A DNA stretch of 51,427 nucleotides from a virus, in the IMG/VR virus record IMGVR_UViG_3300020183_000117, positions 1 to 51,427 of that record; one strand, 5' to 3'. Positions within the stretch are counted from its first letter, which is position 1, and the number at the start of each line of letters is the position of its first letter. A model generated the notes under the pieces. That model worked only from the letters and a program-made list of their open reading frames with translations, made no database searches and had not been told where the DNA came from. A program made the translations under genes and the position numbers. Shown here one piece after another: positions 1-51,427 of the stretch.

Positions 1-52
1 ATGTTGTTTTGAGATGTGTTGAAATACGGAGACGTGTTGCTGTATTTGGCCA

Positions 53-934
53 TTAGATGTATCCTATTCCATTTCTATCATTCAAGTCGCCACTGATAAA
101 TTTACGCATGCTGAAATTTTTGACCGATTCTCTAGAATAGATCGGTTGCAGTTGCAGCGTGACCTGGCTCATTGTGGGAGCCCATGAAGTATTTTTATCT
201 GTCAGTAATAATTGTGGCCCAATGAATGTTTGTCTTGTTTCCCTGCTCTGCACAGTGCAAATATAGTCAACGTCGGCTCTCAAATCGATCGAAAAGTTTT
301 GCACCACCACCGGCACTTTGTTGAACACATGTGATCCGTAGCCCGAGAGGCTCAGTATTGGGGGAGGATTTCCCTTGAGCCCATCATCATCGGCTCCAAA
401 AAACATCTTGGTCACTGACCTGAAGAAATGCAGCATGGCGATCCAGTAGCGCGCATCCTCTTGATTTTGCACCGGAAACTCTCCCACCACTGTGAAGCTG
501 GGCACCTCGCTGTGTGAATATGCATAGAATGGATAGTTGCTGTGTGTCAGGGCCAATGTATTGTAAGATGCCGAATGATTGATTATGATGGAAGGGGTGA
601 TGGGGAATATCACTCCACCAGTGCTGGCCAAGGGAGCAAGCACATTATTTCTCAATACTCCGCCGTCGTCGTCTCTGCCCGATTCAAAAAATATTGATTG
701 CAATTGACTGTCTGTTGGCAAAACCACTTTGACTCTAAAATCCTGTGCTCCGCTGCGCACGGTCCACTGCGCTGATCCTCGCAGTTTCATGTTGGCTTCT
801 GCGCCCTTGTTAAGACCATTGCCAAACAGCCTGCCCAGTGTGCGATTGAAGATTTTACCACCCACGTTGGACAGCACCTTGCCTATGCCTCCTGTGCTGG
901 AATTTTGTTGCTCGATATTAGGTTGTAAATCCAT
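53..934 (-). CDS. Baseplate tail-tube protein, gp48/gp54-like
   Basis: A 293-aa virion protein, probably at the baseplate-tube junction where the tail tube starts. The N-terminal 45 residues are Gly/Asn-rich. The middle (about 110-180) has a stretch, PITPSIIINHSASYN and then a region ending in HFFRSVTKMFFG, that I recall from marine T4-like baseplate tube cap or initiator proteins. The C-terminal part (PPPILSLSGYG, then VDYI) fits the same family. T4 gp48 and gp54 are 364 and 320 aa. It has its own minus-strand late promoter at 960-967. Whether it matches gp48 or gp54 cannot be settled by eye. Confidence 0.6.
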   Translation of the reverse strand: MDLQPNIEQQNSSTGGIGKVLSNVGGKIFNRTLGRLFGNGLNKGAEANMKLRGSAQWTVRSGAQDFRVKVVLPTDSQLQSIFFESGRDDDGGVLRNNVLAPLASTGGVIFPITPSIIINHSASYNTLALTHSNYPFYAYSHSEVPSFTVVGEFPVQNQEDARYWIAMLHFFRSVTKMFFGADDDGLKGNPPPILSLSGYGSHVFNKVPVVVQNFSIDLRADVDYICTVQSRETRQTFIGPQLLLTDKNTSWAPTMSQVTLQLQPIYSRESVKNFSMRKFISGDLNDRNGIGYI

Positions 935-959
935 AAAAAAACTCTTATAATAACAACTG

Positions 960-967
960 TATTTATA
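960..967 (-). promoter_or_regulatory. Late promoter TATAAATA
   Basis: Exact T4 late octamer on the minus strand, 25 bases upstream of the baseplate tube gene that ends at 934. It should be read by host polymerase carrying gp55. Confidence 0.75.
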
Positions 968-1038
968 GGCACCATTTTAGGCGTACTTTATAACTAAAAA
1001 CACCCAAAAAATATTCAAAAAACAAAGGATCTACGAAG

Positions 1039-1968
1039 ATGAAGAAAGTAAATTATCTAAACAATCGTGACTTGCTGTCCGAGATACACAAGAGCAAGAA
1101 TAGCTATTCTTCTTACGTGAGCACAGATGACAGTCAATATGACATGATCGTGAACGACATCAAAAAAATCAACGGTGCCAATATCTCCCGGGCAAGGAAA
1201 ATACATGCCAAACGACTCACTGCAGAAGCATGGGAACAAGCCAAAAAGGCAGGCAACAAACGAATCAAGATGAGTGATTATGAAGTATCTCCAAGGAAAG
1301 TTAAAAAGACAGATCTAGTGTTTCGAGTGATGACATTTGATCACATCACCACAGACAGCGAGAGAAAGAAGAATCCCAAGACCAGGGCGGATCATCACAC
1401 CAAGGTCAACTTTCCACCTTTCCAACACTATAGAATAAACGACAAGGGACAACTGATCTGCGTGGGCAAGAGCCACTGGGTGGGCGGCATGAGCAATGGA
1501 CGCTTCTCCAATGATCACGGCAAGATCACTGCGACGTTGGCCCACATGTTTCTGAAACTAGCGGAGAGATACAGCCAGAGGAGCAACTGGCGAGGTTATA
1601 CCTATGTGGACGAGATGCGTTCCCAAGCACTGGTGCAATTGAGCCAGATCGGGTTGCAATTTGACGAATCCAAATCTGAAAATCCCTTCGCCTACTACAC
1701 GGCGGCTATAACAAACTCGTTTACCAGGATACTTAACATCGAAAAGAAAAATCAAAATATTCGTGATGACATACTGGAGATGAACGAGATGATGCCCAGC
1801 TATACCCGGCAGGCCAAGAACGAGAGCGAGACTCCGCAGGCCAAGCGTCGACAAAAAGAGCTGCAAGGGCCAGTGAAAGTCTACAGCAAGGCCGCTATCA
1901 AGGAAATGAACCGACAGTTGAAGGCATCTGGCAAACTATCACTTGCAACAGAGGACAAAATAAAATAA
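1039..1968 (+). CDS. gp55: Late-transcription sigma factor gp55
   Basis: The phage sigma factor that directs host RNA polymerase to TATAAATA late promoters, acting with the sliding clamp and gp33 in T4. The core matching gp55 lies at about residues 165-260: THMF-type helix, GYTYVDEMRSQALVQLSQIG, then a sigma-2-like segment with ENPFAYYTAAITNSF and NIEKKNQNIRDD. At 309 aa it is much longer than T4 gp55 (185 aa); the extra roughly 160 N-terminal residues are basic and rich in Lys/Arg. The start at 1039 is preceded by AAAGGA. It lies directly before gp47. Its target boxes occur throughout the window. Confidence 0.88.
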   Translation: MKKVNYLNNRDLLSEIHKSKNSYSSYVSTDDSQYDMIVNDIKKINGANISRARKIHAKRLTAEAWEQAKKAGNKRIKMSDYEVSPRKVKKTDLVFRVMTFDHITTDSERKKNPKTRADHHTKVNFPPFQHYRINDKGQLICVGKSHWVGGMSNGRFSNDHGKITATLAHMFLKLAERYSQRSNWRGYTYVDEMRSQALVQLSQIGLQFDESKSENPFAYYTAAITNSFTRILNIEKKNQNIRDDILEMNEMMPSYTRQAKNESETPQAKRRQKELQGPVKVYSKAAIKEMNRQLKASGKLSLATEDKIK

Positions 1969-1977
1969 TATCCAACT

Positions 1978-3000
1978 ATGGCATTTTTTAAAAAGGTCGC
2001 TTGCTTCACTGACATACATTTTGGATTGAAGGGCAACAGCCGGGTCCACAACGACGACGGAGAGGCATTCTGCTACTGGTTCATCGAGCAAGCGAAGGCG
2101 CATGGCTGTGAGACCTGCATATTCCTGGGAGATTGGCATCACCACAGAAGCGCCACTAATGTCAGCACCATGAACTACACGGTCAGCAACATGGAGAGGC
2201 TGGGCCAGGCATTTGAGCGAGTCTATGTCATGATGGGCAACCACGACCTATTCTACAGAGACAAGAGGGAAATAAACAGCATGGAATACTGCAGGAACAT
2301 TCCCAACATAAAGATCGTCAATGACTGGGTATTGGCAGATGATGTGGCTATAGTGCCGTGGATAGTACAGGACGAGTGGCGTCAGATAAGAGATCTGAAA
2401 CAGAGATACATCTTTGGACATTTTGAACTGCCATATTTCAAGATGAACGCCATGGTGGACATGCCAGACGTGGGCACAATCAAGGCAGAACACTTCGTGA
2501 ATCAGGAATATGTGTTCACAGGACATTTCCACAAGAGGCAGATCAGAGACAACATACACTACATCGGCAACGCGTTCCCCCACAACTATGCGGACGCGGG
2601 AGACGACGAGCGCGGCATGATGGTGTTGGAATATGGTGGACAGCCAAAATACATCAACTATCCCAACATGCCAAAATACAGGAATGTGAAGATATCACAG
2701 CTGTTGTCCGATGCTGACAGCATATTGGCATCGCGGATGTATGTGCGTGTGGGTTTGGACATCAAGATTTCCTATGAAGAAGCCAATTTCATCAGGGAGA
2801 CATTCATGGAAAAATATCAATTGAGGGAACTGCAATTGATACCTGAACAGCTTAATCAAGCAGATCAACCAATGGTAAACGTGGAAAAATTTGACAGCGT
2901 GGATCAGATCGTGATCAAGCAATTGGAAGCAGTGGATTCACAGACCTATGATAAAAAAATACTGATGGCAATTTACAACAACTTAGATGTTAACAATTAG
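1978..3000 (+). CDS. gp47: Recombination endonuclease subunit gp47 (Mre11/SbcD-like)
   Basis: The nuclease subunit of the gp46/47 complex, which resects DNA ends for recombination-dependent replication. Calcineurin-like phosphoesterase motifs occur in order: FTDIHFGLKG near residue 10, FLGDWHHHR near 50, MMGNHDLF near 88, and GHFHKRQ near 183. These are the D-x-H, GD, GNHD and GHxH metal-binding blocks of Mre11. Its 340 aa match T4 gp47 (339 aa). The last 14 bases overlap the start of gp46, consistent with translational coupling of the two subunits. Confidence 0.93.
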   Translation: MAFFKKVACFTDIHFGLKGNSRVHNDDGEAFCYWFIEQAKAHGCETCIFLGDWHHHRSATNVSTMNYTVSNMERLGQAFERVYVMMGNHDLFYRDKREINSMEYCRNIPNIKIVNDWVLADDVAIVPWIVQDEWRQIRDLKQRYIFGHFELPYFKMNAMVDMPDVGTIKAEHFVNQEYVFTGHFHKRQIRDNIHYIGNAFPHNYADAGDDERGMMVLEYGGQPKYINYPNMPKYRNVKISQLLSDADSILASRMYVRVGLDIKISYEEANFIRETFMEKYQLRELQLIPEQLNQADQPMVNVEKFDSVDQIVIKQLEAVDSQTYDKKILMAIYNNLDVNN

Positions 3001-4780
3001 AGATCTCACAGTAAAGAACTTCATGAGCGTGGGCAACCACACGCAGGCCGTGAGTTTTGACGGCAAGCACCTGGTGCTGGTCATCGGCGAGAACATGGAT
3101 CTGGGCGGTGACGACGCGGGGGCTAGAAATGGCACTGGCAAGACCACCATCATAAATGCTATCAGCTACGTGTTCTTTGGCGAGGCATTGACGCAGATAA
3201 GAAGAGACAACCTGGTGAACAAGACGAATAACAAGGACATGTTGGTCACTGTGAATTTCGAGAAGAATGGAGTCAACTACAAGATCGAGCGAGGCCGGAA
3301 ACCACAGATATTGAAATTCTTCATCAATGAGGTAGAACAAAACTCCGGGGCAGACGGCACGGACGACAACAACGAGGCTCAGGGAGAGAACAAGGAGACC
3401 CAGGAAGAGATCAATAGACTATTGGGCATGACCCATGCCATGTTCAAGAACATCATAGCACTCAACACCTATACGCAGCCGTTCCTGGCGACCAAACAGG
3501 CGGAGCAGCGGGAGATCATAGAACAATTATTAGGCATCACCCTGTTGAGCGAGAAGGCAGAGCTGCTGAAAGAGCAGATGCGAGTGACCAAACTGGAATT
3601 GGCCGAAGAAAAAATGCGATTGGATGCCATCCTGGCCAGCAACAAGAAAGTTGAAGAGTCTATCAAAACATTCGAACTGAGGAGCATTGCGTGGCAAACA
3701 CAGAAAAACCAAGACATCACCAAATTTGAATCTGCCATAGAAGAACTGGAGAGAGTGGATATCCAAACCGAATTAGATAGCCACAAACGCTTGGCCAAAC
3801 ACACAGATGATTCCAAGACTCTGAGGAATTTGGAAAAAGAGAAGAGCTATCACGAAGACTCTTTGACCAAGGCCACCAGACAGAAAGAACAGACTGTGAA
3901 GGATCTGGAGTACGCTGAGAAGGCCACGTGCCCCACCTGCGAACAAGACCTGCACGGGGACAAGCACGAGCATCTCGTCGACAAGCTCAAAACGGATCTC
4001 ACGGAGCAGACACATTATGAGCACACGTTATCTACAAAACTGACAGAGATACAAAATGACATCACGGCCATCGGAGATCTGGGATCCGTGCCGGACACCT
4101 ATTATGACAGCATCGACGAAGCATACAATCACAAGAGCTCTGTGGAGGATCTCAAAAGGCAGCTGGATCAGACCGTTGCCAAAGAAAATCCATACCAAGA
4201 ACAGATCGACGAGTTAACAACAAGCGCTGTGCAGAAAGTGGATTATGTAAAGGCCAACGAGATGGAGGACCTTTTCAAACATCAAGAATTCTTGTATAAA
4301 CTATTGACCGCCAAGGATTCATTCATTAGAACAAGGATCATAGAGCAGAACTTGACCTATCTCAATCAACGATTGGCATTTTATCTCGCACAGGTTAAAT
4401 TACCACACACGGTGGTATTCTTGTCTGATCTCAATGTGAGGATCGAAGAGCTGGGCAGGGAGTTGGATTTTGATAACCTCAGCAGGGGAGAGAGAAATCG
4501 ATTGATACTGAGCCTGAGCTGGGCGTTCCGTGACGTGTGGGAAGGACTTTACCAGCACATCAACCTGCTATTCATTGATGAATTAATCGATGCCGGCATG
4601 GATACATCTGGCGTGGAGAGCTCCATGGCAGTCTTGAAAGAGATGAGCAGGACGCAGTCCAAGAACATATTCTTGATATCACACAAGGACGAGTTGATAT
4701 CCAGAGTGAACTCTGTGTTGAAAGTGGTAAAAGAAAATGGTTTTACCAGTTATGCCAATGACGTGGACATTGTCATTTAG
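2987..4780 (+). CDS. gp46: Recombination endonuclease subunit gp46 (Rad50/SbcC-like)
   Basis: The ATPase partner of gp47 in DNA-end resection. Visible parts: Walker A GARNGTGKTT at about residues 45-54; a long coiled coil on both sides of a zinc hook CPTC at 315-318; the ABC signature NLSRGERNRL near 497-506; and Walker B LLFIDELID near 527-535, followed by GMDTSG. A histidine switch is suggested by ISHKDEL near the end. Its 597 aa are close to T4 gp46 (560 aa). It starts inside the gp47 coding end. Confidence 0.94.
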   Translation: MLTIRDLTVKNFMSVGNHTQAVSFDGKHLVLVIGENMDLGGDDAGARNGTGKTTIINAISYVFFGEALTQIRRDNLVNKTNNKDMLVTVNFEKNGVNYKIERGRKPQILKFFINEVEQNSGADGTDDNNEAQGENKETQEEINRLLGMTHAMFKNIIALNTYTQPFLATKQAEQREIIEQLLGITLLSEKAELLKEQMRVTKLELAEEKMRLDAILASNKKVEESIKTFELRSIAWQTQKNQDITKFESAIEELERVDIQTELDSHKRLAKHTDDSKTLRNLEKEKSYHEDSLTKATRQKEQTVKDLEYAEKATCPTCEQDLHGDKHEHLVDKLKTDLTEQTHYEHTLSTKLTEIQNDITAIGDLGSVPDTYYDSIDEAYNHKSSVEDLKRQLDQTVAKENPYQEQIDELTTSAVQKVDYVKANEMEDLFKHQEFLYKLLTAKDSFIRTRIIEQNLTYLNQRLAFYLAQVKLPHTVVFLSDLNVRIEELGRELDFDNLSRGERNRLILSLSWAFRDVWEGLYQHINLLFIDELIDAGMDTSGVESSMAVLKEMSRTQSKNIFLISHKDELISRVNSVLKVVKENGFTSYANDVDIVI

Positions 4781-4783
4781 GTA

Positions 4784-4812
4784 TTGACTAACGCTTTTTT
4801 ACAGCATACAAT
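4784..4812 (+). promoter_or_regulatory. Sigma70-type promoter TTGACT-N17-TACAAT
   Basis: TTGACT at 4784-4789 and TACAAT at 4807-4812 are separated by exactly 17 bases, an almost ideal host sigma70 promoter. The predicted start is near 4819, at the left edge of a palindrome. No late TATAAATA box precedes this gene, so early or constitutive expression by unmodified host polymerase is likely. Confidence 0.65.
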
Positions 4813-4818
4813 ACAGAT

Positions 4819-4832
4819 GTATTAATTAATAC
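4819..4832. promoter_or_regulatory. 14-bp palindrome at the predicted transcription start
   Basis: GTATTAATTAATAC is a perfect inverted repeat placed at the predicted +1 of the sigma70-type promoter and just before the ribosome binding site AAAGGAGA (4836-4843). The position fits an operator or a 5'-end structure. The protein that would bind it is unknown. Confidence 0.4.
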
Positions 4833-4847
4833 AACAAAGGAGAATAC

Positions 4848-5042
4848 ATGTCAAATACACATGAATCGATCATGGCCTCTATTCAGACCTATTCTGAAGA
4901 GAACCAAAAGTTCACCGAAAAAGGTATCAAAGCTTCGGGAACCCGAGCGAGAAAAGCTCTTGCCGAATTAGGAAAACTAGTAAAAGCAAGAAGAAAAGAA
5001 ATCCAAGAAACTAAAAACGCTGAGAAGAACGCAGCAGCCTAG
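4848..5042 (+). CDS. Histone H1-like (Hc1-type) small basic protein
   Basis: A 64-aa Lys/Arg/Ala-rich helical protein. The stretch EENQKFTEKGIKASGTRARK followed by ALAELGKLVKARRKEI resembles the bacterial Hc1-like histone H1 family, in which a helix, a GNKAAGTRxRK-type turn and a second helix (LxxLxKxxRxEI) form a short DNA-binding hairpin. A likely role is DNA condensation or nucleoid remodelling, but this is inferred from similarity alone. It is a stand-alone unit: sigma70-type promoter, palindrome, strong Shine-Dalgarno, gene, then a rho-independent terminator. Its neighbours gp46 and the endonuclease are unrelated. Confidence 0.6.
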   Translation: MSNTHESIMASIQTYSEENQKFTEKGIKASGTRARKALAELGKLVKARRKEIQETKNAEKNAAA

Positions 5043-5060
5043 TTAAAACCTTTGGAATTT

Positions 5061-5096
5061 AAAAAGCCTGTGCATACCAATGTGCAGGCTTTTTTT
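5061..5096 (+). terminator. Rho-independent terminator
   Basis: The arms AAAAAGCCTG and CAGGCTTTTT pair, extended inward by TGCAT/ATGTG (two wobble pairs) around an ACCA loop, and are followed by a T-run. It closes the histone-like gene's unit. Because the stem is flanked by A- and T-runs it could also stop minus-strand transcripts leaving the endonuclease gene at 5106. Confidence 0.85.
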
Positions 5097-5105
5097 ATGA
5101 TGGGA

Positions 5106-5537
5106 TCATAATTCTTTATCAATGATCAGTGATCCATGCACTCGCACGCGGATGTGTCCATTGTAGTATCGATCAGACTCCAAAACTTTCCTGGCAAACT
5201 GTTCACGGGCCTCCACATAATTCAATTCTGCTTTGCTCCTGCAATAGAAAAGTATTTCTCTCCGAAATCGATCTTTGCCCAAAGCTTCTATGTCTCGCTC
5301 CAGCTGATCACTGCTGCCGTAGTAGTCTTGCCAGTCGCTGTCCACAGCGCCGCGAATTTTTTTGCGCACTTTTTTTCCGTTTTTTTGCGTGTGCATCTTG
5401 TATCGCGTAGTCTTGAATCTAGACAGCTTCTTGCCCACATACATGCGACCATTCTCCATGTTGGTAATGAGATATACGAACCCCACACAATCATTTGGTA
5501 ATTCGGTCACTGGCTGGTTTCTGTAGATCCACTGCAT
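5106..5537 (-). CDS. GIY-YIG family endonuclease
   Basis: A 143-aa protein with a GIY-YIG nuclease domain: GFVYLI at residues 19-24, YVGKK at 33-37, a basic stretch, DWQDYYGSS at 68-76, and YVEAREQ with a candidate catalytic Glu at 109. Such genes in T4-like phages are often free-standing homing endonucleases (Seg type). The start is set at 5537 rather than the upstream ATG at 5555, because the late box TTTAAATA (5543-5550) lies between them and would place transcription start on this ATG. The gene sits next to the structured non-coding element at 5600-6031. Confidence 0.75.
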   Translation of the reverse strand: MQWIYRNQPVTELPNDCVGFVYLITNMENGRMYVGKKLSRFKTTRYKMHTQKNGKKVRKKIRGAVDSDWQDYYGSSDQLERDIEALGKDRFRREILFYCRSKAELNYVEAREQFARKVLESDRYYNGHIRVRVHGSLIIDKEL

Positions 5538-5542
5538 GTGCG

Positions 5543-5550
5543 TATTTAAA
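5543..5550 (-). promoter_or_regulatory. Late promoter TTTAAATA abutting the ATG
   Basis: Minus-strand late-type box with a 5-base gap to the endonuclease ATG at 5537, so the predicted +1 is the A of the start codon. There is no Shine-Dalgarno. Confidence 0.55.
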
Positions 5551-5563
5551 CTCAAGAATCACT

Positions 5564-5591
5564 TGAGAATAATATACGCATATTATATACA
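5564..5591 (+). promoter_or_regulatory. Possible sigma70-type promoter for a plus-strand RNA
   Basis: TTGAGA (5564-5569), 16 bases, TATACA (5586-5591). It overlaps two AT-rich inverted repeats (CTCAAG/CTTGAG at 5551-5567 and ATAATAT/ATATTAT at 5569-5586). It points rightward into the stem-loop-rich region. It is a weak match and included only because of where it lies. Confidence 0.25.
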
Positions 5592-5599
5592 CATGACAC

Positions 5600-6031
5600 A
5601 GGCATCTTAAAATCAAAAAAAAAAATACAATAGGCTCTATAGCGTCCTTGGTAAAACAGTGAACTACTCCCATGCAGGTGGGCGGCGAATCACTTGACGC
5701 GACAGGCAAAAAGGATGGAGCTCTGGGAAACAGATCCAACTCCAGGTCCAGGTGGGATCATCATGCAGAGACCACATGGATTCGCGTTGTAATGAATGAG
5801 CTAACGGGTACAGCACAACCGCCCGGCGACAGCAGCGATGTATGGTGACTGCGAACTCAGCACATATGCAGGGTCGGTCGATTCGGCTAGCGATAGCCGA
5901 ATTGTGACTGCTCATCTAGCACATAAGGCGCACGATGCTGTCGCATCGCGCTTGGCAATCACTGCAGCAGGACTAGGAAAGGAAACGAGCGCAAGCGAAG
6001 TTTCAGATGTGCGCAGCACATCTCGCAGGGC
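5600..6031 (+). ncRNA. Structured non-coding element (candidate ncRNA)
   Basis: No convincing gene lies in 5556-6038, but stem-loops fill it. Seen: TGGAG/CTCCA (5716-5744) enclosing TCTG/CAGA; a hairpin with bulged G and A at 5841-5866; ATTCGGCTA-GCGA-TAGCCGAAT at 5881-5902 (9 bp, GNRA loop); a second bulged-A hairpin at 5904-5922; CGATGC/GCATCG extended by AGGCG/CGCTT at 5926-5953; GAAAC/GTTTC around a GC-GCAA-GC tip at 5982-6004; AGATGTGC/GCACATCT at 6005-6023. GNRA loops occur only when read on the plus strand, which favours that orientation; minus-strand read-through from gp26 is the alternative. The exact ends are unknown. No Rfam family was recognised. Confidence 0.55.
5845..5927. repeat. 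Repeated bulged hairpin within the non-coding element
   Basis: Two imperfect copies, GTGACTG-N6-CAGCACATA at 5845-5866 and GTGACTG-N6-TAGCACATA at 5904-5925, flank the GNRA hairpin. The loops differ while the stems are kept: a G-C pair in copy one becomes G-U in copy two. That is what a duplicated RNA hairpin under structural constraint looks like. Confidence 0.55.
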
Positions 6032-6038
6032 ACAACTG

Positions 6039-6269
6039 TTAAAAGAATGGCTGCCCGGTTTTCTTGGTGACGTCCAGATTGTCCTTGACTATGCGGGACA
6101 CTATGTCGCGATCCGCGGGGCTCAGCGCCAGCGCTTCCTGATAGGTAACTCCACCGCGCATGTACCAACAGATCTTGAACAGCTCGTGCTTGATGCTCTT
6201 GCCTTCAGTCTCGAGGTCCTTGAGATATCTTATGAGGTCAGATTCCGAGAGCGATAATAATTTTATACG
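6039..6269 (-). CDS. gp51-like frame, reached by -1 frameshift from gp26
   Basis: An open frame of 76 codons after the end of gp26 and one base back from its frame. It reads ..LLSLSESDLIRYLKDLE.., then KICWYMRGGVTYQEALAL and ends in DVTKKTGQPFF and a stop at 6039-6041. This ending (WYMRGG.., TKK-G-PFF) is a conserved small protein of marine T4-like phages that I associate with the gp26/gp51 hub region. It has no ATG, GTG or TTG before the conserved part; the only ATG is inside (YMRGG). The slippery run at 6269-6278 would yield a fused 360-aa product (284 gp26 residues plus 76). Internal initiation or another start codon remain possible. Confidence 0.6.
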   Translation of the reverse strand, partial: RIKLLSLSESDLIRYLKDLETEGKSIKHELFKICWYMRGGVTYQEALALSPADRDIVSRIVKDNLDVTKKTGQPFF

Positions 6270-7120
6270 AAAAAATTTGCGTTGTCGAACGTGATGGGCA
6301 CTTCGTAGTTGGCGGGCGCGCCGGCCTTGATCTGCTCTTCCGTGGCCTTGACCCTGACGGGCTTGATGGAACCCTGCTGGCGGATGTTGCCCAGTTTGTT
6401 TTCCAGTTCTCTGATGACCCTGGCATCTGCGTTCTTGATGAAGTCTAGTATGGCAGTTCTGTCGGTCACCGTCTCTCCCGTGGGCAGCTGGATACGTTGG
6501 ATGTTGTTGATCAGCAGCTCCACATTGAGATCGCTCAGCACCCGGAAACTCTCCGTGAAACGCTTGGTCTTTTCTTCCGCGCTGAGATTGCTCTGAGACA
6601 CCTGCGCATAGATCCTCTGTTGTTCAAATGTTTTCAGCTGTGCATCTGTGATCTGTTTGTAGGTCAGCGGAGCGATGTGCAATTTCAATCCATCCTGCAG
6701 CTCACAGTGATCTGTGATCTTATCCTGCCGTATGATTTCCAACATCTGTGGCAGGTTCACAGTGTGTGTCTGTGTTTGATTGGTGCCCGGGACTCCTGCC
6801 GTGATGTCCATGGTCTCTCCATAGCTGGCTATACGGATGGCAATCAGCACTGTGTCTATGTCGTGATTGACCAGTTGCCATGGATCCTGTATGGTGGGAA
6901 TGCAACTTTTGATCACATCCACCGTGGCCTGGCCGTTCATCATGCTGTCCGGCGTGCGGAAGGCCAGTTCATCCATCGCAGTCATGGGCAGCACAGGGTG
7001 TTCTCCCGTGACGGTCTTCTGCACCACTGTTTCAGCATAGTTTTTTTCACCGCTGGGCAAGCGTATGCTGATCTGCGGCTGCCTGTAGTAGCGTTTTAAT
7101 GGGTTGGTGTTTTCTGTCAT
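6263..7120 (-). CDS. gp26: Baseplate hub subunit gp26-like / tail assembly chaperone
   Basis: A 285-aa protein resembling the protein annotated as baseplate hub gp26 in marine T4-like phages (ending VPITFDNANFFV). It opens with a basic RYYRQPQISIRLPSGEK segment; the middle (HDIDTVLIAIRIASYGE, then QEDKI-type helix) is predicted mixed alpha/beta. It lies divergent from the tape measure gene, the position where other tailed phages keep tail assembly chaperones, which are commonly made as a short and a frameshifted long form. The last codons AAT TTT TTC contain overlapping slippery heptamers. The late promoter is at 7164-7171. Confidence 0.6.
   Translation of the reverse strand: MTENTNPLKRYYRQPQISIRLPSGEKNYAETVVQKTVTGEHPVLPMTAMDELAFRTPDSMMNGQATVDVIKSCIPTIQDPWQLVNHDIDTVLIAIRIASYGETMDITAGVPGTNQTQTHTVNLPQMLEIIRQDKITDHCELQDGLKLHIAPLTYKQITDAQLKTFEQQRIYAQVSQSNLSAEEKTKRFTESFRVLSDLNVELLINNIQRIQLPTGETVTDRTAILDFIKNADARVIRELENKLGNIRQQGSIKPVRVKATEEQIKAGAPANYEVPITFDNANFFV
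6269..6278 (-). promoter_or_regulatory. Slippery sequence for -1 frameshifting
   Basis: In coding orientation the end of gp26 reads GCA AAT TTT TTC GTA TAA. It contains A AAT TTT (6272-6278) and T TTT TTC (6269-6275), both of the X-XXY-YYZ form used for -1 slippage, two codons before the gp26 stop. The -1 frame is open from here to 6041. I did not see a clear downstream pseudoknot. Confidence 0.55.
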
Positions 7121-7130
7121 TTTTATATTC

Positions 7131-7138
7131 TATAAATA
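7131..7138 (+). promoter_or_regulatory. Late promoter TATAAATA
   Basis: Exact late octamer upstream of the tape measure gene at 7198; predicted +1 near 7144 gives a leader of about 54 bases. It faces the minus-strand box at 7164-7171. Confidence 0.75.
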
Positions 7139-7163
7139 TACATTATATTAATGTGCTTGTCAC

Positions 7164-7171
7164 TATTTATA
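7164..7171 (-). promoter_or_regulatory. Late promoter TATAAATA
   Basis: Exact late octamer on the minus strand for gp26; predicted +1 near 7158. The plus-strand box at 7131-7138 lies inside its transcribed leader, so the two divergent transcripts would overlap by about 15 bases at their 5' ends. Confidence 0.75.
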
Positions 7172-7197
7172 TGAGCATATTTTAGGGGTTTTTACGC

Positions 7198-9414
7198 ATG
7201 GATGAACAGGAACTGCAGCGGCTACTGGCCAAATATAACCAAGATTTAGTCAAAGAAATCACTAGGCTTATCAACGAATTACGCAAGGCGCCAATCCTCA
7301 GCGCATCTCAAGTCAAACGAGTCAACGATGAGTTCAAAAATTTAACCAAAAGATTGAACCTAAATGCCAGGGACGAAAAAGTATTAAACGATCTCACAAA
7401 CAAGTTGATAGATGCAAAAGAAAAAGAGATCGAGGCAACCAAAGGATTAAACAATAAATTTTACAGCTTATTTAGACAGCTGGGATTGAACGAAACTGCA
7501 GCTCAGAAACAAGCAGACAATGCCACCGGTGCCGCTGATGTTTTAGAAAAATTAGGCAAAGCCGCATATGCAGGCAAGGGTTCTATCACAGAATTCACCA
7601 GTGCTTTCAAAGATAGGCTCGGCCTCATAGGCATCGGTTTACAAAATTTTGGTAATTTTGCTGACACCTCACTGGACGCATTCCGCACGCTGTCCAATGT
7701 GGGGGCATCATTTGGACAGAATTTATTCACGCTGAGAGAAACTGCTGCCAGCGCGGCTCTGCCACTGCAGGATTTTGTGAGATTGATTTCTCGCAACAGT
7801 GAAGGCCTGGCAGCCCTTTATGGTAGTAGCACCCTGGGAGCAAAAAGATTTTCTCAACTCAGCGAACAGTTTAGAAGAACCAGTATCGAACGTTTAGGAC
7901 CACTGGGATTCACAGTGGATGAGTTGAATGATGTGTTGCTGGCCACGTTAAACTTACAAAGAAGAACAGGTACTTTTGTTGCAGATTCAACGCAGGATCA
8001 AATAAAATCAGCTGAAAGTTTAGGAACAGAACTGGACAAACTTTCCAAACTGACAGGACAACAGAGAACCACACTGGCCAAACAGTTAGAATCTCAGCTG
8101 ACCAACGAAAGATTCACAGCATTCCTAGGCACAGTTAGCAAAGAGACCGGACAGAGACTGAGTGCGTTTGCGGCTTCTATCGGTGAATTGTCCCCAGGAT
8201 TGAAAGAAGGCTTCCAAGATTTGATTGCTAACTCCGGGGCTCCGGTCACCGAGTCTGCAAGAATGTTGGTGCAGAACATACCAGAGGCCAGCGGCATTAT
8301 TCAACAGTTAACCGCCGGAACCCTAGACTCTGCACAGGCCATGATAATGTTGAGAGACGCTGCTAAGAGATCCAACATAGCATTGGCAGGCGTGGCAGTG
8401 ACCGGACAGGTGGCTTTTGCGAGGCAATTCAGCGCGGTTAACCAACTTGCCTCAGCCGAACTAAATCTAAAAGCAGTTACCGAAGAACAGAGAGCAGAAC
8501 AGGATAAAGCCACTAAATCTCTCGCACTGTTTGAAGATTCCTCCAAGAGACTCAGCTCCAGTTTCCAATCCATCGAAACGGGATTTTACACAACATTAGG
8601 AAATTTTATAGGAACCACAGGCAACCAACTTAACAATGGTGTCAAATCTCTAGCAGATGGAATCAACGGCTTGAGTAATGGTACCAAAGCTATGCTGTAC
8701 ATGGGCAAAACCATTGGGGGATTTTTACTAGACAAGGGAGGACAAATAGCCACACACGCTATGGGTACTTATGCTGGTATAAGAATGGCCGGTGGCCTGG
8801 GCGGAGGATTGGGCGGAGGAGCCGGCGGCATGGGTGGCAAATTAGGTGGAGCAGCCAGAGTAGCAGGTGGCGTGGGGATTGGCCTCGCGGGAGTCGGTAT
8901 AGGATCTGCCATGGCAGCCTCGTCGGAGTCAGATGCGGGCAAACTGTTGGGCATTGGCACCAGTGCTGCCAGCGGCGCCCTGGCAGGAGCATCAATTGGC
9001 AGTATAATTCCGGGTATAGGCACAGCGATTGGCGGTGTAATTGGAGCGATATTGGGAGCATCGGCGGGCATGGCCTCTCTGCAACCACCAGAGAAGCGCG
9101 CCACGGGCACCCTGGGCGAAACAGGTTTACCATTTGAACCCAAAACCAGCATGTTGCAAGTGGAATCAGGTGAGAGGGTATTAAATCGGCAGGAAACACA
9201 GGAATACAACAAGGAAGGACAGAGCGCTGCTGCTCAGTATGCAATGCTGACGTCACAAATGACACAGTACAACATGACTGCAAAGGAGACACTGGAGCTG
9301 CAAAAAGCCAACAACAAAGCATTAAATACCTTGGTAAGCATTAATGCAGCCACCGAGAAGAATACCAAAAAAACTTCCAAAGTGGTTGATAAAGTGGGGC
9401 CTTCTATAATATAA
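7198..9414 (+). CDS. Tail tape measure protein (gp29-like role)
   Basis: A 738-aa protein with tape-measure features: a long helical N-terminal part (residues 1-110), an all-helical middle, a Gly/Ala-rich hydrophobic stretch at about 525-630 (GGLGGGLGGGAGGMGGKLGG, then alternating G/A/I segments), and near the C-terminus VESGERVLNRQET, a GERVL-type motif frequent in tape measures. T4 gp29 is 590 aa; by length alone this phage's tail could be somewhat longer. It is divergent from gp26/gp51, the putative chaperones. Direct relation to gp29 is inferred, not seen. Start preceded by AGGGG. Confidence 0.6.
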   Translation: MDEQELQRLLAKYNQDLVKEITRLINELRKAPILSASQVKRVNDEFKNLTKRLNLNARDEKVLNDLTNKLIDAKEKEIEATKGLNNKFYSLFRQLGLNETAAQKQADNATGAADVLEKLGKAAYAGKGSITEFTSAFKDRLGLIGIGLQNFGNFADTSLDAFRTLSNVGASFGQNLFTLRETAASAALPLQDFVRLISRNSEGLAALYGSSTLGAKRFSQLSEQFRRTSIERLGPLGFTVDELNDVLLATLNLQRRTGTFVADSTQDQIKSAESLGTELDKLSKLTGQQRTTLAKQLESQLTNERFTAFLGTVSKETGQRLSAFAASIGELSPGLKEGFQDLIANSGAPVTESARMLVQNIPEASGIIQQLTAGTLDSAQAMIMLRDAAKRSNIALAGVAVTGQVAFARQFSAVNQLASAELNLKAVTEEQRAEQDKATKSLALFEDSSKRLSSSFQSIETGFYTTLGNFIGTTGNQLNNGVKSLADGINGLSNGTKAMLYMGKTIGGFLLDKGGQIATHAMGTYAGIRMAGGLGGGLGGGAGGMGGKLGGAARVAGGVGIGLAGVGIGSAMAASSESDAGKLLGIGTSAASGALAGASIGSIIPGIGTAIGGVIGAILGASAGMASLQPPEKRATGTLGETGLPFEPKTSMLQVESGERVLNRQETQEYNKEGQSAAAQYAMLTSQMTQYNMTAKETLELQKANNKALNTLVSINAATEKNTKKTSKVVDKVGPSII

Positions 9415-9427
9415 TGATGTATAAAAT

Positions 9428-11143
9428 ATGAGCTGGAAAAAATATTTCAAAGAACCCAATCTAAGCCCCATCAGTGGGGAAAGGACTCCCAATTTTGCCA
9501 AAAGAAATTATTCATCCTATCTGCCCGACGTGTACACGGGGCATCCAAACAGGATACAGAGATACTTTCAATATGATCAAATGGACAACGACTCCGAGAT
9601 CAATGCAGCGTTGGACATACTCGCAGAATTTTGCACGCAGGGCAATGATGAGAACGAAACACCATTCGATCTGATATTCAAGGACGATGTCACAGAGACC
9701 GAAGTAAAATTATTAAAGAAAGCACTGCAACAGTGGACGAAAAGCAACAGGTTCGGCAGGAGAATATTCCGTATTTTTAGGAACTGCTTGAAATATGGTG
9801 ACTGTTTCTTCGTGAGAGATACTGAGACCAACAAATGGTTGTACATGGATCCTGCCAAGATCGACAGGATCATAGTGAATGAATCGGAAGGCAAGGTTCC
9901 AGAACAGTATATCATCAGAGACATCAACCCCAATTTACAAAAATTATCTGCCACACAGATCACGCCAAATCAACTGTATGGTGGCACCACAGGTGGGCCA
10001 TACAATCAGAACTACATGGGCACAGGGCAGGGCATGAGCATGAGCTACCCCACCGGCGGCAGCGGAGGCAGGTTCTACAGAACCATGAATCAGTATGCGA
10101 TCAATGCCGAGCACGTGGTGCACATGAGTCTGTCAGATGGCATGGACAATCTATTCCCGTTTGGTCAATCCGTGCTGGAACAGGTATTCAAGGTCTACAA
10201 GCAGAAAGAACTGTTAGAAGACGCTATCATCATTTATCGAGTGCAGAGGGCACCAGAACGAAGAGTGTTCTATATAGATGTTGGCAACATGCCAACCCAC
10301 CTGGCGATGCAATTCGTGGAGAGAGTAAAAAATGAGATCAATCAGAGAAGAATACCCAGCACCACGGGAGGCATGAGCTATATCGACGCCACATACAACC
10401 CCATGAGCATCAACGAGGACTACTTCTTCCCACAGACAGCGGAAGGAAGAGGATCAAAGGTTGACACACTGCCCGGCGGTACCAACCTGGGAGAGATAGA
10501 TGACCTTAGATATTTCACCAACAAGCTGTACAGGGGTCTCAGAATACCGGCGTCATATTTGCCAACGGGGGCGGACGACGGCGCGCAACAGTACAACGAT
10601 GGCAGAGTGGGCACGGCATACATCCAAGAATTGAGATTTAACAAATACTGCGAAAGATTGCAGAGCCTGATAGGTCCGGTGTTTGACGAGGAGTTCAAAT
10701 TGTGGATCAAAAACAAAGGTTACACCATTGACAACAGCACATTTGAGATAAAGTTCAATCCACCACAGAACTTCGCGCAGTACAGACAGACGGAGATGGA
10801 TCAAAGTCGAGTGAGCACATTTGTGCAGGTGGCAGAGCTGCCTTACATGAGCAAACGTTTCGCTTTGAAGAGATTTTTAGGATTATCAGAAGAAGAAATG
10901 GCCCATAACAGCACACTATGGTCCGAAGAAAATGCAGTGGCGCAGAAGAAACAGACGAAAACCACCCAACTGCGGACTGCAGGAATCAGCCAGGCAGGAC
11001 TGCAATCAGATCTAGATCAGTTTGAAAACCCAACCCCAGGAGAAGGATCACCAACGCCAGGCACAGCCACGCCAGGACCCGGTGGCACGCCATCTACGGG
11101 CGGTACTCCGGGCACCACGCCAGGGGGTGGAGCTACCGTCTAA
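9428..11143 (+). CDS. gp20: Portal vertex protein gp20
   Basis: The dodecameric portal through which DNA is packaged and to which the neck binds. Clear gp20 similarity: SSYLPDVYTGHPNRIQRY near residue 30, QMDNDSEINAALDI near 50, CLKYGDCFF near 123, an RVQRAPERRVFYIDVGN block near 275, and RIPASYLP near 375. Its 571 aa are slightly longer than T4 gp20 (524 aa); the extra is a Gly/Thr/Pro-rich tail after residue 525. TATAAAAT directly abuts the ATG, and the gene lies 13 bases after the tape measure gene. It heads the portal-to-capsid operon. Confidence 0.92.
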   Translation: MSWKKYFKEPNLSPISGERTPNFAKRNYSSYLPDVYTGHPNRIQRYFQYDQMDNDSEINAALDILAEFCTQGNDENETPFDLIFKDDVTETEVKLLKKALQQWTKSNRFGRRIFRIFRNCLKYGDCFFVRDTETNKWLYMDPAKIDRIIVNESEGKVPEQYIIRDINPNLQKLSATQITPNQLYGGTTGGPYNQNYMGTGQGMSMSYPTGGSGGRFYRTMNQYAINAEHVVHMSLSDGMDNLFPFGQSVLEQVFKVYKQKELLEDAIIIYRVQRAPERRVFYIDVGNMPTHLAMQFVERVKNEINQRRIPSTTGGMSYIDATYNPMSINEDYFFPQTAEGRGSKVDTLPGGTNLGEIDDLRYFTNKLYRGLRIPASYLPTGADDGAQQYNDGRVGTAYIQELRFNKYCERLQSLIGPVFDEEFKLWIKNKGYTIDNSTFEIKFNPPQNFAQYRQTEMDQSRVSTFVQVAELPYMSKRFALKRFLGLSEEEMAHNSTLWSEENAVAQKKQTKTTQLRTAGISQAGLQSDLDQFENPTPGEGSPTPGTATPGPGGTPSTGGTPGTTPGGGATV

Positions 11144-11145
11144 GG

Positions 11146-11153
11146 CTTAAATA
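11146..11153 (+). promoter_or_regulatory. Late promoter CTTAAATA abutting the ATG
   Basis: Late-type box with a 5-base gap to the ATG at 11159; the predicted +1 is the start codon itself. Confidence 0.5.
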
Positions 11154-11158
11154 GCATT

Positions 11159-11404
11159 ATGCGATTGACAGAAATGTGGTCATACACGCCACAGGGATTT
11201 GAACAGAATAAAAATTACAATGCAGAAGATGACATCTCTGTGTTGGATGCCGACGACACACGCAAGACTCGTTTAAAATTACAAGATATCAACAAAATGC
11301 GCCTGGCCAGCGAAGCACACGATAAAGATCAGAGAGAACAAGCAGAATTTGTGCAAAAGATGTACGGCCAACCCGCGGCTGGCCTTGACAACCCATCTCT
11401 TTAA
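11159..11404 (+). CDS. Small conserved protein between portal and prohead genes
   Basis: An 81-aa hydrophilic protein with a helical, charged middle (RKTRLKLQDINKMRLASEAH). Its place between gp20 and the prohead genes is where T4 has the small core proteins gp67 and gp68, and marine relatives carry a short gene here. No motif identifies it. It is preceded by an abutting late box rather than a ribosome binding site and ends 3 bases before the next gene. Confidence 0.6.
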   Translation: MRLTEMWSYTPQGFEQNKNYNAEDDISVLDADDTRKTRLKLQDINKMRLASEAHDKDQREQAEFVQKMYGQPAAGLDNPSL

Positions 11405-11407
11405 ACA

Positions 11408-12034
11408 ATGTCCAACACAGCATTTGTATTGGGCAATGGCGAATCACGCAAAAATATCCTTGTAGCAGATTTGAAGAAACACGGCACCGTGTTTGCCTGC
11501 AATGCGGTGTACAGAACCGAAGAGCCCGACTATCTCATAGCAGTTGATCCCAAAATGATACTTGAAATTGCCGAAACTGACTATCCCAAGACACATGAAG
11601 TATGGACCAATTACAATCATCAATATTCAAAGAACGCCAATGCCAAAAATTACATCAAATGGTTTCAACCCAGCCTTGGCTGGAGTTCGGGTCCAACCGC
11701 TTTGAAAATGGCCGCCGATAAGAAATTCTCCCTGATCTACATACTGGGCTTTGATTATCAAGGGCACGTCAAGGACTCAAAAAATAAAAGATACGGCTTT
11801 AACAATGTTTTCAAAGATACCAGAAACTATAAAAAAAGCACAGATGAAGCCACTTATCATGGAAATTGGCTTAATCAAACCAAAAGAGTGCTGACAGATT
11901 ATCCGCAAATACAATTTCGCAGGGTGATACGCAAAGATGCCTTCAAACCCACGGATCTGGAATTCAGCGCCAACTTTAAACACATAGATATTGAAGATTT
12001 CCTAAAAATACTTAATATACAACACCGATCTTGA
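11408..12034 (+). CDS. DUF115/MptE-like Rossmann-type protein
   Basis: A 208-aa protein beginning FVLGNGESRKNI, then FACNAVYRTEEPDYLIAVDP and, in the middle, SSGPTALKMAA followed by IYILGFDYQG. This LGNGxSR...CNxxY...PDYLIAVD...SG..AL.A...LGFD layout resembles DUF115-type proteins, related to 6-hydroxymethylpterin pyrophosphokinase MptE and sometimes linked to sugar transfer. In a phage, modification of a glycan or nucleotide is possible, but the substrate cannot be told. It sits unexpectedly within the head operon. A shorter protein with a similar layout is encoded at 21081-21635. Confidence 0.5.
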   Translation: MSNTAFVLGNGESRKNILVADLKKHGTVFACNAVYRTEEPDYLIAVDPKMILEIAETDYPKTHEVWTNYNHQYSKNANAKNYIKWFQPSLGWSSGPTALKMAADKKFSLIYILGFDYQGHVKDSKNKRYGFNNVFKDTRNYKKSTDEATYHGNWLNQTKRVLTDYPQIQFRRVIRKDAFKPTDLEFSANFKHIDIEDFLKILNIQHRS

Positions 12035-12083
12035 TAAAAACCACCGTTTTTTGACTAAAAGTACTGCTTTATTAGGGAACTGG

Positions 12084-12091
12084 CTTAAATA
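12084..12091 (+). promoter_or_regulatory. Late promoter CTTAAATA
   Basis: Late-type box in the 105-base gap before the prohead core gene; predicted leader of about 43 bases, containing the ribosome binding site AAAGGAG (12125-12131). Confidence 0.5.
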
Positions 12092-12139
12092 CAACACTTT
12101 AAAGTATAAACAACCTTGCCGACAAAAGGAGCACGTGCA

Positions 12140-13111
12140 ATGACACAATCAACCAATAAATTTGAGCAATTGCTTGAATTATTAATCAACGAAGAGAATG
12201 ATAAAGCGCAAGCGCTATTCCATGAAATCGTTGTGGAGAAATCCAGAGACATCTATGAAGGCCTAGTAGACAGCGAAACAGCAATCGAAGAAGCCAAAGA
12301 TGAGAAAAAAGACGAAAAAGAAGTAAAAGAAGAAGTAGTTTCTGAAAAAATGCATGACAAGAAAGACATGAAAGAAACCGAAACCGTTTCTGAAAAAATG
12401 CATGACAAGAAAGACATGAAAGAAACTGAAAAGACAGATTCAAAAGACGAAACAGTAGATGAAGAAGTAGAGATCGAAGAAGCGTCAAAAGAAGAAGAGT
12501 CAATCGAAGAAGTGGGCGGTGATGCTACCGATGATCTTATAGCTGATGTTGCGGCCGACGAAAAGGGCGAAGCAGAAGACTATGACAAAGATGGTGAAAT
12601 CGACGCGCACGAGAAGGATCATGCCGAAGTCGAGGACAAAATCGTTGACCTTGAAGATGCTTTGGAAGAACTCAAAGCGGAATTCGAAAAAATGATGAAC
12701 GGTGACAAGGGCGAGGACAAATCAGAAGAGTCCGCAGCACCCGCAGCACCAGTTCAAGACGCTCAGGCACCAGCAGCACCAGTGGCTGTGGCGCAAGAAG
12801 CTAAGAAGGATGACATGAAGAAGGAAACTGTGAAGGAGTATCATGAGAAGAAGACTGCCGACACAGCGGACCATTCAGACAAATCTGCCAAATCTCCGAT
12901 AGCCGGAAAAAATGATATGGGTGGCACAGCCAAGAATATCGTTCAGGGCGGCGAAGAAAAAGGCAGACCTGCACCCAAAGCTAAAGAAATGGGCGGATTT
13001 GAAAATCAAATCGGTAAGGAAAAGCCAGCATTCACAAAACAAGTGAAGGCCAACAACACCGATGGATCGGACAAATCAGCTAAATCTCCAATCGCTGCTG
13101 CTAAGAAGTAA
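12140..13111 (+). CDS. Acidic prohead core protein, gp67/gp68-like position
   Basis: A 323-aa, very acidic Lys/Glu-rich protein just before the prohead protease. The N-terminus (FEQLLELLINEENDKAQALF) has the short helical pattern seen in T4-like prohead core proteins. It contains a tandem repeat SEKMHDKKDMKETE (twice, 12338-12430), an EF-hand-like loop DYDKDGEIDAHE (12578-12613), an Ala/Pro linker, and two C-terminal copies of SDKSAKSPIA. The start is ATG 12140 with AAAGGAG upstream; the TTG at 12116 is rejected because it lies before that site. Such core proteins are normally degraded by gp21 during head maturation. Confidence 0.6.
   Translation: MTQSTNKFEQLLELLINEENDKAQALFHEIVVEKSRDIYEGLVDSETAIEEAKDEKKDEKEVKEEVVSEKMHDKKDMKETETVSEKMHDKKDMKETEKTDSKDETVDEEVEIEEASKEEESIEEVGGDATDDLIADVAADEKGEAEDYDKDGEIDAHEKDHAEVEDKIVDLEDALEELKAEFEKMMNGDKGEDKSEESAAPAAPVQDAQAPAAPVAVAQEAKKDDMKKETVKEYHEKKTADTADHSDKSAKSPIAGKNDMGGTAKNIVQGGEEKGRPAPKAKEMGGFENQIGKEKPAFTKQVKANNTDGSDKSAKSPIAAAKK
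12338..12430 (+). repeat. 48-base tandem duplication within the core protein gene
   Basis: Two copies, starting at 12338 and 12386, of a 16-codon unit encoding VSEKMHDKKDMKETE plus a spacer residue. Within the repeated 45 bases the copies differ at one third-codon position, so the duplication is recent. Confidence 0.9.
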
Positions 13112-13138
13112 GCGCTAAGAGAGGAAAGAGGGAGCGAA

Positions 13139-13768
13139 ATGTCACTGTACCTAAGAGAGCATTTGACCTACGATCAGGCCAGGATGGAAATCTTGCACGA
13201 AGGCAAGGAAGGCAAGGACCTTTACATGAAGGGAATCTGCATCCAGGGCGGCATCAAGAATGCCAATCAGCGAGTGTACCCAGTCAATGAGATACAAAAG
13301 GCTGTGAAGACACTCAATGACCAGATCACGTCAGGTTATTCTGTTCTGGGAGAAGTGGACCATCCCGATGATTTAAAAATTAATTTGGACCGAGTAAGCC
13401 ACATGATTACAGACATGTGGATGGACGGTCCAAATGGATACGGCAAGATGAAGATCCTGCCAACACCAATGGGCCAACTAGTGAAGACTATGTTAGAGTC
13501 CGGAGTCAAACTGGGCGTGTCTAGCCGAGGTTCTGGCAATGTGTCAGAATACGGTGGAGGACAGGTCAGCGACTACGAGATAATAACAGTTGACGTAGTG
13601 GCACAACCTTCGGCACCAGGTGCTTACCCAACCGCGATTTACGAACACTTGCTAAACACAAGGGGCGGAAATAAAGCGATGGGTCTGGCTGCTGAGATTA
13701 GAGATGACAAAAAAGCACAAAAGTACCTGAAAGAGGCGCTAACCAACATAATAAAGGACCTAAAATAA
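13139..13768 (+). CDS. gp21: Prohead core protein protease gp21
   Basis: The serine protease that matures the prohead by cutting core and capsid proteins after Glu. Candidate catalytic residues by comparison with T4 gp21: His75 in GEVDHPDD, Ser128 or Ser129 in GVSSRGSG, and Asp152 in TVDVVAQPSAPGA. The region around RVYPVNEI and the SRGSG loop are typical of herpes/T4-type prohead proteases. Its 209 aa are close to T4 gp21 (212 aa). The ribosome binding site GAGGAAAGAGGGAG precedes the start. Its stop overlaps the gp22 start (TAATG). Confidence 0.92.
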   Translation: MSLYLREHLTYDQARMEILHEGKEGKDLYMKGICIQGGIKNANQRVYPVNEIQKAVKTLNDQITSGYSVLGEVDHPDDLKINLDRVSHMITDMWMDGPNGYGKMKILPTPMGQLVKTMLESGVKLGVSSRGSGNVSEYGGGQVSDYEIITVDVVAQPSAPGAYPTAIYEHLLNTRGGNKAMGLAAEIRDDKKAQKYLKEALTNIIKDLK

Positions 13769-14841
13769 TGTTCGACGCAATATCAAAACTGGTTGAGTCA
13801 GGTGTTATTTCCGAGGACACTCAAAAGAGCATCCAGGAAGCCTGGGACAACAAGGTTAAAGAAAATAAAGAGCAAGCTGCTGCTGAACTTAGAGAAGAGT
13901 TCGCCAAGCGATATGAGCACGACAAGGGCAACATGATCGAGGCCATCGACAAGATGATGACCGACAAGCTCAGCGAAGAGATCACCAAGTTCGTAGAAGA
14001 CAGAAAAGCACTTGCAATGGAAAAGACGGCATACAAAGAGAACGTGGGCAAGCATTCTGCCAAATTGGAATCATTCGTGATGAACAAATTAGCAGAAGAG
14101 ATCACAGAACTTAATGCCGATCGAAAGAGCGTGCATGAGAATTTCTCCAAATTGGAAGAATTCGTTGTGGCAGCTCTAGCAAGAGAAATCAAAGAATTCC
14201 ACGAAGACAAGAAGTCAGTAGTGGAGACCAAGGTTAAATTAGTGAAGGAAGCCAAGGAGCAGATGAAGAAACTCAAAGAAGCTTTCATCACTAAATCGGC
14301 CAAAGTGGTTGAAGATGCAGTGACCAAGAAATTGGGCGAGGAACTCGCTCAGTTGAAAGAGGACATCACTGCGGCAAGACAGACCAATTTTGGAAAAAGA
14401 GTTTTCGAGGCGTTCGCTTCAGAATATCAATCTTCTTATCTCAATGAGAAGAGCGAGACTGCCAGACTATTAAAAGTGGTCGACGAGCAGACTTTGAAGA
14501 TAGCGGAAGCCCAGAAATCCATCGACGAGAAGCAGGCGGTGATTGAATCCAAGGAGAAGGAAATTTCCCGATCCAAAGATTTAATGGAACGCAAGGAAAC
14601 GATGGCTGAGTTGCTCAAACCATTGAGCAAAGACAAGGCAGACGTGATGAGTCAGTTGCTTGAATCAGTTCAAACAAAAGACCTCAAATCTGCATATGCA
14701 AAGTATCTGCCCCCAGTGATGGACGACAAGTCCGTTGGACCCGTTGGCAAGAGAGTGATCTCAGAAGCCAAAGGCGACAGAGCACAGAGGGAAGATGCTG
14801 ATTTAACCAATATCCGCAAATTGGCGGGTATTCAACACTAA
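13768..14841 (+). CDS. gp22: Prohead scaffold protein gp22
   Basis: The main scaffold that shapes the prohead and is removed by gp21. A 357-aa protein that is nearly all charged helix and coiled coil, with repeated AEEITEL-, LAREIKEF- and LGEELAQL-type segments at 50-200. The N-terminus MFDAISKLVESG and position between protease and capsid genes match gp22. L8-V9-E10|S11 fits the gp21 cleavage rule. Start overlaps the gp21 stop. T4 gp22 is 269 aa. Confidence 0.88.
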   Translation: MFDAISKLVESGVISEDTQKSIQEAWDNKVKENKEQAAAELREEFAKRYEHDKGNMIEAIDKMMTDKLSEEITKFVEDRKALAMEKTAYKENVGKHSAKLESFVMNKLAEEITELNADRKSVHENFSKLEEFVVAALAREIKEFHEDKKSVVETKVKLVKEAKEQMKKLKEAFITKSAKVVEDAVTKKLGEELAQLKEDITAARQTNFGKRVFEAFASEYQSSYLNEKSETARLLKVVDEQTLKIAEAQKSIDEKQAVIESKEKEISRSKDLMERKETMAELLKPLSKDKADVMSQLLESVQTKDLKSAYAKYLPPVMDDKSVGPVGKRVISEAKGDRAQREDADLTNIRKLAGIQH

Positions 14842-14862
14842 ACAAAAAGGGAAAAAGATCAA

Positions 14863-16047
14863 ATGTCAGAACTATTTGAATCAAAATGGGGCGAAACAAA
14901 AGCCGCATTGACCGAAGGTTTAAGTGGCAATAGAAAAAAGACTTTGGACATAGTGCTTGAGAACACAAAGAGAGCATTAACTGAAGCCGCTACCGCAGGT
15001 GCTACATCTGCAGGTAACGTTGCTACCTTAAACAGGGTTATCCTCCCAGTAATCAGACGGGTTATGCCAACCGTGATCGCAAACGAGATCGTTGGTGTTC
15101 AACCTATGACTGGACCGGTGGGACAAATCCATACCTTAAGAATAAGATACGCAGAAGCATCATCTGGTACGACTACAACTACCGCAGGTGAAGAAGCGTT
15201 ATCTCCATTCAAGATCGCTGAAGCTTATTCAGGTGACAACTCTTCTACAAAAGCAGGCGCAACTTCTGCTCTAGAAGGAACTCCTGGAAAGAAATTAAGC
15301 ATCCAGATCTTAAAACAAGCTGTTGAAGCAAAATCAAGAAAACTATCTGCAAGATGGACTTTTGAGGCTGCTCAAGACGCACAGGCACAGCAAGGCATCG
15401 ACATCGAAGCTGAAATCATGGCCGCTTTAGCACAAGAAATTACTGCTGAAATCGACCAAGAAATCCTGGGTTCACTAGTGACCTTAGCGGGTTCTAGTAA
15501 CACAGAAGCGTTCGACCAAGCCGCTGTATCTGGAACTGCAACTTTCGTGGGCGATGAGCACGCGGCACTTGCAATCTTGATCAACAGAGTGGCAAACACA
15601 ATCGCACAAAGAACAAGAAGAGGTGCAGGTAACTGGGCGGTGGTATCACCAACTATGTTGACTGTGCTTCAATCTGCAACAACCTCAGCGTTCGCAAGAA
15701 CAACTGAAGGAACGTTCGAGGCTCCATCAAACACCAAGTTTGTTGGAACATTGAACTCAGCGATGAGAGTTTACGTAAATTCTTACTCAGCTGACACAGA
15801 TGCAGGTAACAAAGTGCTTGTAGGATACAAAGGATCGTCAGAAGCAGATGCTGCTGCGTTCTATTGTCCTTACATTCCTTTGATGAGTTCAGGCGTTGTG
15901 CTTGATCCGTCTACCTTTGAACCAGTAGTAGGTTTCTTAACAAGATACGGTTACGTAGAGTTGTCAAACACTGCGTCATCTCTTGGTAACGCTGCCGACT
16001 ACCTAGGTACAGTAACGGTAACCACATCAAACTTAAAATTCAAATAA
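14863..16047 (+). CDS. gp23: Major capsid protein gp23
   Basis: The hexameric shell protein of the head. The N-terminal delta-domain ends in KRALTEAATAG: L39-T40-E41|A42 fits the gp21 cleavage rule, giving a mature chain of about 353 residues. It continues with NRVILPVIRRVMPTVIANEIVGVQPMTGP, a hallmark of gp23, here split for reading as VILPVIRRVMPTVIA then EIVGVQPMTGPVGQ. The C-terminal RYGYVELSN block also fits. At 394 aa it is much shorter than T4 gp23 (521 aa), so an insertion domain is absent or reduced. Strong A/G-rich ribosome site; a terminator follows. Confidence 0.93.
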   Translation: MSELFESKWGETKAALTEGLSGNRKKTLDIVLENTKRALTEAATAGATSAGNVATLNRVILPVIRRVMPTVIANEIVGVQPMTGPVGQIHTLRIRYAEASSGTTTTTAGEEALSPFKIAEAYSGDNSSTKAGATSALEGTPGKKLSIQILKQAVEAKSRKLSARWTFEAAQDAQAQQGIDIEAEIMAALAQEITAEIDQEILGSLVTLAGSSNTEAFDQAAVSGTATFVGDEHAALAILINRVANTIAQRTRRGAGNWAVVSPTMLTVLQSATTSAFARTTEGTFEAPSNTKFVGTLNSAMRVYVNSYSADTDAGNKVLVGYKGSSEADAAAFYCPYIPLMSSGVVLDPSTFEPVVGFLTRYGYVELSNTASSLGNAADYLGTVTVTTSNLKFK

Positions 16048-16072
16048 TCGCAAGATTGGAGAATTTTTCTAG

Positions 16073-16105
16073 AAAAGGGCGTCAGAAATGGCGCCCTTTT
16101 TTTTT
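16073..16105 (+). terminator. Rho-independent terminator after the capsid gene
   Basis: AAAAGGGCG and CGCCCTTTT pair around TCAGAAATGG, followed by a T-run. Ends the portal-to-capsid operon. Confidence 0.9.
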
Positions 16106-16198
16106 GACCGGGCGTCATTCTATATACATATTATCGAATTTTTTCACTGTCATACGAACCACAAAGCAAATCTAGTATTTTAATAAATCTAGCTGCCA

Positions 16199-16206
16199 TT
16201 TAAATA
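16199..16206 (+). promoter_or_regulatory. Late promoter TTTAAATA with 5' hairpin
   Basis: Late-type box; predicted +1 at about 16212 coincides with the first base of a perfect hairpin ACGAAC-AATCAA-GTTCGT (16212-16229), so the mRNA would start with a stem. Confidence 0.5.
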
Positions 16207-16257
16207 TTTCTACGAACAATCAAGTTCGTCGCAACAATGTGAAAGGAGTCCAATAAA

Positions 16258-16491
16258 ATGGAATACTTAAACAAAGTAAAACAATGGGCGTCCGCGCTGG
16301 CAGATCTTGGCGTGACCCTGTTGGCCCTTGGGATAGTGCTGGAAGTGTTGTTCAAGGGACAGAGCATACCGTTCCTGTCTCAGACCAACATCATAGGCAA
16401 CATCACCCAAATCGTGAAAACTTTTTCCACTGAGGGACTGGTTGGCTTGATAGCCATCTTTGTCTTGTACAGCATCTACAAGAAGAAGTAA
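16258..16491 (+). CDS. Small two-helix membrane protein
   Basis: A 77-aa protein with two predicted membrane segments, at about residues 15-32 (LADLGVTLLALGIVLEVLF) and 58-73 (GLVGLIAIFVLYSIY), a polar loop between and a KKK tail. Size and layout resemble class II holins or small inner-membrane accessory proteins. There is no lysis gene nearby, so a holin role is only a possibility. It has a strong ribosome binding site (AAAGGAG), its own late box and its own terminator, and follows the capsid operon. Confidence 0.7.
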   Translation: MEYLNKVKQWASALADLGVTLLALGIVLEVLFKGQSIPFLSQTNIIGNITQIVKTFSTEGLVGLIAIFVLYSIYKKK

Positions 16492-16508
16492 CACGGCCCA
16501 GGAAACTG

Positions 16509-16538
16509 AGGGCGGTGTTCGCGAGCATCGCCCTTTTA
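16509..16538 (+). terminator. Rho-independent terminator
   Basis: AGGGCGGTG and CATCGCCCT pair (one G-T wobble) around TTCGCGAG, then CTTTTATC. Ends the membrane-protein unit. Confidence 0.8.
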
Positions 16539-16566
16539 TCACACAGTATAATATATTTCAGCATCG

Positions 16567-16574
16567 CATAAATA
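16567..16574 (+). promoter_or_regulatory. Late promoter CATAAATA
   Basis: One base from the consensus. Predicted +1 near 16580, giving a leader of about 100 bases with two perfect hairpins. Confidence 0.6.
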
Positions 16575-16592
16575 GCTTCAGTTCAAGCAGTG

Positions 16593-16649
16593 CTCCACAA
16601 TGGTGTGGAGACTTATGCGGATAACCACCGCGTAGCTGGTAGAACCAGC
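16593..16649 (+). promoter_or_regulatory. Structured 5' leader with two hairpins
   Basis: CTCCACA-ATGG-TGTGGAG (16593-16610, 7 bp) and GCTGGT-AGA-ACCAGC (16635-16649, 6 bp) lie between the late box and the ribosome binding site AAAGGAG of the 16679 gene. They may stabilise the mRNA or tune translation. Confidence 0.55.
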
Positions 16650-16678
16650 ATTGGACTCCTAAACAAAGGAGAAAACAA

Positions 16679-17095
16679 ATGGGACGACCATTAAAAAAAA
16701 TACGTTTCTCAGACCCAAACGTAAACGCAGAAGGAACAGCGGGCAAGATCGAAGTTACAGCCTACTTTCCAACTGGTGGCTCTCTGCAGCAAGACGACAA
16801 TTCTTTCATCATCAGCCAGAGATCATCTAAGAGGTTCAAGATACATCAGCAAAACGACAGCTCTGATTCAATCTTGACACTCAAGGCCGTGGCTCCGGCA
16901 TCATTGGCAGAAGGCGAATTCTGCGTCAAAGTGTTGCTGGGAGACTCTACAGTGGCCTACGTTGCCAAGTTCTTCAACAACACCGTCCACTATGTCACAG
17001 CGGCTGGCGCCACAGGCGTGGCCAAGTACAGCCTAGGCACAGCGGCAGCAGAAGACACTGCAGTTTCTGGATCAGTTGTAATCGACGTGGTCTAA
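16679..17095 (+). CDS. Conserved virion protein (MGRPL family)
   Basis: A 138-aa, beta-rich protein starting MGRPLKKIRFSDPN, an opening shared by a small virion protein of marine T4-like phages. The rest alternates short hydrophobic and polar strands (IEVTAYF, FIISQRSSKRFKI, YVAKFFNNTVHYV) and looks like a single compact beta domain. Probably structural, at the start of the fibre cluster. Preceded by AAAGGAG and a structured leader. No enzymatic motif is present. Confidence 0.6.
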   Translation: MGRPLKKIRFSDPNVNAEGTAGKIEVTAYFPTGGSLQQDDNSFIISQRSSKRFKIHQQNDSSDSILTLKAVAPASLAEGEFCVKVLLGDSTVAYVAKFFNNTVHYVTAAGATGVAKYSLGTAAAEDTAVSGSVVIDVV

Positions 17096-17116
17096 TAGCA
17101 ACGCAACAAGCAGGAT

Positions 17117-17135
17117 GGGGGATTCAATATCCCCC
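17117..17135 (+). terminator. Hairpin, possible weak terminator
   Basis: GGGGGAT-TCAAT-ATCCCCC, a perfect 7-bp stem, 20 bases after the 16679 gene. Followed by TTCC only, so termination may be partial. Confidence 0.45.
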
Positions 17136-17144
17136 TTCCACAGT

Positions 17145-17152
17145 TATAAATA
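17145..17152 (+). promoter_or_regulatory. Late promoter TATAAATA
   Basis: Exact late octamer, 9 bases before the ATG at 17162; predicted leader of about 4 bases. Confidence 0.7.
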
Positions 17153-17161
17153 CAGCTGGAT

Positions 17162-17998
17162 ATGGCAAAAACACTACGCACATCAGGAGATTACACCATA
17201 AAGGCAGGATCAGGTGCCGCGGGCACCCATCAGATCGACCTGGATTCAAAAACAGTGAGGGTGCGTGGGGACCTAATCATAGATGGGGACACAACCACTG
17301 TGAACACAGCCAATCTCTCAGTGGAGGACACATTCATAGAGCTGGCCAGGAACAACTCCGGCGAACTGCTGGACGCGGGACTGTACGTGAACAGGGGCAC
17401 AGCCGGCAACAACGCACTGTTCTACTGGGATGAGTCCGAAGACAATTTTATAGTGGGCACCACCACCAACGACGCGGGAACCAGCCCCATAACCAACATC
17501 GCCCTGGCCAACATAAAGGTGGCCACCACGCCCACGGACAACAACCACGCGGCCAGCAAGAGCTACGTGGACTCGACGGTGGTAGCGGCAGCGGGCATGA
17601 CCAGCTTCGATATCACGGCCGACACAGGCTCAGCACAAACAGTGGTAGATTCAAACATCATCACTTTTGTGGGAGGCGGCAACATCAGCACAGCGGTGAG
17701 TGCCACCGACACCATCACAATTAATTTAGATCAAAATTTGACTAGTGTGAACTCTATCACATCAGCTACAGGACAAAATTTAACATTGGCTGGAGATACA
17801 GGATTGGTTGTTGTGAACAACATTTTAACATTTGCTTCAACTGCTTCAGATCCTGCAGGTACACCAACCTATACCAAAATATATCACAAAACAATAGGTG
17901 GGGGAGACAGTGGTATATATTTTAAAAACCCGTCAGGCACGGTAGGAGAATTGATAAGTAAGAAGAAAGCAACTGCCTTGGCAATTGCTCTAGGATAA
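17162..17998 (+). CDS. Modular virion/tail-fibre protein
   Basis: A 278-aa beta-rich protein, first of a set of paralogous fibre-like proteins. Residues 35-100 hold the module GDLIIDGDTTTVNTANLSVE followed by NNALFYWDESEDNFIVG, seen again in the proteins at 19730 and 21726. Residues 145-190 contain a diverged copy of the GDDSTGT-type repeat found in the 25466 and 28596 genes. Probably exposed on the virion; the exact place on the tail is unknown. It is transcribed with the next two small genes (gaps of 4 bases). Confidence 0.65.
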   Translation: MAKTLRTSGDYTIKAGSGAAGTHQIDLDSKTVRVRGDLIIDGDTTTVNTANLSVEDTFIELARNNSGELLDAGLYVNRGTAGNNALFYWDESEDNFIVGTTTNDAGTSPITNIALANIKVATTPTDNNHAASKSYVDSTVVAAAGMTSFDITADTGSAQTVVDSNIITFVGGGNISTAVSATDTITINLDQNLTSVNSITSATGQNLTLAGDTGLVVVNNILTFASTASDPAGTPTYTKIYHKTIGGGDSGIYFKNPSGTVGELISKKKATALAIALG

Positions 17999-18002
17999 AG
18001 AT

Positions 18003-18317
18003 ATGGCTATTACAAATTTTCAAGTAGGAACCAGTACATCAGTAGCTGCATTCACGGCATCCGGTGATGTTGCAGTCACGGTGATTTACATCTGCAACAT
18101 TTCGGGCTCAGACGGAGACGTTGACGTGTACGTGGTGCCCAGCGCAGAGAGCGTGGGGTCACAACATCTGATCTACAAAAATCTAGTGATAAGATCCAAC
18201 GACACCTACATAATCGACACAGAAAAATTAATATTGGCCAACGGCGACAAAATTTATATCGCTGCTCCAGATTCTGCAGGTGAATTTACCGCAACAATAT
18301 CAACCATAGGATTGTAA
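18003..18317 (+). CDS. Small conserved virion protein
   Basis: A 104-aa beta-sandwich-like protein (VAVTVIYICNISGSDGDVDV, LVIRSNDTYII, LANGDKIYIAA). This strand pattern occurs in short accessory virion proteins of marine T4-like phages, where such genes sit among fibre genes. No catalytic motif. Gap of 4 bases on each side suggests co-translation with its neighbours. Confidence 0.6.
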   Translation: MAITNFQVGTSTSVAAFTASGDVAVTVIYICNISGSDGDVDVYVVPSAESVGSQHLIYKNLVIRSNDTYIIDTEKLILANGDKIYIAAPDSAGEFTATISTIGL

Positions 18318-18321
18318 TCAC

Positions 18322-18759
18322 ATGGGCAGGTACGCAAAGAACACATCTTTAGATGGCAACGCTGTCGCACTTCCAAAAGGAACAACGGCATCACAGCCAA
18401 CCAGCCCAGTGTCAGGCATGCTGAGATTCAACACATCACTGAACATGCTGGAGTTCTACAACGGCACAGAATTCAAACAGATAAAAGGTGGCACAGGTGG
18501 AGCGTCCACTATTACTGTGGACACATTCACAATTTTAGATGAAGACGCTACAGGAATTCCTAGAGATAGCTACTCTCCATTATCATTGACTCCTGCTGCA
18601 GATCAAAATGTTCTTGTGTTCTTGGGCGGTGTTTATCAACCACCATCAGCGTATAATATAAACTCAGATAGCACTTCACCTTATATCAAAATGTTAGCAC
18701 TGGTTTCTGGAGATATTGACTCTAGCTTGGTAATAATACACGGATTTGATTCAGTCTAA
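18322..18759 (+). CDS. Small fibre-like virion protein
   Basis: A 145-aa protein combining two modules: residues 15-55 with LPKGTTASQPTSPVSGMLRF and FYNGTEFKQIKG, also found in larger fibre proteins here, and a C-terminal domain ending VLVFLGGVYQPPSAYNI...VIIHGFDSV, shared with the ends of the 19730 protein (VYIDSVMQEPDVNYI) and with the 21726 protein. It reads like a fibre tip without the shaft. Ends convergent with the minus-strand gene at 18756 (4-base overlap). Confidence 0.6.
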   Translation: MGRYAKNTSLDGNAVALPKGTTASQPTSPVSGMLRFNTSLNMLEFYNGTEFKQIKGGTGGASTITVDTFTILDEDATGIPRDSYSPLSLTPAADQNVLVFLGGVYQPPSAYNINSDSTSPYIKMLALVSGDIDSSLVIIHGFDSV

Positions 18760-19667
18760 AGACTAACAAAAGGTTGCCACACACCGGGACTGCCTGCAGA
18801 TATACATACCCAACCCAACACTGACCCTTTAATGGGTTTAGTATTCCACACAATATCACCTTGTGAATATGCACCAGCCGAAGGTATTTTATCATCATAC
18901 TGATGTATCTGTCCTTGATATCTAATTGGTCCAGCCACATCTAAATCGGCCTTGGGTTTTCTAACCTTAATACCAATTTTGTTATCATGGGAAACAAAGA
19001 GAGTGGGTTCGCCACCCGATCCTACGCTGAAATCATCAGAGGCAAAAGTACCAACATAGGCCACAGAGCCCTTGACATCGTGAATTATCTCAATCCCGTG
19101 TTTGACAATACTAAGAGAAGAATTAGGATTCAAGGTATTCACCCCTACAAAATTTTTTACAACTCTCAGTGTGTCATTCACATTCAATTCTTTTAATACA
19201 CCCACTTCTTCTAGTTTAGATTTAGTTACAGAATTTCCCAATCGGTCTTTCCAAAGTACCTCGTTCTTGTCAATTCTTACAGAATTTTTGACATCTAAAT
19301 TATCTGCTGTGGCGCTGCTGTAATAGAGTGTATCGCATTTTATTTTGCCTTTGATCTCTAGGTCATTTTCTATCACAATTTTATCATCAGATATGGTGAT
19401 TCTTTTTTTAGAAGCATTGTCATCAATACCTGTGCTGGCAAAATTGGTTATGATCCCACTGTCTATTTTATCTCCAGATAATTCTCGATCACTGATAATA
19501 TTATTGTGGCTGGCTAGTTTGTTTAATACATCATTGAGCTTGTCATCTGCTTCCACTAATTTTTTAGTAATGCGAGAATACTCATTTGTTAATCTCTGTA
19601 TATAGGCTTGGGTGACCTTCTGTACCTGCTCTTCGATGACCTGCTTGATGCTGAGTTCTATGGACAT
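18756..19667 (-). CDS. Tail-fibre-like protein on the opposite strand
   Basis: A 303-aa protein. Residues 1-75 are a predicted coiled coil (trimer-forming type), followed by beta modules (ITISDDKIVIENDLEIKGK; DFSVGSGGEPTLFVSHDNKI) and a C-terminal tip SQGDIVWNTKPIKGSVLGWV then PGVWQPF, a common phage fibre ending. It is the only fibre gene here on the minus strand. Its late box AATAAATA (19677-19684) is 9 bases upstream of the ATG. Confidence 0.65.
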   Translation of the reverse strand: MSIELSIKQVIEEQVQKVTQAYIQRLTNEYSRITKKLVEADDKLNDVLNKLASHNNIISDRELSGDKIDSGIITNFASTGIDDNASKKRITISDDKIVIENDLEIKGKIKCDTLYYSSATADNLDVKNSVRIDKNEVLWKDRLGNSVTKSKLEEVGVLKELNVNDTLRVVKNFVGVNTLNPNSSLSIVKHGIEIIHDVKGSVAYVGTFASDDFSVGSGGEPTLFVSHDNKIGIKVRKPKADLDVAGPIRYQGQIHQYDDKIPSAGAYSQGDIVWNTKPIKGSVLGWVCISAGSPGVWQPFVSL

Positions 19668-19676
19668 ATTATCGCA

Positions 19677-19684
19677 TATTTATT
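19677..19684 (-). promoter_or_regulatory. Late promoter AATAAATA
   Basis: One mismatch to the consensus; 9-base gap to the ATG at 19667. Confidence 0.5.
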
Positions 19685-19709
19685 GGTAGTATAATTCCTC
19701 GAAAAAACT

Positions 19710-19717
19710 AATAAATA
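19710..19717 (+). promoter_or_regulatory. Late promoter AATAAATA
   Basis: One mismatch to the consensus; 12-base gap to the ATG at 19730. Back-to-back with the minus-strand box at 19677-19684. Confidence 0.5.
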
Positions 19718-19729
19718 ACTGGTAAAACT

Positions 19730-20737
19730 ATGTCTATACAACGAATTCCTGGCCAAATGCTTGAGTCAAATTTGACTCGCAGTACGGATCTGGCGTTTCA
19801 AACCAATCTATTGTATCTGGACGTGTCCAATTCCAGAGTGGGCATACGCACTGCCGCTCCAGGCAACTTTGCTCTGGATGTCAACGGATCAGCGAGATTC
19901 CAAAATTCGGTCGAGATCACTGGAGATCTAACAGTCACAGGCACCACCACAGTGGTCAACACCACCAACATGGAGATCGAAGACAACATATTGATGTTGA
20001 ACAGTGGTGGCAGCGTGGGCAACGATGCTGGTATAATGATCAAGAGACAGTCCTCAGGCAACAATGCGGCATTCTATTGGGACGAAGGTGCAGACAAATT
20101 CAAAATAGTGACCACCACGTCTGACGGCAGCACAGTGACCAACATTGATGACACTGCCTACACCAGGCTGGCGGGAGCCAATCCTGTGGACAACGAAGAT
20201 TTTGTAACATTGCAATCAATGAACACAGCCATTTCAATCGCAACCGCCGCATCTTTGGGGAGTTTTACCTTTTCTGGCAACACTTTAACACAAAATGTTA
20301 CCAATGCCGACTTCGAGATAGAGACCACGGGCACGGGAAATTTTGTGCTGGCTGGCACTACGGGATTGATATTGCCCAAGGGAACCACTGCACAGAGACC
20401 ATCTGGGCAGATCGGCGTCATTAGATTCAACACCGAGACCAACAAGTACGAAGTGTGCCTCGACGGCAGCACATACACTGCACTAAAAACTGAATCCACA
20501 TCAAAGACAGTGTTGAAGGACGTGTTCACAGGTGATGGCAGCACACAAACTTTTATATCTGCCAACGTAACCACAGCACCAGAGAATTTGATCGTGTACA
20601 TAGACAGCGTGATGCAGGAACCGGACGTGAATTATATCACAGATGGATCAACATCTTCTATAACCATTACGGATGAAGCCCCTCACATTGGTGCTAGAAT
20701 AGTGGTGATCAGTGGATTCGCTGACGATTTAATATAG
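19730..20737 (+). CDS. Modular tail-fibre/virion protein
   Basis: A 335-aa protein with the shared N-terminus IPGQMLESNLTRSTDLAFQT then LYLDVSNSRVGI (compare 21726 and 25466), the LTVTGTTTVVNTTNMEIED / NNAAFYWDEGADKF module at 60-130, a LPKGTTAQRPSGQIGVIRFN module near 220, and a C-terminal domain with FTGDGSTQTF and VYIDSVMQEPDVNYI. The shared N-terminus is likely the attachment part and the C-terminus the exposed end. Its tail end overlaps the convergent gene at 20729. Confidence 0.68.
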   Translation: MSIQRIPGQMLESNLTRSTDLAFQTNLLYLDVSNSRVGIRTAAPGNFALDVNGSARFQNSVEITGDLTVTGTTTVVNTTNMEIEDNILMLNSGGSVGNDAGIMIKRQSSGNNAAFYWDEGADKFKIVTTTSDGSTVTNIDDTAYTRLAGANPVDNEDFVTLQSMNTAISIATAASLGSFTFSGNTLTQNVTNADFEIETTGTGNFVLAGTTGLILPKGTTAQRPSGQIGVIRFNTETNKYEVCLDGSTYTALKTESTSKTVLKDVFTGDGSTQTFISANVTTAPENLIVYIDSVMQEPDVNYITDGSTSSITITDEAPHIGARIVVISGFADDLI

Positions 20738-21106
20738 AGTAATACCGTTTTTATCCACAGAGAATTTGAACATCACAATTTTACCGGTTAACTGATTCAA
20801 TACTCCAATTTCTGGAATCACATTTATTTTGTTTTGCTCTTGTGTCATCAAAAAATGATATAGATCTGATCCTTCTTGCCACCAAGTGCGTATGCCCAGC
20901 ATGTTGTAACTCTGATCTATCTGTATGGGATTTTTATATCCCTCACATATGGCAACGACATTCTTGGTGTACTCGTTCATTTTATGCACAAGGTCCGGAC
21001 GATTCTGCAGAGTCCTAGGTGATCTGTTGCGGCAGGTGGGCAGCCATTCCACGACCACATGATATTTTAACAATCCTACTTTATTTTGATTCTGTATATT
21101 TTTCAT
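20729..21106 (-). CDS. Hypothetical protein
   Basis: A 125-aa protein with no motif I recognise. It contains a basic segment (LPTCRNRSPRTLQNRPD) and mixed alpha/beta elements. The start overlaps the end of the upstream gene by 26 bases, so the two minus-strand genes form a small operon inside the fibre cluster. Its 3' end overlaps the convergent fibre gene by 9 bases. Confidence 0.5.
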   Translation of the reverse strand: MKNIQNQNKVGLLKYHVVVEWLPTCRNRSPRTLQNRPDLVHKMNEYTKNVVAICEGYKNPIQIDQSYNMLGIRTWWQEGSDLYHFLMTQEQNKINVIPEIGVLNQLTGKIVMFKFSVDKNGITLY

Positions 21107-21635
21107 AAAAGTTTAAAAATTCATTTTGATCCATGTGTGAAAAATTCTTCATCTTGTGAAACAACTTGATCTTGTTGCCCTTGACTGTTCTTACGTAAAG
21201 AAATCGAGTGCCCGGATACAGTGTTAACAGTGCTCTAAATGCAGGTGTTTCTTTTTCTGGATCCAACAAGTAATCAAATACCGCGATCACAGGGCTGCCG
21301 ATCCAACAGGCCAATGCGAGGCCCATCAGCTGCTGAGAGCAGGTGTTGGGATTCCACTGATATTCTTTAAGATCCTCGAAATCCGGCACACATTCTATGC
21401 CATTCTGCCACACATATTTGGCGTAGAGATTGCGTGGCGCCACGATGGTTGTTTTTTCGCCGCGTTCCTTCATCAAGATATCCAGATCTTCCGCAGAATT
21501 GGTACACACATAATCCGCAATAGCGTGCTGTTTTTGCAAGCCAGCTGCTATCAATACATTAGAATGTTTTAACACAGAAGCATTGATATTATCTTCACCC
21601 AATTCCCCCATTACTGTTATTAAATGACCAGGCAT
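21081..21635 (-). CDS. Hypothetical protein, possibly Rossmann-like
   Basis: A 184-aa protein. It begins LITVMGELGEDNINASVLKH, has ADYVCTNSAEDLDIL, then CSQQLMGLALACWIGSPVIA followed by VFDYLLDPEKETP. The order of elements recalls the DUF115-like protein at 11408 (SG..AL..A then LGFDY), but the N-terminal glycine signature is lost, so this is a weak inference. Late-type box GTTAAATA at 21654-21661. Function unknown; glycan-related genes near fibres are common in phages. Confidence 0.5.
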   Translation of the reverse strand: MPGHLITVMGELGEDNINASVLKHSNVLIAAGLQKQHAIADYVCTNSAEDLDILMKERGEKTTIVAPRNLYAKYVWQNGIECVPDFEDLKEYQWNPNTCSQQLMGLALACWIGSPVIAVFDYLLDPEKETPAFRALLTLYPGTRFLYVRTVKGNKIKLFHKMKNFSHMDQNEFLNFYEKYTESK

Positions 21636-21653
21636 ATATGTTGTTATTACGGG

Positions 21654-21661
21654 TATTTAAC
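21654..21661 (-). promoter_or_regulatory. Late-type promoter GTTAAATA
   Basis: Minus-strand box 18 bases upstream of the ATG at 21635. Confidence 0.35.
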
Positions 21662-21682
21662 AGAGGTTTTACAAGCAAAAAA

Positions 21683-21690
21683 AATAAATA
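21683..21690 (+). promoter_or_regulatory. Late promoter AATAAATA
   Basis: One mismatch to the consensus, in an A-rich run, 35 bases before the ATG at 21726. Confidence 0.5.
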
Positions 21691-21725
21691 AATGGTAACA
21701 GATACAAACACTCGAGGATTTAAAA

Positions 21726-23819
21726 ATGGCTATAGGACGTATTTCAGGACAGATGCTCAAAGCCAACCTATTAAGGTCTGGCGTTGACTTAGCATTCGAG
21801 ACAAATTTATTAGTTTTAGACGTAACCAACTCATTCGTGGGTATTGGTACATCAACACCATCAAGACAATTACACTTGAGCGGCACAGGCGCTCTGAGAT
21901 TACCATCGGGCACCACCGAACAGCGAGGCACTTCGGCCAATGGAGATATCAGATACAACAGCACCTTGAACACCATCGAAGGATACAGCAATAGCGAATG
22001 GAAGAATTTAGCAGATCAAGGTATTGACGACATAGTGGAAGATACAACTCCGCAACTTGGTGGCAATTTAGATGTTAATGGATTTTCAATCGTATCAACT
22101 GCCAATGCAGATATTAGTATAACACCTAATGGCACAGGATCTGTGGTCATGACCAAAGTAAACATCGATGGCGGAGCCATAGACGGAACCACGATCGGTG
22201 CATCGGTGCTAGCTAGTGGCGCGTTCACCACATTAAACGCCAACACAGTGGACATCAATGGCGGTGCTATCGATGGCACCATAATCGGTGGCAGTGTTGC
22301 AGCAGCGGGAACTTTCACCACAGTGGACACATCCGGCAACGTAACAGTGGGAGGTAACCTGACAGTTAATGGTACTACCACAACGATCGAATCCACAACT
22401 TTAACGATCGAAGATCCGCTTATTATTTTGGCAAAAAATAATTCAGGTGGAGCAGGCAACACATACGATCAAGGTCTATTATTCAACAGGGGTTCATTAA
22501 GCAACGTGTCTTTCATTTGGGATGAATCAGCTGATGAGTTCGCATTCGCCAACACAGCAGCAGAAACAGGCAACACAGCAGGTAACGTTACCATAGACTC
22601 ATATTCAAATATCAGAGCAGGCATAATCTCTGCATCGACATCATTGAATACAGGAGCAATCAAGGCACTAGACGGAACAGAATCTATCACTATTGCTAAC
22701 TCCACTGGCGCCGTTACTGCCAATAATTTTTCTTCTAGCGGTGTTACCATAACTGGTGGCACGATCGATGGCACTGCTATTGGCGCAAGTTCAAGAAGCA
22801 CAGGACAGTTTACATCAATAGACGCCAACGCTGGCATTGACATCGACGCGGACAACCAATCATTGAGGATCGGTGCAGGAAATGATTTCACAGTGGCACA
22901 CGATGGCACCAATACACAGGTCACAAACACCACAGGCATATTGAAGATTGACGGAGCGGCCACCAGCTCGATCAGGATCAACGAGGCGGGAGCCAACGTT
23001 GACGTGGTCATCGAGGGAGACTCAGACGCAGATCTGTTCTACGTGGACGCATCAGCGGACAAGATCGGTATCAGCACCAGCACACCGGCCTACTCATTGG
23101 ACATCAGCACCACAGATGCACTACAATTGCCACAGGGTTCCACAGCAGAGCGACCCACGTGTAACACCGGGGTCATAAGGTACAACACAACACTCAGCAC
23201 CTATGAAGGATCCACGGACGGATCAACTTGGGCCTCTTTCGCACTGGGCGGGTCCAACGTTTCAATCAACAAGGTCAGCGCTACAGGTGATGGCTCAACA
23301 TCAACTTTTTCAGGATTCTTCTCAACTGCACCAGCCGGCGCCAACAACGTACAGGTGTACATTGACAACGTGTATCAAGAACCCACAGAGAACTACACTG
23401 TGTCTGGTACAGGCATAACGTTTGGTTCTGCTCCGCATTCGGGAGCAAGGATATTCGCCATAGAAGGTTTTGATAACACTGCAGTCCAAGCGGGCGGGGT
23501 TGCGAGATCACTGACATCATCAGTGAATTTCACCAGTGCTGCCACCACAATAATGGATTTCAACGCAACTACCTACAGATCAGCTGAATTGTATGTGCAG
23601 GTAACCGATTCGGCCAACGGCGAGTATTCGGTGATGAAGGCACACGTTATACATGATGGGTCATCTGCTTACATCAATACCTATGGTGTGGTCAACACAG
23701 GCTCAGCGGACACTGCTGAACTCACCGCCACTTATTCCGGCGGAACTGTGAGCGTAAAAGCTACCAGCACAGGCGGGCAATCCAGTGCAATAGTGCAGTA
23801 CTCATTGGCAGCAGCATAA
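21726..23819 (+). CDS. Large modular tail-fibre protein
   Basis: A 697-aa fibre-like protein. N-terminus IGRISGQMLKANLLRSGVDL then LLVLDVTNSFVGIGTSTP is nearly the same as in the 25466 gene. Modules in order: LPSGTTEQRG; repeated GGAIDGTTIGASV / GGAIDGTIIGGSV / GGTIDGTAIGASS units (three copies, about 145-360); the LTVNGTTTTIESTTLTIED / FIWDESADEF module; LPQGSTAERPT; FSGFFSTAPAG...VYIDNVYQEPTENY; and a final domain (SAELYVQVTD, VIHDGSSAYINTYG) that also appears twice in the 25466 protein. Probably a receptor-binding or accessory tail fibre. Confidence 0.72.
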   Translation: MAIGRISGQMLKANLLRSGVDLAFETNLLVLDVTNSFVGIGTSTPSRQLHLSGTGALRLPSGTTEQRGTSANGDIRYNSTLNTIEGYSNSEWKNLADQGIDDIVEDTTPQLGGNLDVNGFSIVSTANADISITPNGTGSVVMTKVNIDGGAIDGTTIGASVLASGAFTTLNANTVDINGGAIDGTIIGGSVAAAGTFTTVDTSGNVTVGGNLTVNGTTTTIESTTLTIEDPLIILAKNNSGGAGNTYDQGLLFNRGSLSNVSFIWDESADEFAFANTAAETGNTAGNVTIDSYSNIRAGIISASTSLNTGAIKALDGTESITIANSTGAVTANNFSSSGVTITGGTIDGTAIGASSRSTGQFTSIDANAGIDIDADNQSLRIGAGNDFTVAHDGTNTQVTNTTGILKIDGAATSSIRINEAGANVDVVIEGDSDADLFYVDASADKIGISTSTPAYSLDISTTDALQLPQGSTAERPTCNTGVIRYNTTLSTYEGSTDGSTWASFALGGSNVSINKVSATGDGSTSTFSGFFSTAPAGANNVQVYIDNVYQEPTENYTVSGTGITFGSAPHSGARIFAIEGFDNTAVQAGGVARSLTSSVNFTSAATTIMDFNATTYRSAELYVQVTDSANGEYSVMKAHVIHDGSSAYINTYGVVNTGSADTAELTATYSGGTVSVKATSTGGQSSAIVQYSLAAA

Positions 23820-23852
23820 TTGGGCCTTTAATCGTAAAAATTACCAGATTTG

Positions 23853-23860
23853 GGTAAATA
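23853..23860 (+). promoter_or_regulatory. Late-type promoter GGTAAATA
   Basis: Two mismatches; about 60 bases before the ATG at 23922. Confidence 0.35.
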
Positions 23861-23921
23861 CACGTGCGACACTTGATGGCGCAAATAATAATAACAATAA
23901 TCATGTGGGAGATATGGAACC

Positions 23922-25316
23922 ATGACATTAAGAAACTTTAGAGTCAATAAAGGATTATCAGTAGGTGATATCGTAATTGACGCTTCAACAAACAAGATAA
24001 CAGGCTTATCGACCTCAGCACCATCGGCAGACGGTGATGTGGCAACAAAAAAATACGTAGACGACAGTCTATCGGTTTTGAGTCAATATTCAATTCAAGC
24101 AGGCAACTCTGCAGTAACAGTGACTGACACAGGATCAGGGTCAATTGCTATCATGACTGATAGCACTGATGTTGTGACTGTGACTTCTGCTACTACCACA
24201 ATCGCAAACAATGCCTCTTTCAGTGCGGATTTGACCTTAACAGGATCTAACAAAACAGTGACTCTGTCACCAACTGGAACTGGCACAGTGTCAATTGCAC
24301 CAGCTAGCACATTGACTTTAGGTACTGCAGGAGTAACTTCTACTTTGGCAGGTAACATTTCAGCTACCACATCCAACCAGACAGTAACCCTGTCACCGAC
24401 TGGAACTGGTACAGTGACCATTTCACCAGCAGGTGCATTGACCATCAACCCAACTGCGGCTTCAACGATCAACAACACGTCGATCGGACAATCAACAGCG
24501 GCAGCGGGTTCATTCACCACATTGACAGCAAGTTCAACTTCAACCTTCAATGGCGCAGTGACTATTAATTCCGACCTGACAGTGAATGGTACGCAGACCA
24601 TACTTAACACACAAACATATGAAGTGGCAGACAACATGATCGCCATCAACAGCAACGTGTCTTCCGCAGCACAGATGCCAAGATTCTCCGGTGTACACAT
24701 ACACAGAGGCACAGGGTCAGATGCGCTGGAACAAGACGTATATTGGATCTGGGACGATGCATACAACGATGACGCATCCACGATATTCCCAGCAGCAGCG
24801 GGCGGTGCTTTCACAGCCATGAGATCCACCCACAACGAGGGAGCAGGACTGCCAAACGATGATTTCACACTTGTGGACATCCGATGCAGAGTGATCAATG
24901 CCACAGCGACCTCAGCTCAGTACGCGGACATCGCGGAAAGATTCGCAGCAGATGCTCCAATGACCGAAGGCGCAGTGGTTATGTTGGGCGGTGCACAAGA
25001 GATCACAGAAACAGCAGATGAACTTTCTGATCAAGTTTTTGGTGTTATCTCTTCAAAACCGGCCTACATGATGAATGCAGGTGCAGGTAACAATGAATCA
25101 CATCCTTTTGTGGCTATGACCGGTAGGACTCATGTGAGAGTAACTGGTTCAGTAAACAAAGGTGACAGATTGGTATCATCTAGCGTAAAAGGTACAGCTA
25201 GAGCTGCTCGAACTGGCGAATCTATCAATCCTTTCCACGTAATTGGAAGAGCTTTAGAAAGCAAATCCGATGAGGGTATTGGAATGGTAAATTGTTTCGT
25301 TCAAGCAAAGAACTAA
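23922..25316 (+). CDS. Tail-fibre protein with YADIAE C-terminal domain
   Basis: A 464-aa protein. N-terminus ASTNKITGLSTSAPSADGDV then ATKKYVDDSL is a common fibre opening. Two copies of TVTLSPTGTGTV plus PA-rich repeats lie at about 105-175, then LTVNGTQTILNTQTYEVADN. The C-terminal 150 residues begin SAQYADIAERFAADAPMTEG and continue GGAQEIT, FGVISSKPAYMMN and GRTHVRVTGSVNKGD. This YADxAE-type domain ends many marine phage fibres and resembles the self-cleaving fibre chaperone (peptidase G2-like) region; whether it cleaves here is unknown. A perfect terminator follows. Confidence 0.7.
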   Translation: MTLRNFRVNKGLSVGDIVIDASTNKITGLSTSAPSADGDVATKKYVDDSLSVLSQYSIQAGNSAVTVTDTGSGSIAIMTDSTDVVTVTSATTTIANNASFSADLTLTGSNKTVTLSPTGTGTVSIAPASTLTLGTAGVTSTLAGNISATTSNQTVTLSPTGTGTVTISPAGALTINPTAASTINNTSIGQSTAAAGSFTTLTASSTSTFNGAVTINSDLTVNGTQTILNTQTYEVADNMIAINSNVSSAAQMPRFSGVHIHRGTGSDALEQDVYWIWDDAYNDDASTIFPAAAGGAFTAMRSTHNEGAGLPNDDFTLVDIRCRVINATATSAQYADIAERFAADAPMTEGAVVMLGGAQEITETADELSDQVFGVISSKPAYMMNAGAGNNESHPFVAMTGRTHVRVTGSVNKGDRLVSSSVKGTARAARTGESINPFHVIGRALESKSDEGIGMVNCFVQAKN

Positions 25317-25342
25317 TAAGTAAAATACTTCCTCAGTAGTTG

Positions 25343-25366
25343 AAAAGGGCCGCAAGGCCCTTTTCT
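25343..25366 (+). terminator. Rho-independent terminator
   Basis: Perfect 9-bp stem AAAAGGGCC-GCAA-GGCCCTTTT with a GNRA loop, ending in T's. Confidence 0.9.
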
Positions 25367-25375
25367 CGTCTATAG

Positions 25376-25383
25376 CATAAATA
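25376..25383 (+). promoter_or_regulatory. Late promoter CATAAATA
   Basis: One mismatch to the consensus, about 80 bases before the ATG at 25466. The leader contains the 14-bp perfect palindrome CGAGCATATGCTCG (25420-25433). Confidence 0.55.
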
Positions 25384-25465
25384 TCTACACTGTTTGGCTC
25401 ACAATGTAATAGAGCTCTGCGAGCATATGCTCGTTGAAATATTTTTATAGAGAGGATCCACAGGT

Positions 25466-28400
25466 ATGGCGATAGGCCGTATATCTGGATCGGTGTTAAA
25501 GAGTAATCTTACTCGAAACGGCGTCGATCTAGCATTTGAAACAAACCTACTGTATCTTGACGTGACCAACAGTCGAGTGGGTATAGGAACCTCTGAACCA
25601 ACAGCAGCACTACACGTAAACGGCAACACCACGATCACAGGAAACCTCAATGTGAGTGGTTCGGTGAACTTCGAGGCCAGCGCATTAACAATCAATAACC
25701 TCAATACCGGCGCAATACTAGTGGACGACAACAACATCACCGGAATCAGATCCAACGAAGACATTGTTATTTCGGCTGCGGGCACAGGTAGAATAGTATT
25801 AAAGAACACTATAATTGCCAACACGCTACAATCAGATGACAGCACAGCCATTCAAATCAATGATGGTGTGAATATTTCCGGAACTTTAAATGCTCAAACT
25901 TTAGTAACAAATACTATCAGTTCAGAAGATTCAACAGTTATACAAATCAACGATGGTATAAAAGTAATTGGATCAACAGTGATACAGGGATCATTTGAAT
26001 TTGATGATGGTACTTTTATAAGATCTTTTACCGGAGCAGCATTAACAGCCAATAGAACTATTTCATTTCCTGATGCCAACGGTACAGTAATTATTGAGGA
26101 TGTAGATACAGGCAATACCGTTATAGGCGGGTGGACCATTAATGGCACTACTGTGTCATCAAATGATTCTTCATTAATTACAGTTAATGATAGTGTTGAT
26201 ATAATAGGGACCTTGACTACTCCTACTATACAAACAAATAATATTTCAAGTGCCGACTCATCTGCCATTCAAATCAATGATAGTGTAAACATATCCGGTA
26301 CGCTGACGGCGAATTCAGGATTGATAGCCAACGGTATCACTTATCCCTCCACAGATGGCTCTGCCAATCAAGTATTGATCACCAATGGTGCTGGACAGTT
26401 AAGTTTTACAAGTTTGAGCGCTTTCACTGGTATCACGTTCGTGGGTGACGACAGCACTGGCACCACATTGAATACAGGTGAAACATTTAAAATAGCAGGT
26501 GGTTCCAACATAACCACTGCAGTGAGTGGAGATGTGTTAACAATCAATGGATTAAATCCTGCACAGGGTATAACTTTCATTGGAGATGACTCTACCGGTA
26601 CAGCGATCGCAGATGGCGGAACACTGCAAATTGTGGGTGCAGGTTCTGTGGACACGTCTATTTCTGGAAATGTTTTAACCATTACAGGCACCACTTCTAT
26701 AGATTCTTTAAACACAGGTGGTCTATTGATAGACGACAATAAGATCACTGGACAGAGGTCCAACGAAGACATGGAGATCAGCACTTCGGGCACAGGTGTT
26801 ATCACTACCAATGCTTCAATCATTCCCACCACAGATGACAGCGTGGATTTAGGATCATTAACTAAAAGATTTAGAAAAGGATATTTTGGAAGTGGAACTT
26901 TATTCATAGGAAATCAAACTATCAGTGCCAGCAAGACAGGATTGATATTCAGTGGAAGAATCAATACTCCATCTTCAATGCTGGATGAAGATGCCAAAAT
27001 AATTTCCAAGATAGGCATAGACACATCAGAAAAAGATGTGGATATCCTTGATATGGAAGACAATCGCGCCATCTTGTATTATCAAGTTTATCGAGACGAG
27101 GTCAACAACAAGATCACTGCCTCAAAAATCAATTTGATCCACGACGGGTTGACGGCTTTCATGTCAGAATCTGCTGTTATCAGCACAGGCACAATCGTGC
27201 CCGGAGATGAACATGCTTCACGGGCAGTGCTAGAAGGAACTAATATAGTCTACAAGATTGAAGGAAATTCTGCCATAAACAGCATGCAGTCTTACAAGAC
27301 TATTTTGAGTGACACAACCGTGACGAGAAGTACAGGAAGGACCAATACCTTTCAATATGATGATATATCTACCTCGAGCACAGTGGTAGACACATGGAAC
27401 ATAGGCCAATATAGATCTGCCAAATATTTTGTCACAGCCACTGAACAAGGGGTAAATTTGCCCAACTATCACTTGAGCGCGGAAATATCCATGGTGCATG
27501 ACGGCAGTGACGCATATTTGAACATTTACAATATTGTCAACAACGGTGACGTAGATGATATTTTTATAGAGTTCACTACGGATATCACTGATGGCGTGGC
27601 TAGATTGAAAGCGAATTCCACCGGCGGTTTATTAAATTTGAAATTCCATAGACTGTTATTGGCAGATGACGAGGGTGGAGACGAAACCGTTTTTCAAAAG
27701 ATCATCGGCACGGTCACTGCATCAACTTCTGCTACCACTCTAGATTCCTTCCATATGACCGATACCACGGCAGCTTTCTATACCATATCAGCGCATGATG
27801 ACGACAACACACAATCCAGCTTGTCAGAAGTCACTGTGGTGCATGATGATGCTCAAGCGTATGTCATGGTAGGGCCGCAACTGACCACAGATGGCGTAAT
27901 ACATTTGACTTTTTCTGTGGAGATTTCAGGCAACAAAGTATATCTGAAGGCCGCAGGTAGCCAAAGCACAATAAAAATTTCTGGATATAGAGCTAGTCTA
28001 CATAGACCACCGGCTGGTAATGCCAATACTAGTTTATCGGCACAAGGTATCACTTTCGTAGGCGATGATTCGTCAGGCACAAGGATTTCAGATAACGAAA
28101 CGGTTAAAATTGCAGGTGGCACGGGTATAACCACATCCATGGAGGGAGACACCCTGACCATCACCGCCACTGGATCTGCTGAATCCACAGCCGAGGGATT
28201 GACTTTTGTGGGCGATGATAGCACGGGCACTCGCATATCAGATGGTGAAACAATAAAGATCACAGGGTCCGGTGGTATCACCACTGTGATGAGCGGAGAT
28301 ATACTTACAATAAATGGACCCGCGGCATTTACTTTCAGTGTGGCAGGAGATGACAGCACACAACGTGCAATAACCACAGGAAACACACTAAAATTTGTGG

Positions 28401-28594
28401 GTTCCAACGGTATAACCACTGCTACGGATGCCCAAGGTAATGTTACCATAAGTGGAACCACGCTTGTGACATTAAATATAGATGCCGCCGGTTCAGCTGT
28501 TGTGTATGACATAGCAGCTCTAAACCTAGATGGTGGAACTGCAGCATCAACATATGGAGCTGGAGAAACATCAGTGAACGGAGGCGGAGCATAA
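25466..28594 (+). CDS. Very large modular tail-fibre protein
   Basis: A 1042-aa protein, the largest of the fibre set. N-terminus IGRISGSVLKSNLTRNGVDL then LLYLDVTNSRVGIGTSEP. Then LTINNLNTGAILVDDN units, SADSSAIQINDSVNISGTL units (three or four copies), and five copies of a roughly 42-residue repeat of the form GITFVGDDSTGT...GETxKIAGG...TTAxSGDxLTI: two near 320-410 and three near 860-1000. Between them are two or three beta domains with HDGxxAY motifs. Repeats of this kind form long beta-structured shafts. It is followed after one base by the 28596 gene, which carries four more copies. Confidence 0.72.
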   Translation: MAIGRISGSVLKSNLTRNGVDLAFETNLLYLDVTNSRVGIGTSEPTAALHVNGNTTITGNLNVSGSVNFEASALTINNLNTGAILVDDNNITGIRSNEDIVISAAGTGRIVLKNTIIANTLQSDDSTAIQINDGVNISGTLNAQTLVTNTISSEDSTVIQINDGIKVIGSTVIQGSFEFDDGTFIRSFTGAALTANRTISFPDANGTVIIEDVDTGNTVIGGWTINGTTVSSNDSSLITVNDSVDIIGTLTTPTIQTNNISSADSSAIQINDSVNISGTLTANSGLIANGITYPSTDGSANQVLITNGAGQLSFTSLSAFTGITFVGDDSTGTTLNTGETFKIAGGSNITTAVSGDVLTINGLNPAQGITFIGDDSTGTAIADGGTLQIVGAGSVDTSISGNVLTITGTTSIDSLNTGGLLIDDNKITGQRSNEDMEISTSGTGVITTNASIIPTTDDSVDLGSLTKRFRKGYFGSGTLFIGNQTISASKTGLIFSGRINTPSSMLDEDAKIISKIGIDTSEKDVDILDMEDNRAILYYQVYRDEVNNKITASKINLIHDGLTAFMSESAVISTGTIVPGDEHASRAVLEGTNIVYKIEGNSAINSMQSYKTILSDTTVTRSTGRTNTFQYDDISTSSTVVDTWNIGQYRSAKYFVTATEQGVNLPNYHLSAEISMVHDGSDAYLNIYNIVNNGDVDDIFIEFTTDITDGVARLKANSTGGLLNLKFHRLLLADDEGGDETVFQKIIGTVTASTSATTLDSFHMTDTTAAFYTISAHDDDNTQSSLSEVTVVHDDAQAYVMVGPQLTTDGVIHLTFSVEISGNKVYLKAAGSQSTIKISGYRASLHRPPAGNANTSLSAQGITFVGDDSSGTRISDNETVKIAGGTGITTSMEGDTLTITATGSAESTAEGLTFVGDDSTGTRISDGETIKITGSGGITTVMSGDILTINGPAAFTFSVAGDDSTQRAITTGNTLKFVGSNGITTATDAQGNVTISGTTLVTLNIDAAGSAVVYDIAALNLDGGTAASTYGAGETSVNGGGA

Positions 28595-29335
28595 TATGGC
28601 AAACAAGATACAAATAAGAAGAGACACGGCAGCGAACTGGACTTCAACCAATCCCACGCTGAGTCAGGGAGAGATCGGTTTTGAAACAGACACATATAAA
28701 ATCAAAATTGGAAATGGCTCGTCAGCATGGGCCGATCTAGGTTATTTCACTGCTGCTGGTTTATCGGCAGCTGAGGGTATCACTTTCGTGGGCGATGATA
28801 GCACAGGAACAAGAATTTCAGATGGAGAGACCATTAAGATAGCGGGCGCAGGTTCAGTGACCACGGCAATGAGCGGAGACGTGCTCACAATCACAGGATC
28901 CGGTGGAGGGTCAAACATATTGACAGTGGTCGGAGATGATTCAACAGGAACATCATTTAATTCAGGGGAAACTTTAAAAGTTGCTGGTGGAACGGGAATC
29001 ACCACGGCGATGTCGGGAGATGTACTTACCATCACAGGTGTGCCACAGGCCACTATGACATTTGTGGGAGATGACTCCACGGGCGTTACCCTAAACAATG
29101 CAGAGACATTAAAGATTGCAGGATCGGGCGGAATAACCACTGCAGTGTCTGGAGACACATTGACCATCGATGGTTCCGGAGTGGCCGGCGGTGGCGGATT
29201 TTCATTGAAAGTGGCAGCGGACGATTCCACTGCAAGAACTATCAACTCGGGGGAGACAATACAGTTCGTGGGATCCGGTGGTGTCACCACCACTAGTGAT
29301 TCCGAAGGAAAGATCACCATCTCGGCAGCGGGAGT
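26429..29335 (+). repeat. GDDSTGT repeat family, nine copies over two genes
   Basis: Copies of an about 42-codon unit at roughly 26429-26560, 26567-26690, 28046-28170, 28196-28320 and 28335-28465 in the first gene, and four contiguous copies over 28775-29335 in the second. The core reads TFVGDDSTGT, then GETxKIAG, then TTAMSGDVLTITG. Copies near the gene boundary (28196 and 28775) are almost identical in protein, suggesting exchange between the genes. Confidence 0.85.
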
Positions 29336-29723
29336 GACTGGGCTATACAGCAGGACCACTGCCAACGCGACCACTGCCAGCATAGCAAACGCAGCCACAG
29401 GCAACATCACAATAACAGGATACAAAGGTTATGCACTGTACAAGGTGCAAACATCTGCCGCAGCATGGGTAAGAATTTATGTGAGTACCGCTGCCAGATC
29501 GAGCGATTCGTCAAGGGCAGAAGGAGCAGACCCAACACCGGGTGCTGGTGTGGTAGCAGAGGTCATTACCACCGCGGCACAAACTATCTTGATCAGCCCT
29601 GCAGCGATAGGATACAGCAATGAAAGCACACCATCAACTGATATCTACTGCGCAGTCACCAACAAGAGTGGCTCTACCACAACAATCACAGTAACATTGA
29701 CCCTCGTGGCACTGGAGGTGTAA
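28596..29723 (+). CDS. Fibre protein with Mtd-like N-terminal domain and GDDSTGT repeats
   Basis: A 375-aa protein. Residues 1-50 (KIQIRRDTAANWTSTNPTLS, then GEIGFETDTYKIKIGNGSSA) match the short N-terminal domain found in the major tropism determinant and many phage fibres. Four tandem GDDSTGT-type repeats fill residues 60-245. The last 130 residues are a beta domain with YKGYALYKVQTSAAAWVRIY, likely the exposed tip. It starts 1 base after the preceding fibre gene and ends 1 base before the subtilase, so the three are one operon. No reverse transcriptase is present. Confidence 0.7.
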   Translation: MANKIQIRRDTAANWTSTNPTLSQGEIGFETDTYKIKIGNGSSAWADLGYFTAAGLSAAEGITFVGDDSTGTRISDGETIKIAGAGSVTTAMSGDVLTITGSGGGSNILTVVGDDSTGTSFNSGETLKVAGGTGITTAMSGDVLTITGVPQATMTFVGDDSTGVTLNNAETLKIAGSGGITTAVSGDTLTIDGSGVAGGGGFSLKVAADDSTARTINSGETIQFVGSGGVTTTSDSEGKITISAAGVTGLYSRTTANATTASIANAATGNITITGYKGYALYKVQTSAAAWVRIYVSTAARSSDSSRAEGADPTPGAGVVAEVITTAAQTILISPAAIGYSNESTPSTDIYCAVTNKSGSTTTITVTLTLVALEV

Positions 29724-29724
29724 G

Positions 29725-32460
29725 ATGGCAGACAGGCCCTCAACATCGGCACCCTATATACAGCTAAAGGAATTCTATGTCGTGGTCTATAATTTTGACG
29801 ACTTACAATCTATATACAGTGACTTGGAAACACAGGATCAAACTCCCCCAGGACTGGAACTGACCCGCGCCATTGAATGTGTCGAACGTAGGCCAATGAG
29901 CAGGGGGACCCTTTATCTGATGACCCAGTGGGAAGCCAATCAGCTTAAAACGGATCCACGAATAAAATCAGTAGAAATAAGTCCGAGAACGTTGGGCTCA
30001 ACACCGGAACTATTCGTCGAAGAAGTATCAACCAACACCACAGAACAGACTAGCACGGCATGGGATAAGTCCTTCACCACCTCCAGCAACCATAAGAACT
30101 GGGCCCTATTGCGATGCTGGGAGGGCTCTAATAGAAACGGCTGGGGAGGCTCCGGATATTCAGGTGACGGGGAACAAGCTAGTGCCGCCGTGACAGGAAC
30201 CATAAGACTGACACAGACCGGAAGAAATGTGGATGCAGTAATAGTGGACGAAAACGGATTGCCATGGACCCATCCAGAATATGCATTAAATGCGGATGGC
30301 ACTGGTGGAACCAGAACCGTGCAATACAACTGGTTTCAACACGATCCTGAAGTCAGAGGAATTGCTGCCAGCAATTATACCTATTCATTAGGTTCCCACT
30401 CCACTCATGTGGCCGGCACGGTGGCCGGAAATACCCAAGGCTGGGCTAGAAATGCCAATATCTACAACATTTATTTCGGTGCTGGCGGGGGAGATACCGG
30501 ATACGTGATGGACTACATAAGACAGTTCCATGCAAATAAACCAGTCAACGCAGCCACCGGCAGGAAGAATCCAACCATCTGTAACAACAGTTGGGGTTGG
30601 AGTATCTTCCCAGGGGCATGGAGTTTTAATGACATCACCGCGGTGACCTTTCGAGGTGTAAGAAATGTTCCGGCGGGTGGTATCACAACTTTCAATGGAT
30701 TCAGCGGAGTATGCACAAGCTCAACAAGATTGGCCACATTGGTTAATTTTGAAAACAATGGAAACAGAATCACAACGACAGGCACAGCAGACCAGGGAGA
30801 AGGCAGTATCGTGTCAAACCCATCTTCATGGACCAGAGACTCTAATTATCATGCCAGCATAGCGGGGGTCACACAACCATCGGCCAGCTACAGCATAGTG
30901 ATCAACACCGACACTGTGAATGCAGGTGTGAGAATACAGAGTGACGTGTCGGCGGGAGGCAGTTCCGGGACCACAACTCTCACGACCAGCATTACGGTGA
31001 CTAGACAGAGCGACAGCACCGTTGTGAACACTTTCACGGTGGGACCTGCATCAGACAGCACGGCCAACACAACCAACATCATAGATGAGGAAATCACACT
31101 GGCATCAAAAGGCAATTACACTGTAACCTATGCAACCACAATCAGCAACGCTGGCGTCACATCACCTGTTTATGCCTTTGACATGGACATATTGATAGAC
31201 AACGATCCGTCCATCACAGATGCAGCAACGGTGACCACGCTGGCAACCTCCTTATTGGGCTCAGCTAGCCTTACATCTAGCACGACCCCAACTGTGGGCA
31301 ACAACGACGACGGATATTGGACATTGAATCTGCCTTTCAATGTGAAATTTTTTGGAATCAATTACAATCAGATTTTTGTGGGAACAAACCACTATGTGAC
31401 TTTCGGTGGTGGATCCACTAACTTTAGCAATTTAGGAGAAGCCAATCCTGGATTTCCAAAGATCATGTGGTGTTCATTTGACAACTCGGTGCAGAGGATT
31501 TTCCATGGCACAGAAGGTACAGCACCAAACAGGACTTTTAGAATAAGAGTGGAGGGAAATGCCGGCGACACGGGTACTTTGGGCAGCCCCGGCATGGTGA
31601 ACGAATGGGTATTCTATGAAGCAACTCCAGAACAGATAGACCTCCAATTGGGAGTAAACAACCGTAAAACAGTAAGTGGTAACACTTTCACCACAGCTCA
31701 GCTGAACGCCTGGGGATTTATATCTAACCAGCGTATACCTTATAGGGTCTCCGTATTGGATGAGGATCTAGAGGACATGATCGACGAAGGTGTGATCACT
31801 GTGGGTGCCGCTGGAAATGGCAGGTGGAGGCACGACGTGCCAGGTGGGCAGGATTGGAACAACACGTTCGAGATGGCTAACAGATACCCCGACAGCGTGG
31901 CCAATCCATATCCCTACATGAGAGGCACCAGCCCCACTGCCAATGACTCCGCGGGCGATGGCAGCTCCACCGGAACCTATGACATTCCCAACATCTGCGT
32001 GGGTGCCGTTGACGCAATAAGCGTGGACAAGAAAGTTGTTTTCAGCGATTGCGGAGAAGGAGTGGACATTTTCGCACCGGGCACATTCATAGTAAGCGCA
32101 TATACGGCTGGGGTCACTGATCCGAGATCAGGCAGTTTTTTTGTGAACAAAGTGTCAGGCACCAGCATGGCTTCTCCCCAGGTCTGTGGAGTGCTCGCTT
32201 GTGCGCTGGAAACCTATCCAGAAATGAATCAAGAGCGTGCCAAAGCCTACATCACTGGCATTGCCAAAGCCGATCAGCTGACAGCCACATCCGGGGGTCC
32301 TACTGACATTAGAGATCTACAGGGAGCACCTAACTTATATTTGTTCTACAGGCCCGAAAGACCCTATGATGGCAATGTTTATCCTAAAATCAACTACAAA
32401 CTGCGCCCCGCTAGCGGAGCCGTTTGGCCAAGACCTAGGATAAAAAGAACCTTAAATTAG
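29725..32460 (+). CDS. Subtilisin-like serine protease (S8), virion-associated
   Basis: A 911-aa protein. Catalytic residues of subtilases can be placed: Asp175 (AVIVDENGLPWTHPEY), His228 (GSHSTHVAGTVAG), oxyanion Asn698 (TVGAAGNGRW) and Ser814 (SGTSMASPQVCGVLA). About 400 residues are inserted between the His and Asn blocks, including a beta domain at 525-645 (YWTLNLPFNVKFFGINYN, FVGTNHYVTFGG). Residues 1-160 could be a propeptide or virion-anchoring part. There is no signal peptide, which fits a particle-bound enzyme. As last gene of the fibre operon it may process fibres or digest host surface protein; neither is shown by the sequence. Confidence 0.88.
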   Translation: MADRPSTSAPYIQLKEFYVVVYNFDDLQSIYSDLETQDQTPPGLELTRAIECVERRPMSRGTLYLMTQWEANQLKTDPRIKSVEISPRTLGSTPELFVEEVSTNTTEQTSTAWDKSFTTSSNHKNWALLRCWEGSNRNGWGGSGYSGDGEQASAAVTGTIRLTQTGRNVDAVIVDENGLPWTHPEYALNADGTGGTRTVQYNWFQHDPEVRGIAASNYTYSLGSHSTHVAGTVAGNTQGWARNANIYNIYFGAGGGDTGYVMDYIRQFHANKPVNAATGRKNPTICNNSWGWSIFPGAWSFNDITAVTFRGVRNVPAGGITTFNGFSGVCTSSTRLATLVNFENNGNRITTTGTADQGEGSIVSNPSSWTRDSNYHASIAGVTQPSASYSIVINTDTVNAGVRIQSDVSAGGSSGTTTLTTSITVTRQSDSTVVNTFTVGPASDSTANTTNIIDEEITLASKGNYTVTYATTISNAGVTSPVYAFDMDILIDNDPSITDAATVTTLATSLLGSASLTSSTTPTVGNNDDGYWTLNLPFNVKFFGINYNQIFVGTNHYVTFGGGSTNFSNLGEANPGFPKIMWCSFDNSVQRIFHGTEGTAPNRTFRIRVEGNAGDTGTLGSPGMVNEWVFYEATPEQIDLQLGVNNRKTVSGNTFTTAQLNAWGFISNQRIPYRVSVLDEDLEDMIDEGVITVGAAGNGRWRHDVPGGQDWNNTFEMANRYPDSVANPYPYMRGTSPTANDSAGDGSSTGTYDIPNICVGAVDAISVDKKVVFSDCGEGVDIFAPGTFIVSAYTAGVTDPRSGSFFVNKVSGTSMASPQVCGVLACALETYPEMNQERAKAYITGIAKADQLTATSGGPTDIRDLQGAPNLYLFYRPERPYDGNVYPKINYKLRPASGAVWPRPRIKRTLN

Positions 32461-32487
32461 TGTAAAACACAAAACCCAACACACATA

Positions 32488-32518
32488 TTGACAGATCTTT
32501 GTTTTCGTGTTATAAATA
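32488..32518 (+). promoter_or_regulatory. Hybrid sigma70/late promoter TTGACA-N17-TATAAATA
   Basis: Consensus -35 TTGACA (32488-32493), 17 bases, then TATAAATA (32511-32518), which serves both as a sigma70 -10 (TATAAA) and as the exact T4 late octamer. Predicted +1 near 32524. The gene could be read before and after the sigma switch. Confidence 0.7.
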
Positions 32519-32568
32519 CAGCTGACACAACAAGAACACAAACACACACACAGAAAGGAGTTTAAGTT

Positions 32569-32958
32569 ATGTCAAACATCAAATCAAAAAGCGGCTACGA
32601 GATACGTGCCGATCTATTAGGACTTGCCAAACAAATGGCGGAGTTCAACTACAACATCAAGCTAGCAGAATACGAAGCCACCGTGAAGAAGGACGGCGAG
32701 CAAGTGGTTGCTGAGTTCAAGGCCCCAGTGATGACGGCAGAGGACATCATCGACACTGCAAAGAAGTTCAATGAGTTTGTGACCAATGGTTCAAATGTCG
32801 CGGAACAGACCAAAGTATTGATGGAAAACGTGAAGACTTTCAATGAGAAGGTGCAGGAGAGTTTCAAACCTGAGACCATCCAGAAGAATATGAAAGAATT
32901 TCAGGACAACGTCCAGAAGTTCTACACAGTTTTCACCAACGGTGTAGCTAAAAACTAA
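32569..32958 (+). CDS. Conserved small protein, function unknown
   Basis: A 129-aa, mostly helical protein: SGYEIRADLLGLAKQMAEFN, then DIIDTAKKFNEFVTNG and a C-terminal coiled coil with phasin-like spacing (VKTFNEKVQESF, NMKEFQDNVQKFY). I recall similar short proteins in marine T4-like phages without known function. It has the strongest combined promoter in the window and an AAAGGAG ribosome site, so abundant expression is likely. It could be a structural or host-takeover protein; the sequence does not decide. Confidence 0.65.
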   Translation: MSNIKSKSGYEIRADLLGLAKQMAEFNYNIKLAEYEATVKKDGEQVVAEFKAPVMTAEDIIDTAKKFNEFVTNGSNVAEQTKVLMENVKTFNEKVQESFKPETIQKNMKEFQDNVQKFYTVFTNGVAKN

Positions 32959-33019
32959 AACCCAAAAAAACGACGCTCCGAGCTCGGCAACGGGCTCGGT
33001 GTGCCAATAGGAATTTTAA

Positions 33020-33196
33020 ATGTGGCCCTACAACGAACACGAAAATGATATGCTGAGCCAACCCAATAAAAAGATTCAGCGTGATAGAGAAAACGGCAGA
33101 CCTTTGTATTTGGCCCTGCTAGGTGTGATTCTCATCGCGTTGCTGGTGCTGGCCGTGGCTACATCAGTGAAAAGCTTCATGGTAATAGGCAACTAA
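33020..33196 (+). CDS. Small single-span membrane protein
   Basis: A 58-aa frame: MWPYNEHENDMLSQPNKK, a basic stretch, then one membrane helix LALLGVILIALLVLAVA (about residues 31-47) and a short tail SVKSFMVIGN. The charge pattern suggests the N-terminus stays in the cytoplasm. A weak ribosome site (AGGA) precedes it. It lies in line between two other small genes. Function unknown. Confidence 0.6.
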   Translation: MWPYNEHENDMLSQPNKKIQRDRENGRPLYLALLGVILIALLVLAVATSVKSFMVIGN

Positions 33197-33226
33197 TATC
33201 GGAAACATTTTTGAGGTAAGTACATT

Positions 33227-33475
33227 ATGTTCACCATAATGGATTTTTTTCCATCACACACACAGAACAAGGCCTATGATGTCTATCCGGCCATAGGAAA
33301 CAACAGCAATTTCAATCCCAACGCAGGCAATTTCCAGGAATATACATACGAGCTGGAGTGGATGGAATGCCATTGGAACCATGTGTACAAATGCATCGAC
33401 ATGGTGACTGCCTATTGGTACCCATGGATAGATCGGAACGCCCTGCACCAAATGTATCCGGACCTATACAATTAG
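33227..33475 (+). CDS. Small aromatic-rich hypothetical protein
   Basis: An 82-aa protein unusually rich in Trp, Tyr and His (YTYELEWMECHWNHVYK, TAYWYPWIDRNALHQMY). Preceded by GAGGT at good spacing. Its end overlaps the convergent Nudix gene by 12 bases. No family recognised. Confidence 0.5.
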   Translation: MFTIMDFFPSHTQNKAYDVYPAIGNNSNFNPNAGNFQEYTYELEWMECHWNHVYKCIDMVTAYWYPWIDRNALHQMYPDLYN

Positions 33476-33892
33476 ATCTAAAATAGTCTGCAATTTGCCT
33501 TTTATAGATTTATTATTGAGGGTGTTCCTGAGACCAGCATGTAAGTTTTTTGGCCAGCACTCGAACGCACACCACGCATATGAGCTGTGTTCACCGTTGA
33601 GTTTTGGTAAAAATTCTTCGCTCACACAGATCACATAGGTGTTGAAAAAAAATTTTTGATCGTTGCTGGTGAACAGCTCCAATGGTATGACTTTTTTGAA
33701 GGCTCCTGTGTAGCCAATCTCCTCGTGTATCTCTCTTTTCAAGCCCTCGAAAGCGCTCTCAGTGTATTTGTTCCTGCCACCAACCAATGCCCACATGCCA
33801 CGGGTTTTTTCATCATTGCGTTGCAGGAATAAAAATCTTTTGGTATTCACCGCGTAGAATAACGCTCCAGAACAAATTATATTTGTTTGCAT
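33464..33892 (-). CDS. Nudix hydrolase
   Basis: A 142-aa enzyme that would hydrolyse a nucleoside diphosphate linked to another moiety. The Nudix box G-x5-E-x7-REUxEExG is complete: G39, E45, R53-E54, E57-E58, G60 (GGRNKYTESAFEGLKREI, then HEEIGY). Substrate cannot be told; T4-like phages carry Nudix enzymes acting on ADP-ribose or dinucleotides. It is the last gene of the minus-strand gp14-like/gp15 neck operon (7-base gap after gp15), an odd place for a metabolic gene. Confidence 0.85.
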   Translation of the reverse strand: MQTNIICSGALFYAVNTKRFLFLQRNDEKTRGMWALVGGRNKYTESAFEGLKREIHEEIGYTGAFKKVIPLELFTSNDQKFFFNTYVICVSEEFLPKLNGEHSSYAWCAFECWPKNLHAGLRNTLNNKSIKGKLQTILDLIV

Positions 33893-33899
33893 TTATAAA

Positions 33900-35285
33900 T
33901 TATAGCACAAGCGTCCACTTACCTGCAATATAGATCCCTTCGTAGCTCTTTACCCAGTTTGTGCCGTTGTATTTGTATTGAATTCCAGTATTGAGATTGG
34001 TGACATATTCTACTGTGGAATCAAAATCAGCCGCTGCCCATACCACGCTCCATGTGTTAGTTGAGCTGTTGTATTGTACTATATCATTGGCCTGGGCATC
34101 CAAATTTCCTGGCCAATATTGTGTGCTGTCCCCAATGTCCTGTGTAATAAGGAATCTTGTGCCATTGGCTGGAGTAGCACTCGCATCAAATGTTAATGGA
34201 TTTATAATTTTATTAACAGAAGCTATTGTATTGGCGGGTATGGTATCAGAATCAATATTAAACAATAAAATGCTCTCATCCAGCGGAGACGCTGATATAG
34301 TGCCCACAACTTCATTGCCGTTATCTTGTGTCAACTTCACTTGGCTCAATCCATTAGTGATTTTTCCATATTGATTTAATAATATATTCCAATTAATTGG
34401 GGGACCAAATGTCTCGAAAGGATCTAGCGTTGTTGCTTCTCTCGCCCCTGTATAGAAACCATCCCCGCCCGAGCTTACATTTATGCCCGTGCTGCCCAAT
34501 ATTCTCAATTGGTTGCCGGTCAATAATAGAGCATAATTATTTGGAGTCACATAAGATTTTGATATTAATGTTCCGTCAATCAATCCTTTGGTGATGCCTC
34601 CATCGTCGTCATAGATGCTCATAATGATCTTTTGTATCACTCCCAATTTGGAAACTTTGACGGGAGGAGATAACCAAATAGGCATGCTGAAAGTCATAGA
34701 TGCCACATCAATTTCCACTTCGGCTCCAACAGGAATAGATCTTGAACTGAAATTTATGTCTTTCAATTCGATATAACTCAAGCTGGTCCAGTCGATATAA
34801 TTGTCGCTTTTTTGAATTTCGAAGTCCGGATTGAACAAGTACAGAATTTGTTCTAATATCTGCAATTTCATATCAGTGTTTGTGGTATAAATGTCTGCCT
34901 TCACTGTCAATCTAAATGGGCTGGGCATAACTTTTTCTATGGTGTATCCAGCACCTAAGGCATTATCATATTGTCCAGTGGCCTCATTGTAATTTCTTTC
35001 TTTGAGATGTTGTTTTTCTACGTGATAAGGATTTTGCATTCTATCTCTGTCATATTCAAGCGCTGAGATGTAACAAGCAATCTTGGGAGCAGATTGTAGC
35101 GCATTCTCGCTGTTGTTCCTAATAATGTTGGCCACCTGTCGCGTCATGTCACCATAGGTCACAGGAACCTGTCTCAACTGTACCTGGCCACTTGTGCCCT
35201 TGCCCAACTCAATGGAAAAATTACTCAGCACTCTAATGAACTGAGTCACGAATTTCCTTATCTGACCATCGTAAAAATGAAGCAT
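33900..35285 (-). CDS. gp15: Tail sheath stabiliser / tail completion protein gp15
   Basis: Caps the finished tail and joins it to the neck. Residues 5-175 follow T4 gp15: IRKFVTQFIRVLSNFSIELG, then QVPVTYGDMTRQVANIIRNN, APKIACYISALEYDRDRMQN, MPSPFRLTVKADIYTTNTD and QILEQILYLFNPDFEI. At 461 aa it is far longer than T4 gp15 (272 aa); the extra C-terminal half holds beta modules ending NTGIQYKYNGTNWVKSYEG then GKWTLVL, like modules in the fibre proteins. The start shares TAATG with the end of the gp14-like gene. Confidence 0.82.
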   Translation of the reverse strand: MLHFYDGQIRKFVTQFIRVLSNFSIELGKGTSGQVQLRQVPVTYGDMTRQVANIIRNNSENALQSAPKIACYISALEYDRDRMQNPYHVEKQHLKERNYNEATGQYDNALGAGYTIEKVMPSPFRLTVKADIYTTNTDMKLQILEQILYLFNPDFEIQKSDNYIDWTSLSYIELKDINFSSRSIPVGAEVEIDVASMTFSMPIWLSPPVKVSKLGVIQKIIMSIYDDDGGITKGLIDGTLISKSYVTPNNYALLLTGNQLRILGSTGINVSSGGDGFYTGAREATTLDPFETFGPPINWNILLNQYGKITNGLSQVKLTQDNGNEVVGTISASPLDESILLFNIDSDTIPANTIASVNKIINPLTFDASATPANGTRFLITQDIGDSTQYWPGNLDAQANDIVQYNSSTNTWSVVWAAADFDSTVEYVTNLNTGIQYKYNGTNWVKSYEGIYIAGKWTLVL

Positions 35286-36454
35286 TAATTATCCGCCTTG
35301 GGTTTCAGAGCATCTGTCAATGATTGTCTCTGCTCAACTGTCAAGCCATTGATCGTAGCAGTGCTGCTGTTGTTAATGAAACCAGTTTTAAATGTGTTTC
35401 TAGCATTGGTATTGGTAGTGGTCAATCTCACAGCATCTTCTACCTTGATCCATCGCACCCCATCGAAACGGAACAATCTATTAGGCAAAAAATCCAATCT
35501 CAAGAAATAATCACCCTTGTTGACATTGGATGTTGGGAAGCTGGTTCCCGCTCCAGCAACATAACCATTGGGTGGAATGCCATCGCCGTTGTAATAAAAA
35601 CCATAATGGCTGCTGGCCGGAGTATCCAGCACAGCATTAATTGGCTGATTAGACGAGATTGATGCATTGGAATTTATACCGTCCAGCCTTACGTTGCCTC
35701 TCTCATCTATAGGAGTCACATAAAATTGCTTGTAATTGAACCCAGATTTTGGGGCATCCGCTTCGGCCTGATTTATGATCGCATCATTAATTTCTCTTTC
35801 TTTATTATAAGTGCTCATATAGCTGGCAAGTGATCCGGCGGTGGTAGCATCACCTATGATATCACGGAATTCTTGACTGTCCACCAGCGTTTTTAATTTT
35901 AGTCTCAATAGGTGTGGCCAATAAGTTGGAGAAAATCCTTCTGCTGATCTGTTCACGTCTTCGACAACATAGAATCTTTTCAGTGCAATGGGAATGCTGG
36001 CGTCTAGACTGTAATCATCTTTCAAATGCGGGAATTCTATAACATCTCCGCTCATGGGCTTCCTGCCCAATCTTTCAACCACATCATTCAGATGCACAGT
36101 TAAGAATAGGGTGTCGTTTTGCAGAAACATGCCGAATTGGCTGAGATTGAAATCTGTGTCCTGCACGTTATAGATACCTCTCACTACATATACGTCTTTG
36201 TCATATTTTCTATCTCTATTTTCTAAAAATAACAAATCTTGTATAGTTCTTTCATTCAAGTTACTGCCACTGTAATGAGGTTGTGTGGGGCTAGCATCAC
36301 CGTCCTTGGTGCCTTCTTCTCCTTGATCATATATTCCAACGTATTTGTGTAGAAAAACATCAGTTCCTCCCACCTGGAACATCTCATTTATATTGCGATC
36401 AAAAAACTTATAATCGTTGCCTTTTTCTGGCTTGTATATTGATAAACGTGGCAT
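35285..36454 (-). CDS. gp14: Neck protein, gp14-like
   Basis: A 389-aa protein. The opening MPRLSIYKPEKGNDYKFF then MFQVGGTDVFLHKYVG, and the middle LSQFGMFLQNDTLFLTVHLN, KPMSGDVIEFPH and ALKRFYVVEDVN, parallel T4 gp14 in order and spacing (MRGVECYYVPRE; SNFGMQVQDEVTLSI; PKEGDLIYFP). Context agrees: next to gp15 and divergent from gp13. A C-terminal module (GDYFLRLDFLPNRLFRFDGV then RWIKVED) recurs in marine phage virion proteins. The start at 36454 is chosen over 36487 because the late box CATAAATA (36463-36470) lies between them. Confidence 0.55.
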   Translation of the reverse strand: MPRLSIYKPEKGNDYKFFDRNINEMFQVGGTDVFLHKYVGIYDQGEEGTKDGDASPTQPHYSGSNLNERTIQDLLFLENRDRKYDKDVYVVRGIYNVQDTDFNLSQFGMFLQNDTLFLTVHLNDVVERLGRKPMSGDVIEFPHLKDDYSLDASIPIALKRFYVVEDVNRSAEGFSPTYWPHLLRLKLKTLVDSQEFRDIIGDATTAGSLASYMSTYNKEREINDAIINQAEADAPKSGFNYKQFYVTPIDERGNVRLDGINSNASISSNQPINAVLDTPASSHYGFYYNGDGIPPNGYVAGAGTSFPTSNVNKGDYFLRLDFLPNRLFRFDGVRWIKVEDAVRLTTTNTNARNTFKTGFINNSSTATINGLTVEQRQSLTDALKPKADN

Positions 36455-36462
36455 ACTAACCA

Positions 36463-36470
36463 TATTTATG
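36463..36470 (-). promoter_or_regulatory. Late promoter CATAAATA
   Basis: Minus-strand box, 8-base gap to the ATG at 36454. Back-to-back with the plus-strand box for gp13. Confidence 0.55.
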
Positions 36471-36484
36471 GAAAAGCATCTAGC

Positions 36485-36492
36485 CATAAATA
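36485..36492 (+). promoter_or_regulatory. Late promoter CATAAATA abutting the ATG
   Basis: 5-base gap to the gp13 ATG at 36498, so the predicted +1 is the start codon. No ribosome binding site. Confidence 0.6.
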
Positions 36493-36497
36493 TCCAT

Positions 36498-37256
36498 ATG
36501 TCAGAGTTACAAACAGCACAGCAACAAGTTTTTGATTACGTAAAAACCATGCTGGGAGACGGTATGATTGAGGTGGAATTGGACCCAAAACACTATCAAA
36601 TCGCACTGGAAAGAGCAGTGAACAGGTATAGGCAGAGATCCAACAATTCAGTAGAGGAGAGCTATGCCTTTTTGGATCTCATACAAAATCAAAACAAATA
36701 TATCTTGCCAGACGAGATCATCAACGTCAGAGAGATTGGAAGGGCTACAGTGGGGTCACGAGGTGATGGACAGGGAGGCACATTATTCGAACCATTCAAT
36801 CTAGCATACACCAACACCTATCTATTGAGAGCAGGTGCTGTGGGCGGATTGGCCACCTACTATGCTTTCGCATCTTACCAGGAGCTCGTTGGCAAAATGT
36901 TTGGCTCCTTCATTCAATTCCATTATGATAACGCAACTAAAACATTGACAATTACCCAACGCCCACGAGTGGACGGAGAGAGGGTAATTTTGCACACTGA
37001 TAATTTCCGACCAGACATTGTGTTGCTTAACGACATCTACAGTAAACCCTGGATTAGAGATTACACATTGGCGGTGAGCAAGGTTATGCTCGGCGAGGCC
37101 AGAGGCAAGTTTGCCACCATCAACGGCCCACAGGGAGGGACCACCCTCAATGGAGAAACGTTGCGGCAGGATGGCATGGCCATGATGGAGAAACTGGACC
37201 AGGAGATTGCACTGTTTATCGATGGCGGAAAACCAACCAGTTTTATAATTGGTTAA
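36498..37256 (+). CDS. gp13: Neck protein gp13
   Basis: A 252-aa neck protein that binds the portal side of the head completion complex. Similar to gp13 of marine T4-like phages: FDYVKTMLGDGMIEVELDPK, then HYQIALERAVNRYRQRSNNS, LPDEIINVREIGR, FNLAYTNTYLLRAG, and the end PWIRDYTLAVSKVMLGEARG. T4 gp13 is 309 aa. The start is ATG 36498; an upstream TTG at 36417 would read through the divergent promoter region and lacks support. Confidence 0.85.
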   Translation: MSELQTAQQQVFDYVKTMLGDGMIEVELDPKHYQIALERAVNRYRQRSNNSVEESYAFLDLIQNQNKYILPDEIINVREIGRATVGSRGDGQGGTLFEPFNLAYTNTYLLRAGAVGGLATYYAFASYQELVGKMFGSFIQFHYDNATKTLTITQRPRVDGERVILHTDNFRPDIVLLNDIYSKPWIRDYTLAVSKVMLGEARGKFATINGPQGGTTLNGETLRQDGMAMMEKLDQEIALFIDGGKPTSFIIG

Positions 37257-37292
37257 TCCTTTTTATTACCTTTTAATTCTTTAAAACTTCAG

Positions 37293-37300
37293 ATTAAATA
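37293..37300 (+). promoter_or_regulatory. Late-type promoter ATTAAATA
   Basis: 8-base gap to the ATG at 37309. Confidence 0.4.
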
Positions 37301-37308
37301 AATCGCTT

Positions 37309-37485
37309 ATGGCTTATACAGGCATCAAAAATATAAAAGATTTGTCCTTCCAAGAATTAGAAGAGTTGGTCACCGCGTTGGAAAATATGAGTCGCGTGGC
37401 CGATCGATCCGAAATGCGAAAGCAAATATTAAAAACCGTGGAAAAAGTCAAACAAGAGATTGCAAAAAGAATAAAAAAACTATAA
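37309..37485 (+). CDS. Small helical protein
   Basis: A 58-aa protein, MAYTGIKNIKDLSFQELEEL followed by a basic amphipathic helix (RKQILKTVEKVKQEIAKRI). It sits in line between gp13 and gp1, 9 bases before gp1, with a late-type box upstream. The composition and placement make it a likely gene; its function is unknown. Confidence 0.55.
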   Translation: MAYTGIKNIKDLSFQELEELVTALENMSRVADRSEMRKQILKTVEKVKQEIAKRIKKL

Positions 37486-37494
37486 TATAATCCT

Positions 37495-38076
37495 ATGCTG
37501 ATAGGATTGGTAGGCTTAATAGGATCTGGCAAGGACACTGTGGCAGAATGCTTGGTTAGTAATCACGGATTTCAACGAGATAGCTTCGCAAAATCATTAA
37601 AAGATGCTGTGAGCGTGATATTTGGTTGGGATCGAGCACTGCTGGAAGGAGCCACACAGGAGAGTCGCATGTGGAGGGAGAGAGTTGATCCTTATTGGAG
37701 CAACAAACTCAACCAGCCGGTGACCCCTCGATACATTTTACAGTATTGGGGCACAGAAGTGATGCGGGGACATTTCCATGACAGCATCTGGATCGATTCA
37801 TTTATTGCTCGCTACAATGGTGGAAAAATAGTGCTCAGCGACACAAGATTTGTTAATGAGATAGAAACCATCAAGGCATTGAAAGGCAAAGTTGTTCTGA
37901 TCAAAAGAGGCGCCATACCCACAAAAGAGGAAATGCAAGAAAAAACAGTGCATCAAAGTGAGTGGGATTGGATCGGACAAACATTTGATTATGAGATAGA
38001 TAACTCCGGCAGTTTAGCGACGCTAAAAACGCAGGTGGATCATATGATCAATCATCTACTTCTAAATCACCAATAG
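37495..38076 (+). CDS. gp1: Deoxynucleoside monophosphate kinase gp1
   Basis: Phosphorylates dNMPs on the way to dNTPs for phage DNA synthesis. P-loop GLIGSGKDT at residues 7-15, then SFAKSLKDAVSVIFGW (DNMP-binding region of the gp1 family), QYWGTEVMRGHFHDSIW near 82-98, and a lid-like RFVNEIETIKALKGKVVLIK near 117-136. A 193-aa chain; T4 gp1 is 241 aa. It lies within virion genes rather than beside other nucleotide enzymes. The end overlaps the convergent HNH gene by 29 bases. Confidence 0.85.
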   Translation: MLIGLVGLIGSGKDTVAECLVSNHGFQRDSFAKSLKDAVSVIFGWDRALLEGATQESRMWRERVDPYWSNKLNQPVTPRYILQYWGTEVMRGHFHDSIWIDSFIARYNGGKIVLSDTRFVNEIETIKALKGKVVLIKRGAIPTKEEMQEKTVHQSEWDWIGQTFDYEIDNSGSLATLKTQVDHMINHLLLNHQ

Positions 38077-38398
38077 ACCATCCCAATTCTTGGGTACTTT
38101 TTAATCTTTGGCAGTTGGCGCAGATGGTTTTCAAATTATACACACTGGTGTTGTTCCGGTTGCCATCCACATGAAAGACGTCCATTTGCTGTTCATTGAC
38201 TGCTTTGAAAGCGCATAATTCGCAGCGAGCCTTTTTACGGTATCCAGAAAGCAACCAACGAGAAGCACCAGTAACTTTAAGATTTTTTTGTTTACGTATG
38301 CAGGTATCACACTGGCTACGCCAATAGATTTTTTCTTGTTTGCGATAGCCGTAAGCCCTGGGATTACTCATACAAGTTTTACAAAGTGGTCTTTTCAT
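38048..38398 (-). CDS. HNH endonuclease
   Basis: A 116-aa small zinc-binding nuclease. Two Cys pairs near the start (C6/C9, C30/C33) and two later (C59/C62, C93/C96) surround the HNH core FHVDGNRNNTSVYNLKTIC (His76, Asn88). Such genes in T4-like phages are usually free-standing homing endonucleases. The start is set at 38398, five bases from a minus-strand GTAAATA box; the upstream ATG at 38452 would include that box. It lies tail-to-tail with gp1 and upstream of the sheath gene. Confidence 0.75.
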   Translation of the reverse strand: MKRPLCKTCMSNPRAYGYRKQEKIYWRSQCDTCIRKQKNLKVTGASRWLLSGYRKKARCELCAFKAVNEQQMDVFHVDGNRNNTSVYNLKTICANCQRLKSTQELGWSIGDLEVDD

Positions 38399-38403
38399 AG
38401 CAT

Positions 38404-38411
38404 TATTTACG
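38404..38411 (-). promoter_or_regulatory. Late-type promoter with GTAAATA core, abutting the ATG
   Basis: GTAAATA on the minus strand (38404-38410); 5-base gap to the HNH ATG at 38398. Confidence 0.4.
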
Positions 38412-38466
38412 TGCCCTATATAGGCACCAAAAATGACAAGATAACGCCGCAAAAACTATTCACAAC

Positions 38467-38474
38467 GCTAAATA
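38467..38474 (+). promoter_or_regulatory. Late promoter GCTAAATA
   Basis: About 30 bases before the sheath ATG; the leader carries a strong AAGGAG site, unlike the abutting-box genes. Confidence 0.5.
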
Positions 38475-38505
38475 AGTCTAGATATACTTGCAAGGAGACT
38501 AAACA

Positions 38506-41500
38506 ATGGCATTAACATCACCAGGCGTAGAAATACAAGTTTTAGACGAAAGTTTCTACGTTCCAGCAGACGCGTCGTCCACGCCTTTAATAATCATAGC
38601 AACTGCTCAAGACAAATTGAACGGAGCAGGCACAGCCACAGCAGCAGGCACAAAAAGTGCTAATGCAAACACCGTTTATTTGATCTCTTCTCAGAGAGAG
38701 CTGACTGAGACTTTTGGAGATCCAAAATTTTTCACAGATGCATCAAGCAATCCTCGGAATGGTTATGAGTTAAATGAGTATGGTCTACAAGCAGCGTACT
38801 CATTTCTAGGTATTGCCAACAGAGCTTTCGTACTACGAGCCAATGTTGATCTAGGTCAACTGGTGGACTCTACTAGTGCTCCTACATCAGCACCAACCAA
38901 CGGCACCTATTGGTTAGATCTAAATAAAATAGTCCCTGGGATTTTCGAATGGTCGGCAACAGATCAATCATTCACCACAATCACTCCTATCTATATCACA
39001 TCGACCGATAATTTAGTTGGTGGTGTATCTACAGGCATTCCATTAACATCGATTGGCACTGTTGGGCAATATGCTATCAACACCACTCATGTCACAAACA
39101 AGATTTATTTGAAAACAACGTCCAATACCTGGGTGCAAGTGGGCAGTGCAGCGTGGAAAACGGCCATTGGCGCTAATGCAAAATTTTTACAAGCTTCGCA
39201 CATTAATAGACCGTTATGGAAAACTGCAGAAGAAGACAGACCCACTGGGTCAGTGTGGTTCAAATACACCACTCCAAATGCGGGCGCTGACGTAGTAATC
39301 AAAATATACAACTCAGCCACCAAAGCATTCTCGGAAGTGGATGCCCCTTTCTATTCCAACAATCATGCAGCCATCTATGGAATCGATCCTGTTGGTGGAG
39401 GCACTGGCATCACTGCAGGAACACTTTACACCCAATACAACGTCACCGAACAATCATTGCTAGGCGCGTTCGACACAACAGATAGCCTGGCAGATTTCCA
39501 GGTATTCAGATATGAAGGCGGAAAAACCGTTATCATATCTAAAACCGCAGCAGCCACTTTCACAGCAGGTCATTCAATCAAGATCGCTGAATCAATAGTG
39601 GGACAAGCAGCGTTGGAAGAACAATCAGAAACAGTGACACTTGGTGGCACAGCAAACACTGACTTCGTTGCGGCTATCAATGGTGCGGGATTCGTCAACA
39701 TCGTGGCGGAAATTACTAGTGATAATTTTATTAAAATCACACACAACAAAGGTGGAGACTTCAGAATGTTTGACGTGGATTCGGGCACTGCACTTTCAGA
39801 TGCCGGATTCGGCGCTGCGGCTGCTCACAGCTACGGAACCTACACAGCAAATTCAAGCACATTGGTAGACAATTTGTATGACGTCCCAGCTGGTGCTACG
39901 GAAGATTCCACAGCTCCTGCCACAGTGATGGCTTCTAACTGGAAGCGCTTGAGCTACACAGCTTCAGTGACTGCTCCCAGCAACGAACCAGCAGATGGAA
40001 CTTTATGGTACAACTCAGGCACAGACGCTGACATCCTAGTACACAACGGCACAACATTCGTTGGATACAAAAATGGAACCACCGCTTCACAATCAGGTGG
40101 ATCATTGGCAACTACCGACCCCAATGGCCCGCAATTGACAGCAACGAAACCTACCACACAGTCAGATGGTACTGCATTGGTGAACGGTGACTTATGGATT
40201 GACTCCAGTGATACAGAAAACTATCCAAAACTTTACAGATATGACACCACCTTAGCAGATGGTGCAGATTTTGTGTTGATAGACAAAAGTGATCAAACCA
40301 CCGGAGCCGGCATACTATTTGCCGATGCAAGGTGGAACAAGGCGGCAGGAAGAACTGATTCAAACTCAGTGGGCGGAACCGGCGATGCTGGCAGCATCAA
40401 AGATCTTCTGTCTGATAACTTCTTAGATCCTGATGCTCCGGATCCAGCACTGTATCCAAAAGGTATGCTGCTATGGAACACCAGAAGGTCTGGTTTCAAC
40501 GTGAAAGAATATAAAAACAATCACATAACCACTGTCAAATATCCAGGATCTGGATCAAGCGGCAAAGGTAACACAAGATTCAACAGCAACGAGAGCGTGG
40601 CCACATATTTCAAAGATAGATGGGTGACCAAAAACGCCAACAACGCGGATGGCTCAGGCACATTTGGCAGAAAAGCTGTGAGAAAAGTAATTGTACAACA
40701 ATTGAAATCAGAGATCAATACCAACCAGGCCATCAGAGAAGACCAAAGAGGCTTCAACCTCATCGCTTGTCCTGGATATCCAGAATTGATTTCTGAAATG
40801 GTGAATCTAAATGCCGACAGAAACTACACTGGATTCATATTGGGGGACACTCCATTCAGACTGGCCAGCACGGCAACAGCAATCACTAACTGGTCGAACA
40901 ACTCTGCCAACGCCGCAGACAACGGTGAAGATGGCTTGACTACTTCCAGTGAATATATGGGAGTGTTTTATCCATCGGGAAGAACCACAGACAATAAAGG
41001 AAAAATCATCGTGGTTCCACCAAGTCACATGATGCTGAGAGTGTTAGCGAACAATGACAATGTGGGATTCCCATGGTTTGCACCAGCTGGTACTAGAAGA
41101 GGCGTGGTTAACAATGCACAATCTGTAGGATACATTGATGCTACTACAGGGGAATTTCAAACAGTATCCTTGACTGAATCTGTGAGAGACAGCATGCATA
41201 CTGTGAAAATAAATCCAATCACAGCATTCGCAGGAGCCGGCATCGTCAATTTTGGTAACCTGACAAAAGCTGCCGGAAGTTCATCTCTGGATAGAATCAA
41301 CGTTGCAAGATTGACTGTTTTCCTAAGAACACAATTAGACAGAATAGCCCAGCCGTTTATTTTTGAACCCAACGATACCTTGACAAGAAATGAAATCAAA
41401 TCAGCTATCGACTCATTCTTGTTAGAATTGGTGGGTAAGAGAGCTTTATATGACTTCTTAGTAGTATGTGACGAGGGTAACAATACTGCTGCTAGAATAG

Positions 41501-41613
41501 ACAGAAACGAACTGTATGTGGACATAGCGATTGAACCTGTGAAATCGGTAGAGTTCATCTACATACCGTTGAGAATTAAAAACACAGGTGAAATAGCGAA
41601 ACTTGGAGTATAA
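38506..41613 (+). CDS. gp18: Tail sheath protein gp18
   Basis: The contractile sheath subunit. N-terminus SPGVEIQVLDESFYVPADAS, then PLIIIATAQDK and YELNEYGLQAAYSFLGIANR match gp18. The C-terminal part (IAQPFIFEPNDTLTRNEIKS; ending VEFIYIPLRIKNTGEIAKLG) forms the conserved contractile core. At 1035 aa it far exceeds T4 gp18 (659 aa); residues about 128-670 include at least five short modules of the form G-x-LW-...-LYxYDG. These are probably surface-exposed insertions. Strong ribosome site; 3 bases before gp19. Confidence 0.93.
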   Translation: MALTSPGVEIQVLDESFYVPADASSTPLIIIATAQDKLNGAGTATAAGTKSANANTVYLISSQRELTETFGDPKFFTDASSNPRNGYELNEYGLQAAYSFLGIANRAFVLRANVDLGQLVDSTSAPTSAPTNGTYWLDLNKIVPGIFEWSATDQSFTTITPIYITSTDNLVGGVSTGIPLTSIGTVGQYAINTTHVTNKIYLKTTSNTWVQVGSAAWKTAIGANAKFLQASHINRPLWKTAEEDRPTGSVWFKYTTPNAGADVVIKIYNSATKAFSEVDAPFYSNNHAAIYGIDPVGGGTGITAGTLYTQYNVTEQSLLGAFDTTDSLADFQVFRYEGGKTVIISKTAAATFTAGHSIKIAESIVGQAALEEQSETVTLGGTANTDFVAAINGAGFVNIVAEITSDNFIKITHNKGGDFRMFDVDSGTALSDAGFGAAAAHSYGTYTANSSTLVDNLYDVPAGATEDSTAPATVMASNWKRLSYTASVTAPSNEPADGTLWYNSGTDADILVHNGTTFVGYKNGTTASQSGGSLATTDPNGPQLTATKPTTQSDGTALVNGDLWIDSSDTENYPKLYRYDTTLADGADFVLIDKSDQTTGAGILFADARWNKAAGRTDSNSVGGTGDAGSIKDLLSDNFLDPDAPDPALYPKGMLLWNTRRSGFNVKEYKNNHITTVKYPGSGSSGKGNTRFNSNESVATYFKDRWVTKNANNADGSGTFGRKAVRKVIVQQLKSEINTNQAIREDQRGFNLIACPGYPELISEMVNLNADRNYTGFILGDTPFRLASTATAITNWSNNSANAADNGEDGLTTSSEYMGVFYPSGRTTDNKGKIIVVPPSHMMLRVLANNDNVGFPWFAPAGTRRGVVNNAQSVGYIDATTGEFQTVSLTESVRDSMHTVKINPITAFAGAGIVNFGNLTKAAGSSSLDRINVARLTVFLRTQLDRIAQPFIFEPNDTLTRNEIKSAIDSFLLELVGKRALYDFLVVCDEGNNTAARIDRNELYVDIAIEPVKSVEFIYIPLRIKNTGEIAKLGV
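38890..40520 (+). repeat. Insertion region of five display-like modules in the sheath gene
   Basis: Modules start near 38890 (APTNGTYWLDLN), 39235 (DRPTGSVWFKY), 39965 (EPADGTLWYNSG), 40140 (ALVNGDLWIDSSD) and 40420 (YPKGMLLWNTRR). Each has a Gly-x-(L/Y/V)-W start and an aromatic strand 15-25 residues later. They are diverged in DNA. Confidence 0.55.
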
Positions 41614-41616
41614 TAT

Positions 41617-42243
41617 ATGGCAATTTCAACACTAAGCAAATTTACAGTACCTTTGGCAAACGATCAGAGTTCAGCATCACAAGGTTTGTTGATGCCAAAA
41701 CTACAGTATCGTTTCAGAGTGGTTCTCGAGAATTTTGGGGTGTCCACTCCAAGATCAGAAATCACCAAACAAGTAATGGATGTGACACGACCAAACCTAA
41801 CTTTTGATACTGTCACACTAGATGTTTACAACTCTAAAGTATATGCAGCTGGTAAACACACTTGGGAACCGATCGCATTGACATTGAGAGATGACGTCAA
41901 CAATTCAGTTTCGAAATTAGTGGGAGAACAAATTCAGAAACAATTTGATTTCTTTGAGCAAGCCTCTGCAGCTTCTGGTATTGACTACAAATTCACAACT
42001 AGAATTGAAATGCTAGATGGCGGTAATGGTGCTTCCACAGCAGGTATACTAGAAACTTGGGAACTTTATGGTTCCTATGTCGAATCAGTGAATTACAACA
42101 CATTGGCTTACAACACCAGCGATCCAGTGACCATCAGCCTCAACATAAGATACGACAACGCAGTACAAACTCCGCAAGGCACAGGAATCGGCACAAGGGT
42201 GACAAGAACCATAGGCACATTAAGCACAGGCGGCGGTATATAA
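41617..42243 (+). CDS. gp19: Tail tube protein gp19
   Basis: The tube subunit inside the sheath. A 208-aa protein with LQYRFRVVLENFGVSTPRSE, then SKVYAAGKHTWEPIALTLRD and ETWELYGSYVESVNYNTLAY, typical of gp19. T4 gp19 is 163 aa. It follows gp18 by 3 bases and ends in a terminator. Confidence 0.9.
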   Translation: MAISTLSKFTVPLANDQSSASQGLLMPKLQYRFRVVLENFGVSTPRSEITKQVMDVTRPNLTFDTVTLDVYNSKVYAAGKHTWEPIALTLRDDVNNSVSKLVGEQIQKQFDFFEQASAASGIDYKFTTRIEMLDGGNGASTAGILETWELYGSYVESVNYNTLAYNTSDPVTISLNIRYDNAVQTPQGTGIGTRVTRTIGTLSTGGGI

Positions 42244-42269
42244 TAGAACATTTGCATTTATAGCAAAAG

Positions 42270-42294
42270 AAGCGCCTTTAACGGCGCTTTTTTT
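42270..42294 (+). terminator. Rho-independent terminator after the sheath-tube operon
   Basis: AAGCGCC-TTTAAC-GGCGCTT with a T-run. The next promoter begins only six bases later. Confidence 0.9.
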
Positions 42295-42299
42295 GTGAC

Positions 42300-42307
42300 T
42301 ATAAATA
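42300..42307 (+). promoter_or_regulatory. Late promoter TATAAATA abutting the ATG
   Basis: Exact late octamer with a 5-base gap to the ATG at 42313; predicted +1 is the A of the start codon. The clearest leaderless case in the window. Confidence 0.8.
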
Positions 42308-42312
42308 TAGGT

Positions 42313-43713
42313 ATGCCAAAGATCAATAATTTCTTAAAAGGTTTCTCAAACGGTCTTCCTGGATTGAAGGATTTTCAACACGCCAGTAGATTATATATAG
42401 ACGACAATTTTAGATTACTACCCAAACAAAAATTCCTATTCCATGTGGTGTTCAATATCGATAATACCATACCTGTGAGGCCGTTCAGCACAAATGAACG
42501 TTTGGAACTCAACATGTTGGTCAAGTCATGTGAATTGCCCAAGTATGACATGAATCTTGAAGAAAGATTGCAATACAATAAAAAAGTCTATGTGGGCACA
42601 AGAATAAAATATAATCCTGTGAACATAGTTTTCCATGATGATCATGCTGATACCGTGAATGCCTTTTGGAAGGCCTATTACGAGTACAACATCGCAGATT
42701 CACAATCTATAAACAGGACACAAATTGTAGACATTGCCAAAGATGATATGTATCATGACACCAATAGAAAAACGGTCACACAGTTCGGAATGGACAATTC
42801 ACAAAAAAGAGGTAAACCATTCCTTAAATCAGTGCAAATATTTGTGTTGCATAAAAAAACTTTCAGCGGATTCACTCTGGTCAATCCAATCATTGGATCT
42901 TTCAGCCATGACAATCTTGATCAAACAGATGGGCAAGGATTGTTGACCAACACCATGCAATTGTTTTACGAGACCGTCATATACACAGCAGGTAAGGTTG
43001 ATCCGGTATCTGTGCCGGGGTTCGCAACTTTGCATTATGACAAAGAACCTTCCCCTCTCAGTGTGTTGGGACGAGGCACCACATCTATATTTGGGCAGGG
43101 AGGAATCGTGGATGGCATTGGATCTGTGATAGGCAACGTAAGAGAGGGCAATTATCTAGGAGCGGTGCTTGGAGCCATAAACACCTACAACAATGCCAAA
43201 AAGATCAAAGCCAAACAAGCAGTGAAAGAAGAATTGAAAGGCATAGTGAAAGAGGGAGTGATAGATATTGCCCGTCAAGCTGGCACAGTAACCAATCCTG
43301 TGGGCAGTTTTTCCATCGGCGCTCTGGCCGTGGCAGGTCTTGCCGCGGCCCCATCATTGGCACGATCAAAGAGTTTAGGTGATCAAAGCAATCCTAACAA
43401 CCAAGTAATCCCAACTAGGGTATTAGACACTAGGCTTTACCTCTCGCCAACAGAATCTTTTAATCTCGTTCAAACCAATTTGGTGGCACAAGATAAAGTG
43501 GCAGCAGGGATTTATTACAAACAGGTCGGGTCAAGAAAAGGTCTTACTATCAGCCAAAGCGAGATAGAATATACAGCAGCATCCAATGACGTCAAAAAAA
43601 TATATAGAAGCAGAACGTTGACCGACACAACAAAATTGGTCAATGATGGCTTTGTGAGGATCAGTAGAGCGGGCAACGAAGTGGCCATCGTCGCTGAAAG
43701 AGCAGGATTATAA
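42313..43713 (+). CDS. Tail tube-fold virion protein
   Basis: A 466-aa protein. Residues 35-235 (LLPKQKFLFHVVFNIDNTIP, LVKSCELPKYDMNLEERLQY, YVGTRIKYNPVNIVFHDDHA, ETVIYTAGK) have the layout of the gp19 tube fold, so it may be a baseplate or tube-end relative. Then a helical Gly-rich linker (VDGIGSVIGNVREGNYLGAV) and a C-terminal region of unknown fold. The start is ATG 42313; the GTG at 42295 lies upstream of the promoter octamer and is rejected. Stop and next start overlap by 1 base (TAATG). Confidence 0.65.
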   Translation: MPKINNFLKGFSNGLPGLKDFQHASRLYIDDNFRLLPKQKFLFHVVFNIDNTIPVRPFSTNERLELNMLVKSCELPKYDMNLEERLQYNKKVYVGTRIKYNPVNIVFHDDHADTVNAFWKAYYEYNIADSQSINRTQIVDIAKDDMYHDTNRKTVTQFGMDNSQKRGKPFLKSVQIFVLHKKTFSGFTLVNPIIGSFSHDNLDQTDGQGLLTNTMQLFYETVIYTAGKVDPVSVPGFATLHYDKEPSPLSVLGRGTTSIFGQGGIVDGIGSVIGNVREGNYLGAVLGAINTYNNAKKIKAKQAVKEELKGIVKEGVIDIARQAGTVTNPVGSFSIGALAVAGLAAAPSLARSKSLGDQSNPNNQVIPTRVLDTRLYLSPTESFNLVQTNLVAQDKVAAGIYYKQVGSRKGLTISQSEIEYTAASNDVKKIYRSRTLTDTTKLVNDGFVRISRAGNEVAIVAERAGL

Positions 43714-44090
43714 TGGCAGAATTCTACACCAACCTACCACAAAAAGAAAAAGATAGATTGCAAAAAACCATCGACGATCTTACTAAGGCACAGTATGTTG
43801 AGCCATTTGAATTCAGCACCAATGATTATGATATCGCTGTAGGTTTTTTTGTCAAAAGAGGATTTGACCGACAACCAGCGGAAGAGACTGCTTACGTAAT
43901 CTTACAACAGGCCAAGATAGATTCTATTCCAGTGGCACAAATGCTAGATATCTTAACAAGGGCCGACTCAGCCCAATTGAATGAACTGCTCACAGTGGTT
44001 TTGAATGCCAATAGATACAAGAGCAGTCGATTGGGAGTAAGGAATAGCAGAACTAGCAGAGATATCGTATCCAGAAACATCAAAGCATAG
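43713..44090 (+). CDS. Conserved virion-associated protein
   Basis: A 125-aa helical protein (YDIAVGFFVKRGFDRQPAEE, then TAYVILQQAKIDSIPVAQML and NRYKSSRLGVRNSR). I recall this small protein beside gp19 and gp4 in marine T4-like phages, where it is listed as a virion protein. Coupled by overlap to the gene before, and directly followed by gp4. The C-terminus is basic. Confidence 0.65.
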   Translation: MAEFYTNLPQKEKDRLQKTIDDLTKAQYVEPFEFSTNDYDIAVGFFVKRGFDRQPAEETAYVILQQAKIDSIPVAQMLDILTRADSAQLNELLTVVLNANRYKSSRLGVRNSRTSRDIVSRNIKA

Positions 44091-44525
44091 ATGAAATTCG
44101 CCAAAGGAAAATTCTTGATGAAGAATCCTGCCAAGTACGTGGGAACAAAAGCTCCAACGTATAGGAGTGGTTGGGAACACTCTTTCATGCGACTGTGTGA
44201 TGAGCACCCAAATGTCTACCAGTGGGCAAGCGAATCCATAAAGATACCTTATCGCCATCCTTTGACTGGCAAATACACCATCTATGTGCCAGACTTCTTT
44301 CTAGTATATGTTGATAAAAACGGCAACAAGCACGCAGAGTTGGTAGAAGTCAAACCAATGAATCAAGCCACCATGGAACGGGCTGGTAAGAGCACTGGAA
44401 GACAGACACAAGTTGTGATTAATCGAGCCAAATGGGAGGCTGCCTCTGCGTATGCGAAGCAAAATAGGATAACCTTTCGGGTTCTGAGCGAGGAACAATT
44501 ATTCCATCAAGGGAAACGCAAGTAA
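44091..44525 (+). CDS. gp4: Head completion protein gp4 (nuclease fold)
   Basis: Completes the filled head before tail joining; in T4 it is also called gp50/gp4. Residues form a PD-(D/E)xK-like set: E29 (SGWEHSFMRL), P67-D68 (YVPDFFLVY) and E86-V-K88 (AELVEVKPM). Its 144 aa match T4 gp4 (150 aa). No gap after the previous gene and no ribosome site, so translation is probably coupled. Confidence 0.85.
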   Translation: MKFAKGKFLMKNPAKYVGTKAPTYRSGWEHSFMRLCDEHPNVYQWASESIKIPYRHPLTGKYTIYVPDFFLVYVDKNGNKHAELVEVKPMNQATMERAGKSTGRQTQVVINRAKWEAASAYAKQNRITFRVLSEEQLFHQGKRK

Positions 44526-44528
44526 ATA
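44521..44528 (+). promoter_or_regulatory. Late-type promoter AGTAAATA near the ATG
   Basis: 6-base gap to the gp16 ATG at 44535; overlaps the end of gp4. Confidence 0.45.
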
Positions 44529-44534
44529 TCTTAA

Positions 44535-45056
44535 ATGACACGCAAGCTGGAAGATATACTCAATTTACCAAATGTAAAAGAAGCATTCGCAAAGGTGGAT
44601 GCCAAGGAAAAATCACGCGAAGACAAGGAAAGACACACTATTCCTAAAAATGTTGATCCCCAGACAGCAAAGGCCTTGGAAAAAACCTATCAAGAATTCG
44701 ATAAAATTGCGGCAGCATTACCGCAGGTCAAGGGTTTGGGCGAATTAAGCGATCTCGAGCTGGATAAGCTGGCCATGGAGGCCGAAGAGAGCTATAAAAA
44801 TCTCATGGATCTGGGCATGAACGTGGACAGCAGATATTCAGGACGTATTTTTGAAGTGGCAAGTTCAATGTTGCGCAATGCTATAGATGCAAAATCACAA
44901 AAAATCGATAAAAAATTACACATGGTGGAATTACAGCTGAAAAAACTCAAAATTGACAAAAGCGGCTCGGACGACATCAGCGAACCGATTGAAAGTGAGG
45001 GCATGATAATAAGCGACCGCAATGAGTTGATGAAGAAACTGCTGAAGAAAGACTAA
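44535..45056 (+). CDS. gp16: Small terminase subunit gp16
   Basis: Regulates packaging and stimulates the gp17 motor. A 173-aa protein with central helices ALEKTYQEFDKIAAALPQVK and SDLELDKLAMEAEESYKNLM, then SRYSGRIFEVASSMLRNAID, as in gp16. T4 gp16 is 164 aa. Three further genes separate it from gp17, whereas in T4 the two genes adjoin. Confidence 0.85.
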   Translation: MTRKLEDILNLPNVKEAFAKVDAKEKSREDKERHTIPKNVDPQTAKALEKTYQEFDKIAAALPQVKGLGELSDLELDKLAMEAEESYKNLMDLGMNVDSRYSGRIFEVASSMLRNAIDAKSQKIDKKLHMVELQLKKLKIDKSGSDDISEPIESEGMIISDRNELMKKLLKKD

Positions 45057-45059
45057 ATA
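45052..45059 (+). promoter_or_regulatory. Late-type promoter ACTAAATA near the ATG
   Basis: 7-base gap to the ATG at 45067; overlaps the gp16 stop. Confidence 0.45.
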
Positions 45060-45066
45060 CAGCATT

Positions 45067-45693
45067 ATGACAAACTTTAAACAATATCTAGCAGAATCGA
45101 CGAAGGAATATCACTACAAAATTAAAATAGCTGGTGATATAAGCGAAGATTTTGGCTCTAAATTGGAAACAGCACTGCGAAAATATGAAGTAAAGTCTCT
45201 GTCAAAAGGTAAAAAAACCCCAATACAGGAAGTGCCATTGGATTTTTCCCATATCAAAAATCAAGCAGTAACAATTTTTGAATTGACCACCCTGTACCCG
45301 GCATCAGTATTTGAAATGAGAGCATTGATAGCTGACAGCATGCGTTTACATGACAACCAAATCGTAATTAGAAAACCGGGAGAGCCAACAGAGGAATACC
45401 AGGAAGAAATAAAGGCCAGGGCGGAAAAAAAATCTGAATATAAGTCTATGTTACATGATATAGAATACAAAGATGCTCCAAAAGTCAAAGCGGATGAGGT
45501 GTATGGGGATCGGGCCAATCAAAGTTTATTAAAAGAATTACTCAAAGCCAGAAAACAAACGGAATTTGCTGAAAAACCTAAAGTGGAACAGGAAGTGATG
45601 AAAAATGAAGTGGATAAAAAAAATTCTGGATCTCCGATCAAAGCAGCTCATAAAGGGCCAGTAAAAGGCAACCCAGATCCAGCAGGAAAATAA
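45067..45693 (+). CDS. Head-internal virion protein with prohead targeting N-terminus
   Basis: A 208-aa, Lys/Glu-rich protein starting MTNFKQYLAES, which resembles the capsid targeting peptides of T4 internal proteins (MKTYQEFIAEA type). L8-A9-E10|S11 fits gp21 cleavage, so it is probably packed in the prohead and trimmed. Then YHYKIKIAGDISEDFGSKLE and FELTTLYPASVFEMRALIAD form one globular domain; the C-terminus is disordered and ends in KNSGSPIKAAHKGPVKG. Similar proteins occur near the terminase genes of marine T4-like phages. Confidence 0.6.
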   Translation: MTNFKQYLAESTKEYHYKIKIAGDISEDFGSKLETALRKYEVKSLSKGKKTPIQEVPLDFSHIKNQAVTIFELTTLYPASVFEMRALIADSMRLHDNQIVIRKPGEPTEEYQEEIKARAEKKSEYKSMLHDIEYKDAPKVKADEVYGDRANQSLLKELLKARKQTEFAEKPKVEQEVMKNEVDKKNSGSPIKAAHKGPVKGNPDPAGK

Positions 45694-45697
45694 TTTT

Positions 45698-46765
45698 ATG
45701 GACATGATCGATATCTTATCTAGACTTAGACAGATTCAGGAAAGCAATCCATCAATTGATGTCAAGGACGCCATAAGCAATGTGGAGAAAGCAAACGGAC
45801 CAGTAGCAGAGAAAACACAGAGCCCGTATGCGATCGGAATGGCGCAGGCCATGAAATCCACAGGAGACACTCCACCACTAAAAAAATCCACCATTGAGAA
45901 AGCGCATGACATCGCGAAGTCGATAGAGAAAAATGAAGGCGAGATCGACGAGACCATGACGCGACAGCACTTTCAGCTGTTCGCCGACACAATTAAACAG
46001 ATCGAGGACCCAATCAAGCGCAAAGAGACAGCAGAGATGATAGCGGGCGTGATGGCCAAGAGCAATCCGAGGTTCGACATGCAAAGATTCATGTCAGCGG
46101 CAGGAGTGGCGATGGCCGAGGCGGACGCTGCTAATGTTGACCTAAAGAAAAAATTGAGCGACTTGAAAGACAAATACAATGCACAAATGGCCAACGCCTA
46201 TGCAGGTGATCCTTCAGAAACGGAAGAAGAGATCGAAAAGATAGAAAAGCAGTTGGGCATAACACATGAGGAGAAGAAAATGAAGAAAGATAAGATGAAC
46301 GAGTCAATCATGATAGCCACTGATTCACCAGAAGAAGCCAGCATGATGATGCAGTTGCTGAAATTGGCAGGAGTAAGACCAGTTGGACAAGACATGATCA
46401 ATCAGCCTGAAGCTCCGAAAGAAGTGCCAACAGATGCGCAGGCCGACGAGGCGTTCGCAAACACGCCAAAAGAAAAATACAGCGATGTGAAAGCAGTGGT
46501 GCCAAGCGGCACTGATCTGCACAGAGCAAAAGGCGCCTACATCAAGGCGGCCGGTGGAGACAATCCCATGTCCATCAAGATGGGAGAATCTGAGATCTCA
46601 GAAGAGGAACTGTCAAACAGCCTTAGAGCGCAGTACGAGAGTTTCAAGAAGACCTATCAGGAAGCGGCCAACTCGAAACCAGATTTCTTGGACGTGGACA
46701 AGGATGGCAACAAGTCCGAGCCCATGACAAAAGCGCTGAAGGACAAAGAGCAGGCGAAGAAGTAG
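45698..46765 (+). CDS. Head-internal virion protein
   Basis: A 355-aa acidic protein. N-terminus MDMIDILSRLRQIQES with I13-Q14-E15|S16 as a possible gp21 site. Middle HFQLFADTIKQIEDPIKRKE then KSNPRFDMQRFMSAAGV and SPEEASMMMQLLKLAGVRP are segments I associate with marine T4-like virion proteins; the C-terminus KPDFLDVDKDGNKSEPMTKA has a calcium-loop-like DVDKDGNK. Mostly helical with disordered linkers. Probably inside the head with its neighbours. Confidence 0.6.
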   Translation: MDMIDILSRLRQIQESNPSIDVKDAISNVEKANGPVAEKTQSPYAIGMAQAMKSTGDTPPLKKSTIEKAHDIAKSIEKNEGEIDETMTRQHFQLFADTIKQIEDPIKRKETAEMIAGVMAKSNPRFDMQRFMSAAGVAMAEADAANVDLKKKLSDLKDKYNAQMANAYAGDPSETEEEIEKIEKQLGITHEEKKMKKDKMNESIMIATDSPEEASMMMQLLKLAGVRPVGQDMINQPEAPKEVPTDAQADEAFANTPKEKYSDVKAVVPSGTDLHRAKGAYIKAAGGDNPMSIKMGESEISEEELSNSLRAQYESFKKTYQEAANSKPDFLDVDKDGNKSEPMTKALKDKEQAKK

Positions 46766-46807
46766 CCCGGGGCCAATAACACCAGGTTTAATTCCATTAT
46801 AGACCCC

Positions 46808-46815
46808 ACTAAATA
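46808..46815 (+). promoter_or_regulatory. Late promoter ACTAAATA abutting the ATG
   Basis: 5-base gap to the ATG at 46821. Confidence 0.5.
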
Positions 46816-46820
46816 TTTTT

Positions 46821-47084
46821 ATGGAATTCTTTGGACGATATTCTGACGGGCTGAGATACACCTCCATCAAGGTGGTTTATAAGATGCCGGACTATCAAAA
46901 CATACTGCAGGAGTTCTGGTGGCAGACCCTGGACGTGCCGCCCAGATACCCTAGGATGAAGCAGTTCGTGGACTACTGGAACGACTACATCGAAGCAGTG
47001 ATACACAGCCTGGAAGTGGGTCATATGGACCGCTTTGGTGCCACTTCATATACCAACGCCACAGATTGGTTCAAACTTAAATAA
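46821..47084 (+). CDS. Small conserved protein upstream of gp17
   Basis: An 87-aa protein: TSIKVVYKMPDYQNILQEFW then PRYPRMKQFVDYWNDYIEAV. Short proteins of this kind sit just before the large terminase in marine T4-like phages. No motif; 5 bases before gp17. It might assist packaging, by location only. Confidence 0.6.
   Translation: MEFFGRYSDGLRYTSIKVVYKMPDYQNILQEFWWQTLDVPPRYPRMKQFVDYWNDYIEAVIHSLEVGHMDRFGATSYTNATDWFKLK
47076..47083 (+). promoter_or_regulatory. Late promoter CTTAAATA near the ATG
   Basis: 6-base gap to the gp17 ATG at 47090; lies within the last codons of the preceding gene. Confidence 0.5.
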
Positions 47085-47089
47085 TAGCC

Positions 47090-48685
47090 ATGGCATACAT
47101 ATCGTTAGATAGTGACCAAATAAAAAAGGCACACAAAAAACACAAGTACACAGCTGATCAAGTGATAAGACTGGAAAAGTGCATGGATCTCAGAAGTGGA
47201 CCGCTTTTCTTCATGCGGGAATTCATGCGAATACAGCACCCCACAAGAGGAGAATTGAAATTTGATCCCTATCCGTTCCAGGAGAGATTGGTAGAAGCTT
47301 ATAACAACCACAGGTTCAGCATAGCCATGCTGCCAAGACAGACCGGAAAGACCACCTGCGCTTCGGGCTATCTGTTATGGTATGCTATGTTCAAACCTGA
47401 TTCACAAATACTAATAGCCGCTCACAAGTATCAAGGTGCATCGGACATCATGAGCAGGGTACGCTATGCCTACGAGCTATTGCCATCATGGATAAAGGCG
47501 GGAGTAACACAATACAATAGAAACTCCATAGAGTTTGACAACGGCTCCAAGATAATGGCCACCACCACAACAGAAAACACCGGCAGAGGTATGTCCTTGT
47601 CTCTTATCTATTGCGACGAGTTCGCTTTCGTGCAACCGCCAGAAAAGGCCAAGGAGTTTTGGACATCATTATCTCCTACATTGTCCACAGGTGGTAAGTG
47701 CCTTATAACTTCAACCCCAAACTCCGATGAAGATCAATTTGCATTGATCTGGAAAGAGGCCTGCAAGAGATTTGATGACTACGGCGTTGACAAGGTCGTG
47801 GGCACCAATGGTTTTTACGCAATGAAGGCCCACTGGAGCGAGCATCCTGACAGAGACGAGAAATGGGCTGAGACGGAAAGAAGCAGAATCGGAGAGGAGA
47901 GATTCAGAAGAGAACACGAGTGCGAGTTCTTGATCTTTGACGAAACATTAATCTCCAGTATTAGATTAGCAGAGCTGGAAGGACGAGATCCCCTGATCAA
48001 TATGGGTCAGGTGCGTTGGTGGAAGACGCCAACGCCGGGCAACACCTACATGGTGGCGTTGGATCCCAGCCTGGGCACCGGTGGAGATTTCGCTGCGATT
48101 CAGGTATTCGAGCTGCCCACGTTCGAGCAGGTGGCGGAATGGCATCATAACACCACGCCGGCCAATCAACAGGTAAGAATATTACAGGCAATCACCAAGC
48201 ACATCTATGACACCATCATTGAAAAAAGCCCCACCACGACACCCAGCATTTTCTACAGCATGGAAAATAACACGTTGGGAGAAGCAGCACTCTTAAGAGT
48301 GATGGACATTGGTGAGGAGAACATACATGGACAGTTCATCAGCGAACCTATCAGAAAAGGGCATCGAAGAAAGTTCAGAAGAGGTTTTAACACTACCGCT
48401 AAACACAAGATAGCGGCCTGCGCCAAGTTCAAGGAATTGGTAGAATTAAATAAGATGAAACTCAACAGCAAGCCACTGATATCCGAATTAAAAGACTTCG
48501 TGGCCACGGGCGTGTCCTACAAAGGCAAGCCAGGCCAGCATGATGACTTGGTAAGTGCATGCTTGCTGATGACCCGCATGATGCAGGTATTGGCCACATT
48601 CGACCCTAAAATATTTGAAAGATGGACCGACAGAACCACAGAATGGACTGCGCCGATGCCCATATTTGCCAACCTAGGTTCATAA
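47090..48685 (+). CDS. gp17: Large terminase subunit gp17
   Basis: The packaging motor and headful nuclease. ATPase: Walker A region PRQTGKTT at 82-89 and Walker B SLIYCDEFAF with D176-E177; the TTTENTGRGMS segment precedes it and LITSTPN (near 205) is the coupling motif. Nuclease: D325 (VALDPSLGTGGDF), E392 (SMENNTLGEA) and D485/D486 (GQHDDLVSA). A 531-aa chain; T4 gp17 is 610 aa. Confidence 0.95.
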   Translation: MAYISLDSDQIKKAHKKHKYTADQVIRLEKCMDLRSGPLFFMREFMRIQHPTRGELKFDPYPFQERLVEAYNNHRFSIAMLPRQTGKTTCASGYLLWYAMFKPDSQILIAAHKYQGASDIMSRVRYAYELLPSWIKAGVTQYNRNSIEFDNGSKIMATTTTENTGRGMSLSLIYCDEFAFVQPPEKAKEFWTSLSPTLSTGGKCLITSTPNSDEDQFALIWKEACKRFDDYGVDKVVGTNGFYAMKAHWSEHPDRDEKWAETERSRIGEERFRREHECEFLIFDETLISSIRLAELEGRDPLINMGQVRWWKTPTPGNTYMVALDPSLGTGGDFAAIQVFELPTFEQVAEWHHNTTPANQQVRILQAITKHIYDTIIEKSPTTTPSIFYSMENNTLGEAALLRVMDIGEENIHGQFISEPIRKGHRRKFRRGFNTTAKHKIAACAKFKELVELNKMKLNSKPLISELKDFVATGVSYKGKPGQHDDLVSACLLMTRMMQVLATFDPKIFERWTDRTTEWTAPMPIFANLGS

Positions 48686-48691
48686 TAAATA
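48684..48691 (+). promoter_or_regulatory. Late promoter AATAAATA near the ATG
   Basis: 4-base gap to the ATG at 48696; overlaps the end of gp17. Confidence 0.5.
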
Positions 48692-48695
48692 CAGT

Positions 48696-51239
48696 ATGAT
48701 CAAGCCCAAAACATCACAGGACTTATTCAACAAAATCCGCAGCAAGTTCTCTAATATAAAACTAGGGGACAGCGAGGGCAACGTCACAGCTGATCCTAAA
48801 TCAGCTGTATTTTTCGACTTTGAATTCAGTGAAAATTCTGATAATTTTGGTAGAGTGAGCATCAGTTTGGCCGATGGTGAAAATATGAAAGTTTTTTACA
48901 ATCGAGGATTGGTTGAAAAGATAGACGACGAAGCCAAAGCGAATTGGTACAGTTTTTTAAAAGAACTCAAAGATTTCGCAGTTCAACACCAGGTGACTTT
49001 TGACGTGCGAGATATCACAAAAAGCGGCCTTACACAACAAGATTTTAAGAATCTCGCAGATGTGAATCAAACGGTAAATATAAGTGATAATATGTCAGAA
49101 GAACTAAGCAGATTAACAGAACTAGCTGGAATTCCGGTTGCAGAAGGTCTCACAGGAACCAAAAAGTCTTCATACGAAAATACAGATAAAACTAGATTGA
49201 TCATAAGACACTCACAAGCAGTTGACGAAAATGTTCCAGGCTCAAGAAGCAGACAGATTAACAGCCTATATGTAGAAAATGAGCAGGGAGAAAGATTCAA
49301 GTATCCAATGAAACATCTGGCAGGTGCAAGGGCAATGGCCAGACATGTAGCTAATGGAGGTGTACCTCACGATGATTTTGGCAAACATATAATAAAGATG
49401 AGCGAACAGATAGCACAACTTAATAGCTTTGCCCGATATGCCTCTCACAAAGATCAGTTGAATAATTCAGTGGGTGACATCATAGAAAACTGTAAACTTA
49501 AATTAGAAAACATGAGAAGTTATGTAAAAAATTTAAGCAAACAAAGTCACTACATGAAAGCCAAAGAAAGTTTCCAACCCACCACAATAGCTGAGTTAGA
49601 TGATGCTACCAGAAACAGTCTAAGAGAAAAATTTACGTTGAGGCATCTTGATAATAAAATAGAATCAGCTCTACCATTGATCCATTCAATCATGAAAGAG
49701 TATGATGACCGAGATGCTGAGATGTCCACTCCAGTGGATCAATCTGCGATGGTGCAGTCATTCCTTGCCAATCCAGAAAAAAAATTAGTGCTAAGGGCGG
49801 ATCCCGCAGCCGATAAGATGCTGTCATTGACTAAATTTACAAATAAGAACAGCATGTTGAGCTCCATACTGTCTGACATAGCTTCGAGAATGTTGACCAG
49901 GAACGATGAAGAAGACAGGATAGCCAACTTCGCCAGCCAGGTGGCCGACGACATGGGCAACGAGGGCTCGCTGTTCTTCAAGCCCGATGCCAACTACACG
50001 AAAAATAAAAAAATCGCCATACAACTGGCCAAGAGATATATCGATGACTACAAGAAGATGCAGCAAGATCCAATCTACAGGGACGAAGTGAGACAGGACC
50101 CCAGCAAGTTCATGCCAAAAAAAGACAGGCAGGGCAAGGCCAAGGAAGATTTGGCACAGCCTTTCGAGAACTGGACCAACAGAATAGAGGCAAAGGTCAA
50201 TGAGGGCATCAGCTCACTGCCGGACGAGGACCATGCAGGCAAGGACTTCATAAAAGTGAAGGATCTAATGAGCAAACATTTCCCAGTGGGCACCGAAGCC
50301 GTAAATGCAGTATCAACACTGCAGGGTTTGGGTTTTGATGATGATGATCTATTTGATCAGCTGGGTGACCTAGCAGACAAGGAAGGTCCAGACGCCTGCG
50401 CCAGGGAGACAGTGAGAGATTATGTGTTGAAAATGCTGGCAATGCCGGCGGCAAAAAATTACTACAGCCCGGCGGAGCACAGCGCGCTGACCAATGCGGT
50501 CACGGCCAACGAGAAAGATTTCATGAAGGCAAAAGAACCGGCCATGGCGGAAGTATCCGACACAGTGAAAGAGAGAGATGAGCCAGCAGACGTGGGCATG
50601 AGCCCGCAGTTTCGAGACTACGCGGAAGAACCTGACGAAATAGAAGATGTGCAGCAGATATTGAATAAACATCAAAATGCTTATAAGCAATTTAAATCAG
50701 GAGACGATCTATACAAGCACAAAGAATTGTATTCAGATTTGTTGGATTATTATGTAAATTCTGGAGACATGCCCTATGGCACTTCAAACGCCAAAGATGG
50801 AGATCCTATAAATTGGATAACAACCAGATTGGCCGATTTGGGATTGATAGAATCGGTGAAGAATGAATACAAGGGCCAGATTGATGCTGAATATAAATTT
50901 CGTGATTGGTTGAAAAAGACACACAACAAAGAAGTAACTGACTTAAAACCACAAGAATACGCAACTATTTCAAAACAGTATAGTGACGAAAAAGCCAAGC
51001 AAGGTGCCAAGACCGAGGGCAATGAGTTCGCCCTGGCAGTGCAGAAGGCCAAGGCAGCAGGCATGAAACCCGGCGACAAGTTCAAGGTTGGCGACAAGGA
51101 ATACTCATTGAAGGACGCCATAGAATTGGCCGGCATGCAATTGGAAGATTTTGATTTTGCCGCAGAAAACGTTGCCAGCGCCAACGAGTCGGTAAAAGAA
51201 GACGAATTGGCAATCATTAAAAAGTTATCCGGTATATAA
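48696..51239 (+). CDS. Large conserved virion protein downstream of gp17
   Basis: An 847-aa, largely helical, charged protein. N-terminal domain (about 1-130): SAVFFDFEFSENSDNFGRVS and WYSFLKELKDFAVQHQVTFD. Next domain (about 160-240): ENTDKTRLIIRHSQAVDENV, then QINSLYVENEQGERF and HLAGARAMARHVANGG. The C-terminal half has EEDRIANFASQVADDMGNEG, a HFPVGTEAVNAVSTLQGLGF helix-turn segment and a YKFRDWLKKTHNKEV segment. I recall it as a virion protein of marine T4-like phages; location in the particle is unknown, with a head-internal role likely from its neighbours. Confidence 0.65.
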   Translation: MIKPKTSQDLFNKIRSKFSNIKLGDSEGNVTADPKSAVFFDFEFSENSDNFGRVSISLADGENMKVFYNRGLVEKIDDEAKANWYSFLKELKDFAVQHQVTFDVRDITKSGLTQQDFKNLADVNQTVNISDNMSEELSRLTELAGIPVAEGLTGTKKSSYENTDKTRLIIRHSQAVDENVPGSRSRQINSLYVENEQGERFKYPMKHLAGARAMARHVANGGVPHDDFGKHIIKMSEQIAQLNSFARYASHKDQLNNSVGDIIENCKLKLENMRSYVKNLSKQSHYMKAKESFQPTTIAELDDATRNSLREKFTLRHLDNKIESALPLIHSIMKEYDDRDAEMSTPVDQSAMVQSFLANPEKKLVLRADPAADKMLSLTKFTNKNSMLSSILSDIASRMLTRNDEEDRIANFASQVADDMGNEGSLFFKPDANYTKNKKIAIQLAKRYIDDYKKMQQDPIYRDEVRQDPSKFMPKKDRQGKAKEDLAQPFENWTNRIEAKVNEGISSLPDEDHAGKDFIKVKDLMSKHFPVGTEAVNAVSTLQGLGFDDDDLFDQLGDLADKEGPDACARETVRDYVLKMLAMPAAKNYYSPAEHSALTNAVTANEKDFMKAKEPAMAEVSDTVKERDEPADVGMSPQFRDYAEEPDEIEDVQQILNKHQNAYKQFKSGDDLYKHKELYSDLLDYYVNSGDMPYGTSNAKDGDPINWITTRLADLGLIESVKNEYKGQIDAEYKFRDWLKKTHNKEVTDLKPQEYATISKQYSDEKAKQGAKTEGNEFALAVQKAKAAGMKPGDKFKVGDKEYSLKDAIELAGMQLEDFDFAAENVASANESVKEDELAIIKKLSGI

Positions 51240-51263
51240 TACCAAATTTCACCATAGACAACA

Positions 51264-51271
51264 GATAAATA
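51264..51271 (+). promoter_or_regulatory. Late-type promoter GATAAATA
   Basis: About 80 bases before the gp32 ATG; the leader carries AAGGAGG (51335-51341). Confidence 0.45.
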
Positions 51272-51349
51272 ACTGTGTATATTATTCTTTATGTCTAATG
51301 TACATTTAGGCAAACAAAACAAACATAGGCACACAAGGAGGCTTACATT

Positions 51350-51427
51350 ATGGCTACACTAGCTGAAATAAGAGCGAGGTTAAAATCTCAAGAAGTGAAT
51401 CGCTCCACTTCATCAACCGGCGGCGAC
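51350..51427 (+). CDS. gp32: Single-stranded DNA binding protein gp32 (partial, N-terminus)
   Basis: Only 26 codons are inside the window: MATLAEIRARLKSQEVNRSTS and then STGGD. This basic N-terminal helix followed by a short polar linker resembles the cooperativity region of gp32 in marine T4-like phages (LAEIRARLK opening). gp32 coats ssDNA in replication and recombination. The start has the strong ribosome site AAGGAGG. The identity rests on a short stretch. Confidence 0.6.
   Translation, partial: MATLAEIRARLKSQEVNRSTSSTGGD

Follow-up and report, generated by a model that had tools for sequence, protein, structure and literature searches.

The window, the 51,427-nucleotide stretch of DNA from a large aquatic virus of bacteria analysed here, carries a gene of 911 aa at positions 29725-32460, directly behind a fibre gene of 375 aa at 28596-29723. 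Both lie on the plus strand, as do all features within them given below. The coordinates agree with those of the first-pass annotation, and so does the assignment to the subtilases (family S8): the whole protein matched Pfam Peptidase_S8 (PF00082) with E = 3.2e-16 and 59.9 bits against a Pfam cut-off of 21.8 bits, and its N-terminal half by itself was recognized above the cut-off (27.9 bits, E = 1.8e-6). The protein also matched PHROG_9158, a family of cyanophage subtilases, with E = 1.5e-85 over prodomain and core, and tblastn gave 39-42% identity to the subtilases of S-CREM1, S-H38 and Sf-FR1. Judged by sequence and structure model together, the 911-aa protein is a genuine subtilase.

The gene is the last of a late fibre cluster, as had been proposed. 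One nucleotide separates the fibre stop from the subtilase start, no T4-type late promoter (TATAAATA) was found at this junction in a window-wide site scan, and the promoter at 32511-32518 (plus strand) belongs to the next gene and marks the end of the fibre unit. Another copy precedes the cluster at 17145-17152 (plus strand). The promoter motif was enriched in the window, with 6 sites against 1.3 expected (0 of 100 shuffles); these lie at 7131, 17145, 32511 and 42300 on the plus strand and at 960 and 7164 on the minus strand. A late sigma factor gene lies at 1039-1968. The N-terminus of the subtilase was inspected by eye and showed no hydrophobic, signal-like stretch, in agreement with the annotated lack of a signal peptide.

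The capsid protein of the window shares 66-69% identity with its counterparts in the jumbo phages Phosso (69%), Vibrio 2.275.O and PA5oct, and the terminase is 55% identical to that of PA5oct. The window is therefore part of the genome of a T4-related phage, probably a jumbo one, rather than of a cyanophage. It also encodes a very large tail sheath protein of 1035 aa (38506-41613), which matched the unusually long sheath family PHROG_10581.

Catalytic core and prodomain

The subtilase core is encoded in two parts. Residues 106-311 (30040-30657) hold D175 (30247-30249), H225 (30397-30399) and the substrate-binding SWG strand (residues 289-291; 30589-30597), and residues 656-885 (31690-32379) hold the oxyanion N698 (31816-31818) and the nucleophile S814 (32164-32166), giving the catalytic order Asp-His-Ser plus the oxyanion Asn. 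The catalytic set had been annotated as Asp175/His228/Asn698/Ser814, of which all but the histidine were retained. In subtilases the catalytic His is the first His of HGTHVAG. In the window protein H225 is the first His of HSTHVAG and aligns with the first His of HGTHVAG in keratinase, while H228 is the second. D175, H225, S289, G291, N698 and S814 were invariant in all 87 homologues (down to about 40% identity), and H228 was replaced by N or G in 4 of them. Since H225 aligns with the keratinase residue and is invariant, and H228 varies, the catalytic His is assigned to H225. Among 78 homologues 34 columns were invariant and these included all four catalytic residues; by our estimate, four random columns of about 560 would all be invariant with a chance of about 1 in 70,000.

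Two structure models were obtained. The first was built on 22 sequences of the long class (see below) and had a poor core (pLDDT 56.7). The second was built on 78 sequences of both classes and reached a mean pLDDT of 85.6; its pTM of 0.56 leaves some doubt about how the domains are placed relative to one another. Residues 106-885 of the model superposed on keratinase 5wsl with Z 34.2 and an rmsd of 2.4, aligning 274 of 282 residues and leaving out just the prodomain and the insertion of the model. The top 17 structural matches were all proteinase K-like (Z 31.7-34.2), and other S8 groups followed at Z 28.7-30. According to the model, the protein has a complete subtilase fold, most like that of the proteinase K-like enzymes; the broken active site that would have spoken against the annotation did not appear at the level of the predicted fold. 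Catalytic competence of the subtilase is well supported by the conserved residues and the modelled core.

Residues 14-88 (29764-29988), about which the first-pass annotation was silent, are predicted in both models to fold like the inhibitory prodomain of subtilisins (beta-alpha-beta-beta-alpha-beta, inhibitor I9-type); in the second model the strands and helices span 14-85. The first model aligned from residue 13-14 on to pro-subtilisin E (3whi) and to PCSK9 with its prodomain. A Pfam search of residues 1-302 gave no match other than S8 at E<=1, I9 included, using search filters that discard weak matches. The prodomain is kept in both classes, and its residues R48, S59 and E70 were invariant in 78 homologues. 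It is followed by a low-confidence linker of residues 90-105 (29992-30039; pLDDT <50 at 90-103). Model residue 106 aligns with the first residue of mature keratinase and proteinase K, and residue 112 with PCSK9 residue 153. Because mature residue 1 of the proteinase K-like enzymes falls at 106, the prodomain would be cleaved off in this linker, between about 90 and 106.

The nested insertion and the C-terminal tail

About 400 residues had been described as inserted between the His and Asn blocks. The insertion is real, with a different extent: about 470 residues lie between the blocks, of which about 340 (residues ~312-655; 30658-31689) are insertion and the rest is normal core. The inserted sequence sits in one hairpin, after SWG and ahead of the helix that leads to Asn698. 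In the main alignment, the stretch from position 300 to position 668 had either 359-371 residues (long class; 368 in the window protein) or 34-51 residues (short class), with no intermediates. The short class has the same hairpin ('VTYRG ... RxP'). The long class formed one clade on the core tree (37 of 37, support 0.988), so the insertion was gained once. A third length of about 235 residues was found in the same hairpin of the upstream paralogues of tandem pairs, so this hairpin took up extra sequence on more than one occasion. In three short-class subtilases (L139, L144 and L145) the part ahead of SWG is longer by about 115 residues, which points to a possible second insertion site. One long-class subtilase (L164) comes from a Rickettsiales MAG (MED657), where its 58-kb contig may be of phage origin; it hints weakly at a host.

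The insertion is modelled as two domains. Domain A (residues ~328-508; 30706-31248) is a predicted beta-sandwich with confident beta strands in both models; the insertion including domain A gave no Pfam or PHROG match, and no PA domain was found by Pfam. Domain B (~515-650; 31267-31674) is a tail-fibre-type beta domain, so that the virion-type beta domain of the earlier description is borne out for the second half of the insertion. By tblastn it matched QPX48297 of S-SRM01 (E = 1e-13), a protein that was also a BFVD structural match, and tail fibre proteins of Stenotrophomonas phage AXL_1 (E = 1e-4) and Xanthomonas phage DoCa6 (E = 3e-4).

All parts of the protein are under purifying selection, with dN/dS of 0.03-0.20 against the two closest relatives. 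In this comparison the insertion and core gave 0.08-0.20, and the C-terminal tail gave the lowest values of the protein (0.03-0.04). This conserved C-terminal region (residues 861-911; 32305-32457) has the motif RPxxGxVxPRxRI, and R879, G883, R894, G898, P902 and R903 were at least 90% conserved in both classes. From its sequence conservation, the region is a possible docking tail. An extra terminal domain with a CQFHGGM motif and a weak likeness to plastocyanin/azurin (E = 0.057) was seen at the C-terminus of the L080 subtilase and in L211 (13135-15207).

The cyanophage proteins annotated as 'subtilisin-like serine protease' (PHROG_9158; S-CREM1, S-H38, S-WAM2, Sf-FR1 and PSSM2_297 of P-SSM2) share the homologous prodomain, core, catalytic set and C-terminal tail. 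They also stand behind a fibre, which outside P-SSM2 and S-SCSM1 ends in the same C-terminal domain, but are about 330 residues shorter in the one hairpin (34-51 against 368 residues). On the sequence evidence the window protein lacks their compact architecture and is a variant of this group, not a plain member. The proteinase K-like subtilases (keratinase 5wsl, aqualysin I, proteinase K) have the whole catalytic fold in common with it (Z 32-34), but they are secreted cellular enzymes without nested fibre-type domains or a fibre partner. PCSK9 likewise combines a prodomain with the subtilase fold (Z ~29-30), but is an animal cellular protein without such a nested insertion. In AprV2 of Dichelobacter nodosus, substrate is bound off the catalytic centre by an insertion next to the active site (PMC2991261); this is a 21-residue loop between strand 1 and helix 2, whereas here two domains stand behind the SWG strand. 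The jumbo phages Atu_ph07 and Phosso have S8 genes of their own near tail-fibre genes, as here, but these proteins of 1251 and 1287 aa show no more than a weak match to its catalytic core (E = 0.04 and 6e-4, respectively).

The upstream fibre and its C-terminal domain

The fibre encoded directly upstream has Mtd_N at its N-terminus (PF18454, E = 4.4e-18) and ends in a conserved domain of residues ~249-375 (29340-29720). We compared 83 subtilase loci of both classes, the window included and some contigs near-identical, which makes the independent cases fewer; in 80 of them the upstream ORF was a fibre whose stem varied while its C-terminal domain, about 125 residues long, was the same, spaced mostly by 1 nt from the subtilase. 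In one exception (L068) a second subtilase stands between, and the fibre with the conserved domain lies ahead of that second subtilase. In the other two, P-SSM2 and S-SCSM1, the upstream gene has a different C-terminal domain that is common to both. The link between the subtilase and the fibre is well supported. A correlation between fibre-domain and protease distances (r 0.52-0.66) was not taken as coevolution, since it was obtained without a control gene and shared ancestry fits it too.

The fibre C-terminal domain is not confined to subtilase loci. In S-BM3, Sf-CH1b, S-SCSM1 and ACG-2014i it directly precedes one unrelated protein family, ACG-2014i having one fibre of each sort, and it also occurs in siphophages that have no protease neighbour. 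Because the domain precedes an unrelated family, or no protease at all, it looks from these sequence comparisons like a connector whose partners can be exchanged, and not like a cutting tag. An Arg at the point where the fibre stem meets the C-terminal domain was conserved in 0.99 of 80 fibres; it was rejected as a subtilase-specific cleavage site, since it is also found in most fibres without a subtilase partner. The unrelated partner family has 600-780 aa (L206, 5302-7128; L207, 5308-7605; L210, 5313-7283; L211, 8312-10642), and its member S-SCSM1_232 carries a virion protein tag. Behind the same fibre domain in S-CAM1 (L205, 5308-7563) stands a 'proximal tail fiber protein', which is a strongly diverged subtilase (E = 3.5e-10).

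Tandem subtilases behind one fibre were found at four loci (L068, 2156-7339; L069, 1451-6399; L072, 7300-12535; L073, 7847-13008); the last three had been considered interrupted genes and are in fact two subtilases each. The first copy of the pair has the insertion of about 235 residues and a Pro to Ala change in GTSMASP (the Ser block was not recovered in L069), and the second copy is of the window type.

S-SCSM1_228 is a distant S8 relative of 1411 aa and other architecture, and is tagged 'virion protein' in its record. We counted 48 CDS with this tag, which is missing from several predicted structural genes; 45 virion proteins were reported by mass spectrometry (PMC9602691). The tag of S-SCSM1_228 probably stands for mass-spectrometry detection, although the two counts differ.

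Possible roles of the subtilase

Three roles had been put forward for the protein: maturation of fibres, degradation of a host surface layer, or action after release. The second is now the leading reading, and the first has become less likely because of the partner-independent fibre C-terminal domain. The subtilase probably belongs to the virus particle and may cut host-surface proteins. We propose, at about even chances, that it is a virion-borne zymogen at a fibre tip, cutting host-surface proteins with the insertion as recognition site. The subtilase would be a late product of the phage, made along with the short fibre of the gene just upstream. Its prodomain (residues 14-88) would aid folding and hold the enzyme inactive, until the enzyme cuts it off near residues 90-105. 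The mature protease would then sit at the fibre end, held by the conserved C-terminal domain of the fibre and probably also by its own conserved C-terminal tail. Upon cell contact it would cut host-surface proteins, and the two inserted domains beside the substrate-binding strand would form the recognition site that selects the target.

This reading rests on the invariant catalytic set, the complete predicted fold, the prodomain, the fibre neighbour, purifying selection and the occurrence of the fibre's C-terminal domain before a second partner family as well, together with the fibre-type domain B, the virion-tagged S-SCSM1_228 and the S8 genes near the fibres of Phosso and Atu_ph07. Receptor-binding parts are often hypervariable; the insertion is not, which counts against a recognition role. 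A search of mainly open papers found no description of a phage with a fibre-tip subtilase, and so no direct precedent for the reading.

A maturation protease would act in trans inside the cell, cutting the fibre encoded upstream or further tail proteins, as a stand-alone counterpart of self-cutting fibre chaperone domains. The strict position 1 nt behind a single fibre gene, the apparent lack of a signal peptide and the conserved border Arg agree with it. Peptidase_G2 is such a self-cutting chaperone domain, and another fibre gene of the cluster (23922-25316) matched it with E = 2.4e-6, so that fibre processing probably exists in the window phage. However, the fibre C-terminal domain, mostly with its border Arg, is equally kept before the unrelated partner and where there is no protease, and a fibre-type insertion of 340 residues is unneeded for maturing one neighbour. 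We consider this explanation rather unlikely. PCSK9 acts by binding after one self-cleavage, and the window protein could likewise keep catalysis for removal of its own prodomain alone, the prodomain staying bound and the protein serving as a fibre-tip adhesin. The conservation of the prodomain in both classes, the structural matches to PCSK9 (prodomain included in the case of the first model) and the fibre-type half of the insertion would fit such a binder. On the other hand, the substrate-binding strand and the adjacent core are kept as in active proteases, and the nearest structural matches are active proteinase K-like enzymes, which makes a pure binder improbable.

Release at lysis alone, with the protease acting in the lysate on, say, debris in which new virions would be caught, fits the late expression and the absence of an export signal. 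But it leaves unexplained the fixed fibre pairing, the virion tag of the homologue and the fibre-type insertion, and we regard it as very improbable compared with a protease carried at the fibre tip.

Subtilases were already annotated in cyanophage tail clusters, PSSM2_297 being recorded with PF00082. As far as we found in open papers, the new elements are the form with two nested domains, which arose once, together with the prodomain, the constant fibre partner and its proposed connector, and a further family of partners. Phage particles carry enzymes against sugars and the cell wall. In a review of tailed-phage enzymes against cell barriers the word protease does not occur (PMC6116005). Cyanophages cultured on laboratory hosts carry the short form, which makes the question open to direct experiment. 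A protease carried on a fibre would let a phage past protein layers and might contribute to host range. More tentatively, and at somewhat less than even chances, the locus may be part of a modular system of a fibre connector with exchangeable tips, in which the zymogen of one lineage has taken up two fibre-type domains beside its substrate cleft and become a targeted protease that opens the protein coats of hosts, a protein-directed counterpart of phage-borne polysaccharide depolymerases. The proposed connector, with its two unrelated partner families, also offers a way to study how aquatic phages swap tip proteins.
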